From Salinibacter altiplanensis (GTDB lineage Bacteria > Bacteroidota > Rhodothermia > Rhodothermales > Salinibacteraceae), in the NCBI RefSeq assembly GCF_002894645.1, contig NZ_NCQY01000017.1, positions 1 through 47,849 on the forward strand: a stretch of 47,849 nucleotides of DNA. The letters run 5' to 3'. The position numbers were made by a program, and so were the translations under genes. Shown one piece after another: positions 1 to 47,849 of this stretch (position 1 is its first letter; every line of letters starts with the position of its first letter). The notes below the pieces were generated by a model. That model did no database searches, was not told the origin of the DNA, and was given only the letters and a program-made list of their open reading frames with translations.

Positions 1-1
1 G

Positions 2-238
2 TCGGCGGCCGGCGTGACGCAGGTGTCCGACACCGCCGGGCGGCTGGAAGAGCTCAGCGGGGAGCTGGAGGAGACGGTGCGGCAATTTGCGATCGAAACG
101 GAGGGGAAGGCGGCCGCCCCGCCGGCGGAACCGCTCGCCGGGAGGGCCCCTGCTGAGGCAAGCGAGACGGGGCCGGGAAAGGAGAGGCCTCAGGAATACG
201 GTGGGGACGGATACCCGAGCGAGGATGCTCCCGTGTAG
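2..238 (+). CDS. Methyl-accepting chemotaxis protein, C-terminal fragment
   Basis: Only the last 78 or so codons are in the window; the gene starts before position 1. The frame reads as a helical segment with VSDTAGRLEELSGELEETVR, which resembles the very end of the signalling helix of methyl-accepting chemotaxis receptors, where a conserved leucine/glutamate pattern precedes a flexible tail. The last 45 residues are rich in Ala, Pro, Glu and Gly, as in the linker that follows the receptor hairpin. No CheR/CheB pentapeptide is visible. The family call rests on a short helical stretch, so another coiled-coil protein is possible. Confidence 0.6.
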   Translation, partial: SAAGVTQVSDTAGRLEELSGELEETVRQFAIETEGKAAAPPAEPLAGRAPAEASETGPGKERPQEYGGDGYPSEDAPV

Positions 239-412
239 GAACATCGTCCGCCTGAACCGGAGAGGGTTGGCCTCCCACAGTGGAGCCCCCCGCGGGACCG
301 CTTGTCGTGATGCCGTGGCACTGGGCTGCCGGCCTCTCCCTTTGCGGCCGTTCTCTGTGTTGTGGCCCAAAGCACAGCCGCCAGGGCGCAGCCCCAACGA
401 CCGCGCACAGAA

Positions 413-1066
413 TCATCCCTGCGTTCGAGCATACGCAGCGTAAAAGGGGTCGGGAGCCCCTCCTAAAAACCGCTGAGTGGGCGGCACGGAAGGGCTCTCG
501 CGGACCGTCGCCGGCCCCTGAAAGGCCTCAACAGCCTCGAAATAACGCTCCACGAGCCGAAGGCGTCCGGGGCCAGCGGCCGTCCGCCAGGCCCGAATGG
601 CCTTCTGGGCAAACATCCGGTTCGAGAAGCTCACGATGAAGATCCCGCCCGGACGTAGGACGCGGGCCACATCGGCAAACACCTGCTCGGCACGCTGCAA
701 ATACTGCACCGACACCGCGCAGAGAACCGCGTCGAAAGACGCAGTCTCCAACGGAAGGCACTGCGTCTCATTCAGGTCCTGCACGAAGGATCCCGTCAAC
801 CGGTCATTTGCCACCAACTCATCCTCGTTCATCCCGTGCCCGGCCACGCGTCCGAATTCTCGTTCCTCGGGCAGGTGAGAGACCCAGCTGCTCATTACGT
901 CAAGAACATCATCCCCCGCCCGAAGATGCTGGCGATAGAGGTCGGTCAGGCATTCGCGGAACTGCTCGTCAACGTGCTGGACGAGACGCGGCTCCTGGTA
1001 AAACGACCGGTCGGACCGTTCGTCCTGCTGCGTGCGCTCCGCTTCCGAGAGTACCGAGTCAGGCAT
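413..1066 (-). CDS. Class I SAM-dependent methyltransferase
   Basis: A 217-residue protein if translation starts at MPDSVLSEAER; an upstream in-frame ATG at 1153 would add 29 residues that look non-conserved. The core has a motif I-like segment (DDVLDVMSSWVSHLP), an acidic residue region after GHGMNEDEL, the motif ASFDAVLCAVSVQYL, and the post-II motif VLRPGGIFIVSFSNRMF. Together these mark a methyltransferase_11-type fold. The DVMSSWVSHLP and VSVQYLQ wording is, from memory, typical of a cyanobacterial and plant subfamily. The substrate is unknown. It lies upstream of and on the same strand as nothing obvious; the exported DUF4864 protein gene is its nearest minus-strand neighbour (211 bp upstream). 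Confidence 0.85.
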   Translation of the reverse strand: MPDSVLSEAERTQQDERSDRSFYQEPRLVQHVDEQFRECLTDLYRQHLRAGDDVLDVMSSWVSHLPEEREFGRVAGHGMNEDELVANDRLTGSFVQDLNETQCLPLETASFDAVLCAVSVQYLQRAEQVFADVARVLRPGGIFIVSFSNRMFAQKAIRAWRTAAGPGRLRLVERYFEAVEAFQGPATVRESPSVPPTQRFLGGAPDPFYAAYARTQG

Positions 1067-1276
1067 GGAGACCGAGACAGTTTCCTCGTGAACGACGGCG
1101 ACATATTGGGACCGAATGTTGGGACCGACATCCCACGCGGAGATGAGTGCCATGAGACGTAGGGGGAGGCTGGACCCGGCGCCTCTTTTTCGTCTTCGAG
1201 CCTCTGGTCACGGGGCACGTCCGGCCGAGAAGAGTACCCGGGGCCTCGCGGGACCGGCAGGGCCGCCCCTGATTGA

Positions 1277-1834
1277 TCAGATTTCTTGGGTGTCGACCTG
1301 TTCGACGGGCACTCGTTGAACGGCGTCGGTCATCCAGCAGTCCGCGTGGGGGGCTCCGTCTTGCTTCGAAAGGCGGAACAGATATCCCACACGGGTCCCC
1401 TGTGTGGTGGTGAGAATCACGCCCATACGGGCCACGGCCTCTTCAACCTCGGGCAGGCTATAGGTCGCCCCATCGTGGCCAATCATGGGTCCGTAGGCAG
1501 GCGTCTCGAAGAGTCGCCGGAATCGACGAAGCGGACCGGTCGCGCGCTTGTTGGCCGGAGAGGCAAAATTGAATGCCGCCTCAATCCCAGCGTCCTCGTG
1601 GGGCGTGTCGTTGTCCCCGAGCGCCTCGACCTGTAGGCGAACAACCTCCGTCGGGGACAGGGCCGGGGACGGTTCGGGAAGAGTATCGGCAGGGGCAGTC
1701 ATGAGTACGGCATCCGAGTCAGGCAGAGCGGTGAGGGCAGCCGGCCGGCGTACATCTCCACGTACATCTTCGGGGCCCCCCGATGGAACGGCAAAGATGA
1801 GTAGGGAAATCAGAGGCAGGGCAAAGACACGCAT
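1277..1834 (-). CDS. Exported protein with DUF4864-like domain
   Basis: A 185-residue protein starting at [20 protein letters not shown], which is a good signal peptide; the longer reading from 1873 adds 13 residues and spoils it. After a Pro/Asp-rich linker, the domain runs from about residue 75 ([18 protein letters not shown]) to the end, with [20 protein letters not shown] and AYGPMIGH in the middle. This arrangement matches the DUF4864 family as I remember it, which also has plant and cyanobacterial members. The function is unknown. The fold is probably NTF2-like (inference). There is one cysteine near the C-terminus ([11 protein letters not shown]). Confidence 0.7.
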
Positions 1835-2646
1835 GGCGAACGCAGCTGTCGAGGAGACATCGGCCCGACGCATGTAGCAACTGGCATCGGAATTCAGCTG
1901 TCGGGCTGCTTAATGATCCTGCACGTCCCTGTCGTTCACCTTTTCCCACTTCAACACCGGAAGCAAAACGACCGGGCAAGAGTCTTGTCGGTTTTTGAAC
2001 ACCTATGTGATTGCGTTAACACCCCTTGGGGAAAGTCCTTTCGGGATTGGCAGGGGGAGAGCGCAAGAATCGGAGAACCGTAACATCTGGGAGGCATCCG
2101 TCTGCCCTTCTCCCCCCATTCCCCGGCGGGCCGACGGAAGTCGCCCGGCGTACGAACGTAGCTCGACGTTCAGGTTCTGGACACTGATGCCTCGAACCCG
2201 CTTTCTCAAGGACCGTGCTAAGGGACGAATCATCCTTCGTCTCCTTCCGGCCCCCGGACGGACCTCCTTCGCACCAGAGACTCCGGATCACGACTCCTCA
2301 ACGAGGAAGCCACCCGCTCCGTGCGTTGGTCGACGCTGCCGGCTCACCCTCGTGGTCGGCACCGTACTGGCCGCATTGGGCCTACTGATCGACGTGCCCC
2401 TCATCAATTTCTCGGTTGAACTGGGAGGAATGTCTGGGGGCGTTGCGACGGTCTCTCTCCACAGGGGACTCACCATGATCGCCGCTACGTCGCTGGCCGG
2501 ATCCCGCTTCCTCATCGGCGCTTCCCCACCCGAGTGTGCCGGGCACGAGTCGTGAATCTGTTCGGAGTGCCCCAACATCTGAGCCTCTGCCTCCCGCTCG
2601 GGCCCGCGACGGGGCCTCGGGATGAATCGACGTTTTCGGGCGTGCC
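1835..2646. other. About 0.8 kb without a convincing gene
   Basis: The plus strand holds an open frame at 1995-2555 (186 codons), but its first 110 residues are compositionally random (Pro, Arg, Ser). Only residues 115-175 look ordered, with a hydrophobic stretch LTLVVGTVLAALGLLIDVPL. No family is recognised and a minus-strand frame overlaps it. I see no RNA gene, no repeat and no clear terminator. It may be a decayed gene or ordinary spacer. Confidence 0.35.
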
Positions 2647-3654
2647 CTACGCGTTCGGGACCTCGTCAGACAGCGCATCGGCGATGTGTCGGGCCGTTTC
2701 CTCAAACGGCCGGAACGTGCAGCCGAGTTCAGTGCGGGCACGGCTGTTGTCGTAGCGGTAGGTACGGGCAGCAGTACGGGCGGTGGTGCGAGCAAGAACC
2801 GGCTGCGTGCGGGTGAGTGCGGCGACGCCCTCGGCCAGCGCCCCCCCAACGTTGAGGAGCGACGGCGGCACGGTGTAGCGCGGCGGCCTGACCCCAAATT
2901 CTTCTGCGAGCACCGTGGCGAGCGTCTTCCATGATCGATTCTCGCCCCCCAAGAAGTAGCGACGACCTGTCTCGCCCCTGTGCATGGCGGCCCGGAGGCC
3001 CGCCGCCACGTCACGCACATCGACCACGTTGGTCCCGCCCGGCGGCACGGCGAGCAGCCAGCCGCTGCGCACCGCGTCGACGATGCGGCGCGTATTGGTG
3101 CCGGGCTCGCCGACGCCGAAGACCAGCGAGGGGTTGACGAGGGGGGCGTCGAGTCCCTCGGCGATGCCGCGGTGCACCTCCAGCTCGGCCCGGCGTTTGG
3201 ACCGCGCGTATGCAGAGCGGTGGGGCAGGCCCTGCCACTCAGTCGTCTCGTCGATCAGTCCGTCCGGCTCGGGCGGGCGCCCGAGGGCCGCGATGCTGGA
3301 GGTATGCACGAGCCGGTCGACCCCGGCCTCCAGGGCGGCGTTGACGACGTGGGCCGTGCCGTCGGCGTTGACGCGGCGGACGGCCGCCCGGTCGCCCCGT
3401 GCAAAGCTCACCTTGGCCGCCACGTGGTAGACTCGATCGATCCCTCGCATCGCCTCGTACAGGCTCCGGGCCTGCCGGAGATCGCCCACTGCGTGGTCGA
3501 CCCGCTCGGCGTACGTGCCCAGGCGGGCGAGGGAGGAGTCGTCGCGCCGAAAGATGCGCACGTCGGTCCCCGCATCGACGAGTTGCTTGGTGAGCACGGC
3601 ACCGACAAAACCGGTGGCGCCGGTAACGAGAACGACGGGATCGGAGGGAGCCAT
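2647..3654 (-). CDS. NAD(P)-dependent epimerase/dehydratase (extended SDR)
   Basis: A 335-residue protein starting at MAPSDPVVLV; the earlier ATG at 3726 reads through the neighbouring carrier-protein gene and is unlikely. The N-terminal Rossmann motif is VTGATGFVGAVL (GxxGxxG). The active-site Tyr/Lys pair is in SAYARSKRRAE, with the Ser in HTSSIAALG. The wording resembles dihydroflavonol-4-reductase-like or 3-beta-HSD-like SDRs, which reduce or epimerise sugar, flavonoid or sterol-like substrates; the real substrate cannot be read from the sequence. The gene begins 25 bp after the biotin carrier gene, so the two may be co-transcribed. Confidence 0.9.
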   Translation of the reverse strand: MAPSDPVVLVTGATGFVGAVLTKQLVDAGTDVRIFRRDDSSLARLGTYAERVDHAVGDLRQARSLYEAMRGIDRVYHVAAKVSFARGDRAAVRRVNADGTAHVVNAALEAGVDRLVHTSSIAALGRPPEPDGLIDETTEWQGLPHRSAYARSKRRAELEVHRGIAEGLDAPLVNPSLVFGVGEPGTNTRRIVDAVRSGWLLAVPPGGTNVVDVRDVAAGLRAAMHRGETGRRYFLGGENRSWKTLATVLAEEFGVRPPRYTVPPSLLNVGGALAEGVAALTRTQPVLARTTARTAARTYRYDNSRARTELGCTFRPFEETARHIADALSDEVPNA

Positions 3655-3679
3655 GGGGCGACAGCGAGTTTCGGTGGGG

Positions 3680-4195
3680 TCAGGCCGCTTCGATTTCAAC
3701 CAGCAGCGTGTCCTTGTCCACGGCATCGCCGTTCGCAGCGTGGATGGCCTGCACGACGCCGCCGGACGGAGACTTGAGTTCGTTTTCCATCTTCATCGCC
3801 TCCAGCACCAGAAGGCCTTCGTCGGCCGCCACCTCGTCGCCCACCTCCACGAGCACGTCGAGCACGAGGCCCGGCATGGGCGCCCGCACCTCTCCCCCCG
3901 CCACGGCGTCTTCGCCGAGCCCAAACTCTTCCACGAGCAGGTCGCGTTCGTCTTTCACCTGCACCTCCGTGCGCCGTCCATCGATCGTCACGCGCAACGT
4001 GTCCTCCCCTGTTGGCTCTACCGACACGGGCACACTCGTGCCCTCCACGATCATCGACACGTAGCCTTCCCGCAGCACCTCGAAGGTGTAGTCCTTCGCC
4101 TCGCCGTCCACGACGAGCTGGTCGTCTTGAAGTGCAATGTCGAACGCCCGATCGTCGACGAGCGCCCGGTAGACCTGACCGTCCGAAGTGTCCAT
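3680..4195 (-). CDS. Biotin carboxyl carrier protein (acyl-CoA carboxylase type)
   Basis: A 171-residue protein starting at MDTSDGQVYRALV. The C-terminal 70 residues form a biotinyl domain with the signature EAMKMENEL; Lys135 is the biotinylation site. The first 100 residues form a beta-rich domain seen in Bacteroidota carrier subunits of propionyl-CoA-type carboxylases. It would carry carboxybiotin between a biotin carboxylase and a carboxyltransferase subunit, neither of which is in this window. The longer reading from 4240 adds 15 residues without support. It is followed by an epimerase gene on the same strand. Confidence 0.9.
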   Translation of the reverse strand: MDTSDGQVYRALVDDRAFDIALQDDQLVVDGEAKDYTFEVLREGYVSMIVEGTSVPVSVEPTGEDTLRVTIDGRRTEVQVKDERDLLVEEFGLGEDAVAGGEVRAPMPGLVLDVLVEVGDEVAADEGLLVLEAMKMENELKSPSGGVVQAIHAANGDAVDKDTLLVEIEAA

Positions 4196-4354
4196 GGGAG
4201 AGGCACCTGTTTGCGGCAAAGCAACACGATTGCGGGACACAAACTCGCGCCGGTGGGCATAGTTTTACGGCGAGACGGCGGCCCCTGAAGCACCTGTCTC
4301 CGCCTGCACATACGGCCATGCGATCTACGCCCTACATTTGCTGTCCCTCCGCCC

Positions 4355-5035
4355 ATGCCCGACGACCTTACGCCCGACCTTCTGATCCGCGCCTACGCCA
4401 GCGGCGTCTTTCCGATGGGAGACGACGATACCGGCATCGTGCGCTGGCACGCCCCCGATCCGCGAGCCCATCTTCCGCTCGATGCGTTCCACAGTCCCCA
4501 CACCCTTCGTCGACGCGTGCGGCGGCGCGAGTTTGAGGTGACCGCCGACCGCGCCTTCACGTCCGTCATTGAGGCCTGTGCGGACCGGGCCCGCACCTGG
4601 ATCACGCCGCGGATCATTCGGGTCTACACCGAACTGCACGAGCGTGGGTACGCCCACAGCGTCGAGTGCTGGCAGAAGGGCGACCTGGCCGGAGGGCTTT
4701 ACGGGGTGGGCCTCAAGAGCGCCTTCTTCGGCGAATCGATGTTCTACCGGGTCAGCAACGCCTCGAAGGTGGCGCTCGTCCACCTCGTGCGGCAGCTGCG
4801 GGCGGGCGGCTTTACGCTGCTCGACACGCAGTACTCGACCGAGCACCTCGAGCGCTTCGGCGTAACGACCGTCCCACGGCCCGCATTCGAGCAAAAGCTC
4901 ATCCGGGCGCTCGACGTTGCCCCCGACTGGTGGCCCCTCGCCGACGCCGAGGCGGCGGATCTCGATACCCCCGTGTCCGAGTTGCCCGCCGCGCCCTCCT
5001 CCCTGCCCGGAAACGAGTCCGCCCCAAACGGGTGA
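4355..5035 (+). CDS. aat: Leucyl/phenylalanyl-tRNA--protein transferase
   Basis: A 226-residue protein of normal length for the family. It transfers Leu or Phe from aminoacyl-tRNA to the N-terminal Arg or Lys of proteins, marking them for ClpAP through the N-end rule. Family motifs are visible in order: YASGVFPMGD near the N-terminus, WHAPDPRAHLPLD, SVECWQKGDLAGGLYGV, and AFFGESMFYRVSNASKVAL, followed by LLDTQYSTEHLERFG. The start at MPDDLTPDLLIRAY fits the usual N-terminus. The C-terminal 40 residues are an acidic, low-complexity tail. It ends 37 bp before the next gene on the same strand. Confidence 0.95.
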   Translation: MPDDLTPDLLIRAYASGVFPMGDDDTGIVRWHAPDPRAHLPLDAFHSPHTLRRRVRRREFEVTADRAFTSVIEACADRARTWITPRIIRVYTELHERGYAHSVECWQKGDLAGGLYGVGLKSAFFGESMFYRVSNASKVALVHLVRQLRAGGFTLLDTQYSTEHLERFGVTTVPRPAFEQKLIRALDVAPDWWPLADAEAADLDTPVSELPAAPSSLPGNESAPNG

Positions 5036-5072
5036 AATCGCACTCGACATGCCCGTCTCTTTCCCTTTCCCC

Positions 5073-6038
5073 ATGCCCTCGCCACTCCGGTTCTCGGTCG
5101 CCGCACTGCCGGAACTGCTCATTGGCCTTGCACTGCTGGCCGGCTGCCAGCCGACGTCGGACACGACGACTGAGGCGGCCTCGCCTCAATGGCCGGACGC
5201 GCCTTCCCCCCTCTCGGACAGCGTGCTCTCCCCACCGGACACGACCGCCAATCGCTTCGAGGCCGCCCTGGAGACGGCCCTTTCGCACCGGGACGACGCC
5301 GGCTCGATCGGGGCGCTGATGCAGAACGTGGGGCGTCACTTCCACGGGCGGCCCTACCGCACCGGCACGCTCGACGCCCCCGAGACCGAGACCCTCGTCG
5401 TTCGTTTCGATGGATTCGACTGCGTGACGTTCGTCGAGACCGCCCTCGCCCTGGCCCGCAGCGCACAGGCGTCCGACACGACATATGCCGGCTTCGCAGG
5501 GCGCCTCGCAGAGCAGCGGTACCGCGACGGCGGGTCGGTGGGCTACTGTGGGCGGCTGCACTACTTTACGGAGTGGATCACCAACAATGCGAAGCGGGGA
5601 CGTGTGCAGCGGCTCGGCGCGGCGTTGGGGGGGCGTCCCCTGCGCGATACGCTCGACTTTATGAGCACCCACCGGTCGGCGTACGACCGGGTCGCGACCA
5701 ACGACAGCCTCTTCGCCTGCGTGCAGGACATGGAGACGCGTCTGCAGTCGAAACAGCGGCGCAATCCGGTGCGGTATGTGCCGCAGGACTCGATCCGTGC
5801 CGTATATGATCAGCTCCGGGCCGGGGACATCGTGGCGCTCGTCTCCTCGATCGATGGGCTCGACGTGGCCCACACCGGGCTCGTCTATGCGCATCCCGAC
5901 GACAGGCCCAACACGTTCGGGTTGCTGCACGCCTCTCTCTCCGGCGGCGTGACGGTTTCGCCCGATCTTCAACGGTACGTTCAGACGATCGATCATCAGA
6001 TCGGTATGGTGGTGGCGCGCCCGCAGCCCGTCCAGTGA
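5073..6038 (+). CDS. DUF1460 lipoprotein, amidase/peptidase-like (NlpC/P60 fold)
   Basis: A 321-residue protein. The chosen start MPSPLRFSVAAL gives a lipoprotein signal peptide ending in the lipobox LLAGC; two upstream in-frame ATGs lie inside aat or make a poor signal. The mature part carries DUF1460 motifs: FDGFDCVTFVETALALA, with the likely nucleophile Cys, followed by YFTEWITNN, then DIVALVSSIDGLDVAHTGLV with the likely His, and LLHASLSGGVTV. DUF1460 proteins are cell-wall amidases or endopeptidases of the NlpC/P60 group that act on muropeptides; the exact bond cut is unknown here. It probably acts in the periplasm, anchored to a membrane. Confidence 0.85.
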   Translation: MPSPLRFSVAALPELLIGLALLAGCQPTSDTTTEAASPQWPDAPSPLSDSVLSPPDTTANRFEAALETALSHRDDAGSIGALMQNVGRHFHGRPYRTGTLDAPETETLVVRFDGFDCVTFVETALALARSAQASDTTYAGFAGRLAEQRYRDGGSVGYCGRLHYFTEWITNNAKRGRVQRLGAALGGRPLRDTLDFMSTHRSAYDRVATNDSLFACVQDMETRLQSKQRRNPVRYVPQDSIRAVYDQLRAGDIVALVSSIDGLDVAHTGLVYAHPDDRPNTFGLLHASLSGGVTVSPDLQRYVQTIDHQIGMVVARPQPVQ

Positions 6039-6111
6039 GGGCCAGCTCAGGGCCATTTCCCACTGCCAACCTGTCTCTCCCTTCCGCTCACCAATCCCCT
6101 CCCGACCGACT

Positions 6112-7095
6112 ATGCAGGACATCGAGTGCCTCGGCGTGTACACCAGTGGCGGCGACGCCCCAGGCATGAACGCCTGCCTCCGGGCCGTCGTCCGTACGGC
6201 CGTCGCCAACGACATCGAGGTCATGGGCATCCGTCGCGGGTACGAGGGCATGATTGCGGGCGACTTTGTGGAGATGGAGCGGCGCTCGGTCTCCAACATT
6301 CTCCAGTCGGGCGGTACGATTCTGAAGAGTGCCCGCTCGGAGGCCTTCCGCACCGAGGAGGGACGGCAGCGGGCGGCCGACAACCTCCGCGAGAACAGCA
6401 TCGATGCGCTTGTGGCCATTGGGGGAGACGGCACGTTTCGGGGGGCGTCGAAGCTCTGTGACGAACACGGACTCGGGGTAGTGGGCTGCCCCGGAACCAT
6501 CGACAATGACCTGTACGGGACCGACCAAACGATCGGGTACGATACGGCCCTCAACACGGCCATCGACAACATCGACCGCATTCGCGACACGGCCGACGCT
6601 CACAATCGCCTGTTTCTCGTGGAGGTAATGGGACGGGATGCCGGGTTCATCGCCCTCAACTCCGGCATCGGGGGCGGGGCGGAACTGATCCTGATCCCCG
6701 AAACCATCACGGAGATGAGCATGGTGAAGGAGCGCATCCTGTCCCTCATGACGGCCCAGCGGCGTTCCACCATCGTGGTCGTGGCCGAAGGGGACGAGCT
6801 AGGCGGGGCCCAGGGCATCGAGCGTGCGCTGCGGGACGACGAGGCCTTCTCGGACATCGAGCTCCGCTCCACCATTCTCGGGCATACCCAGCGGGGCGGG
6901 GCCCCCACGGCCAGCGACCGGGTCCTGGCAAGCCGCCTCGGCGTGGCCGCCGTCGAGTCTCTGATGGACGGCCACTCGGACGTGATGGTGGGCGTGACCA
7001 ACAACGAGATCAAGCTTACCCCCCTGCACAACGTCTACGGCCGGCGCAAGTCGATCGACTACGACCTGTTGAAGCTGACGCAGATTCTGAGCTAA
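6112..7095 (+). CDS. pfkA: ATP-dependent 6-phosphofructokinase
   Basis: A 327-residue enzyme that phosphorylates fructose 6-phosphate in glycolysis. The N-terminal motif is YTSGGDAPGMNA, the nucleotide site is GGDGTFRGA, and the catalytic loop is PGTIDNDL, with the Asp acting as base. Effector and substrate motifs follow: EVMGRDAGF and LGHTQRGGAPTASDR. Gly after GGD, rather than Asp, indicates ATP rather than pyrophosphate as donor. This is notable because the window also encodes a pyrophosphatase pump. It stands alone, with 73 bp in front and 395 bp behind. Confidence 0.96.
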   Translation: MQDIECLGVYTSGGDAPGMNACLRAVVRTAVANDIEVMGIRRGYEGMIAGDFVEMERRSVSNILQSGGTILKSARSEAFRTEEGRQRAADNLRENSIDALVAIGGDGTFRGASKLCDEHGLGVVGCPGTIDNDLYGTDQTIGYDTALNTAIDNIDRIRDTADAHNRLFLVEVMGRDAGFIALNSGIGGGAELILIPETITEMSMVKERILSLMTAQRRSTIVVVAEGDELGGAQGIERALRDDEAFSDIELRSTILGHTQRGGAPTASDRVLASRLGVAAVESLMDGHSDVMVGVTNNEIKLTPLHNVYGRRKSIDYDLLKLTQILS

Positions 7096-7490
7096 ACGTA
7101 TGGTGGTGATGCCTCTAGAGTGGCTCCGCACGAGCCTCAGCAGGACCCGAGCGTGGTCGTCGCTTCGTTCCCGTACTCCGTCAGGGCGCTAATCCAGGCA
7201 TTCCCCTCGTTGCCCCGTGTCCGGTGCCGGACGACGTGCCCCGGCACCGCCTCCGCAAGATGCCAGATGACAAATCCCCCCCATCCCTCCTCGCAGGTCG
7301 CCTCCGCCGGCCGCGCGCCCCCTCAGTGCCCCGCGGCAAACGAAGGCCATTCGGGAGCCCCTCCCCGCTGCACGTCGGACCCTTTGTGGGCCCTGTGCTG
7401 TTCGGGGCATTGGCCTGTCTGGGCTGGCGGGGCAGCTTCCTGCTCGGCCGAGCACCCCCTCTCTCTTTGCTTCGAGCCTTCTCCGTTCCG
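7096..7490. other. Spacer between pfkA and ubiE
   Basis: About 395 bp with no supported gene. The plus-strand frame in phase with ubiE stays open back to 7224, but the extra 89 residues are Pro/Arg/Gly-rich and unlike any ubiE N-terminus. No tRNA, repeat or strong hairpin is seen. It probably holds the ubiE promoter. Confidence 0.4.
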
Positions 7491-8246
7491 ATGTCCGAAC
7501 ACGCCCATCCCCCCATCGGCGAGGCCGAAGGCAAGGCGGAGGCCGTGGAGACGATGTTCGACGCCGTGGCCCCCCGCTACGACCTCCTGAACCGCGTCCT
7601 CAGTGCCGGCATCGACCGGTACTGGCGCTCCCGAGCCGTCCGGGCACTGAGGGACGAGCAGCCGCGGCGCGTGCTGGACGTGGCGACCGGCACGGCCGAC
7701 CTGGCCCTCAAAGTTCAGCGCACCCTTCATCCCCGCGAGACCATCGGCATCGATCTCTCCGCCAGGATGCTGGACCGCGGGCGAGAGAAGATCGAGCAGG
7801 CGGGCCTTGCCTCCCGGATTGTGCTCCAGAAGGCGGACGCCGCCGACCTGCCGTTCGGCAACGGCTCGTTCGACACGGCCTTCGTGGCGTTCGGCGTGCG
7901 TAACTTCGAGGACCTCGATGCCGGGCTCGGCGACATTCGGCGCGTGCTGGGGCCTGGCGGCGCCCTCGTCGTGCTCGAGTTCAGCACGCCCCGCACGACG
8001 CCCATCAAACAGCTCTATGCGTGGTACAGCCGCCACATTCTGCCCCGCATCGGCGGCCTGTTGAGCCCGGATCAGGGCGCGTACGAGTACCTGCCCAGCT
8101 CGGTCGCGGCGTTTCCGGACGGCGTGGACTTTCTCCGGCGGATGGACGGGGCCGGCTTCGTCGATCTGACGTGGACGCCCCTTACGTTTGGCATCGCCTC
8201 CCTCTACACGGGGCGGGTGCCGCGGAGCCCAACGACTCCTGCGTGA
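7491..8246 (+). CDS. ubiE: Demethylmenaquinone methyltransferase
   Basis: A 251-residue enzyme that methylates demethylmenaquinone with SAM, the last step of menaquinone synthesis. The start [19 protein letters not shown] leads straight into the conserved [20 protein letters not shown] block; the 89 residues before it in frame are not conserved. Motif I is [15 protein letters not shown]. Further family motifs are [32 protein letters not shown] and the C-terminal [19 protein letters not shown]. The next gene, prmA, begins 4 bp after the stop and a Ppx/GppA gene follows, so the three are likely one transcript. Confidence 0.95.
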
Positions 8247-8250
8247 TGAA

Positions 8251-9093
8251 ATGGACACGCTCGAACTCGCTTTCACCATTCCGCCCGCGGAGCACGCCTC
8301 ATTTCTGGCGGCGCTGGAAGAGCCCGCCACCGGCTTCGTGCAGACCGACACCGAACTGCGCGCCTACGTGCCGGCCGATCGCTGGGCCGCCGTCGACCCG
8401 AAGCGGTTGAAGGCCCACCTGGCCGACGCCGGTCATCCCGATGCACTGTCGATTCAGTCCCTGGAATCGAAGAACTGGAACGCCGTCTGGGAGGGGACTC
8501 TCTCACCTGTCCGGGCCGGGCCGTTCCTCATCTGTCCCACCTCGGTAGACCCACCGTCCGCCGGGGACGACGCCACGGTGCTCCGCATCGATCCCGAAAT
8601 GAGTTTCGGCACGGGACACCACGCCACCACACGACTGGCCCTGCGACTGCTGGCCAACGCCCTCGCCCCCGGCGATCGTGTGCTCGACGTGGGCACCGGG
8701 ACCGGCGTGCTCGCCATCGCGGCCTGTCGCATCGGTGCCGAGGCGGCGCTGGGGGTGGACACCCATCCCGACGCGGTGCGCAATGCCCGTGAGAACGTCC
8801 GCCGGAACGAGGGGGCTGACTGTGTGACCGTACAGAAAGGATCTGTAGAGGTCGCACCGGGCTCCCAGTACGACCTCGTGGCCGCAAACATTACGCGGCG
8901 CGTCCTGCTGGAGTTGATGCCGGCCCTTGTCTCTCGCCTCGCTCCCGACGCCGCCCTCCTCCTCTCCGGCATTCTCCAGTCGCACCGCGACGGCATTCTC
9001 GATGCGGTCGCGTCCCACGGCCTTTCTCTCAACGCAGAGGCGGCGGAGGACGGGTGGTGGGCCGGCCGGTTCTCTCCTTCTCCATCCTCCTGA
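8251..9093 (+). CDS. prmA: Ribosomal protein L11 methyltransferase
   Basis: A 280-residue enzyme that trimethylates ribosomal protein L11. The start at [14 protein letters not shown], 4 bp after ubiE, matches the usual N-terminal substrate-recognition domain. The catalytic domain begins near residue 115 with [15 protein letters not shown], followed by motif [18 protein letters not shown], the acidic motif GVDTHPDAV and the NPPF-equivalent region [13 protein letters not shown]. Its last codons are 5 bp before the following gene. A generic class I methyltransferase is excluded by the GTGHHATT signature. Confidence 0.93.
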
Positions 9094-9098
9094 CGCCC

Positions 9099-10061
9099 AT
9101 GCGCCTCGCCACCATCGACATCGGCACGAACACGGCCCAGCTCCTCGTGGCCGAGCGGGACCAAACAGGGCTGCACCGCCTCCACACGGCCGAGCGGTTC
9201 GTACGGCTCGGGGAAGGCGTGGATGCCCGGGGCCGCATCGGTCCGGAAGCGCGGGAGCGTCTCCTCGATACGCTGCGCGACCACCTCCAGGTGGCCCGGG
9301 CGTACGGCGTGGATCAGCTCTCGGCCGCCGGCACGAGTGCCCTCCGCGACGCGGCGAACCGGGACGCCGTTCTCGCCTCGGTGCGAGACGCCCTGGGACT
9401 GTCCGTCGATCTTCTCTCCGGGACCGAAGAGGCGACGTGGAGCTATGCGGCGGCCTGCGCAGCGTTCGACAACCTGTCGGAACCGCGCCTCATCGTCGAT
9501 GTGGGCGGCGGGTCCACGGAACTCATCGTCGGAACGGACCCGGCACGGCCCCGCCCGTCGCCCACCGACGCCATTCAGGATCACGCCAGCCTCGACCTGG
9601 GGTGCGTGCGCCTGACCGAGCGCTGCTTCGCCTCGCAGCCCCCCTCCCACGACGCCGTCGAGACGGTCGATCAGATCATCGACGAGGCCCTCGCGGCCCG
9701 CGCGCCAGCAGTGGGGGACGCCCCCACGCTCATCGGCACGGCCGGCACCGCCACCGCCCTGGCACTCGTCCACGCGGGCCCCGACAGTACCGGGGACGCG
9801 CTGCACGGCGACGGCGTCGTGCTCTCTTCGGAGGATATACGCTGCTGGCGCGAGCGCCTCCTCAGGCAGACCGTCGACGAGATCTTTGAGCTGCACCCGG
9901 AGGCCATGGAGGGTCGGGCCGACGTCTTCCCGATGGGCGTGATTCTTCTCGGCCACATCCTGGCCCACTACGAACTGGAGGATCTTCGCGTGAGCCCCTA
10001 CGAACTGCGCCATGGCCTGGCCCTCCGCCTCCGAGCCTCGGCTCCGGCCCCCTCGTCTTAA
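9099..10061 (+). CDS. Ppx/GppA family phosphatase
   Basis: A 320-residue member of the exopolyphosphatase/pppGpp phosphohydrolase family. The start MRLATIDIGTNTAQLLVAE gives the phosphate-1 loop at the N-terminus. The phosphate-2 motif is LIVDVGGGSTELIVG and the adenosine-region motif is TLIGTAGTATALALV. It lacks the C-terminal HD-like domain of long Ppx enzymes, so it is the short type. Whether polyphosphate or (p)ppGpp is the substrate cannot be decided. It is the third gene of the ubiE-prmA run. Confidence 0.9.
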   Translation: MRLATIDIGTNTAQLLVAERDQTGLHRLHTAERFVRLGEGVDARGRIGPEARERLLDTLRDHLQVARAYGVDQLSAAGTSALRDAANRDAVLASVRDALGLSVDLLSGTEEATWSYAAACAAFDNLSEPRLIVDVGGGSTELIVGTDPARPRPSPTDAIQDHASLDLGCVRLTERCFASQPPSHDAVETVDQIIDEALAARAPAVGDAPTLIGTAGTATALALVHAGPDSTGDALHGDGVVLSSEDIRCWRERLLRQTVDEIFELHPEAMEGRADVFPMGVILLGHILAHYELEDLRVSPYELRHGLALRLRASAPAPSS

Positions 10062-10404
10062 TCAGCGTCCCTCGATTGCCGTCCACCGCGCTTGTCCCGT
10101 CGCACTCCGCGCTCTGCCGGTTGATTTCTCGTCGTTCTGGGCGCCCTCACTTCTCCAACGAGGCCCTCGTTTTCAGCAGCCCGCTCCGCCCCCACTTTGA
10201 ACCCGGCCCCCAACGGGCCCGGGTCTCCGCATTCAGGACTCATGACCGCAAGGCGTTCCCCTTCTCAACGCCGCTGGTGGGCACAATCCGACGTTGCAAG
10301 ATAAGGGAATTCAGCGGAAATCTCCGTCGTTGAGAGGAACATCCACCCGTCCCTGTGGTGGAGTGCAGTGCTTTAGTATTCTTCCGCATCGCTCTTCCCA
10401 CTCT
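10062..10404. other. Spacer before mrp
   Basis: About 343 bp with no supported gene on either strand. The frame in phase with mrp is open from 10294 but the added residues look random. The last 60 bp are relatively AT-rich (CTTTAGTATTC just before the ATG) and probably hold the mrp promoter; no clean consensus is visible. Confidence 0.35.
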
Positions 10405-11529
10405 ATGTCCGTCGTCCGCGAAGACGTCCTGGATGTCCTCCGGCAGGTCAAGCACCCGAAAGAGGACAAGGACATTATTCGGCTCGACATGGTGAAGGAC
10501 CTCACGATCGAGGACGGGCAGGTCTCGTTTACCGTCGTCGTGAAGGACCCGGACGGGCCCTTCGCCAATCAGGTCGAAGAGGCCTGCCGGCGCCTGCTGC
10601 ACGAGGAGGTAAACCGAGAGCTGTCGGTGGACGTGGAGGTGGACAGCGAAATGATCCCGCTGGGCGACGACGTGATGGTGGGCGATCAGGGCGGCGAGAA
10701 GCAACAGACGAGCGGTGAGGACGGCGTGCAAAACACGATTGCCGTTGCCAGCGGCAAGGGCGGGGTGGGCAAGAGCACCGTCGCCGTCAACCTGGCGATG
10801 TCCCTCTCCGAACAAGGGTACGAGGTGGCGCTCGTGGACACCGACATCTACGGCCCCTCGATTCCAAAAATGATGGGCATGGAGGGCGAAAAGCCACGCG
10901 TTAACGACGAGCGCAAGATGGTGCCCCTCGAAAAGCACGGCATCAAGACCCTGTCGATGGGGTTTATGGTGGACCCCGACCAGGCCGTCGTCTGGCGCGG
11001 GCCGATGGTCACGAAGGCCGTGCGCCAGTTTCTCGGCGACGTGGACTGGGGCGACATCGAGTACATGATCCTCGACCTTCCCCCCGGTACGGGCGACGTC
11101 CAGCTCACCATCGTGCAGACCATTCCCCTGACCGGGGCCGTCATCGTCTCCACGCCGCAGGACCTCGCCCTCGCCGACGCGCGAAAAGGGAAGGCCATGT
11201 TCGACAACGTGAACGTGCCCGTCGTGGGGATGGTCGAGAACATGGCCTACTTTTCTCCTCCCGACCGGCCGGACCGCAAGTACTACCTCTTCGGCCGGGC
11301 AGGCGCCCAGGAACTGGCCCGGGAGCTCGACGTGCCGTTCCTTGGAGAGGTGCCGATCCAACAAGAGATCCGCAAGAGCAGCGACCAGGGCACGCCCATC
11401 GTTCGCTCCGCCCCGGACAGCGCTTCCACCCAGGCATTCGCCGAGATTGCCGACCAGCTTACCGAGCAGGTCGCTCTCCGCAACGCCGAGGACGACCCGA
11501 CGCAGAAAATCGAAATCCTTTACGAGTGA
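10405..11529 (+). CDS. mrp: Mrp/ApbC-type P-loop iron-sulfur carrier ATPase
   Basis: A 374-residue protein starting at MSVVREDVLDVLRQV. Residues 1-100 are a MIP18/DUF59-type domain, followed by a MinD-like ATPase with the deviant Walker A ASGKGGVGKSTVAVNLA and Walker B MILDLPPGTGDVQL. Such proteins deliver 4Fe-4S clusters to apoproteins. The C-terminal CxxC that binds the bridging cluster in many homologues is absent: the segment after VENMAYF is SPPDRPDRKYYLFG. From memory this loss is common in Bacteroidota. A NifU-type scaffold gene lies 146 bp downstream on the same strand, which supports a shared role in Fe-S assembly. Confidence 0.93.
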   Translation: MSVVREDVLDVLRQVKHPKEDKDIIRLDMVKDLTIEDGQVSFTVVVKDPDGPFANQVEEACRRLLHEEVNRELSVDVEVDSEMIPLGDDVMVGDQGGEKQQTSGEDGVQNTIAVASGKGGVGKSTVAVNLAMSLSEQGYEVALVDTDIYGPSIPKMMGMEGEKPRVNDERKMVPLEKHGIKTLSMGFMVDPDQAVVWRGPMVTKAVRQFLGDVDWGDIEYMILDLPPGTGDVQLTIVQTIPLTGAVIVSTPQDLALADARKGKAMFDNVNVPVVGMVENMAYFSPPDRPDRKYYLFGRAGAQELARELDVPFLGEVPIQQEIRKSSDQGTPIVRSAPDSASTQAFAEIADQLTEQVALRNAEDDPTQKIEILYE

Positions 11530-11675
11530 GAGCGGGTGCTCGGCCGCCGCGTCAGGGCACTTACGGACAGCATCGTGACCTAATCGGTCCGAACGCGCGG
11601 GCTGCCCGTCCGTTACAAGTTGGCAGATGATGACGTCCGGGTTCACGCCGCTTCACGCAATCGCCCCGATGCCTT

Positions 11676-11981
11676 ATGTCCGACGACGTGCCTTCGTCTC
11701 CCGATACTGAAGACGAATCCCCCCCTCACATCGACCCGGAGCTGCGCGACAACATTGAGGAAGCCCTCGACACAATCCGCCCTTACCTCATGGCGGACGG
11801 GGGATCGGTGCGGCTGCTGAACGTGACCTCCGACTACGTGGTAAAGTTGGAGTTGCTCGGGGCCTGTGGGTCGTGCCCCATGAGCACCATGACCCTACGG
11901 GCTGGCATTGAGCAGGCCCTCAAGCGGTCCGTGCCGAAGGTGAAGCGGGTTGAAGCCGTCAATGCGACTGCGGCCGCGTGA
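11676..11981 (+). CDS. NifU C-terminal domain (Nfu) Fe-S scaffold protein
   Basis: A 101-residue single-domain protein. After an acidic 25-residue N-terminus comes the Nfu fold with LDTIRPYLMADGGSVRLLNV and the cluster-binding GACGSCPMSTMTLRAGIE (CxxC). Such proteins bind a 4Fe-4S cluster between two monomers and pass it to targets. Following mrp, it forms a likely Fe-S assembly pair; lipoyl synthase, a client needing two clusters, is encoded further along at 42445. Length and motifs are typical. Confidence 0.93.
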   Translation: MSDDVPSSPDTEDESPPHIDPELRDNIEEALDTIRPYLMADGGSVRLLNVTSDYVVKLELLGACGSCPMSTMTLRAGIEQALKRSVPKVKRVEAVNATAAA

Positions 11982-12032
11982 GCCAAACTGCGCGCCGTTT
12001 CCGTCCACGTCTTCTCTCCTGCGTCCCGCGGC

Positions 12033-12656
12033 TCAGAACTGCACGTCCATCCCTAGCCGAACAGTCACGTAGCGGGTCGACGTCCTCGTCTCAAGGTCCG
12101 AGTCGCCGGTGTTGATGACGACGTACCGCGGCTCGAAGAAGACGCCGTAGGTCTCGTCAACCCGGAAGTTGGAGCCGACCGCGACGTGGAATCCCCGGTT
12201 CCTCGTGGATCGCTCCGGGAGCACGTTTTCACTCTGAGGGACCCGCGCCTCCGCGAGCTTGGTCCGGAACAGACCGATCCCCCCCGACACGTACGGGTGG
12301 GCATTGCTCTGATTCTTGAGGGTATAGCGCAGCCCCACCGTCCCGTTCAGAACATTGAGGGCGCCCCCGTCCACCGACGTCCCGACCGATAGATTTTCGT
12401 CTAGGAGCGCGACGTTGTCGCTGTTCAGCGTAAAGCGGTCGTAGCTGCCCTGCAGTACGACCTCCAGGCCGTTATACACCTCTACCCCGGCCTCAACCCC
12501 CAGATCCACCCCCGAGTTCAACACGGTCTCTAGGCCCTCAGGGGACTGAAAGAACGCCGCCCCCACGTTCCCACGCAGGGAGACCGCCGGCTGGGCCGAC
12601 ACGCTGGTGCTGAAAACGAGGCCGAAGAGCACAAGAAGCACAGCGGTCCGTCGCAT
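12033..12656 (-). CDS. Outer-membrane beta-barrel protein
   Basis: A 207-residue protein starting at MRRTAVLLVLFGLVFSTSVS, a clear signal peptide ending near AQPAV. The mature part alternates short beta strands with polar turns (VSLRGNVGAAFFQSP, LEVVLQGSYDRFTL, VGLRYTLKN, PYVSGGIGLF) and ends in an aromatic strand, TVRLGMDVQF. That pattern fits an eight-stranded OmpA/OmpX-like barrel common in Bacteroidota. The function is unknown. Longer upstream reading from 13397 runs antisense-free through the TPR gene region in another frame and is rejected. It lies 163 bp downstream of the TPR lipoprotein gene on the same strand. Confidence 0.85.
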   Translation of the reverse strand: MRRTAVLLVLFGLVFSTSVSAQPAVSLRGNVGAAFFQSPEGLETVLNSGVDLGVEAGVEVYNGLEVVLQGSYDRFTLNSDNVALLDENLSVGTSVDGGALNVLNGTVGLRYTLKNQSNAHPYVSGGIGLFRTKLAEARVPQSENVLPERSTRNRGFHVAVGSNFRVDETYGVFFEPRYVVINTGDSDLETRTSTRYVTVRLGMDVQF

Positions 12657-12819
12657 GAAGCCGAGAGATGGACTATGGGGAGGCTTTTCGACACGTCGAC
12701 GGGGCGCACAGCTCGGTCGCCCCAGCGGCGGGATGCTCGTCAGACATTTTGTATCGTGTCCGAGGAAGATCTGCTTTGCACAATCTTTAACAGGGCCCGG
12801 CGCGACTAGATCCCGGCAC

Positions 12820-14244
12820 TCATTCACTGGACGCGGAGGGACGTTGCTGCATGTGCAGGGCAGTGCGGAGCGCCTCAAGACGAGACGTTGCGTACCGGCG
12901 CAGCTCCGGAAGGGCCCCCTCGTTTGCCCGGAGAAATCGGCGGTAGTAGCGGGCAGCAGGGACCTTGTCCCTGTAGTGCTCATCGTAGACCGTCGCAAGG
13001 CGGAAGTAAAGCTCTGCTCGCCCCGGTCGCAGCCGAAGGGCCGTTTTGTAGGCCTCAAGCGCGGCGGACACCTTCCCACGTCGGCTGTACACGGCCCCTT
13101 GGTGCTCCAGGGCTTTCGTGATCGGCCCGTTCGCCTCCCGGTCAATCGTGTTCTGGAGGTATGTGCCCGCCTGTTGCAAGCTGTCGAGCCGCAGGTACGT
13201 AACGCCCAGGTAGAGAGTCGTACGGGCGTGACTGGAGTCGCGCCGCAGGGATCGTCGAAGGAACGGCAGGGCTTGGGCGTACTGCTGGCTACGCACGTCG
13301 ACGAGACCAATGCGCCGGTATACCGTCGCCGACGAGTCGCCCGTAGCAAGCGTTCGCACGTACGCCCGACGTGCCCTCTCAAGATCATCTCGCTCAAATG
13401 CGAGATCGGCTCGACGGCGCCACAGTCGAGAATCCCCTGGCTGATGGGTCAAGGTGGTGTCCACAACGCGCCGGGCTGCTTCGGGATGCCCTTCTGCACG
13501 GTGCAGCCGACTGAGAGACAGCGCTACCTCTGCGGACCGCGGCACTCGCCGGTGGGCCTCCCTGAAGTGGCGCCGCGCCCGCTCCGTGTGGTTGAGCTCA
13601 CGATTGCACTGCCCGAGACGCATCCACCACCGCCCATTCGAGGAGTCGGCACGCACCAGTTGCGCGTACTGGGCCCGCGCCTCCGACCACTTCCGAGAGC
13701 GTCGGTACACCTCCCCGAGGGCCTGCCGGACCGTCCGGTCATCGGGACGCACGTCGAGCACACGCTCAAACGCCGACGTCGCCTCCGGCCACCGGTACAG
13801 CGCGGCGTAGCTGTCCCCAAGGGCCCGGTCGATCGCTACCGTCGACCGCTTCTCGTCCCCGGCGACCCGTCGGGCCACGCGGAAAGCGTCCACGGCGGCC
13901 GCGTGTCGTCCTCGTGCCTGCTCGGCCCGCCCAAGCAGGACGTAGAGCTCCTCCGTTTCGGAGGCGCGGAGCGAGTCGTGGCGTCGTCGGCTGCGGATGC
14001 GACGGACCACCGCGTCGTAGGCGCCCTCCATGTAGGCGGCGCGCAGGGCCTGCACCGGTCCATCACGACCGGATGGACGGCGCACCGTGTCCCGGTCAAC
14101 CGACGCCGAGGGGGTCGAGTCGGGAGCCGGGGCAACTCGCTCCGGCAACGTTCCTCCGGGGTGATCGGGGGACGACGCAACACATCCGGCACTGCCCAAG
14201 GCGCAGGCCAGCAGGAGCCAAAAACGACCGGGGGGGTTCGACAT
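12820..14244 (-). CDS. Tetratricopeptide-repeat lipoprotein
   Basis: A 474-residue protein. The N-terminus MSNPPGRFWLLLACALGSAGC is a lipoprotein signal with lipobox SAGC. From about residue 90 to 460 there are roughly ten 34-residue helical repeats with TPR spacing, for example FRVARRVAGDEKR, YAALYRWPEATSAFERVLDV, ALEAYKTALRLRPGRAELYF. Such proteins are protein-interaction scaffolds, here anchored to a membrane facing the periplasm. No enzymatic domain is visible. It may be expressed with the downstream outer-membrane protein gene, and its promoter lies in the AT-rich gap shared with the divergent Nudix/eIF2B gene. Confidence 0.88.
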   Translation of the reverse strand: MSNPPGRFWLLLACALGSAGCVASSPDHPGGTLPERVAPAPDSTPSASVDRDTVRRPSGRDGPVQALRAAYMEGAYDAVVRRIRSRRRHDSLRASETEELYVLLGRAEQARGRHAAAVDAFRVARRVAGDEKRSTVAIDRALGDSYAALYRWPEATSAFERVLDVRPDDRTVRQALGEVYRRSRKWSEARAQYAQLVRADSSNGRWWMRLGQCNRELNHTERARRHFREAHRRVPRSAEVALSLSRLHRAEGHPEAARRVVDTTLTHQPGDSRLWRRRADLAFERDDLERARRAYVRTLATGDSSATVYRRIGLVDVRSQQYAQALPFLRRSLRRDSSHARTTLYLGVTYLRLDSLQQAGTYLQNTIDREANGPITKALEHQGAVYSRRGKVSAALEAYKTALRLRPGRAELYFRLATVYDEHYRDKVPAARYYRRFLRANEGALPELRRYATSRLEALRTALHMQQRPSASSE

Positions 14245-14406
14245 GGCAGCAGGCCTCTTTGTTCTTTTTTTACTACTCTTATAGTAGAAATCGAACGCAA
14301 AATTTCCAACCGTCCTTCCTCAGGGGCGGATCGCTCAGCGACGGGGCCCGTGCGAGGGAGTGATCTCGCCGTGTTGTTTCCTTGCACGTGTCTTGGCTTC
14401 CGCCCC
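14245..14406. promoter_or_regulatory. Divergent promoter region, AT-rich core
   Basis: This 162-bp gap separates two divergent genes, so it must hold at least one promoter for each. Its centre (about 14258-14300) is much richer in A and T than the flanks and includes a T-run and the short inverted repeat CTACT-CTTAT-AGTAG. The exact promoter hexamers cannot be assigned. Confidence 0.4.
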
Positions 14407-15690
14407 ATGCCCGACGCCGCCCCGACGCCCGTCGTCACCGTTTTCCTCCGACACCGAGGCAACGTGCTGCTTCTCCGCCGCAGCGACGATGTGGGCGCGT
14501 ATCCCGGCCGGTGGGGCGCCGTCGCCGGGCACGTCGAGGACGACGATCCGCCGGCGTCTGCGCTGCAAACGATCGAGGAGGAGACGGGCCTGCGTGACAC
14601 CGACGTCCGTCCCCAACGGCAGGGGGCGGCGTTCACGGTCGAGGATGACGACCACGGGACGCACTGGCGGGTGCACCCGTTCCTCTTCGACGTCGACACC
14701 CGATCGATCCAGACGAACTGGGAGACCGAGGAGGTCGAGTGGGCCTCCCCCACCGCACTGTTGCGGCGCGATACGGTGCCGGACCTGTGGACCTCGTACC
14801 GCCGCGTGGCGCCGTCCATCCTCGGCGTCACGAACGACACGACGCACGGGTCGGCCTATCTCTCAATTCGTGCCCTGGAGGTACTCCGCGACCGGGCCGG
14901 CATGCTCGCCCATTCCGAGGCCTCTACGATTGAGGATGCTCGGGGGCGCCTGGTCGGCACCGCCCACCGTCTGCTGGAGGCCCGGCCGTCGATGGCGGCA
15001 ATGGGAAACCGGCTGCACCGTGCCATGCACGCGAGCCTCCCGGAGCTTCCCCCTGACGCGGTCGAAACCAACGCCCATGAGGCCATCCAGGACGCCCTGG
15101 CGGCCGACGCGGCGGCGGCCGAGACCGCGGCCGCGCAGGTGCGTGGAGCCCACGTGCTCACCTTGTCCCGTTCCGGCACCGTGCTGTCGGCCCTGCAGGC
15201 CGCCGACCCGTCCCCCACTGTCAGCGTGGCCGTCTCGGGCCCCGAGGAAGAGGGGGTGGGCGTCGCCGAGCACCTCGCCGAGGCAGGCCTCGACGTGACA
15301 CTTCTCCCCGACGCCGCCGTCGCTCATCGCCTGCGGGAGGGCACCATCGACGCCGTGCTCGTGGGGGCGGACACGATACAGTCTTCGGGGGCGGTGGTTA
15401 ACAAGGCAGGGACGTACGGGGCTGCCCTCGCGGCGCGTCGGGCCGAGGTGCCCGTGTACGCCGCGTGCGCAGTTGACAAAATTTCGGTAGACGACGATAC
15501 GTCTGACGAGTCTGCCCCGGACCGGACCGTGTACGACGGCTCTTCGGACGTGGCGGTGTGGTCGCCTCGGTTCGACACCACCCCTCCCGCCCTCATCACC
15601 GGCGGCCTGCTCACCGATCGGGGCACGCTGGAGACCGATGAGATCAACACCGTAACGGAGGAGCTTGCCAAACTCCGCACCTGGATCTGA
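14407..15690 (+). CDS. Nudix domain fused to eIF2B-like (ribose-1,5-bisphosphate isomerase-like) domain
   Basis: A 427-residue protein starting at MPDAAPTPVVTVFLRHRGN. Residues 8-140 form a Nudix fold, but the Nudix box (41-62) is degenerate: the usual Arg-Glu before the last catalytic pair is Gln54-Thr55, while Glu58 and Glu59 remain. Residues 155-427 form an eIF2B-like domain with HVLTLSRSGTVLSALQ (249-264), VLVGADTIQSSGAVVNKAGT with Asp322, and VYAACAVDKIS. In ribose-1,5-bisphosphate isomerases a Cys stands where Ser254 is. The linker motif TVPDLWTSYRRVAPSI and the whole architecture recall haloarchaeal proteins. The upstream open frame back to 12607 is antisense to the TPR gene and is rejected. 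PRPP synthetase follows after a tRNA gene. Confidence 0.88.
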   Translation: MPDAAPTPVVTVFLRHRGNVLLLRRSDDVGAYPGRWGAVAGHVEDDDPPASALQTIEEETGLRDTDVRPQRQGAAFTVEDDDHGTHWRVHPFLFDVDTRSIQTNWETEEVEWASPTALLRRDTVPDLWTSYRRVAPSILGVTNDTTHGSAYLSIRALEVLRDRAGMLAHSEASTIEDARGRLVGTAHRLLEARPSMAAMGNRLHRAMHASLPELPPDAVETNAHEAIQDALAADAAAAETAAAQVRGAHVLTLSRSGTVLSALQAADPSPTVSVAVSGPEEEGVGVAEHLAEAGLDVTLLPDAAVAHRLREGTIDAVLVGADTIQSSGAVVNKAGTYGAALAARRAEVPVYAACAVDKISVDDDTSDESAPDRTVYDGSSDVAVWSPRFDTTPPALITGGLLTDRGTLETDEINTVTEELAKLRTWI

Positions 15691-15851
15691 CATCTTGGTC
15701 TAAGGGGTTGGTTTGGGAGGGCCGTCCCGTCCGTGGGCCGTCACTTCTCAGCCCCTCTTCACGAACTGATCCCCCGTTGGCTCGTTGATTCAGTCCGTGT
15801 TTTTCTCTACCCTATGAACGGCGTACAACCGTAGAGCCTCACTGCCCACCT

Positions 15852-15922
15852 TGCCCGGTGGTCTAATGGCAGGACAGCGGCCTTTGGAGCCGTTAGTGGT
15901 GGTTCGAATCCACCCCGGGCAA
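15852..15922 (+). tRNA. tRNA-Gln (UUG)
   Basis: A 71-base cloverleaf without encoded CCA. The acceptor stem pairs TGCCCGG (15852-15858) with CCGGGCA (15915-15921), with discriminator A at 15922. The anticodon stem GCGGC/GCCGT encloses the loop CTTTGGA, anticodon TTG (15884-15886). The T arm is GGTGG-TTCGAAT-CCACC. The D arm carries TCTAATGGCAGGACA. A U-G wobble type start pair and the TTG anticodon both fit glutamine. Confidence 0.97.
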
Positions 15923-15971
15923 CCTCATCTCTACTCCCCCAACCGCTGCCCCCCCGGTGCCCCGCCCCCTC

Positions 15972-16919
15972 ATGCGTGCGTCGAGCAATGAAAACCGCGT
16001 CGCCATCTTCGGGGGCCGTTCCAACCCGGCCCTCGCCAACAAGATTGCCGAAGCATACGGCACAACCCTCGGGGATCTCAGCATTCGCGACTTCGCGGAC
16101 GGGGAGATCTACGTGCGGTTTGAGGAGTCCATTCGAGGGGCCGATCTGTTCCTCATTCAGAGCACCCATCCGAAGGCGGACAACTGGATGGAGCTGCTCC
16201 TTCTGATTGACGCTGCCAAGCGGGCCTCGGCCGAACGCGTAACGGCTGTGATTCCCTATTTCGGCTATGCCCGGCAGGAGCGAAAGGACCAGCCGCGCGT
16301 CTCCATTGCGGCCAAGCTCATGGCCAACATGCTCACCTCTGCCGGCGTGGACCGGATTCTGACCATGGAGCTCCACGCCGCCCAGATCCAGGGCTTCTTC
16401 GATGTGCCGGTGGATCACCTGTACGGCTCCACCGTCCTGACCGATCACGTCCGCCAGTTCGACCTCGACGACTTCGTCGTGCTGGCCCCAGACGTAGGGG
16501 GACTCAAGATGGCCCGCGCCTACGCACAGCGTCTGGGCGTGGACCTGGCCCTCATCGACAAACGCCGTCCCCGCCAAAACGAAGCGCGGGTGATGAATGT
16601 CATCGGCGACGTAGAGGGCAAGGACGTGCTCATCATCGACGACATTGTGGACACCGCCGGCACGCTGACCCGGGCCGCAAAGGCACTCAAGGACCATGGC
16701 GCCCTAAAGATCATGGCGGCCTGTACGCACGGGCTCCTCTCCGGCCCGGCCTACGACCGCATCGAGAGTTCCCCCCTCGAACGACTCATCATTACCGATA
16801 CGGTGCCCCTCGACCGTCCATCCGACTGCATCGAGGTCGTGAGCGTGTCGAACCTGTTCGCCAAGGCCATCCGTCACATCTATACCGACCAGTCGGTCTC
16901 TACACTCTTCACTGAGTAG
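15972..16919 (+). CDS. prs: Ribose-phosphate pyrophosphokinase (PRPP synthetase)
   Basis: A 315-residue enzyme that makes PRPP from ribose 5-phosphate and ATP for nucleotide, His and Trp synthesis. The start at the ATG MRASSNENRVAIFGG gives the standard length; an in-frame GTG 15 bp upstream is the alternative. Motifs in order: RDFADGEIYVRFEES, YFGYARQERKD (ATP and regulatory flexible loop), the metal/ATP site MELHAAQIQGFF, the catalytic loop Lys/Arg region DKRRPRQNEA, and the PRPP loop VLIIDDIVDTAGTL. It begins 49 bp after tRNA-Gln. Confidence 0.97.
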   Translation: MRASSNENRVAIFGGRSNPALANKIAEAYGTTLGDLSIRDFADGEIYVRFEESIRGADLFLIQSTHPKADNWMELLLLIDAAKRASAERVTAVIPYFGYARQERKDQPRVSIAAKLMANMLTSAGVDRILTMELHAAQIQGFFDVPVDHLYGSTVLTDHVRQFDLDDFVVLAPDVGGLKMARAYAQRLGVDLALIDKRRPRQNEARVMNVIGDVEGKDVLIIDDIVDTAGTLTRAAKALKDHGALKIMAACTHGLLSGPAYDRIESSPLERLIITDTVPLDRPSDCIEVVSVSNLFAKAIRHIYTDQSVSTLFTE

Positions 16920-17137
16920 CAGTGTCCCCCCACCGGCGAAGGCCCCCGATCTCATCTGAAGGGCCGTTGGCGCGAGCCACAGTGCCGACCAAGGCCCTCA
17001 GCGTCTATTTTGCTTGAATCGGCGCCGCCTTCTCGGAACCAAACGTGGGGGGGAATCTAGCATATATTCTGCATAGAGAGGCGGCCGGGCATCGATCCCG
17101 GTTGCTGTCGCCCTTTTCACCGGATCGCCCTCCCATC

Positions 17138-17830
17138 ATGGATGTCCCTGCCATCGAAGCCCAGCCGCGCGAGACCGGCTCGAAAGCCGCCCGCGAGGTT
17201 CGCAACAACAACCGCGTCCCATGCGTCCTGTACGGGCGCACCGTCGAGTCGACGCCGCTGCAGATCCCGATTGCCGCCCTCAACAAGTTGATCTATCGGC
17301 GCTCGGCCCCGGTGGCCCAGGTGAACGTGGACGGAAGCACGTGGCACTGCATCCTGAAGGACTACGACCTGCACCCGCTCACGGACCGGCCCCTGCACGC
17401 CGACTTTCAGGCGCTCGAAGAGGGCGATGAGGTGACGCTGACGGTCCCGCTGAACTACACCGGGATTCCGGTCGGCCAACAGAACGGCGGGGACACGCAG
17501 CAGATCGCCCGGAAACTCACGATCTCGGTGCTGCCCGAGAACATTCCGTCCCAGATCGAGGTGGACATCAGCGAGCTCATCATTGGCGACTCGCTCCACG
17601 TCTACGACCTGGAGACCGACTACAAGATCAAGACGTCGAACGACCAGACGCTCGTCACGGTGGTGGCTCCGCAGATCGAGACCGAGCCCACGACCGAGGC
17701 CGAAGAAGAGGAAGACGAACTCGCCGAGGACGAGATTGCCGAGGAGGGCGAAGCCGCCGAGACCGAGGAGGGCGAGGCCGTCGAGGGCGAAGACACGGCC
17801 GCCGAGGACGGCGCGGAAGAGTTCCAGTAG
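17138..17830 (+). CDS. rplY: 50S ribosomal protein L25 (Ctc/TL5 type)
   Basis: A 230-residue protein that binds 5S rRNA. The start [20 protein letters not shown] is followed by the L25 domain ([14 protein letters not shown]) and then the Ctc-type C-terminal beta domain ([39 protein letters not shown]). The last 45 residues are almost entirely Glu, Asp and Ala, an acidic tail typical of salt-adapted proteins. The AT-rich block ATATATTC at about 17060 could be part of its promoter. A strong terminator follows at 17876, and pth is the next gene, a common pairing. Confidence 0.95.
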
Positions 17831-17875
17831 ACGCTGGTCCCGCATCCGGGCTTTCCTCCATCCGATTCTCGAGAA

Positions 17876-17907
17876 GGGCGGCCGACACCGGTCGCCCTTT
17901 TCTGTTT
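17876..17907 (+). terminator. Rho-independent terminator after rplY
   Basis: The left arm GGGCGGCCG (17876-17884), loop ACAC and right arm CGGTCGCCC (17889-17897) pair with one mismatch. They are followed by TTTTCTGTTT. It lies 46 bp after the rplY stop and 25 bp before the pth start, so pth probably has its own promoter or depends on read-through. Confidence 0.85.
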
Positions 17908-17931
17908 GTCTCTCCATCCCTTCCAGCTCGC

Positions 17932-18495
17932 ATGTCCCCCTCCCTCCTCGCCATTGGCCTTGGCAATCCGGGCGCCAAGTACGAAGACACGCGTCACAAT
18001 GTGGGCCATCAGGTCATCGACGCGCTGTCCGGGCGCCTCGACATCTCGCTCCAGCACGAGTCCGATGCGCTCGTCGGCTGGGGCCGCCACGCCGATCAGA
18101 AGATCGGGCTGGCCGTGCCGCTCACCTACATGAACCGGAGCGGGGACGCGGTCGCGGGACTCCACGACTACTACGACCTTCCCCTCGACCGATTGCTCGT
18201 CATCGTCGACGACCTACACCTCCCCGTCGGCACCATTCGGCTCCGCCCTGCGGGCAGCAGCGGAGGACACAACGGCCTCGCGCACGTCGCCCAGCGGCTC
18301 GGCACCACCGAGTTTTCGCGCCTCCGCATCGGCATCGGCGACGACTTTCCCGACGGCCGCCAGTCCGACTACGTCCTCTCCCCTTTCACGGAGGAACAGC
18401 ACCCGGCGGCCCGGTCGGCCCGCGAGGACGCCGAGGACGCCGTCCTGACGATGGCCCGGGACGACATAGATGCGGCGATGAATCGCTTCAACTGA
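17932..18495 (+). CDS. pth: Peptidyl-tRNA hydrolase
   Basis: A 187-residue enzyme that releases peptides from stalled peptidyl-tRNA. Family motifs are in place: AIGLGNPGAKYEDTRHNVGH with the catalytic His, VPLTYMNRSGDAV, LLVIVDDLHLPVGTIRLRP, with the conserved Asp, and GSSGGHNGLAHVAQRLGT, followed by RLRIGIGDDF. Length is normal. It faces the pyrophosphatase gene convergently, with 87 bp between their stops. Confidence 0.97.
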   Translation: MSPSLLAIGLGNPGAKYEDTRHNVGHQVIDALSGRLDISLQHESDALVGWGRHADQKIGLAVPLTYMNRSGDAVAGLHDYYDLPLDRLLVIVDDLHLPVGTIRLRPAGSSGGHNGLAHVAQRLGTTEFSRLRIGIGDDFPDGRQSDYVLSPFTEEQHPAARSAREDAEDAVLTMARDDIDAAMNRFN

Positions 18496-18517
18496 CGCGT
18501 CGCCGCCGGCGTGGGCC

Positions 18518-18554
18518 CCAAACAAAACCCCCCGACCGGAAGCCCAGCCGGGGG
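18518..18554 (-). terminator. Rho-independent terminator after hppA
   Basis: Read on the minus strand, a GC-rich hairpin (18529-18554; perfect outer arms CCCCCG/CGGGGG plus inner pairs around two mismatches, loop of four) is followed by the T-rich tract GTTTTGTTTGG. It starts 28 bp beyond the hppA stop codon. There is no T-run on the plus-strand side, so it serves hppA rather than pth. Confidence 0.8.
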
Positions 18555-18582
18555 ACAGAGGGACACAGAATGGGAGGATGCG

Positions 18583-20712
18583 CTAGCCCAGCAGGTAGGC
18601 GAAGAGGGGCAGGAAAATAACCGCCACCTTCCCCATCAGCTTGATGAGGACGTTGAGCGAAGGCCCTGCCGTGTCTTTCAGCGGGTCGCCCACCGTGTCG
18701 CCCACGACCGAGGCCTTGTGTGCCTCGCTGCCCTTCCCACCGTGCACGCCGGACTCGATGTACTTCTTGGCGTTGTCCCAAGCCCCTCCGGCGTTGGACA
18801 TGAAGATGGCCATCAGGAAGCCGGCCATGAGCACACCGGCGAGCAGGCCCGCCAGCGCCTCGACACCCAGCCCGGGCAGTACACCAACGAGGACCGGCGC
18901 GATGAGAACGACGACGCCCGGCAGCATCATCTCGCGCAGGGCCGCGGTCGTCGTGATGTCCACGCACCGGGCGTAGTCCGGCTTCGTGTCGCCACTGCGC
19001 ACACCCTCGATCTCGTCGAACTGGCGCCGCACCTCGGTGACGACGGCCGCCGCGCCCCGGCTGATGGCGTGGATGCCCACGGAGGCCAGGTAGAACGTGA
19101 GCATCGCGCCCAGAAGCAGGCCCACCAGCACAGCGGGGTTCATCAGGTTGACCCCTGCCTCCAGCGACAGCAGGTCCTGCGCGGCCGCCTCCGAGAAGTA
19201 GGTGGCCAGCCACGCGAGGGCGGCCAGCGCCGCGGAGCCGATCGCGAAGCCCTTGCCGATGGCCGCCGTCGTGTTGCCGGCCGAGTCGAGCGCCTCGCAG
19301 CGCTCCCGCACATCCTGGCCGAGGTCGGCCATCTCCGAAATGCCCTGTGCGTTGTCGGTAATCGGCCCGTACGCGTCGGTCGAGAGCACCACGCCGAGCG
19401 TAAGCAGCATGCCAAGCGAGGCGAGGGCGATGCCGAAGAGGCCACCCAGATGATACGCCAGCAGGGTCGCGAGGGCCACCGCCAGGGCTGGCACCACCGT
19501 ACTCACCATGCCGGTGCCCAGACCCTCGATGATCGTCGTGGCGGCACCCGTGTTGGCCGACTCCGCAATCCGCTTTACGGGGCCGTACTCGGAGGTGTAG
19601 TACTCGGTTGCCTTCCCAATGACGACCCCCGTGAGCAGACCGGCCAGCAGAACGAGGAAGAGCGCCCACCGCACGTCCATCGTAGCCGCCGCGTCGTCGA
19701 TGACGACCGCCGCCGACTCGCCGCCCGGAATGAGCCAGAAAATAAGGCCGAGGGCGAGCAGGCTCGTGAGAACGTTCGCCACGGTGGTCCCCTGGTTGAG
19801 GGCCGAGCGGGCGTTGGCGGCCTGCTGTTCGTAGGAGACGTCGGCTCCGTCTCCAGCGTTCACGAAAAAGTACCCGATGATGGAGGACACGATGCCAAGC
19901 ACCCCGAACAGAAAGGCGATCATAAGGCCCAGGTTCTCAAACCCAAGGCCCGGGAACGCCGCGGCGAAGTCGACCTCCGCGCCGAGGAACATGGTCGCCG
20001 CCACCGCCGACACGTACGACTCGTAGAGGTCCGAGCCCATGCCGGCCACGTCGCCCACATTGTCGCCCACATTGTCGGCGATGACGCCGGGGTTGCGAGG
20101 ATCATCTTCCGGAATGCCGGCCTCCACCTTGCCCACCACGTCGGCCCCCACGTCGGCCGACTTGGTGTAGATGCCGCCCCCCACCCGTAGAAACAGTGCG
20201 ACGCAGGAGGACCCGAAGGCGTATCCGAGCCACGCGTGGCTGTGCTCCGGAAACAGGGCGTAGATGGCGGCCAGGCCCAGCAGCCCGAGCCCCACGACCG
20301 AGAAGCCCATCGTGGACCCGCCCGAGTAGGCAATGTTCAACGCCTTGGCAAAACTGGTCTGCGCAGCGTGGGCCGTGCGTCCGTTGGACTTGGTGGCGAT
20401 CCACATCCCGATCCATCCGGCCAGCCCCGAGGCCCCCGTCCCGACGAGAAACCCAATCGTGGTGGGGAGGCCCGTCTCCGGCATGGAGTACAACACCACC
20501 GCCACGACGACGGCGAAGATGGACAGGTACCGGAACTCACGGGTCATGAACGTTTTTGCCCCGGCCTGGATGTCGCGGGACAATTCCTGCACGCGCTCGT
20601 TGCCGGCGTCCTGGCGGAGGATGTACCGGACGAGGTAAAAGGCAAAGGCAAGCGAAAGGAGCGAGGCAATGCCCGCGATAAGGGGAGCGTTGGCAACAAC
20701 AAGCTGCTTCAC
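18583..20712 (-). CDS. hppA: Membrane-bound proton/sodium-translocating pyrophosphatase, K+-dependent type
   Basis: A 709-residue protein if it starts at the GTG codon of VKQLVVANAPLIAGIAS; the open frame back to 20883 adds 57 Arg/Ser-rich residues that do not look like a membrane protein. It hydrolyses pyrophosphate and pumps H+ or Na+. The substrate-binding signature is DVGADVVGKVEAGIPEDDPR, followed by NPGVIADNVGDNVGD and the C-terminal KKYIESG. About 16 membrane segments are visible. The motif GNTTAAIGKG has Ala where K+-independent enzymes have Lys, which places it among the K+-dependent pumps, suitable for a cell that accumulates K+. The pumped ion cannot be told from the sequence alone. 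Confidence 0.95.
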   Translation of the reverse strand: MKQLVVANAPLIAGIASLLSLAFAFYLVRYILRQDAGNERVQELSRDIQAGAKTFMTREFRYLSIFAVVVAVVLYSMPETGLPTTIGFLVGTGASGLAGWIGMWIATKSNGRTAHAAQTSFAKALNIAYSGGSTMGFSVVGLGLLGLAAIYALFPEHSHAWLGYAFGSSCVALFLRVGGGIYTKSADVGADVVGKVEAGIPEDDPRNPGVIADNVGDNVGDVAGMGSDLYESYVSAVAATMFLGAEVDFAAAFPGLGFENLGLMIAFLFGVLGIVSSIIGYFFVNAGDGADVSYEQQAANARSALNQGTTVANVLTSLLALGLIFWLIPGGESAAVVIDDAAATMDVRWALFLVLLAGLLTGVVIGKATEYYTSEYGPVKRIAESANTGAATTIIEGLGTGMVSTVVPALAVALATLLAYHLGGLFGIALASLGMLLTLGVVLSTDAYGPITDNAQGISEMADLGQDVRERCEALDSAGNTTAAIGKGFAIGSAALAALAWLATYFSEAAAQDLLSLEAGVNLMNPAVLVGLLLGAMLTFYLASVGIHAISRGAAAVVTEVRRQFDEIEGVRSGDTKPDYARCVDITTTAALREMMLPGVVVLIAPVLVGVLPGLGVEALAGLLAGVLMAGFLMAIFMSNAGGAWDNAKKYIESGVHGGKGSEAHKASVVGDTVGDPLKDTAGPSLNVLIKLMGKVAVIFLPLFAYLLG

Positions 20713-21066
20713 GACAGAAGAGAGGCTGTGATCGGTTCTCGAACGCGACAAAAGACAGGCCCCCCGTCCAGAATGAGACACTCGGCGGCGAGCGCACAGG
20801 AGCGATGCCCGCGCCTCTGGGGGTCGGGAGCCGTTACGCTGTAATAGGCCCCTTAGAATGTTTGCTGGCGACGAAGAACGCAACCGTCAGCGCTGATTCT
20901 TCCGTTTTTTGCCATCGTTTCTTTCCGCGTCCTCCCATTTTCCCCACCCGTCAGGGCCGCCCCACAATTTGATTCGTGGGCGTCCTTGCCTACATTGGAA
21001 GTCCTTCCACGGCGTTGTTTTCGACCGCCACCCCGCACTCTCACTGCACGGCACACGACCGAAATC
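20713..21066. other. Divergent spacer between hppA and the E2 gene
   Basis: About 354 bp between two divergently transcribed genes, so promoters for both must lie here. The stretch 20890-20945 is T-rich (CCGTTTTTTGCC). A short perfect palindrome, TCAGCGCTGA, lies at about 20887. No gene is supported; frames that run in from either side have random composition. Confidence 0.4.
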
Positions 21067-22875
21067 ATGGCACACGTTGACGTTGAAATGCCCAAGATGG
21101 GCGAGAGCATCACCGAAGGCACCGTCATCGCCTGGCACAAGCAGCCCGGCGACGAGGTGGACCAGGACGAGATTCTTCTCGAAATCGGAACCGACAAGGT
21201 CGACACGGAGGTGCCCTCCCCCAAAGGCGGCGTGCTTGCGGAGACGCTCGTCGAGGAGGGAGACACAGTGGAGGTCGGGACCATCATCGCGACCCTCGAA
21301 ACCGAGCCCGAGGCCGCCGGAGGAAGCACCAACGACGCTCCGTCTCCCACCGAGGAGCCAGCCGAACAAGAAGAGGCCGAGGTGGAGGCAGAGACGGAGG
21401 CGGACGCGGCCGACGCAGCCCCCGAAGACGACGAGCAAGAGGCCGCGACACCGGCCCCGTCCGCCGACGAGGTGGAGGTCGTGATGCCCAAGATGGGCGA
21501 GAGCATCACCGAAGGCACCGTCGTCGCCTGGTACAAGGACATCGGGGAGGAGGTGGCCATCGACGAGACCCTTCTGGAGATTGGCACCGACAAGGTCGAC
21601 ACGGAGGTGCCCTCCCCCGCGGAGGGAGTGCTCGCCGAGAAGCTCGTGGAGGAGGACGAGACCGTCGAGGTCGGCACGGTCGTCGCCCTTTTGGCCTCGG
21701 AGGCAGAGGCCGGATCGGTGACTCCTCCCGCGTCCGAGGCGCCCGACGAGACCCAGGAGGCAGCCCCAGAGACCGACGAGGCAGAGCTGCCCTCCACGTC
21801 CCCCTCCGGCGACGGCGCCGTGCGGGATCCCGACGAGCCGCAGCGCCCCCCCGAAGAGACGATCAAGCGCCGCGGCGACGACGGGCGCTTCTACTCGCCC
21901 CTCGTGCGCTCGATTGCGAAGGAGGAAGGCCTTCCCATGAGCGAACTGGAGGCGCTGGAGGGCTCCGGCCGGGGCGGCCGCGTGACGAAGGAGGATGTGC
22001 TCGCGTACCTCGAGGAGCGGGAGGAAGCACCCGCAGCCCCCGCGACCGCCCCCGAGCGCCCACCGCGCCCCAGTCGGTCCGATGAGGGCCCACCCGCCCG
22101 CGGCGACTACACGGTCGAGGACGGCCCGAGCGACGAGGCGCTGCGCCAGCAGTACGGCGACCGCATCGAGGTGCAGCCGATGGACCGGATGCGCAAAATG
22201 ACCGCCGAGCACATGGTGCGGTCGAAGGCCACGTCCGCCCACGTCACCTCCTTCGCCGAGGCCGACGTGACAGGGCTCGTCCGGCTCCGAGAAGCCAACA
22301 AGGAAGCCTTCCTGGAGCGGGAGGGCGTGAAGTTGACCTACACGCCCTTCTTCGTGAAGGCCGCGGTGGAGGCACTTCGGGAACACCCCTTGCTCAACGC
22401 GAGCGTGGAGGGCGACAAGATTGTCATCAAGCACGACTTCCACGTCGGCATCGCCGTCGCCATCGGCAACAAGGGCCTTCTCGCCCCGGTGATCCGCAAC
22501 GCAGGAGACTACAACGTGACGGGCCTGGCCCGCACGGCGGCAAGCATGGCCGACCGTGCCCGCAACAAGGAGCTCCAGCCCGACGAGCTGCAGGGCGGCA
22601 CCTTTACCGTCACCAACATCGGCTCCCTCGGCTCCCTGATGGGCACCCCCATCATCAACCAGCCGCAGGTGGGCATCCTCGCCACCGGCGCCATTCAGAA
22701 GCGACCCGTCGTGGTGGAAAACGATGGCCTCGGCGACGCCATCTCCGTGCGCCACATGATGTACCTCTCCCTCAGCTACGACCACCGCATCATCGACGGG
22801 GCCATGGGATCCGGCTTCCTGCAACGCGTGGTGACGGAGCTGGAGTCCTTCTCCAAGGACCAGGATCTGTTCTAG
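21067..22875 (+). CDS. Dihydrolipoamide acyltransferase (E2) of a 2-oxo acid dehydrogenase complex
   Basis: A 602-residue protein starting at MAHVDVEMPKMGESITEG. It has two lipoyl domains (about 1-80 and 136-212), each with the lipoylation motif GTDKVDTEVPSP (Lys44 and Lys176), joined by acidic Ala/Pro/Glu linkers. A peripheral-subunit-binding domain follows at about 275-315 (FYSPLVRSIAKEEGL). The acyltransferase domain then ends with DHRIIDG, catalytic His573 and Asp577. It transfers acyl groups to CoA. The VDTEVPSP wording fits branched-chain or broad-range E2 and 2-oxoglutarate types; the substrate cannot be fixed because E1 and E3 are not nearby. Lipoyl synthase is encoded at 42445. Confidence 0.92.
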   Translation: MAHVDVEMPKMGESITEGTVIAWHKQPGDEVDQDEILLEIGTDKVDTEVPSPKGGVLAETLVEEGDTVEVGTIIATLETEPEAAGGSTNDAPSPTEEPAEQEEAEVEAETEADAADAAPEDDEQEAATPAPSADEVEVVMPKMGESITEGTVVAWYKDIGEEVAIDETLLEIGTDKVDTEVPSPAEGVLAEKLVEEDETVEVGTVVALLASEAEAGSVTPPASEAPDETQEAAPETDEAELPSTSPSGDGAVRDPDEPQRPPEETIKRRGDDGRFYSPLVRSIAKEEGLPMSELEALEGSGRGGRVTKEDVLAYLEEREEAPAAPATAPERPPRPSRSDEGPPARGDYTVEDGPSDEALRQQYGDRIEVQPMDRMRKMTAEHMVRSKATSAHVTSFAEADVTGLVRLREANKEAFLEREGVKLTYTPFFVKAAVEALREHPLLNASVEGDKIVIKHDFHVGIAVAIGNKGLLAPVIRNAGDYNVTGLARTAASMADRARNKELQPDELQGGTFTVTNIGSLGSLMGTPIINQPQVGILATGAIQKRPVVVENDGLGDAISVRHMMYLSLSYDHRIIDGAMGSGFLQRVVTELESFSKDQDLF

Positions 22876-22928
22876 AGGGCCCCTCTCGTCCAGGGCCCCC
22901 TCTCCCCTGATCCACCGGCCGGCCCGCC

Positions 22929-23402
22929 ATGCTCGAGGAGTACAAGAAATTCGCCCTCCGCGGCAACGTCATCGACATGGCCGTGGGCATCATCGTCGGC
23001 GCGGCGTTCGGGACGGTCGTACAGTCGCTTGTCAACGACATCCTCACCCCGCCGCTCGGCCTGCTGACCGGCGGGGTCGACTTTGCAAACTTGTTCGTCG
23101 TCCTCCAGGAAGGGACGCCCGAGGCGCCCTATGCCACCCTCCAGGCTGCCCAGAACGCCGGGGCCGTCACGATCAATGTAGGCGTCTTTATCAACGCGTT
23201 GATCAGCTTCCTGATCGTGTCGTTCGCGGTCTTTCTGATGGTGCGCTACGTCAACCAGCTGCGGGAGCCCGACGAAGGCCCGCCCCCTCCGAAGTCGATC
23301 AAGAAGTGCCCGCACTGCGTCTCAGACGTGCCCATCCAGGCCACGCGCTGTCCGCACTGCACCTCGGACCTTCCGGCCCCGGAGCCCACCGAGGCCGCGT
23401 AG
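22929..23402 (+). CDS. mscL: Large-conductance mechanosensitive channel MscL with C-terminal zinc ribbon
   Basis: A 157-residue channel that opens under hypo-osmotic stress. The N-terminus MLEEYKKFALRGNVIDMAVG and GIIVGAAFGTVVQSLVNDIL (TM1 and pore) are canonical, and TM2 is at about 85-107. Instead of the usual amphipathic C-terminal helix bundle, the tail after a proline linker carries two CPHC motifs, Cys127/130 and Cys141/144, spaced like a zinc ribbon (KKCPHCVSDVPIQATRCPHC). It starts 53 bp after the E2 gene and its stop is only 9 bp from the stop of a convergent transporter gene. Confidence 0.95.
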   Translation: MLEEYKKFALRGNVIDMAVGIIVGAAFGTVVQSLVNDILTPPLGLLTGGVDFANLFVVLQEGTPEAPYATLQAAQNAGAVTINVGVFINALISFLIVSFAVFLMVRYVNQLREPDEGPPPPKSIKKCPHCVSDVPIQATRCPHCTSDLPAPEPTEAA

Positions 23403-23411
23403 CCGCTGGAC

Positions 23412-25244
23412 TCACACCCCCCAGAGCAGCCAGATGCCGCCACAGGTCACGAGGGCAAGCAGGACCTGGAGCGGCGCGCCCATCCGCAGGAAGTCGGTAA
23501 AGCGGTAGCCGCCCGGGCCGTACACCATCAGGTTCGTCTGGTAGCCGATGGGCGTGAGCAGGGCCCCGCTCGCGGCGAACGTGACCGCCAGAACGAACGA
23601 GAGCGGGTCCGCCCCGGTCAGCTGGGCCGCCTCCACGGCCATCGGAATCATCAGGATGACGCTGGCATTGTTGCTGATCAGCTGGGTGACGACGCTGGTA
23701 AAGACGTAGAAGACGAGCAGCAGGGCGAAGGCGGGCAGGCCCTCCGACAACTGGGCTACGCCGTGGGCCAGGTACGCCGCGGTGCCGGACCGCTCCATCG
23801 CCATTCCCAGCGGGATCAGGCCCGCCAGGAGCACGATGACGCTCCAGTCCACCGCCTCGTACACCTCGGTGGGCCGCACGCAGCCGGTGGCGACCATGGC
23901 CACCACGCCGCCCAGCGCCGACACGAGAATCGGCATCACTTCCAGGGCGGCGAGCCCCACCACGAGCCCGATGATGCCGAGTGCAAACGGGAGCTTCTCA
24001 CTGCGGGACGAGCTCTCATTTTCATCCTGAACGACGACGAACGTGCGGTTCCGCTCGAACTGCTCCACGGCCGGGACGGAGGCCTGCACGAGGAGCGTGT
24101 CGCCCCCGCGCAGCGGCATCGCGTCGATCTCGTCGTAGAGCAGCGTCCCGGATCGGCGAATCGCCAGCACCAGGGCGTCGTACCGCTGCGCAAACCGCAC
24201 GGAGCGGAGCGTCTCGCCGAGGAGCGGGTTGTCCGACAGCAGCACCACCTCGAGGAGCACCTCTTTCTCCTGCTCAATCTCGACGTCCTCCTGCGTAATC
24301 TTCGTGTGCACGACCGGCTCCAGCCGCTGCGTCTGCATCAGCTCCACTAGCGCGTCGCGGCTCGTCCGGAGCAGCAGCACGTCGCCAGAGCGAAACTGCT
24401 TGGGCCCGAGCGGGGCGGCGAACGCCTCTCCATTGCGGCGCATCTGCACGATGTCGATGTCTAAGTCCAGCGCAGCCAGCGCCTGCCGCACGGTCGTTCC
24501 GACGAGCGGGGAGCCTTCAGTAACGACGACCTCCGTCAGGTAGTCACTCATCTCAAACTCCTCAGTCAGGTCCTTCGCCGGCCGGATGCGCTCGGGGAGC
24601 AGACGATGCCCCACAGTGAGCAGATACACCACGCCCGTCACGAGCACGATGGCCCCCAGCGCCGTAAACTCAAACATCGAAAACGGATGCCCGATCAGGC
24701 GCGCACTCACATCGCTCGCCAGGATGGAGGTCGACGTCCCGATGAGCGTGAGCATTCCGCCCAGCATCGATGCAAACGAGATGGGCATCAGCAGCTTCGA
24801 CGGCGACATCTTCGTCTTCCGTGCAATGTTGATGGCCATCGGAATCATCATGGCCACGACCGGGGTGTTGTTGATCACACCCGCCGAGGCACCGGAGAGC
24901 CCCACGAGCGCCCCGTATTGCTTGTAGAAGCTGCCCTTCGCCCAGTCGACGATCCAGTTGCCCACCCGCCGGAGCACCCCGGTGCGCCGAACCCCCTCGC
25001 TCAGAACAAACATGGCCAGGACCGTGATGGTCGCCGGGCTCGCAAAGCCCGCCACCCCATCCGCCGGCCCCACCCCCGTCCACGGCTCCAGCAGCACGAC
25101 CGCCACGATGACCCCGAGGGCCGTCATGTCGATCGGGATCACCTCCGTGAGGAACAGGACAAGCACGACTGCGATGAGTCCCAACACGACGAGCATGTCG
25201 GGGGTAAATGCGAGCGCCGCCTGGGCGAGGAGAAGCGAGGACAC
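23412..25244 (-). CDS. SLC13/DASS-family transporter with two TrkA-C (RCK_C) domains
   Basis: A 610-residue membrane protein if it starts at the GTG of VSSLLLAQAALAFTPDM; the ATG 48 bp downstream (MLVVLGLIAVVLVLF) is the alternative, and the frame open to 25556 is not supported upstream. Two blocks of membrane helices (about 15-225 and 415-610) flank two cytosolic TrkA-C domains (about 230-310 and 323-400). Family signatures are SGASAGVINNTPVVAMMIPM and the second-half SNNASVILMIPMAV. Homologues move sulfate, dicarboxylates or other anions with Na+; the substrate here is unknown. RCK_C domains often bind nucleotides or ions, so gating by a ligand is plausible. Confidence 0.9.
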   Translation of the reverse strand: MSSLLLAQAALAFTPDMLVVLGLIAVVLVLFLTEVIPIDMTALGVIVAVVLLEPWTGVGPADGVAGFASPATITVLAMFVLSEGVRRTGVLRRVGNWIVDWAKGSFYKQYGALVGLSGASAGVINNTPVVAMMIPMAINIARKTKMSPSKLLMPISFASMLGGMLTLIGTSTSILASDVSARLIGHPFSMFEFTALGAIVLVTGVVYLLTVGHRLLPERIRPAKDLTEEFEMSDYLTEVVVTEGSPLVGTTVRQALAALDLDIDIVQMRRNGEAFAAPLGPKQFRSGDVLLLRTSRDALVELMQTQRLEPVVHTKITQEDVEIEQEKEVLLEVVLLSDNPLLGETLRSVRFAQRYDALVLAIRRSGTLLYDEIDAMPLRGGDTLLVQASVPAVEQFERNRTFVVVQDENESSSRSEKLPFALGIIGLVVGLAALEVMPILVSALGGVVAMVATGCVRPTEVYEAVDWSVIVLLAGLIPLGMAMERSGTAAYLAHGVAQLSEGLPAFALLLVFYVFTSVVTQLISNNASVILMIPMAVEAAQLTGADPLSFVLAVTFAASGALLTPIGYQTNLMVYGPGGYRFTDFLRMGAPLQVLLALVTCGGIWLLWGV

Positions 25245-25509
25245 GAGTGCTGGGGCCGGATCGAGATGGGGAGATGAGAACTGTGCACATGCATGGTGAT
25301 GAGACCGGACTAAAGACACAACCGGTGGGCCTGCACTCCCCAAAATCCTTCCAATCTTGTGGTAATCTGGGTCCCTCGCCCCCATTGCCCCGCGGTTGCC
25401 CACGGGCACCTCCGTCTTTAATTTTGGCATCCTGTCGTTGGGCACTCCGCTTTCGAAGACCGCTCTGCTTTTCCCCCTCGCATCCTTCACAGATCTTCGA
25501 CCGGACGCC

Positions 25510-26373
25510 ATGGCACCTTCCGAGCCCGATCTAGAACCGCCCCCGTGGTGGGGCACGGTGTCCCTCGACGTAGAGACCGGAGGACGGTGGGCCGTGGGCC
25601 CGTCTACGCTCTGGCTCTACCGGACCGACCGCGAGTGGCGGATCATTCACCGGTGGTCCTCCCCCCCCGAGGCCCCCGACCCGTTGGCCGACCGGAGCGA
25701 GGTAACGGTGCCGCTTCCGGAAGACGAGCTAGCCGATGTTCTCGACACGGAGGATGAGGAGACACTCCACACCAATCGCTACAGCTTCGGCGAGACGGAC
25801 CCGCGCATCTCACTGCAGCCGGCCCTGGCCGACCGCCCGGTCGTATCGCGGCCGGAGCATCCGCTGTACGTGCCGCCCGACGAGTCGGTGACGCTGTACC
25901 TGAGCACCGCCCTCTGGATTCGAATTGTGCTCCCCGATTCGGACCGGAAGCTGCAAGAGATTCCCTCGTTCCGAATGTCGGACACCTGGTTCGGAGCCAC
26001 TACCACCGACGGCGAGTTTTGCTACGCGACCCGTACCGCCGGGTGGCTCCGCCTCGACCGCCTGCCCCGTCGCCTCCACCGGGCGGTCACCCCGCTCCGC
26101 ATTCGAAACACGGCCCCCGACCCGCTGGCCCTAGAGCGGGTCCAGCTGCCAGTGCAGCACCTCGCCCTCTACACGACCCCGACCCATCAGCTCTGGACCC
26201 AGGGCGTCACGATGACCCGGTCGGCGGCCCAGGAAGGAGCCGACATTCAGGTTCGGAGCGGTCCACCCGCCGATGCCGACGAGGCGGAGCTTCTGCAAGA
26301 GCGCCGGGAGAGCGCGAAGAGGGGGCTCTTCACGAGTACGTTCAGCGCCGTGGGCACCCTGTTTGCCTCCTAA
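25510..26373 (+). CDS. DUF432 family protein
   Basis: A 287-residue soluble, beta-rich protein starting at MAPSEPDLEPPPWWGTVSLD. Segments such as WAVGPSTLWLYRTDREWRI, HPLYVPPDESVTLYLSTALW and TWFGATTTDGEFCYATRT match the DUF432 pattern as I recall it, a family known mostly from archaea. No signal peptide or catalytic motif is seen. It lies 40 bp upstream of an MscS channel gene on the same strand, so a role linked to that channel is the simplest inference. Confidence 0.75.
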   Translation: MAPSEPDLEPPPWWGTVSLDVETGGRWAVGPSTLWLYRTDREWRIIHRWSSPPEAPDPLADRSEVTVPLPEDELADVLDTEDEETLHTNRYSFGETDPRISLQPALADRPVVSRPEHPLYVPPDESVTLYLSTALWIRIVLPDSDRKLQEIPSFRMSDTWFGATTTDGEFCYATRTAGWLRLDRLPRRLHRAVTPLRIRNTAPDPLALERVQLPVQHLALYTTPTHQLWTQGVTMTRSAAQEGADIQVRSGPPADADEAELLQERRESAKRGLFTSTFSAVGTLFAS

Positions 26374-26413
26374 GCCCTCCTCACTGTCCTTCTCCCCAAC
26401 CAGATCTCGTCTC

Positions 26414-27301
26414 ATGGAGCAGTGGTGGACCCTCGCCGTCGACTACCTGACCAGCCCCCAGGCCCTCAGCGCCCTCAAGGCCCTCGTAAAAGTGCTCGTC
26501 GGCCTCGCGCTCGGCCGCCTGGCCGGGAACGGACTGGCCCGTCTGTTCGCGGAGGACGATGCGCAACGGGCCATGATCCTCCGGCGCGGCGCACTCTACG
26601 GCATCACCGGGCTCTTTGCGGCTTCGGCCCTCATGGAGCTCGGGTTCGACCTGAGCGTGCTGCTGGGGGCGGCCGGCATCCTCACCGTCGCGATCGGGTT
26701 TGCCTCCCAGACGTCAGCCTCCAACGTCATCAGCGGCCTCTTCCTCTTGAGCGAGCGGCCCTTCGCCGTCGGGGACATCATCCGCGTGAACGGCACCGTC
26801 GGCGAGGTGCTCTCGGTCGACCTCCTCTCGGTCAAGCTCCGGACTTTCGACAACCTGTTCGTACGGATTCCAAACGAGACGATGATCAAGTCGGAGGTCA
26901 CCAACCTGCGGCGGTTTCCCATCCGACGGGTCGACCTGCAAATCGGCGTGGCCTACAAGGAAGACCTGGAGGCCATGCGCGAGGTGCTCATGGAGGTGGC
27001 CGACCGCAACCCGCTGTGCCTCGAAGAACCCGCCCCCCTCATCATCTTCCAGGGCTACGGGGACTCCTCCATCAATCATCAGTTCTCGGTATGGGCCAAG
27101 ACGGAGCACTTCCTCGACCTCCGGAACAGCATCCCGATCGAGATCAAAGAAGCCTTCGATGAACACGGGATCGAAATTCCGTTTCCCCACCGCACCCTCT
27201 ACACCGGCAGCGAAACGACGCCCTTTCCGGTACAGCAGGCGAACGGGGAGGCCGATTCGCCCGCATCCCCGACCGACTCAGAATCGCCTCAGCCCCGATG
27301 A
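26414..27301 (+). CDS. Small-conductance mechanosensitive channel (MscS family)
   Basis: A 295-residue channel starting at MEQWWTLAVDYLTSPQAL. It has about three membrane helices, the pore-lining TM3 in GAAGILTVAIGFASQTSASN, and the beta domain starting ERPFAVGDIIRVNGTVGEV followed by VRIPNETMIKSEVTNL. The C-terminal alpha/beta part ends with IEIPFPHRTLYTG. Such channels release solutes on hypo-osmotic shock. The last 30 residues are Ser/Pro/Ala-rich and unconserved. Right after the stop a short GGGG/CCCC hairpin followed by TTTT (27306-27323) could be a weak terminator. Confidence 0.94.
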   Translation: MEQWWTLAVDYLTSPQALSALKALVKVLVGLALGRLAGNGLARLFAEDDAQRAMILRRGALYGITGLFAASALMELGFDLSVLLGAAGILTVAIGFASQTSASNVISGLFLLSERPFAVGDIIRVNGTVGEVLSVDLLSVKLRTFDNLFVRIPNETMIKSEVTNLRRFPIRRVDLQIGVAYKEDLEAMREVLMEVADRNPLCLEEPAPLIIFQGYGDSSINHQFSVWAKTEHFLDLRNSIPIEIKEAFDEHGIEIPFPHRTLYTGSETTPFPVQQANGEADSPASPTDSESPQPR

Positions 27302-27502
27302 CCCTGGGGGCTCCTCCCCTTTTGGTTCTTCCTTCGGCGACCACTCGCACCGAGGTCGAGCGGGCCGGGCCCGGAATCCGTCGGTGTCGGCATCGCGGCC
27401 CAGAACGGCATCCGCCTGCACGAGCCCGCCGACGCGAAGGGCATCGCCCGCCCCCACTGTCACTCTCGTCTCGCCGGGCGACGGGGCGTCGGGACCGCGC
27501 CG
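27302..27502 (-). pseudogene. Possible remnant of a porin-like N-terminus
   Basis: In this gap one minus-strand frame (about 27365-27490) reads DAPSPGETRVTVG, then GDALRVGGLVQADAVLGRDA and DGFRARPAR. The pattern of a GG-x-x-QAD strand, an acidic turn and a basic R-x-R-x-A-R strand recalls the first strands of phosphate-selective porin-type barrels. The frame has no ATG, a stop lies just upstream and the rest of the barrel is missing. It may be a gene relic or chance; I lean only slightly to relic. Confidence 0.2.
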
Positions 27503-28075
27503 CTACCGGAACTCCAACCAGAACAGGATGGTGACGATGAGGATGGTGAAGCTGATCAGGAGATTGGTGGCCGCGATCCAGCCGTCACTAATGCGGTCCA
27601 GTTTGTAGAGACACAGGTCGTAGGCGCGGTCGTACGTCCGCTTGATGCTCGCCAGGACAAGATCAGCGTTGTCCGCCCCACTGGTTTCGACCGCGTCGGT
27701 TTTGGCAAAGACGAACGAGAGCTGCTCCACATCCTGCTCGAAGGCCCGCACGGAGGTGCGCACCTCGTGAAGCTGGCGTAGGTGCGCCTGGAGCTGTCGC
27801 CGCCCGTTCCGGCTGTAGAAAGCCGGCTCGAGGTCGTAGATCGCTTCGAGGAGGTCGTCGACGTGCTCGTCCAACTCGCTTCCCTCCTGAATCAGCGCCG
27901 CGAGCCAGTCCCAGTACTCCTCCTCCGAGAGATCGTACATCCGCGGGTCCTCGGCTGTGTCTTTCGGTGACGTGAGGCCCGAGACGCCGTCGTCGGTTGA
28001 CGGGGACGGCAGAATTTCGTTGAGGGCGTCGCCGCGCTCGTAGGCGGCCGGGTCGGCAGGGTCGGGAGCAGGCAT
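27503..28075 (-). CDS. Hypothetical membrane protein linked to corA
   Basis: A 190-residue protein of no recognised family. The first 45 residues are polar and disordered; residues 48-155 are strongly helical (EEEYWDWLAALIQEG, LHEVRTSVRAFEQDVEQLSF), and the C-terminus is one membrane helix, TNLLISFTILIVTILFWLEF. This layout, long cytosolic helices running into a C-terminal membrane segment, resembles the second half of CorA but lacks a GMN motif. It begins 105 bp after corA on the same strand, so co-expression is likely. A role as CorA partner is inference only. Confidence 0.8.
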   Translation of the reverse strand: MPAPDPADPAAYERGDALNEILPSPSTDDGVSGLTSPKDTAEDPRMYDLSEEEYWDWLAALIQEGSELDEHVDDLLEAIYDLEPAFYSRNGRRQLQAHLRQLHEVRTSVRAFEQDVEQLSFVFAKTDAVETSGADNADLVLASIKRTYDRAYDLCLYKLDRISDGWIAATNLLISFTILIVTILFWLEFR

Positions 28076-28180
28076 CAGGAAGAAGAGATGGTGCGGAAAG
28101 ACGTGTGTTTGGAGACCCCGTGCCGCGTGACGGGCGGGTCCGGGTTTCGCGGGGCGAGGCGAGGGGCGTGAAACGTGTCC

Positions 28181-29263
28181 TCAAATCCATTCACGGCGGC
28201 GGAAATAGAAAAGAAGTGCCCCGGCCAGCGCAATCATCAAGCCCCACACGGTAGGGTAGGCCCATTTCCATGTCAGTTCGGGCATGTGTTCGAAGTTCAT
28301 TCCGTAGATCCCCGCCACGAACGTGAGCGGGATGAAGATCGTCCCGATGATCGTCAGCACCTTCATGATTTCGTTCATGCGGTTGCTGATGGACGTCATG
28401 TGCAGGTCGTGCAGCCCGCTCGCCGTGTCGCGGAGCGCCTCCACGAGGTCGAGCACCTGCACCACATGGTCGTACGTGTCGCGCACATGGGGCCGGTTGT
28501 CATCCGCCCAGAGGGACGAGTCGAGCCGTTCGAGCTGGTGGAGGAGCTCCCGCATGGGCCACGTCATCCGACGCATGAAGATGAGATCGCGCCGGAGGTC
28601 GTGAATCGCATCCTCCACGTCCTGGCCCTCATCCCCCACAATTTCATCTTCGAGGTCTTCGGTACGGGCCCCCAGTTCGTCTAACACCACGAAGTAGTGG
28701 TCGACGATCACATCGAGGAGGGCGTAGGCAAGGTAATCCGGCCCCCGATCATGGATGTGGCCCCGGCCGTTGCGGAGGCGCTTGCGGACGGGATCAAATA
28801 CGTCCCCAGGGTCCTCCTGAAACGAGATCAGGTTTCGCTCCCCGACCAGAAAGCTCACCTGCTCGGCCCGAAGGGCGCCGCCCCGCTCCTCGTCGAAGTA
28901 GAGCATCTTAACGACAAGGTAGAGATAGTCGTCCTGGGGATCCAGCTTGGGCCGCTGGCCCGTATGGGCAATGTCTTCTTGAATGAGCGGGTGGACGTGG
29001 AAATGGTCCCCGATGGTTCGGATTACGGACTCGTCGTGAACCCCCGTGACGTTGACCCACGTGACGGGGGTCGTGTCCCGGTATTTGAGCACCTCATCAA
29101 GGCCTTCGTTGTCGGTCTCAACGAGACGGTCGGGCCCATATTCCAGGACCCGAAACTGAACGGGCTCAGTGCGGTCCTCTCCCACAAACACGACGGAGCC
29201 GGGGGGCAGCCCAACCTTCTGCTCCGGGGTCAAGGAGGCCAGGTCGCGGTCGGCAAAAGACAT
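28181..29263 (-). CDS. corA: CorA-type magnesium/cobalt transporter
   Basis: A 360-residue divalent cation channel. The start MSFADRDLASLTPEQKVGLP gives the usual N-terminal alpha/beta domain (TPVTWVNVTGVHD, HFHVHPLIQEDIAHTGQRPK). A long stalk helix precedes TM1 with the signature YGMNFEHMPEL, where GMN forms the selectivity filter, then TM2 and a basic end, FYFRRREWI. The frame open to 29611 adds a non-conserved Pro/Arg-rich stretch. The pentamer acts in the cytoplasmic membrane. A small helical membrane protein gene follows on the same strand. Confidence 0.95.
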   Translation of the reverse strand: MSFADRDLASLTPEQKVGLPPGSVVFVGEDRTEPVQFRVLEYGPDRLVETDNEGLDEVLKYRDTTPVTWVNVTGVHDESVIRTIGDHFHVHPLIQEDIAHTGQRPKLDPQDDYLYLVVKMLYFDEERGGALRAEQVSFLVGERNLISFQEDPGDVFDPVRKRLRNGRGHIHDRGPDYLAYALLDVIVDHYFVVLDELGARTEDLEDEIVGDEGQDVEDAIHDLRRDLIFMRRMTWPMRELLHQLERLDSSLWADDNRPHVRDTYDHVVQVLDLVEALRDTASGLHDLHMTSISNRMNEIMKVLTIIGTIFIPLTFVAGIYGMNFEHMPELTWKWAYPTVWGLMIALAGALLFYFRRREWI

Positions 29264-29352
29264 GCAGGCACTGGCTGACGAGAACAAAATGTTTGGGAAG
29301 GCCAACGGGGAGGGCTGCCCGAAGGATTCTCGTGCGTAGCGGCCCGTTCTTC

Positions 29353-30417
29353 CTAATGGCATTCGCTCCATCCCTCCCGGATGGACGTCCCGAGCAGGGT
29401 GAGCACCGTCAGGGGAACGGCAAATATCCACATGGCCGTGCTGAATGCGGGGAGCGCGTCGTGCTGCGTCGCAGCGAGGAAGAGGAAGCCCATGTATGCC
29501 CCGTAGTAGCCGAGGAAGAGCGCTCCCTCCCACCGGGCCACCACCTGTCCGGTGAAGAAAATGGGCAGGCAGGCCACGGCCGTCGCGATCATGACCGGGA
29601 GGTCGAACCACAGGACCGACGCAGGGGCAGGCACCCCACTGGGGGCCACGAGGGCCGAGAGGCCAAGCACGGCGAGCAGGTTGAGCAGGTTGCTGCCCAG
29701 CACGTTGCCCACAGCCAGTTCTCGCCGTCCCCGGATGCCAGCCAGCACTGAGGCGGCCAATTCGGGAAGGGACGTGCCCCCGGCCACGATCGTGAGGCCG
29801 ATCACGAGCTCACTCACCCCGATCCGCTGGGCGAGATCGACCGTCCCCGTCACGATCCATCGGGCACCGAGCACGAGAAGCACGAGCCCCCCGAGGACCA
29901 GTCCGGCATTCCGCCCCCAGCGGGGCGCCTTTGAGGGTTCCGTCCCCGGCTGTTCGTTCGTGTCCGCCTCGGGGTCTGCGCACCCTTCGTAGAGGAGCAA
30001 AATCATGTAGGCCACGAGCCCCCCAATCAGGACGAGGCCGTCGCCCTGCCCGATGGTCCCGTCCATGGCAAGGAGCAGCACCCCCACCGCGGCCCCAATG
30101 CCCAGGGGGACCTCCAAACGAACGAGGCGGGCCGACACGGCGAGGGGCGTGAGGAGTGCCGTAAGGCCGAGGGTCAAGAGAACGTTGAAAATATTACTGC
30201 CCACCACGTTGCCCAGCGCCATTTCGGGCTGTCCCCCGAGGCTGGCCCCCACGCTCACCGCGCCCTCCGGAGCGCTCGTCCCGAGCGCCACGACCGTGAG
30301 CCCCACGACCAGGGGCGAGATGCCCAGGCCAGTGGCAATCTCCGACGCCCCCCGCACAAGCCCTTCGGCCCCGATCACCAGCAACATGATTCCCGCGACG
30401 AGAAGAAGGACAGCCAT
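29353..30417 (-). CDS. Calcium/sodium antiporter (CaCA, YrbG-like)
   Basis: A 354-residue membrane protein starting at MAVLLLVAGIMLLVIGAEGL, with about ten membrane helices in two inverted halves. Both alpha-repeats are intact: GTSAPEGAVSV with ALGNVVGSNIFNVLL in the first, and GGTSLPELAASV with AVGNVLGSNLLNLLAV in the second. The acidic Glu of each repeat binds the cation. Relatives exchange Ca2+ for Na+ (and sometimes K+). The acidic loop in the middle (DPEADTNEQ) is short. It lies 89 bp upstream of corA and on the same strand, so the two may share a transcript. Confidence 0.94.
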   Translation of the reverse strand: MAVLLLVAGIMLLVIGAEGLVRGASEIATGLGISPLVVGLTVVALGTSAPEGAVSVGASLGGQPEMALGNVVGSNIFNVLLTLGLTALLTPLAVSARLVRLEVPLGIGAAVGVLLLAMDGTIGQGDGLVLIGGLVAYMILLLYEGCADPEADTNEQPGTEPSKAPRWGRNAGLVLGGLVLLVLGARWIVTGTVDLAQRIGVSELVIGLTIVAGGTSLPELAASVLAGIRGRRELAVGNVLGSNLLNLLAVLGLSALVAPSGVPAPASVLWFDLPVMIATAVACLPIFFTGQVVARWEGALFLGYYGAYMGFLFLAATQHDALPAFSTAMWIFAVPLTVLTLLGTSIREGWSECH

Positions 30418-30616
30418 TGAAGGAGGAGACGGACAGTACGGGCAGTTTCGGGGCACGGAGGCCGGAGCCGGTCTTTGAAGCTAGCACCGGGGAGAAGGTT
30501 CGTAAACCGTACATTCCTTCAGGACGAGGGGCCCATTGGATTCCGTTATTGACACCGTCCAGCGTGGGCCGTTGATTAAACCACAACGGTTTCTCTTCTC
30601 CTCTGCTCCCTATCCC

Positions 30617-31564
30617 ATGCCCGACGACACATCTTCACCCGGCCCGGAACTGGAGCTCTCTCTGCGGGCCCTGCGCGACCACCTGCAGGCCTTTCAGGAC
30701 GACTACCTCGACGAGAAGAGCGACGAGACGGTGGGTACGTACCGCCGCTCTCTCCACTCGTTTGAGAAGTGGTTCGTGCAGCAGAACAACTTCCGGTTTA
30801 CGGAGGAGGGCGTGCGCGAGTACAAGCGCTACCTGATGGAAGACCGCGATCTGAGCCAGGTCTCCGTGTCCACGTACCTGACGGCCCTCCGGCGTTTCTG
30901 TCAATACCTCACCGACATCGGCAACCTGAGCGAAAACCCGGCCACGGGCGTGAAGGGGAACCGACGCCCCGATACGCACTCCCGCTCGGTGCTCACGGAG
31001 TCTGACATCGAGCAGCTGGAGGCGGTCGTGGACGACGCGACACAGATCGACAAGCGCGACCAGGCAATCATCTCGCTCATGCTCTACGCCGGCCTCAGCG
31101 AGATCGAAATCGTACGGGCCGACGTGGAGGACCTGGAGCATACCCTCATGGGGCCGGTGCTCCGCGTGCAGGGAAAAGGGCGTGAGGTGAAGGATCAGGA
31201 GGCCCCCCTCGACCCGCCCGTCCTAGAGGTGGTGGAGGCGTATCTGGACACCCGAACGGACGTGCACCCTGAGGATCCACTGTTCGTCTCTCACGGCCAC
31301 CGGTCGAAGGGGAAGCGGCTCCAAACCCGGTCGGTGCGGAGCCGCATCAACGGCTACCTCAAGGAGGCCGGCATCAAGCGCAAGGGCGTCACGCCGCACA
31401 GCCTTACCCATACAGCAGCCCTTCTCTGGCTCAACGACGGCATGCCGCTCGAAGACGTGAAGGAGCGCATGCGCCACGGCACGCTGGACACGACCATGAT
31501 CTACTACAAGAAACAGGGCCTCCTCACGCGCGACCCGGACGAGTTGGAAGAACTGGACGTGTAG
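30617..31564 (+). CDS. Tyrosine-recombinase-like protein lacking both catalytic arginines
   Basis: A 315-residue protein with the XerC/D layout: a SAM-like core-binding domain (about 10-110; TVGTYRRSLHSFEKWF, SVSTYLTALRRFCQYL) and a catalytic domain (130-300). Of the six catalytic positions, Lys187, His261, His287 and Tyr296 are kept, but the first Arg (usual GLRxSE) is Ser161 in YAGLSEIEIV and the second Arg (usual HxLRH) is Thr264 in HSLTHTAALL. Strand transfer in the usual way is therefore unlikely, while folding and DNA binding look intact. The start at MPDDTSSPGPELEL is clear. A TTGACA box at 30549 lies 63 bp upstream of the start. It is not next to any visible integration site, and codon use is like its neighbours. 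Confidence 0.85.
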   Translation: MPDDTSSPGPELELSLRALRDHLQAFQDDYLDEKSDETVGTYRRSLHSFEKWFVQQNNFRFTEEGVREYKRYLMEDRDLSQVSVSTYLTALRRFCQYLTDIGNLSENPATGVKGNRRPDTHSRSVLTESDIEQLEAVVDDATQIDKRDQAIISLMLYAGLSEIEIVRADVEDLEHTLMGPVLRVQGKGREVKDQEAPLDPPVLEVVEAYLDTRTDVHPEDPLFVSHGHRSKGKRLQTRSVRSRINGYLKEAGIKRKGVTPHSLTHTAALLWLNDGMPLEDVKERMRHGTLDTTMIYYKKQGLLTRDPDELEELDV

Positions 31565-31631
31565 CGGCCCAGAACGCACCTGCCCGACCCCGACTTCATC
31601 CTCGGCGTGCCCGATCCGTACGCCGTGTCAC

Positions 31632-32534
31632 TCAGTCGGCGAGGGCCCGGATGGACCGTCCGTAGCTCCGCACCGTGAGCACGGGACAGGGCACATGCCG
31701 GATCACGGCCTCCGTCACGCTTCCGAGGAGGAATCGCTCAAGCCCCGCCCGGCCCTGGGTAGACATGACGATGGCGTCTGTCTCCTCGGCCTCGACGAAT
31801 TCAGTAATGCGGGAGGCGGCCGCGCCGGTTCGGACGTGGACCGCCACCGGGACGCCCAGCGCCCCCAGCCCTCGGCCCATCGCCGCCAGTGCCCGGCGGG
31901 CCGTTTTCTCGGGACCACCGTGCTCCTCGTCCGACACGGAGGATGCCTGGTCGGGGAGCGACGCCGAGCCTCCCGTCACGACGTGCAAGAGGTCGACCTG
32001 TGCGTCGAAAAAGCGAGCCCACTCCGCCGCGACCCGTCCGGCCTCCCGCGCGTCCTCCGAAAAATCTACAGGCACGAGAATGCGGTCGAGTGTGCCGGGC
32101 ACGGGCGGGGCCCCAGCCCCCTCCCCACGCAGGGCGAGCACCGGGCGTTCGGCGCGGCGGATGACCGTCTCGGCCACGCTCCCCGTTAGGAACCGGCGGG
32201 CCCCCTGCCGCCCCCGCGTACCGAGGGCAATCAGGTCGATCTCTTCCTCGCGGGCGAAGCGGTGAATGGTCTCGGCGACGCCCCCATCTTTGCGGGACAC
32301 CCCTTCGATGGGAACCGCTCGCAGCGCCTCCTCCGACACCACACCGGCCTGTTGCAGCCTCTCACGGACGGCCGGAAGCGCGCGGGCCGGATAGGGCGCG
32401 TCGCTCCGATCGGCAACGTGGAGCACGTAAAACCGAGCCTCCATCCTCGCGGCGAGGGCCAGGCCGTGGGGCAACACCCGGACCGACGCGGGCGTGAAGT
32501 CGTGGGGCACCAGAATTCGATCAATGACAAGCAT
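31632..32534 (-). CDS. Tandem universal stress protein (two UspA domains)
   Basis: A 300-residue protein starting at MLVIDRILVPHDFTPASVRV. Each half is a UspA fold: the first opens with ILVPHDF and carries the ATP-loop GTRGRQGARRFLTGSVAETV, the second opens with ILVPVDFSEDA and carries STQGRAGLERFLLGSVTEAV. Both loops keep the G-x2-G-x9-G-S/T spacing, so both halves probably bind ATP. Such proteins help stress survival, but no specific partner can be named. The long frame up to 32894 is unsupported at its front. It is convergent with the Xer-like gene (67 bp between stops). Confidence 0.92.
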   Translation of the reverse strand: MLVIDRILVPHDFTPASVRVLPHGLALAARMEARFYVLHVADRSDAPYPARALPAVRERLQQAGVVSEEALRAVPIEGVSRKDGGVAETIHRFAREEEIDLIALGTRGRQGARRFLTGSVAETVIRRAERPVLALRGEGAGAPPVPGTLDRILVPVDFSEDAREAGRVAAEWARFFDAQVDLLHVVTGGSASLPDQASSVSDEEHGGPEKTARRALAAMGRGLGALGVPVAVHVRTGAAASRITEFVEAEETDAIVMSTQGRAGLERFLLGSVTEAVIRHVPCPVLTVRSYGRSIRALAD

Positions 32535-32896
32535 GGCCCAGCGGGGACAGGGGCAACCGCGGCGATGATTCTCTCCGAGACGCAGCCGCCCCGCGTTGCG
32601 TAGAGGACTGTGCGTATGTTCACCTTCGAAAACTACCGGAAGAGCATCGAGTTCGGAGACCCGGTCGGTCTCGCCTCCGCCCCCGGCCTCTCTGGCCCCC
32701 GAGCCCGCCCGCCGAACGTGAGCACGCGTCCCTGTCCCCGGCCCCAGCCCGGGTGGGAACGCAACCCGGCGCCTTCCGTGACAACCGTGATGTGCTTGCT
32801 CGTTGCCCCGCATTTGGGCGGCGCCGGCGCAGCGGACGTCGCCGCTGGAGCACACGACTCGTTGTCTCTCTTCCCTGGCACGCGCGTTCCTCACAC
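32535..32896. other. Divergent spacer between the UspA gene and secA
   Basis: About 362 bp that must hold the promoters of both genes. The frame in phase with secA is open back to 32753, but the added 48 residues are Arg/Ser-rich. A segment TTGCGTAGAGG...TATGTTCA at about 32595-32625 loosely resembles the Bacteroidota TTG/TAnnTTTG promoter, without certainty. No RNA gene is seen. Confidence 0.35.
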
Positions 32897-35800
32897 ATGT
32901 TTGAGTGGATCAAGAACCTGTTCGGCGATCCGAATGAGCGGGAGCTCAACAAGCTCTGGCCCATCGTTGAAGAGATCAACGAGCACTACGAGGCGCTCCG
33001 AGACCTCCCCGACGAGGAGCTTCGGGCCAAGACCGACGCGTTCCGCACCGAAATTCGGGAGGCCGTGGCCGATCTTGAGACACGCCAGGACGAGATCCGC
33101 GAGAAGCTGAAGCGGGCCCCCGGCTCAGAAGGTCCCGTCGGCGGGGACGGCCAGGTGGCCGAGATGGAGGGGGAGCCGCTTTCCCTTGAGGAGCGCGATG
33201 CCCTCTACGACGAGTTCGACGAGCTTGAGGAGGAGTGGCAAGAGGTTGTTGAGGACACGCTGTGGGAGCTGCTCCCCGAAGCGTTCGCCGTCGTCAAGGA
33301 GACGTGCCGCCGCATGCTCGGCGAGACGTGGATGGCCGGCGGGTCGAAGATCGAGTGGGACATGGTGCCCTACGACGTACAGATCCTGGGCGCCATCGTG
33401 CTGCACCAGGGCCGCATCGCGGAGATGAAGACCGGCGAAGGGAAGACGCTGGCCGCCGTAATGCCGCTCTACCTCAACGCCCTCACGGGCCGAGGCTGCC
33501 AGCTCGTGACGGTCAACGACTACCTCGCCGAGCGGGACACCGAGTGGATGGGGCCGATCTACGAGTTCCACGGCCTGACGGTCGACTGCGTCAACCGCTA
33601 CGACCCGCACACGGAGGGCCGCAAGGAGGCCTACGAGGCCGACATCACGTACGGCACCAACAACGAGATCGGCTTCGACTACCTGCGCGACAACTCGTTC
33701 GTCGTTCGCCCCGAGCAGCTGATGCAGCGGGGCCACCACTACGCCATCATCGACGAGATCGACTCGGTCCTAATCGACGAGGCCCGCACGCCGCTCATCA
33801 TCAGCGGCCCGGTGCCCGACCAGGAAAACGACGAGTACCGGGAGCTGCGCGACCCGGTGGAGCAGCTCGTGGAGGCCCAGCGCCGCCTCGTGCGGTCCTT
33901 CGTGAAGGAGACGCGCGAGCTGCTGGAGGAGAAAGAGCAGGCCGAAGACAACGACGACTCACGACGGGCCCGGGAGCTGGAGGACGAGGCGGGCCTTGCC
34001 CTCTTCCGGGCCTCCCGCGGCTATCCCAAGAACAGCCAGCTCCAGAAGCTGCTCAACGAGCCCGGCATGGAGCGCCTGCGGCAGAAGACCGAGAACTTCT
34101 ACCTGCAGGAGAACGCCAAGCGCATGCCGTTCGTCGACGAGGAGCTGTACTTCTCGGTCGACGAGAAGAAGCAGTCCGTCGAGATGACGGAGAAAGGGCA
34201 GGAGTACATCGCCAAAATCATGGACCAGACCGCGGACCTGTTCGTCCTGCCGGTCGTCGGCGACCAGATCGCCGAGGTCGAAGACGAGTACCAGGGCAAG
34301 GTCGACGCGCTGGAGGAGACGCTTCAGGAGAAGGACGGCCTTTCCCAAGAGAAGCGCGAGAACAAGTACATGAACGACAAGCGGGAGCTGGAGAAGGAGC
34401 TTCAGGAGACGAAGCGCGAAATTTACAACACGTACTCGGAGCGGGCCGAGCGCGTCCACGCCATCGAACAGCTCCTGAAGGCGTTCACCCTGTACGAGCG
34501 CGACACCGAGTACATTGTGCAGGAGGGCAAGGTGCAAATCGTCGACGAGCACACCGGACGCGTCATGGAAGGGCGCCGCTACTCGGAGGGCCTCCACGAA
34601 GCGCTGGAGGCGAAGGAGGAGGTTGAAATTCAGAACGCCACGCAGACCTACGCCTCGGTCACGCTCCAGAACTACTTCCGCATGTACGACAAGCTGTCCG
34701 GCATGACCGGCACGGCGGAAACAGAGGCAGAGGAGTTCAACGAGATCTACGACCTGGACGTGGTGGTCGTCCCCACCCACGAGCCGGTGCGGCGCGACGA
34801 CAAGGACGACCTCGTCTTTCAGACGAAGCGCGAGAAGTACAACGCCATTGTCGAAAAGGTAAAGGAGTACAACACGCGCGGCCAGCCGGTGCTCGTGGGC
34901 TCGGCCTCGGTGGAGGTGTCCGAGACGATTAGCCGCACCCTAAAGCGGGAGGGCATCCCCCACAACGTCCTCAATGCCAAGCAGGACCGGGCCAAGGAGG
35001 AGGCCCAGATCGTCGCCGAGGCCGGGCAAAAGGGCTCGGTCACGATCGCGACGAACATGGCGGGGCGCGGGACCGACATTCAGATCACCGACGAGGTCCG
35101 CGAGCTCGGGGGGCTGGCCATCCTCGGCTCCGAGCGTCACGAGAGCCGCCGCATCGACCTCCAGCTGCGCGGCCGCGCCGGGCGCCAGGGCGATCCGGGC
35201 GAGAGCCAGTTCTACGTCTCCCTGGAGGACGAGCTGATGCGCCTCTTCGGCTCCGACCGCGTGGCGAAGGTGATGGACAGCATGGGCATCGAGGAGGGCG
35301 AGGTCATCACGCACCCGTGGATCAACAAGAGCATCAAGCGGGCACAGTCGAAGGTGGAGCAGAACAACTTCGCCATCCGGAAGCGCCAGCTGGAGTACGA
35401 CGACGTGCTCAACTCGCAGCGCGAGGTCATCTACAAGCGCCGCCGCGAGGCCCTCACGGGCGAGCGGTTCCACGGGCAGGTGCTCAACATGCTCTACGAA
35501 TACGTCGAGGCCCTCGTGGAACGCCACTACGGGCAGGGCAACATCGCGGGCCTCCGGGAGGACCTGCTCCGCACCCTCGCCTTCGACCTGGAGATGGAGC
35601 GCGAGCAGTTCGTGCAGCTCGGGGAGGACGGGGTCGTGGAGCACGTCTACGACCGGGCGACCGACTACTACCGGCAGAAGCGCGCCAACATCGCCCAGCC
35701 GTTCTACCAGACGCTGCGCGACCTGAGCCAGGAACGCGGCGACGACATGATCGACCAGGTGTTCGTCGACTTCACCGACGGGCAGGACGCGATCCGCGCC

Positions 35801-36379
35801 GTGGCGGACGTGGACGAGGCCCTCGACACGAACGGGCAGGAGATCAACGAGGCGCTGGAGCGCACCGCCATGCTCCAGACCATCGACGAGAAGTGGACCG
35901 ACCACCTCCGCGAGCTCGACGAGCTGAAGGAGGGCATCGGCCTCCGCTCCTTCGGGCGGAAGGACCCGGTCGTCGAGTACAAGATGGAGGCGTTCGACCT
36001 CTTCTCCGACATGATGGCCGACATTGGCCAGGAGGTCGTCTCCCTCGTCTTCCGCGCCGGGCCGGTGGTCGACGACGAGGTGCAGACGGAGGGCCAGGGG
36101 CCGCGCCGCCGCCTCAGTCAGCGCAACGCCCAGACCCAGCACGACTCCGCCCAGCCCGACTACAGCATCGACGCCGACGGCGAGGGCGGCGGCCAGGAGG
36201 GCGAGGCGGCCGAGCGCGACCCCACCGTCGAGGAAAAACAGCCGGTCACTGTGGCCGACGAACCGGGGCGCAACGAATACGTCACCGTCCGCAACAATGC
36301 CAATGGCGAGACCACGGAGATGAAGTGGAAGTACGCCAAGAAGAAGATCAACCAGGGCGGCTGGTCCCTGGTCTCTTGA
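32897..36379 (+). CDS. secA: Preprotein translocase ATPase SecA
   Basis: A 1160-residue motor that drives proteins through SecYEG. The start MFEWIKNLFGDPNERELNKL fits the family. Walker A is MKTGEGKTLAAVM (Lys183), the DEAD-type motif is IIDEIDSVLIDEARTPLI, and the helicase motifs TNMAGRGTDIQI and QLRGRAGRQGDPG follow. It is long because of charged, coiled-coil insertions (about 315-370 and 470-530), as in other Bacteroidota. The C-terminus is acidic and ends NQGGWSLVS; the CxCxSGxnCH zinc site of proteobacterial SecA is absent. A weak hairpin ACGGGG-CCCCGT lies just after the stop. Confidence 0.97.
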   Translation: MFEWIKNLFGDPNERELNKLWPIVEEINEHYEALRDLPDEELRAKTDAFRTEIREAVADLETRQDEIREKLKRAPGSEGPVGGDGQVAEMEGEPLSLEERDALYDEFDELEEEWQEVVEDTLWELLPEAFAVVKETCRRMLGETWMAGGSKIEWDMVPYDVQILGAIVLHQGRIAEMKTGEGKTLAAVMPLYLNALTGRGCQLVTVNDYLAERDTEWMGPIYEFHGLTVDCVNRYDPHTEGRKEAYEADITYGTNNEIGFDYLRDNSFVVRPEQLMQRGHHYAIIDEIDSVLIDEARTPLIISGPVPDQENDEYRELRDPVEQLVEAQRRLVRSFVKETRELLEEKEQAEDNDDSRRARELEDEAGLALFRASRGYPKNSQLQKLLNEPGMERLRQKTENFYLQENAKRMPFVDEELYFSVDEKKQSVEMTEKGQEYIAKIMDQTADLFVLPVVGDQIAEVEDEYQGKVDALEETLQEKDGLSQEKRENKYMNDKRELEKELQETKREIYNTYSERAERVHAIEQLLKAFTLYERDTEYIVQEGKVQIVDEHTGRVMEGRRYSEGLHEALEAKEEVEIQNATQTYASVTLQNYFRMYDKLSGMTGTAETEAEEFNEIYDLDVVVVPTHEPVRRDDKDDLVFQTKREKYNAIVEKVKEYNTRGQPVLVGSASVEVSETISRTLKREGIPHNVLNAKQDRAKEEAQIVAEAGQKGSVTIATNMAGRGTDIQITDEVRELGGLAILGSERHESRRIDLQLRGRAGRQGDPGESQFYVSLEDELMRLFGSDRVAKVMDSMGIEEGEVITHPWINKSIKRAQSKVEQNNFAIRKRQLEYDDVLNSQREVIYKRRREALTGERFHGQVLNMLYEYVEALVERHYGQGNIAGLREDLLRTLAFDLEMEREQFVQLGEDGVVEHVYDRATDYYRQKRANIAQPFYQTLRDLSQERGDDMIDQVFVDFTDGQDAIRAVADVDEALDTNGQEINEALERTAMLQTIDEKWTDHLRELDELKEGIGLRSFGRKDPVVEYKMEAFDLFSDMMADIGQEVVSLVFRAGPVVDDEVQTEGQGPRRRLSQRNAQTQHDSAQPDYSIDADGEGGGQEGEAAERDPTVEEKQPVTVADEPGRNEYVTVRNNANGETTEMKWKYAKKKINQGGWSLVS

Positions 36380-36518
36380 TCCGGTCGTTCCGCCACGGGG
36401 GAGTGCCCCGTTGGTTCGGCCGGGCGCCCCCTCTTCCACTGACGGTTACAGATTGAAGATTGGCGTCTGGGACCCGCCCCCCGATCTTCAATCCGTACTC
36501 TGAAAGCCCCATTTTGCC

Positions 36519-38237
36519 ATGCTGCAGTCGTTGTCCGTTCAGGACTATGCCCTGATCAAGGAGCTGGAGATGGAGTTCGGGAGCGGGCTGAACATCATCA
36601 CGGGGGCCACGGGGGCGGGCAAGTCGATCCTGATCGGGGCGCTGCGCATGATTTTGGGCGAGCGGGCAAACACTGACGTGGTACGGGAGGGCACCCCAAA
36701 GGCCGTCGTCGAGGGCATCTTTGACGACGCGGACACCGAACGCATCCGGACGGTGCTTGAGAAGAACGAAATCCCCACCACTCCCCTCCCCCGCGTCATC
36801 CTGCGCCGCCGCATCACCGAGCGGGGCAGCCGCGGCTTCGTGAACGACACCCCCGCCACGCTCGACGTGATGCGGGCCGTGGCCGGCGAGCTGATCGACC
36901 TGCACGGGCAGCACGAGCACCAGAGCCTCCTTCACACCGAGACCCACCTTCGCCTGCTCGACAGCTTCGGCGGGCTGAGTGGGCTCGTAGAGCATTATCA
37001 GGAGAAGCGTGCCCAGGTGGCTGCGCTCGTGGAGGAGCGCGAGGCGCTGGCCGCCCGCGAGCGGGAACTGCGACAGCAGAAGGAGCTCTACGAGTTTCAG
37101 ATCGAGGAGATTGACGCCGTCGATCCGCAGCCGGGGGAGGAGGAAGAGCTGCGGGCCGAGCAGCGCGTGCTCGAAAACGCCGAGCACCTCTACGCCTCGA
37201 CCAAAGAACTCTACGCGCGCCTCTTCGAGAGCGAGGACGCCCTGCACGATCAGCTCGTGGTCTCGCGCAACGACCTGCAGGACCTCGCCCGCATCGACGA
37301 CGCGTTCGAGGCCCACGTCGACGAGATCGAATCGGCCCGCATCATTGTCAGCGAGCTGGCCAACTTCCTCCAGGACTACAACGCCCACGTCGAGTTCGAC
37401 CCGGAGCGACTCCAGGACATCCGCGAGCGCACCACCGAGCTCAAAAAGCTGAAACGAAAGTACGGGGGAAGCCTGGAGGCGGTCCTGGAGCACCGCGAAG
37501 AGATCGGCGAAAAGTACGAGCTGGCCCAGGACTTTGAGGGCAACCTGGAGCGGCTCGACGCCCAGATTGAGGAGGCGAAAGCAAACCTCACGGACGTGGC
37601 CCAGCGCCTCTCCCAGAAGCGGCGCGAGGTGGCCGCCCGCATCGAGGACGCCATCCTGGACGAGCTGGACACGCTCGGCATGCCCAACAGCCAATTCGAA
37701 GTGCGCTTCACCCGGACGGAGGAGCCCGACGGGTGGATCCAGCCCGACGACGCGGATGCCTGCTACCGGGCCTTCCAGAAGGGGATGGACCAGGTCGAGT
37801 TTTTCATGTCTACCAATGTCGGCATGTCCCCCATGCCCCTCGCCGAGATCGCCTCCGGCGGTGAGATCAGCCGCATCATGCTCGCGCTCAAGACGATTCT
37901 CGCCAAGAGCGAACGCCTGCCCATTCTCGTGTTCGACGAGATCGACGTGGGCATCTCCGGCAACATGGCCCGCCGCGTCGGCGAGAGCATGCACGCCCTG
38001 GCCCGCTACCACCAGATCGTCACGATCACCCACCTTCCCCAGATCGCCGCCCTCGGGGACTGCCACTTCAGGGTTGAGAAGATCGTAGAGGACGGCACCA
38101 CGAAAACCACAATCCACCGCCTCGACGAGGAGGAGCAGGCCACCCAAGTCGCCTCCCTCATCAGCGGCGAGGAAGTGACGGACGCGGCCCTCAGGAACGC
38201 CCGCGAACTGATGGCGGCCGGGGAACGGGAGGAGTAG
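36519..38237 (+). CDS. recN: DNA repair protein RecN
   Basis: A 572-residue SMC-like ATPase for double-strand break repair. The start MLQSLSVQDYALIKELEMEF leads to Walker A GATGAGKSILIGAL (29-42). Long coiled-coil arms follow (150-360, for example EEREALAARERELRQQKEL) around a short hinge. The ABC signature is MPLAEIASGGEISRIMLAL and Walker B is LPILVFDEIDVGISG. Length and order are normal. It begins 139 bp after secA; no LexA-type box is recognised upstream. Confidence 0.97.
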   Translation: MLQSLSVQDYALIKELEMEFGSGLNIITGATGAGKSILIGALRMILGERANTDVVREGTPKAVVEGIFDDADTERIRTVLEKNEIPTTPLPRVILRRRITERGSRGFVNDTPATLDVMRAVAGELIDLHGQHEHQSLLHTETHLRLLDSFGGLSGLVEHYQEKRAQVAALVEEREALAARERELRQQKELYEFQIEEIDAVDPQPGEEEELRAEQRVLENAEHLYASTKELYARLFESEDALHDQLVVSRNDLQDLARIDDAFEAHVDEIESARIIVSELANFLQDYNAHVEFDPERLQDIRERTTELKKLKRKYGGSLEAVLEHREEIGEKYELAQDFEGNLERLDAQIEEAKANLTDVAQRLSQKRREVAARIEDAILDELDTLGMPNSQFEVRFTRTEEPDGWIQPDDADACYRAFQKGMDQVEFFMSTNVGMSPMPLAEIASGGEISRIMLALKTILAKSERLPILVFDEIDVGISGNMARRVGESMHALARYHQIVTITHLPQIAALGDCHFRVEKIVEDGTTKTTIHRLDEEEQATQVASLISGEEVTDAALRNARELMAAGEREE

Positions 38238-38301
38238 CTCGCACGAGGGGCAGGAGAAGCTCGGAGCAGAGCCCCTCCTCTACGGCGTATTCAGTGTGCC
38301 C

Positions 38302-38352
38302 CTCCTACTGGGCGTGGGCTCCTACTGGGCGTGGGCTCCTACTGGGCGTGGG
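38302..38352. repeat. Three perfect tandem copies of a 17-bp unit
   Basis: The unit CTCCTACTGGGCGTGGG occurs three times without a mismatch (38302-38318, 38319-38335, 38336-38352). The third copy overlaps the last codons and the TAG stop of the lysine aminotransferase gene, which reads leftward; the other two lie in its 3' region, between the recN and aminotransferase stops. The 17-bp period is not a multiple of three, but since the stop lies in the first copy read, copy-number change would not alter the protein. Confidence 0.97.
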
Positions 38353-39727
38353 CCTGTGTCTCGTCGGCGTGCGTGCCGTGCTCCGCCGCCGTGGCCTCCA
38401 GCGCCCGGCGAATGCAGGCCATGCCCGCATCGACCTCGTCCTCCGTGATCGTGAGCGGGGTGCGGAAGCGGATGGACCGGTCGCCACACCCGAGGATGAT
38501 GGCCCCCTCCTCGTAGGTCTGCTGGGCCACGTGGTCGCGGTACTCGGTGCTCGGCAGCGTGAAGGCCGTCATGAGGCCCTCGCCTCGCACGTTGGACACG
38601 GCGGGGAACTGCTCTGCCAACTCGTGCAGCCGGTGCTGGAGGTGCGTTCCCACCCGTCCGGCGTGGTCCACGAGCTGCTCCGCCTCCATGATTTCAAGGA
38701 TGCGGTCAAAGCGCACCATGTCCACGATGTTGCCCCCCCAGGTGGAGTTGATGCGGCTGGGCGTCTCGAAGACGTGGTCGTCCACCTCGTCGAGCTTGCG
38801 CCCGGCCAGGATGCCACACACCTGCGACTTCTTGCCGAACGCCATGATGTCGGGCTTCACCCCCAAGGCCTGGTGCGCCCAGAACTCGCCCGTAATGCCG
38901 ACGCCGCTCTGCACCTCGTCGAACACGAGCAGGGTGTCGTTCTCGTGGGCCAGGGCCTTCAGTTCCCGCAGAAACGCGGGCCGGAAGTGGTTGTCCCCCC
39001 CTTCCCCCTGGATCGGCTCCAGAATGACGGCGGCAATCTGGTCCTCACGCTCGTGGAAGTGACGCTTGGCCTGTCGAAGGGCCTCTTCCTCGTGGGTCCG
39101 TACGCGCTCCCGCTCGTCGGCGTCGAGCGGAAAGTGAACCTTCGGGTTCGTGATGCGCGGCCAGTCAAACTTCGGGAAGTACATCGTCTTCCGCGGGTCG
39201 GCCGTGTTCGTGAGCGACATGGTGTAGCCGGTGCGCCCGTGAAAGGCCTGGTCCAGGTGCAGCACCTGATGGCCCACCTCGCGGCGGTATCCCTTCTGGT
39301 GGTTCTTGCGCACCTTCCAGTCGAAGGCGGTCTTCAGCGCGTTCTCTACGGCCAGCGCCCCGCCGGAGATAAAGAACGTGTACGGCAGGTAGTCCGGGAT
39401 GCCCACCCGATCGAAGGTCTCCACGAACCGCGCCATGTGCCCGGTCATGACGTCGGAGTTGGTCACCTTGTTGAGGCCCGCGTCCACCAGCCGCTCCATG
39501 AACGCCTCGTCTCCACTCATCTTCGGGTGGTTCATCCCGAGGGGGTTCGAGGCGTAAAAGCCGAACAGATCGATGAGCGAGCGGCCACTTTTCTTGTCGT
39601 GCAGACGAACCCCCTGGCTCGCCTCCATGTCAAGCACCATGGGCATCATGCCCTTCGTCAGCAGGTGCTCAGACAGAAGCTCTTTGACCTCCGCAGGACG
39701 AACCGAGTTTGGGGAAACCGCTTCCAT
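38339..39727 (-). CDS. lat: L-lysine 6-aminotransferase
   Basis: A 462-residue class III PLP enzyme that moves the epsilon-amino group of lysine to 2-oxoglutarate, giving aminoadipate semialdehyde (cyclising to piperideine-6-carboxylate). The start MEAVSPNSVRPAEVKELLSE fits. Signatures are FISGGALAVENALKTAFDWK, AFHGRTGYTMSLTNT, the Glu-switch region EPIQGEGGDNHFRP (Glu242), PLP Asp in LLVFDEVQSG, and the Schiff-base Lys300 in DIMAFGKKSQVCG. The FFISGG and KSQVCG wording and the 450-plus length separate it from ornithine and GABA aminotransferases. It ends inside the 17-bp tandem repeat. No dehydrogenase partner is adjacent. Confidence 0.93.
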   Translation of the reverse strand: MEAVSPNSVRPAEVKELLSEHLLTKGMMPMVLDMEASQGVRLHDKKSGRSLIDLFGFYASNPLGMNHPKMSGDEAFMERLVDAGLNKVTNSDVMTGHMARFVETFDRVGIPDYLPYTFFISGGALAVENALKTAFDWKVRKNHQKGYRREVGHQVLHLDQAFHGRTGYTMSLTNTADPRKTMYFPKFDWPRITNPKVHFPLDADERERVRTHEEEALRQAKRHFHEREDQIAAVILEPIQGEGGDNHFRPAFLRELKALAHENDTLLVFDEVQSGVGITGEFWAHQALGVKPDIMAFGKKSQVCGILAGRKLDEVDDHVFETPSRINSTWGGNIVDMVRFDRILEIMEAEQLVDHAGRVGTHLQHRLHELAEQFPAVSNVRGEGLMTAFTLPSTEYRDHVAQQTYEEGAIILGCGDRSIRFRTPLTITEDEVDAGMACIRRALEATAAEHGTHADETQAHAQ

Positions 39728-39810
39728 GGGTGAGGCGGACTATTGAGAGTGACTGAGTGGGATACAGAAATTCGCCAGCCCCGCGGACGTTTCCCCCGCA
39801 CCGGAAACGA

Positions 39811-41526
39811 TCACTCCTTCGTATAAACCACCTCGCCCCCCACGACGGTGTAGTCGACCGTTGCCTCTCGAAGGCGCTCCGGAGGCCCTGTGAGGATGTT
39901 GTGCGACAGCACCGCGACGTCGGACAGCTTGCCGGGCGTGAGGGTGCCTTTTATGTCCTCCTCGAACGCCATGCGGGCATTGTTGATCGTGTACGACTTG
40001 AGCGCCTCTCGAGGCGTGAGGGCCTCCTCCGCGGTAAACGTCGTGTCGCTGCCCGGGACCTGACGGGCCACCGTGCAGTGGAGGCTCGCGAGGGGGTTGA
40101 TCTTTTCGACCGGCACGTCGGTCCCATTTCCGACCACGACCCCGTCCTCCCGCAGCGTCTTCCACAGGTACGCCCCCTGGTTCACCCGCTGGGCCCCGAG
40201 GCGCTCGTAGTTGTACGGAGCGTCGGAGCAGGCGTGGATGGCCTGCATCGAGGCAATCACCCCGAGGTCGCCGAAGCGCGGGATGTCGTCCGGGTGCAGG
40301 TGCTGCGCATGCTCGATGCGCCAGCGCCGCTCCGCCCCGCTCCCCTCAGCCTCCTCAAACAGCGACGCGTACAGGTCGAGCGTCTCCCGATTTGCGCGGT
40401 CCCCAATGGCGTGCACGGCGAGCTGGTAGTCCTCCTCCAGCGCGATCTCCGCAATCTCTCGGATGCGGTCCATCGACGTGACGTTGATGCCCGTGTCGTC
40501 GGGCGCGTCGTCGTACGGCTCCAGCATCCAGGCGCTGCGGGAGCCGAGGGCCCCGTCCGCCGTCACTTCGCCAATCGAGCGCACCGTTAGATGATGATCG
40601 GCGGCGCCCACGGCGCGGATCTCGGCCAGGCGCTCTTGGGTGTCGGTCGCCACCTCCCCCTGCGACACCATCGCGTACATCCGGATGCCAAGGGCCTCGT
40701 TCTCGGCCATCGTGCGATACAGCTCGATCGTCTCAAAGGAGGCCCCCTGGTCCTGAAAGCTCGTCACGCCGTTCGCGAGCGCCTCCTCGGCGGCGAGCCG
40801 CACCTGCCGCTCCCGCCGGCGGCGGCGCTGCTGAGGGCTCATGTTGCTCCGCGACGCCTCCACCGCCTCCTGCACCAGCCCCGCCGCGGTTTCCAGAAGA
40901 ACCCCGGTGGCCCGGCCCTGTGCGTCCCGCACGACGGTGCCGCCGTCCGGATCGGGCGTGTCCGGACCGATGCCGGCCGCCTCCAGGGCGGCGTCATTGG
41001 CGATGGCGGCGTGGCCGCTGGCATGGGTCAGGTAGACCGGGGTCTCCGGCGCCACCTGGTTGAGCCGCTCATTCGTCTGAAAGCCGCGCACCATGCGATC
41101 CGGCGTTGCGTCCCACTTCTCCTGATGCCACCCGCGCCCCTGCACCCACGCTCCGTCAGTCGAGGCAGTAGCGGCCGAGTCGACCATGGCGACGATCCGT
41201 TCCCAAGACGGAGTGCCTAGCAGGCCGAGCTGCATTTGCGCTTCGCCCATGCCCATGTAGTGGCCGTGCCCCTCGATAAAGCCCGGGACAGCGAGGCGGC
41301 CGTCAAGGTCAATGACGCGCGTGTCTGTCCCCACATGGGCCTCTATGTCCTCAGCGCTCCCCACGGCCAGGACAGTGTCGCCCGCAGCGGCGAGGGCCTC
41401 CACATCCCCGTGCGCCCCGTCGAGCGTGGCGACGGTCCCATTCGTCAGAACGAGGTCGGCCGTGGGACCGGACGAGCAGCCAACAAGCAGAACGGCGAGG
41501 GCAAAAAGTAGGGATCGAGGCCACAT
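39811..41526 (-). CDS. Amidohydrolase lipoprotein (YtcJ-like)
   Basis: A 571-residue protein starting at MWPRSLLFALAVLLVGC, a lipoprotein signal with lipobox LVGC. The mature enzyme has the amidohydrolase_3 layout: DLVLTNGTVATLD, the metal HxH in FIEGHGHYMGMGEAQ, TSFQDQGASFETIELY, YQLAVHAIGDRANRETLDLY and RIEHAQHLHPDDIPRFGDLG, ending with GKLSDVAVLSHNI. YtcJ-type proteins hydrolyse C-N bonds in amides or N-acyl compounds; the substrate here is unknown. Being membrane-anchored, it acts outside the cytoplasm. It ends 83 bp from the start side of the lysine aminotransferase gene on the same strand. Confidence 0.92.
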   Translation of the reverse strand: MWPRSLLFALAVLLVGCSSGPTADLVLTNGTVATLDGAHGDVEALAAAGDTVLAVGSAEDIEAHVGTDTRVIDLDGRLAVPGFIEGHGHYMGMGEAQMQLGLLGTPSWERIVAMVDSAATASTDGAWVQGRGWHQEKWDATPDRMVRGFQTNERLNQVAPETPVYLTHASGHAAIANDAALEAAGIGPDTPDPDGGTVVRDAQGRATGVLLETAAGLVQEAVEASRSNMSPQQRRRRRERQVRLAAEEALANGVTSFQDQGASFETIELYRTMAENEALGIRMYAMVSQGEVATDTQERLAEIRAVGAADHHLTVRSIGEVTADGALGSRSAWMLEPYDDAPDDTGINVTSMDRIREIAEIALEEDYQLAVHAIGDRANRETLDLYASLFEEAEGSGAERRWRIEHAQHLHPDDIPRFGDLGVIASMQAIHACSDAPYNYERLGAQRVNQGAYLWKTLREDGVVVGNGTDVPVEKINPLASLHCTVARQVPGSDTTFTAEEALTPREALKSYTINNARMAFEEDIKGTLTPGKLSDVAVLSHNILTGPPERLREATVDYTVVGGEVVYTKE

Positions 41527-41727
41527 GGGGCTGAGCAAGGAAGCAAAGAAAGGCGCGTGCCGGTTGGGGCGTCAGCCGGACTCACAGTCTCATGACTCGG
41601 CGCCTCGTTGTCAAGACCTCCGTTCAAAATCGGGCCGGGGTGCTCCCCTGCAGGGGGCTCTCCTCCCAGAGCACGCTCATCGTGCGTCGGTTTGTCCCTG
41701 CCCTGAATCGAACACGACCCCGCTACG

Positions 41728-42274
41728 ATGTCCATGCCCTTCCTCCTTTTCCGCCAACCGCCCCCCCGTCCGGCCCCGCGATCAGGACGCGCTCGTGCAG
41801 CACCTGCAAGAGCGAGACCTCTGGCGCACCTCCCTTCACATTCCGTAGCCCTATACGGAGGAAGACGCCAGGACCTGGATCGAAGAGCGAGTTCGGCGTT
41901 GGTCTGAACAGTCTCCGGAAACGACCTGTGCCATCCGCCGGGCGGACGGCACACTCATCGGCATGGTGGGCGCCGACCGCCTCGACGCAAGGGCCTCCCC
42001 CCGCGCCCGCATCGGCCACTGGCTCGCGAAGCCGTACGGGAACCAGGGCTTGATGACAGACGCCGTGCGCCGGTTTGTGGACCCTGCCCTTGCGAAGCTC
42101 CAGGACACGCGCCTGACGACAGAGGTGTTTGCACGAAGCGGCGCATCGGCCCGCGTGCTGCACAAGGAGGAGTTTGTGCAGGAGGGACGACTCCGCCGCC
42201 CCCGCAACAATGGCGGCAAACGTTTGGATGTGCTCTACTTTGGGTTGCTGAATGCGGACCTCGACGACGCCTGA
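41728..42274 (+). pseudogene. GNAT acetyltransferase pseudogene (frameshift plus nonsense)
   Basis: Joined reading gives one GNAT of about 180 residues. The only plausible start, ATG at 41728 (MSMPFLLFRQPPP), runs into a seven-C tract at about 41759-41765; removing one C puts it in frame with VRPRDQDALVQHLQERDLWR and TSLHIP. There a TAG (41846-41848) stands where relatives have an aromatic or similar codon, and the same frame goes on with PYTEEDARTWIEERVRRW, then the acetyl-CoA site region RIGHWLAKPYGNQGLMTDAV and the usual GNAT C-terminus. Two separate lesions favour a real pseudogene over sequencing error. The intact part from 41963 could still make a truncated 103-residue product. Confidence 0.75.
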
Positions 42275-42444
42275 GCGGCCGTGCGGTGTCCAGGACCCAC
42301 GCCGCTCCCCCCGGTCAAGAACAGACTGTCACAAGCACGACCCCGAGGCCTCTCGGAGGAACGGGCGGTGCGCCCCTTCGTACTCGTCTGCCCGTATTTT
42401 CATACCGGTTCTGTGACCGGCTAACTGATCTTCTGCTGTCTCTT

Positions 42445-43443
42445 ATGTCCACCACTGAGACCCGCGACCCGGAGTCCTCGGACGACACGCCTACCATGCC
42501 CGGCGAAACGGACCTGGGCGCCGTTGAGCCCGATCCCATTGGGCCCTCGGGCGACGGCGATCCCGGATTCGTCGAGCTGCCAGTCGTCGAGAACACGAAC
42601 CAAAACAAACGGGGCGAGCGCCCGGAGTGGCTCCGCGTCTCGCTCCCGCAGGGCGAGACGTACAAGGACGTGCGGGAGACCGTGGACGACCACGACCTGC
42701 ACACAGTCTGTGAGAGCGCCAACTGTCCGAACATGGGAGAGTGCTGGAGCCGTGGCACGGCCACGTTCATGATTCTGGGCGATGTGTGCACCCGCTCCTG
42801 CGGCTTCTGCGCCGTCAAGACGGGACAGCCCCAGGACGGCCTTGACTGGGACGAGCCGCGCCGCGTGGCCGATGCTGTCGGCAAGATGGATCTGGAGCAC
42901 GCCGTCATTACCAGCATCAACCGCGACGACCGCGAGGACGGGGGCGCCCCCATCTTCGCGGAGGTCATCGAGCGCATCCACAACCAGGGGGCCACCTGCG
43001 AGGTGCTCACGCCCGACTTTCGGGGCATGCGAGAGCCGTGCGAGACGGTCTTCGAGGCGGAGCCGGACATCTTCAATCACAACGTGGAGACGGTGCCCAG
43101 CCTCTACCGCCGCGTTCGTCCTCAGGCCAATTACGAGCGCTCCTTGAAGGTCCTCCGATGGGCAAAAGAGGAGGACCTGCGCACGAAGAGCGGCATCATG
43201 GTGGGCCTTGGCGAAGCGAAGGAAGAGGTTCTGGAGATCATGGATGACTTCGTCGAGATCGGCCTCGACGTGATGACGATCGGCCAGTACATGCAGCCGA
43301 CCGATCACCATCTCCCGGTCGAGGAGTGGGTGGAGCCCGAGGTCTTCGACTGGTACAAGGAGGTCGGAGAGGAGAAGGGGATCGAGCACGTCGAGAGCAG
43401 TCCGCTGACGCGTTCGTCCTACCACGCCGAGGAGCACGTGTAG
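42445..43443 (+). CDS. lipA: Lipoyl synthase
   Basis: A 332-residue radical-SAM enzyme that inserts sulfur into protein-bound octanoyl groups. The start MSTTETRDPESSDDT gives a 55-residue acidic N-terminal extension not needed by the family; a later start is possible but lacks a good codon nearby. The auxiliary-cluster motif is CESANCPNMGEC (Cys89, 94, 100) and the radical-SAM motif is CTRSCGFC (Cys115, 119, 122). FNHNVETVPSLY and the C-terminal SPLTRSSYHAEE, with the conserved Ser that binds the auxiliary cluster, are present. Its likely client in this window is the E2 protein with two lipoyl domains. Confidence 0.97.
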   Translation: MSTTETRDPESSDDTPTMPGETDLGAVEPDPIGPSGDGDPGFVELPVVENTNQNKRGERPEWLRVSLPQGETYKDVRETVDDHDLHTVCESANCPNMGECWSRGTATFMILGDVCTRSCGFCAVKTGQPQDGLDWDEPRRVADAVGKMDLEHAVITSINRDDREDGGAPIFAEVIERIHNQGATCEVLTPDFRGMREPCETVFEAEPDIFNHNVETVPSLYRRVRPQANYERSLKVLRWAKEEDLRTKSGIMVGLGEAKEEVLEIMDDFVEIGLDVMTIGQYMQPTDHHLPVEEWVEPEVFDWYKEVGEEKGIEHVESSPLTRSSYHAEEHV

Positions 43444-43738
43444 ATCTTGGCCCACACACGATCGCTTCGGGAACGGCGGCCTCCGCAGCAGGTCTTGAGG
43501 GCAACGACCATGACGCGCGTGTGACGTCTAGATCGCCCTCCTGGGCCGTGGGGCTGTAATGTATCCGCCCCAGGCCTGTATGGCTCCACGGGCGAGCGAC
43601 GACAGGACCGCTCCGAGGCTCCCTGCCGGCCCCTTGAGAACAGGTGCAACGGATTGTCGAATGCCCTTGTCTGATTGGGACATCCCGCGGTTCTTTCGCG
43701 GACCTTCCCGACTCCTGTTACGTCCCCCCCCTTTCTCC

Positions 43739-44716
43739 ATGCTCCGATCTGCCTTTCTTCTCCACACCCTGTTGATCGCCGTGGTTCTCGGCCTGGGCGT
43801 CGCTCCCTTGGCCGTCGCCCAGACCCCAGCCCGAACCGTGAGGGATGCGGTGCCCCTTGCCCCAGACGGCACCGTGACCGTCGACAACCACGAAGGCAGC
43901 GTCACCGTCACCACCTGGGAACGCGATCGCGTGCGGTACGAGGCCGAGATTATGCCGACCGACGAGGCCCCCAGCGCCGAAAAGGTAACAATCCGAACCC
44001 GAACGGACGACGACCGCTTTCGGCTCGTGACCGACCACGAGGACGGAGACGACGAGTCGGTGGTGTTTGGCTTCGACGAGGACGGATTCCGGTGGGGCGG
44101 CATCGACATTCCGGCGGTCCACTACACGATCAGGATGCCGCGGTCCACGGCTCTCCACATCGACGACCACGAGTCGACCATCGAGGTGACAGGCCTCGCC
44201 GAAGAGCTCCGCATCGATACCCACGAGGGCCCGATCACCGTCGCCGAGCAGCGCGGTGCGGTCACCATCGACAGCCACGAAAGCCCCATTTCCATTGCGG
44301 ACCAGAGCGGCGACGTGACGCTCGATACCCACGAGGGTCGCATGAACCTTCAAGACGTTGAGGGCCGCCTCTCGGTGGACACCCACGACGGAGACCTCAC
44401 GGTCGAGGGACTGGAGGGCGGTCTCCGGGTTGATACGCACGACGGGACGATCTCCGCGTCGTTCGCGGCGGTGACCGACGACGTGTACATCGATGCCCAC
44501 GACGGCGATGCAACTCTCGCCCTCCCCGCCACTGCCGGGTTTGACCTCAACACCGATTTTGATGACGACGTGGACGTGACCTCTGATTTCGACCTCTCCA
44601 CGATCCGGATTGGCAATGAGGAGGACGAGCTCAACTACCGAGGCGACGTGAATGGGGGCGGATCAGAACTGTACCTCGAGGCTCAGGATGGAGGTGTTGC
44701 CCTCCGTGCCCGGTAG
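43739..44716 (+). CDS. Exported DUF4097-like beta-solenoid protein with His/acid repeats
   Basis: A 325-residue protein starting at MLRSAFLLHTLLIAVVLGLG, a signal peptide ending near VAQTP. The body is a repetitive beta protein of the DUF4097 adhesin-like type. From residue 140 each turn has the pattern hydrophobic-x-Asp-Thr/Ser/Asp-His-Glu/Asp-Gly/Ser followed by a short strand. The histidines fall at 144, 162, 180, 198, 216, 234 and 254, an exact 18-residue period for six of them; earlier copies are at 51 (DNHEGSVTV) and perhaps 100. The last 70 residues are acidic (FDLNTDFDDDVDV). No enzyme motif is seen. It is likely periplasmic or surface-exposed. Confidence 0.85.
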   Translation: MLRSAFLLHTLLIAVVLGLGVAPLAVAQTPARTVRDAVPLAPDGTVTVDNHEGSVTVTTWERDRVRYEAEIMPTDEAPSAEKVTIRTRTDDDRFRLVTDHEDGDDESVVFGFDEDGFRWGGIDIPAVHYTIRMPRSTALHIDDHESTIEVTGLAEELRIDTHEGPITVAEQRGAVTIDSHESPISIADQSGDVTLDTHEGRMNLQDVEGRLSVDTHDGDLTVEGLEGGLRVDTHDGTISASFAAVTDDVYIDAHDGDATLALPATAGFDLNTDFDDDVDVTSDFDLSTIRIGNEEDELNYRGDVNGGGSELYLEAQDGGVALRAR

Positions 44717-44779
44717 ATCCGCGGGCCTTTAGCGGGCATCTCCAACCCGGTTGCCTTGATGTTCTCCATTCGGTGGTTA

Positions 44780-45737
44780 GGCTCTGTCTGAGAATTATTG
44801 TTTCAGATACTCGCCGATGAAGGCCCACTGGAGCATCGCTGTGGAGCTGTCGCTCCCGTGTGGCTGGCTTTCTTCTCATAGCAGGTCGCAACTCGCCTAC
44901 GCTCCTTCAGGCGGCCCACCAGGCGTTCGACAACATTCCGTCGCTTGTATTTTTGCTCATCGCAAGTCGGAGGACGTCCGGCTCCGGTATGCATCCCGTT
45001 TCGGGCCGGAATTACCGACTCGATGTTCCGTTCCCAACACCACCGTCGGTTTTCTTTGGAGTCGTAAGCCCGGTCTCCCTTGGGCCGCCTCAGGCCGCTG
45101 CTTGGGCCGCCCGACAGGCCTCGGCACCCCCACGGCGTCCATTGCATCAGTGAAAAAGGCCAATTCGTGGCGCTGCCCAGCCGTAAGAAGAGCGGCCATC
45201 GGAAGTCCGTTGCCATCGCTCACAAGAGTGTACCAGAGGTGGAGAATCCTCCCCGGCCGTATCCGAGGGCAGAACTTACTCCCTCGTCTTCTCGGCTGGA
45301 CCTGTCCCCTTTTTATCGTCGGTCGGCCCACCGGCTGCCGAGCGGCTGGCCCGGATCGTTGTGCTGTCCACATTGAACTGGTCCCAGTCGATATGGCCCT
45401 CAGCGTCGAGTTCTCCCTGAAGCTTCTCGACAATCGACTGCAAAGTGCCATCTTCAGCCCATCGACGAAATCGGTCGTAGACAGTTTTCCACGACCCATA
45501 ACGCTCGGGAAGATCCCGCCAAGGGGCTCCCGAACGAAGAACCCAGAAGATCCCATTTACCACTTTCCGGTGGTCCTCGTAGGGCCGGCCTCTTCCGTCG
45601 ACTTCCGGAAGAGCATCTTCAATGCGATCAAATTGCTCATCGGTCAGTTCGTAGCGGCGACGTCGGGCCATCGGCAAATCTCAGAACAAGTCCACTTACG
45701 ACTCGACCTTCATACCAGCTTTTTGTCAGACAGTGCC
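44780..45737. mobile_element. Decayed IS5-type insertion sequence (958 bp)
   Basis: The element is bounded by imperfect inverted repeats: left GGCTCTGTCTGAGAA (44780-44794) and right, read inward, GGCACTGTCTGACAA (45737-45723), 13 of 15 identical. Both ends are flanked by TA (44778-44779 and 45738-45739), a likely target duplication. Inside is a minus-strand DDE transposase of the IS5 superfamily broken by several frameshifts, so the element is not self-mobile. Confidence 0.85.
44795..45671 (-). pseudogene. IS5-family transposase, multiply frameshifted
   Basis: The reading starts at MARRRRYELTDEQFDRIEDA (45671) and keeps frame to about 45290, covering the DUF4096-like N-terminus (GIFWVLRSGAPWRDLPERYG) and the first catalytic Asp in NVDSTTIRA. 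The frame then changes at least twice before LVSDGNGLPMAALLTAGQRH (about 45240-45075), again before GDRAYDSKENRRW (second Asp) and RRNVVERLVGRLKERRRVAT (Glu), and once more near 44850 before the end AMLQWAFIGEYLKQ. All DDE residues can still be found, but spread over three frames. Confidence 0.85.
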
Positions 45738-46136
45738 TAGTGCATCGGCAATGATCGGGCCCGCGGGAAAACGCCGCGTCGCCCCTGCTTGCCGGCATCG
45801 GATGGTGACACTTGGCAGCAGGTCGTGCTCGCGGGCCAGCTCCAGAAGTTCTTGCGCTGCCGCCTCCGGCACCTCGTAGCGCCCATGCACGTCGCTATCG
45901 ACAGCCAGGGCGTAGGCGACGTCCGTATCCTCTTCTAACGTCGGCTCGTCTTCCCACGCTGTGGCAGCCTCCACCAGGTACGTCCCGTCGTCCGGCATGA
46001 AGGACGCGAGGTAGAGCTCCCGCTCCGTCTCCGAATCGATAAGACTCACGCTGCCCACGAGGCCGTACTCGATGTCGTAGAACAGCGACTCGGCGAGGAG
46101 GCGAACGGTGAAGTTTTCGGGATCAAACGTCGGCAT
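45726..46136 (-). CDS. Hypothetical protein with C-terminus supplied by the IS end
   Basis: A 136-residue acidic protein starting at MPTFDPENFTVRLLAESLFY; no family is recognised. It reads as alternating strands (EYGLVGSVSLIDSETERELY, VAYALAVDSDVHGRYEVP) and a C-terminal helix (AAAQELLELAREHDLLP) with one Cys. The last three codons and the stop (GGC ACT GTC TGA) are the right terminal repeat of the IS5-type element, so the natural 3' end has been lost or replaced. It may still be functional if only a few residues were removed. A start at 46250 is possible but would place the heptad repeats in the coding region. Confidence 0.6.
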   Translation of the reverse strand: MPTFDPENFTVRLLAESLFYDIEYGLVGSVSLIDSETERELYLASFMPDDGTYLVEAATAWEDEPTLEEDTDVAYALAVDSDVHGRYEVPEAAAQELLELAREHDLLPSVTIRCRQAGATRRFPAGPIIADALGTV

Positions 46137-46192
46137 GGCGGAGATGGGCTGAATCGAAGAGGACAGAAACCGATAGAAAAGGCGCTTGAATT

Positions 46193-46272
46193 TGAAGCGT
46201 GAGAAGTGATACGTGAGTTCTGCGGTCCTGGCTCTGGTGCCGGCCATCACGTCTCACGCTTCACGCATCACG
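46193..46272. repeat. Inverted arrays of a CGTGANN heptad
   Basis: Left array: CGTGAGA, AGTGATA, CGTGAGT (46198-46218). Right array, on the other strand, four units: CATCACG, TCTCACG, CTTCACG, CATCACG (46245-46272). The segments 46193-46210 and 46246-46263 are complementary at 17 of 18 positions around a 35-base loop, so the transcript or single strand could fold into a long hairpin. It lies between two divergent genes. Confidence 0.85.
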
Positions 46273-46347
46273 AATCGACAGTAGACTATTCACCGGCCGC
46301 GGCCTTGTCAACCGGCACTCTCCTCCTCAGCGGCTCTTCCTGAGACC

Positions 46348-46626
46348 ATGGAAATCTACTGCCCAAAGTGCGAATGGGCGCCTCCGCCCAGCGCCACCTG
46401 GACCTGCGAGTGCGGGCACGCCTGGCACACCTTCGATACGCAGGGCCAGTGCCCGGAGTGCGGAAAGGTGTGGCGCGAGACGCAGTGCCACGAGTGCCAC
46501 GCCTGGTCGCCCCACCACGACTGGTACCACGACCTGCCGCCGGTCGACGTGGATGCGATCACGGAAGGAGAGGGAGCCACCCACACTGCGGAAGGAAACC
46601 GGCGAACTGACTTTAACTCTCCTTGA
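46348..46626 (+). CDS. Small zinc-ribbon protein
   Basis: A 92-residue protein starting at MEIYCPKCEWAPPPSATW. Its first 55 residues hold eight cysteines in CxxC or CxC pairs (YCPKCEW, TCECGHAW, QCPECGK, QCHECHAW) with several His and Trp, a pattern for two zinc-binding ribbons. The tail is acidic and polar. No enzymatic domain or membrane segment is seen. Such proteins often bind nucleic acid or protein partners; no function can be assigned. The AT-rich region begins at its stop codon. Confidence 0.75.
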   Translation: MEIYCPKCEWAPPPSATWTCECGHAWHTFDTQGQCPECGKVWRETQCHECHAWSPHHDWYHDLPPVDVDAITEGEGATHTAEGNRRTDFNSP

Positions 46627-46734
46627 CATTTTATCTCTTAATTTTTTGATTTTATGATAATAAAATAACGAAAAGTCTACTCCACATCTCTCCCCTCCTT
46701 CATTTTCCCACCCAAGACGCTAACCTCCCGCCAC
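46621..46734 (+). promoter_or_regulatory. AT-rich leader before the secreted protease gene
   Basis: Immediately after the zinc-ribbon gene the base composition changes to a stretch of mostly A and T. It holds a TTGACA box (46623-46628), the tract TTAATTTTTTGATTTTATGA, and a perfect AT inverted repeat ATTTTAT-GATA-ATAAAAT (46649-46666). A promoter for the gene starting at 46735 is plausible, but spacing to a clear -10 box is not standard. Confidence 0.35.
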
Positions 46735-47800
46735 ATGTCTACCCCCTTCCGTTTATTCCCTCATATTCTTATCCTGATCCTGATGACCGTCCTTCTTGTG
46801 ACGGTCACCCCGAATCTCTCCGTCGCCCAAATCCAACACGGTGGCACACCATACAGCTTTAAGCACGCGGTTCAGCGCAACGCCCTTACTGAAACAATGC
46901 GCCCCGTAGACGTGCAGGCCCTAAAGGAAGAGGACCGTGCGAATCGACAGAGTGCCAATCCGGCTCCACCCCGCTTCGGAGCAGCATTGAACGTGAGTCT
47001 GGGTCTCCAAAATGCCGGGCAGTGGACCGACCTCTCCGATGGTGGGCGTCTGTGGCGCCTTCGGATCGCGTCGAAGGCTGCACACTCGCTCAACTTCATT
47101 TTCGATCGATTTCGCCTTCCCGAGGGTGGCAAGTTATTCCTGTACAACCAGGATCACTCGACTGTGCTTGGTGCGTTCACTGCCGCCAACAACAAGTCGT
47201 ACGGACGCTTTTCAACGCTCCCCGTTGAGGGCGACATAATTACGCTGGAGTACTACGAACCAAAGAACGCCCGGGGTCAGACACAATTACGACTTGCCAA
47301 GGTGATTCACGGCTACCGGGACATGTTTCCCTCAGACACTGAAAATCAATCCGACATGAATACAAATGGATTTGGGGATTCTGAAAGTTGCAACATTAAC
47401 ATCAACTGCTCGGAAGGAAATGACTGGCAAGAGGAGAAGCGTTCCGTAGCGATGGTGCTTCTGGGTGATGGAACCCGGTGGTGTTCAGGAGCACTAGTCA
47501 ATAATAAAGGAGGAATACTCAATCCATATTTTTTAAGCGCACACCATTGTGCCGACTATATAAATCAGAACGGAGTTATTGGATCCAGCGAAAAGTCGGA
47601 TATCCAGGATTGGACATTCTGGTTTAATTACGAAAGTCCCTCGTGCTCAAACCCAAACAACGAACTGTCTCATGATGGTATCTCAGGAGCCCAGTTCCAG
47701 GCCGCTCGGGACGAGTCTGACTTTCTGTTACTTGAGTTGAGTGACCAGCCTCCACTCGATTATGACGCGTACTTTTCAGGATGGGATGCGTCAGGATCTT
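46735..47800 (+). pseudogene. Secreted trypsin-like/lysyl-endopeptidase-like protease, interrupted
   Basis: About 355 codons are readable from MSTPFRLFPHILILILMTVL, a signal peptide ending near LSVAQIQ. A propeptide-like region (to about 205) includes LWRLRIASKAAHSLNFIFDR, typical of Bacteroidota lysyl endopeptidases. The protease domain has WCSGALVNN, the catalytic His271 in FLSAHHCADY and the likely Asp329 in DESDFLLLEL. The expected GDSG serine segment never arrives: after YFSGWDASG the frame becomes unrelated sequence at 47801, where an IS3-like end begins. Codon use is AT-richer than the rest of the window, suggesting acquisition. Confidence 0.7.
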
Positions 47801-47849
47801 TGAGGTGCGCCCGAAAAGTTGGACTGGTGGGTCGACTAACTGACGTTGG
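47801..47849. mobile_element. Probable left end of an IS3-family element, cut by window edge
   Basis: The sequence from TGAGGTGCGCCCGAAAAGTT (47801) onward resembles terminal repeats of IS3-family (IS150-group) elements, which start with TG and carry an AAGTTGGAC block. It breaks the conserved reading of the protease gene at exactly this point. The transposase and other end would lie beyond the window. Confidence 0.5.

Follow-up and report, generated by a model that had tools for sequence, protein, structure and literature searches.

A histidine/acid ladder at one turn of a DUF4097 beta-solenoid protein, with relatives carrying another uniform residue pair at the same locus

The DUF4097 protein encoded at 43739–44716 of the window, which is the whole 47,849-base contig of a 3.59-Mb assembly from what we take to be a Salinibacter-like halophile, carries a like two-residue apex at one turn on almost all of its rungs, that of the N-terminal strand among them. 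This apex consists of a histidine followed by an acidic residue, and several relatives that adjoin the same housekeeping gene carry Tyr-Lys or His-Lys there instead. We consider it probable that the apex forms a homotypic ladder, which stabilises and decorates one edge of the solenoid and which is exchanged as a set.

The protein (Table 1) matches the Pfam family PF13349 over residues 131–273 (42.4 bits, cut-off 22.9, E 6.8e-11), and its translation bears out the periodicity described in an earlier note on this DNA: His144, 162, 180, 198, 216 and 234 are 18 residues apart, with His254 following after 20, and the seven lie in the contexts DDHES, DTHEG, DSHES, DTHEG, DTHDG, DTHDG and DAHDG, all of the form D-x-H-[ED]-[GS]. 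The same motif (DNHEG) surrounds His51 on the N-terminal strand, which was absent from the list in that note. When the histidines of the mature protein were placed at random, an equal count of His pairs at one lag (10–40) was reached in 11 of 200,000 shuffles. The protein has the same residue on successive rungs, as is characteristic of the residue ladders of beta-solenoids. The corresponding 54-bp period is only weakly kept in the DNA (2.3 copies with 69% matches in Tandem Repeats Finder), which argues against a recent tandem duplication.

Table 1. Positions in the window of the ladder protein, its rung apices and the adjacent marker gene
Feature	Position	Strand	Basis
lipA (lipoyl synthase), same-locus marker	42286..43443	+	TIGR00510, 356.3 bits vs cut-off 310.25
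DUF4097 / Toastrack protein, 325 aa	43739..44716	+	Pfam PF13349 E 6.8e-11, AlphaFold pLDDT 91.1
Likely signal peptide, residues 1-28, ending AVAQ	43739..43822	+	Judged by eye on translation
N-terminal rung apex DNH51EG	43883..43897	+	His positions, family alignment
Rung apex DDH144ES	44162..44176	+	His positions in translation
Rung apex DTH162EG	44216..44230	+	His positions in translation
Rung apex DSH180ES	44270..44284	+	His positions in translation
Rung apex DTH198EG	44324..44338	+	His positions in translation
Rung apex DTH216DG	44378..44392	+	His positions in translation
Rung apex DTH234DG	44432..44446	+	His positions in translation
Rung apex DAH254DG	44492..44506	+	His positions in translation
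C-terminal rung apex EAQ316DG; Gln here, His in 6/12 aligned family proteins, query counted	44678..44692	+	Family alignment

An AlphaFold2 model was obtained from a 28-row alignment (mean pLDDT 91.1, pTM 0.88), with a single low-confidence loop at mature residues 75–90. Comparison with solved structures using VIA-align gave 3lyc (Z 18.4), 3jx8 (17.7), 4opw (16.8; 220 aligned, rmsd 3.2) and 3ljy (16.8), followed by 3pet (14.9), 7muc_AM (14.8), 4qrk (13.3; 155 aligned, rmsd 2.2) and 4ygu (12.5), while other beta-helices were found from Z 10.9 downward, with 4nk8 (Z 10.9) as the top enzyme beta-helix. The entries 4QRK and 4OPW are structures named for Toastrack, a grouping which unifies DUF4097, DUF2154 and DUF2807 (PMC11237479), and the query resembles Toastrack both in its PF13349 match and in the fold of these two entries; we infer that the remaining high-Z entries are also toastracks. 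Foldseek placed 4qrk at the top (E 6.3e-9), yet the TM-scores over whole chains were low (0.24 and 0.32). A relative with Tyr-Lys apices (YK) was modelled at pLDDT 95.9 and matched the same eight solved entries at Z 13.6 to 15.2, with the next row at 8.1. When solved structures were searched by sequence, the 28-row profile gave two matches, both weak (E 0.055 and E 0.44), which were set aside. Translation, Pfam, model and structure matches all agree with the earlier description of an exported beta-solenoid, in so far as the start resembles a signal peptide and each rung takes 18 residues. In the model His51, 144, 162 and 180 adjoin a strand break, and His198–254 lie within an unbroken strand assignment; the constant 18-residue period, together with the predicted secondary structure (DSSP), suggests that the rung histidines would be stacked in line. 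The signal-peptide-like start differs from the intracellular location predicted for Toastrack in PMC11237479, and the DUF4097 domain of LiaG has been termed extracellular (PMC9239133). The query scored 45.3 bits against the LiaG equivalog NF049997, which has a cut-off of 285, and none of the PSP/Lia genes pspA, pspC and LiaI-LiaF was present among the 15 neighbouring proteins scanned, which make up a part of the neighbourhood.

A search of 100 genomes, its own one included, gave a match at E ≤1e-5 in 76, many of these being distant DUF4097 proteins. The His ladder was common to 13 proteins, query included, all from the window's own family and with two of them eroded (L044 and L046). At the seven query-aligned positions His occupies 78 of 84 internal-rung cells, with seven more cells being gaps, and it is present on the N-terminal rung in 9 of 13 proteins and on the C-terminal rung in 6 of the 12 that align there, the query being counted in both. 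The residue following the rung His is Glu or Asp in the family alignment, apart from two Gly and one Gln, and the pair is hence conserved in the closest homologues. The count of 13 omits L020, L002, the second frames on L010, L011 and L012, and L021; the omitted tandem and hybrid paralogues have mixed apices, and adding L020 lowers the His share. L020 (genome G001) belongs to the same clade and is without the His ladder, and is therefore a homologue of the kind that the earlier note had named as evidence against its reading, as L044 and L046 are in part, through the loss of rungs. The ladder is thus well conserved without being indispensable. A scan of a genome collection added one relative, 67% identical and seemingly from the contig G005:C69, which was kept out of the ORF sets.

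Uniformity of the apex was also seen in the wider family. A sample of 175 distinct DUF4097 ORFs from 168 loci was condensed to 99 clusters and to 82 proteins with at least five turns, the turns being located by a profile blind to both apex residues; the loci fetched from the phylum-wide family search are a part of the matches listed there, and locus L005 had no frame passing the family profile. The normalised within-protein excess identity in the 82 proteins was highest at the two apex positions (0.43 and 0.51), followed by positions +3 (0.26), −1 (0.17) and −2 (0.13), with all others at 0.08 or below, and the apex peak was unchanged under five other settings, two of which excluded proteins whose commonest pair holds Gly. 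For the first apex column the observed value of 0.522 compares with a mean of 0.187 in 2000 shuffles (SD 0.008, maximum 0.215). The commonest apex pairs of these proteins include SG, GS, GA, MG, SD, SS, TN and VN, as well as YK, YS, FS, HK, HE/HD, SH, TH and AH. Small residues had been expected at this turn, and pairs solely of Ser, Gly or Ala are indeed the commonest type (38 of the 82 sampled proteins, as opposed to the His-acid pair of the query), but they are not a general rule. Non-uniform DUF4097 proteins are numerous (L107, L120 and L160, for example), and apex uniformity is therefore a tendency and not a law.

A His ladder at the first apex place, the form of the query, was found in 6 of the 82 representatives, and at the second place in 5; some representatives in a later non-redundant tally differ from those of the 82-protein comparison. 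Among 58 non-redundant DUF4097 proteins (from 90 loci among the phylum-wide matches listed) none had His at the query's apex position on at least four rungs, and three had it one residue later. Examples with His in second place (L087, L088, L090, L038, L066 and L072) are located elsewhere in the tree, past a branch with support 99. These six have AHG, SHG or THG on most rungs with a period of mostly 19, and their open frames each contain between 14 and 22 His. In L138, L142, L093 and L162 the apex type shifts along the protein (from SG via MG to YG in L138), as though like neighbours could occur in separate blocks.

The genes lipA and ndk were placed on the loci by tblastn, and the apex types were read from the masked-tree set. 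Next to lipA lies an HE/HD-type gene in six genomes (G000, G003, G004, G005, G016 and G022), an HK-type gene in G031 and a YK-type gene in G034 and G055, with a mixed, mostly Tyr copy in G033 (apices in turn YK, YM, YK, YE and HS) and a mixed hybrid copy in G010. The order lipA-DUF4097-ndk is found with HD (G016), HK (G031) and YK (G034 and G055) types, and ndk follows the gene in these four genomes and in G013, and is farther downstream in G033. On the fetched loci of the His-ladder genes of G002, G007, G009 and G012, and on that of L020, tblastn gave no match for lipA or ndk. In a quick, midpoint-rooted tree with masked apex residues, in which 14 of 45 inner branches had support under 80, the YK proteins are the first branches of a 32-row clade (SH-aLRT 99) and the His-acid proteins are nested deeper, with mixed-type paralogues and L024 falling among the latter. 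On this branching order the likely direction of change would be from Tyr to His, with reversals also possible. A search of 394 genomes of the phylum gave a match at E ≤1e-14 in 31, and the matches outside the order included mainly-YK ladders (L170, L175, L178 and L186) alongside SG types; with a YK protein as query, 17 of 114 genomes within the order had a match at E ≤1e-18. Since relatives have a different but uniform pair, the pair seems to be exchanged as a set, and structural stacking is a more likely basis for this than metal binding.

The rungs themselves are distinct, as seen from the residues flanking the apex. Ten of the 13 His proteins were used for this comparison, with L019, L044 and L046 left out; six rungs were anchored in the alignment, of which the YK, HK and FS rows miss one, and the values for these types are based on five. 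Between the His proteins and two YK relatives the flanks of the same rung were identical at 354 of 1200 positions (0.29), against 412 of 1920 (0.21) for different rungs within one protein; for the HK, YS and FS types the same-rung values were 0.40, 0.28 and 0.34, against 0.21–0.22 between rungs. The apex was identical across the rungs of one protein in 227 of 340 comparisons (0.67, and 0.67–0.69 over the different comparisons). Apex identity between His and YK proteins was 0/200, and also zero between His and YS or FS proteins, but these zeros follow from choosing the groups by apex type and prove nothing alone. The flanks hold rung identity across proteins and the apex is uniform within a protein, which indicates that each rung is old and has its own character, and that the apex is co-ordinated between them. 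If the 18-residue unit had recently been duplicated or converted, with an unselected apex, similar rungs could also result, and relatives do differ in their number of internal rungs (from about 4 to about 7), so units have been gained or lost. However, uniformity peaks at the apex and is largely confined to it, and the flanks of one protein are scarcely more similar to each other than to those of other proteins, so it is not caused by duplication of whole repeats; in 9 of the 13 His proteins the apex type extends to the N-terminal strand, which is not part of the repeats, and the repeat at DNA level is weak. We therefore regard recent repeat duplication as very improbable and rejected it.

If the homotypic turn-apex ladder that we favour is correct, apex side chains would be stacked approximately 4.8 Å apart along one edge, a spacing based on the period and the predicted secondary structure, and neighbouring rungs would select like residues via ring stacking and side-chain hydrogen bonds. 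Such selection would hold the solenoid in register and display a chemically uniform edge, which may serve as a binding or packing surface, either periplasmic or outside. Histidine would be a polar-ring substitute for Tyr, and Glu or Asp would replace Lys at the next position in lineages whose proteins are acidic in the manner of halophiles. Where lipA is on the locus of an HE/HD genome (six genomes), its net charge per 100 residues ranged from −4.0 to −11.4, compared with −0.3 (HK), −0.6 (both YK genomes) and −1.5 (G033), with a weaker contrast for ndk (−7.1 and −9.1 for HE/HD, −5.0 for HK, −1.4 and −4.3 for YK), all from a small number of genomes that are related to one another. The acidic residue at the second apex position may simply follow the acidic proteome.

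The earlier note had proposed a metal-binding or proton-sensitive surface. In a metal array a cation such as Zn, Cu or Ni would be bound by His and Asp/Glu from one rung to the next along the edge, with a role in storage, sensing or structure, and each rung does offer D, H and E/D, with the His and the acid being retained jointly in the family (His on 78/84 internal rungs). Designed amyloids bearing His also bind zinc, and PMC10008563 cites an earlier solid-state NMR model with rows of Zn sites along every sheet. The same source reports adjacent-layer imidazole nitrogens at about 4.7 and 5.7 Å in the cryo-EM structure of a catalytic amyloid, which was judged too distant for a catalytic zinc site. 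The pair is Tyr-Lys (two genomes) or His-Lys (one) at the same lipA-linked locus, and metal-binding chemistry is therefore not conserved there; for this reason the metal site was lowered from its place as first choice. None of the 15 neighbouring proteins scanned matched a metal-transport or metal-regulation family above cut-off. The scanned neighbours do include metalloenzyme families (amidohydrolase, M1 peptidase and adenosine deaminase), which were discounted as evidence for a metal role, and as lipA and ndk are housekeeping genes the gene context says little on function. These results do not support the proposed metal or proton role, and we consider a metal array unlikely. The idea may also be put more widely, with the toastrack edge as a one-dimensional comb whose chemistry is retuned by exchange of all rungs together, which here would be a linear cation-, metal- or proton-binding His/acid array on an exported protein and in its sister lineages, at the same locus, a Tyr-Lys comb for another ligand, and this too we think doubtful.

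A stack of His between acids could instead shift its charge with pH or salt and so alter binding or assembly, and His-acid pairs are indeed found in genomes with a more acidic lipA; the HK protein, however, has Lys and not an acid after the His, and such a switch appears improbable to us. A uniform edge might also be a surface for self-recognition, by which copies of the same paralogue would pack edge to edge while excluding other paralogues. Within a single genome the paralogues have different pairs (HE and YS in G012, HE and FS in G013, and HD, HE/QE and FS in G009), which is consistent with this, but we rate it as rather improbable.

The stacking of one and the same polar or aromatic residue has been described as a distinctive feature of beta-solenoids (PMC6027354), and the query resembles the ladders of pectate lyase and HET-s in having an identical residue at one place on successive rungs. 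The known ladders are of Asn, Ser, Thr, Tyr and aromatic residues, with no His named in the text available from PMC6027354, and differ from the relatives of the query, in which the ladder type varies as a set. In the leucine-rich repeat protein Crov588, His or Tyr is found on the surface at one repeat position, which in paralogues is taken by Thr or Ser (PMC9525666). A solved repeat protein with a His ladder thus exists, and there too His and Tyr share a position; it differs from the query in its type of repeat and in that acids are described for some of its repeats only, and no shared descent is shown in the text available. The zinc-binding catalytic amyloid peptides are similar in having His on stacked beta-strands, but they are designed, have two His per strand, and have a proposed site using a second peptide leaflet (PMC10008563). 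Titles and abstract openings of the DUF4097 and toastrack papers listed mentioned no DUF4097 ladder, which does not establish absence from print; a literature search for a histidine ladder gave a single paper, on leucine-rich repeat proteins, and one for an aromatic ladder in a parallel beta-helix returned no match.

The lipA locus provides a natural case of concerted change, in which relatives at one locus have distinct repeats and a pair that differs on all or nearly all rungs. The ladder swap makes selection by neighbouring rungs for like residues testable in a folded beta-solenoid, a question which also bears on in-register stacking in amyloid, and the apex pair gives a sorting character for many DUF4097 proteins, the function of which is largely unknown. 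Should the His/acid version turn out to bind a metal or protons, the designed His-bearing amyloids would have a counterpart in nature.

Several further observations were made on the loci. A small frame in the window (46348–46623, plus strand) has several CxxC pairs and matches heavy-metal, haem-binding and zinc-ribbon Pfam families, all below cut-off. The lipA-linked frame L021 (G010:C1, 1132–2325, minus strand) looks by eye like a hybrid in which the His ladder is gone, its first part resembling the G003 His-ladder protein and the remainder the adjoining tandem paralogue, as if recombined. In G003, G004 and G005 the gene after the His-ladder gene is a tandem paralogue of it. In the window its place downstream of the His-ladder gene is taken by an IS4/5-type transposase (DUF4096; 45279–45677, minus strand), and the paralogue of the same genome is found on another contig (G000:C21:3329-4420), together with a frame that in G004 is also found beyond the paralogue, which suggests a rearrangement.
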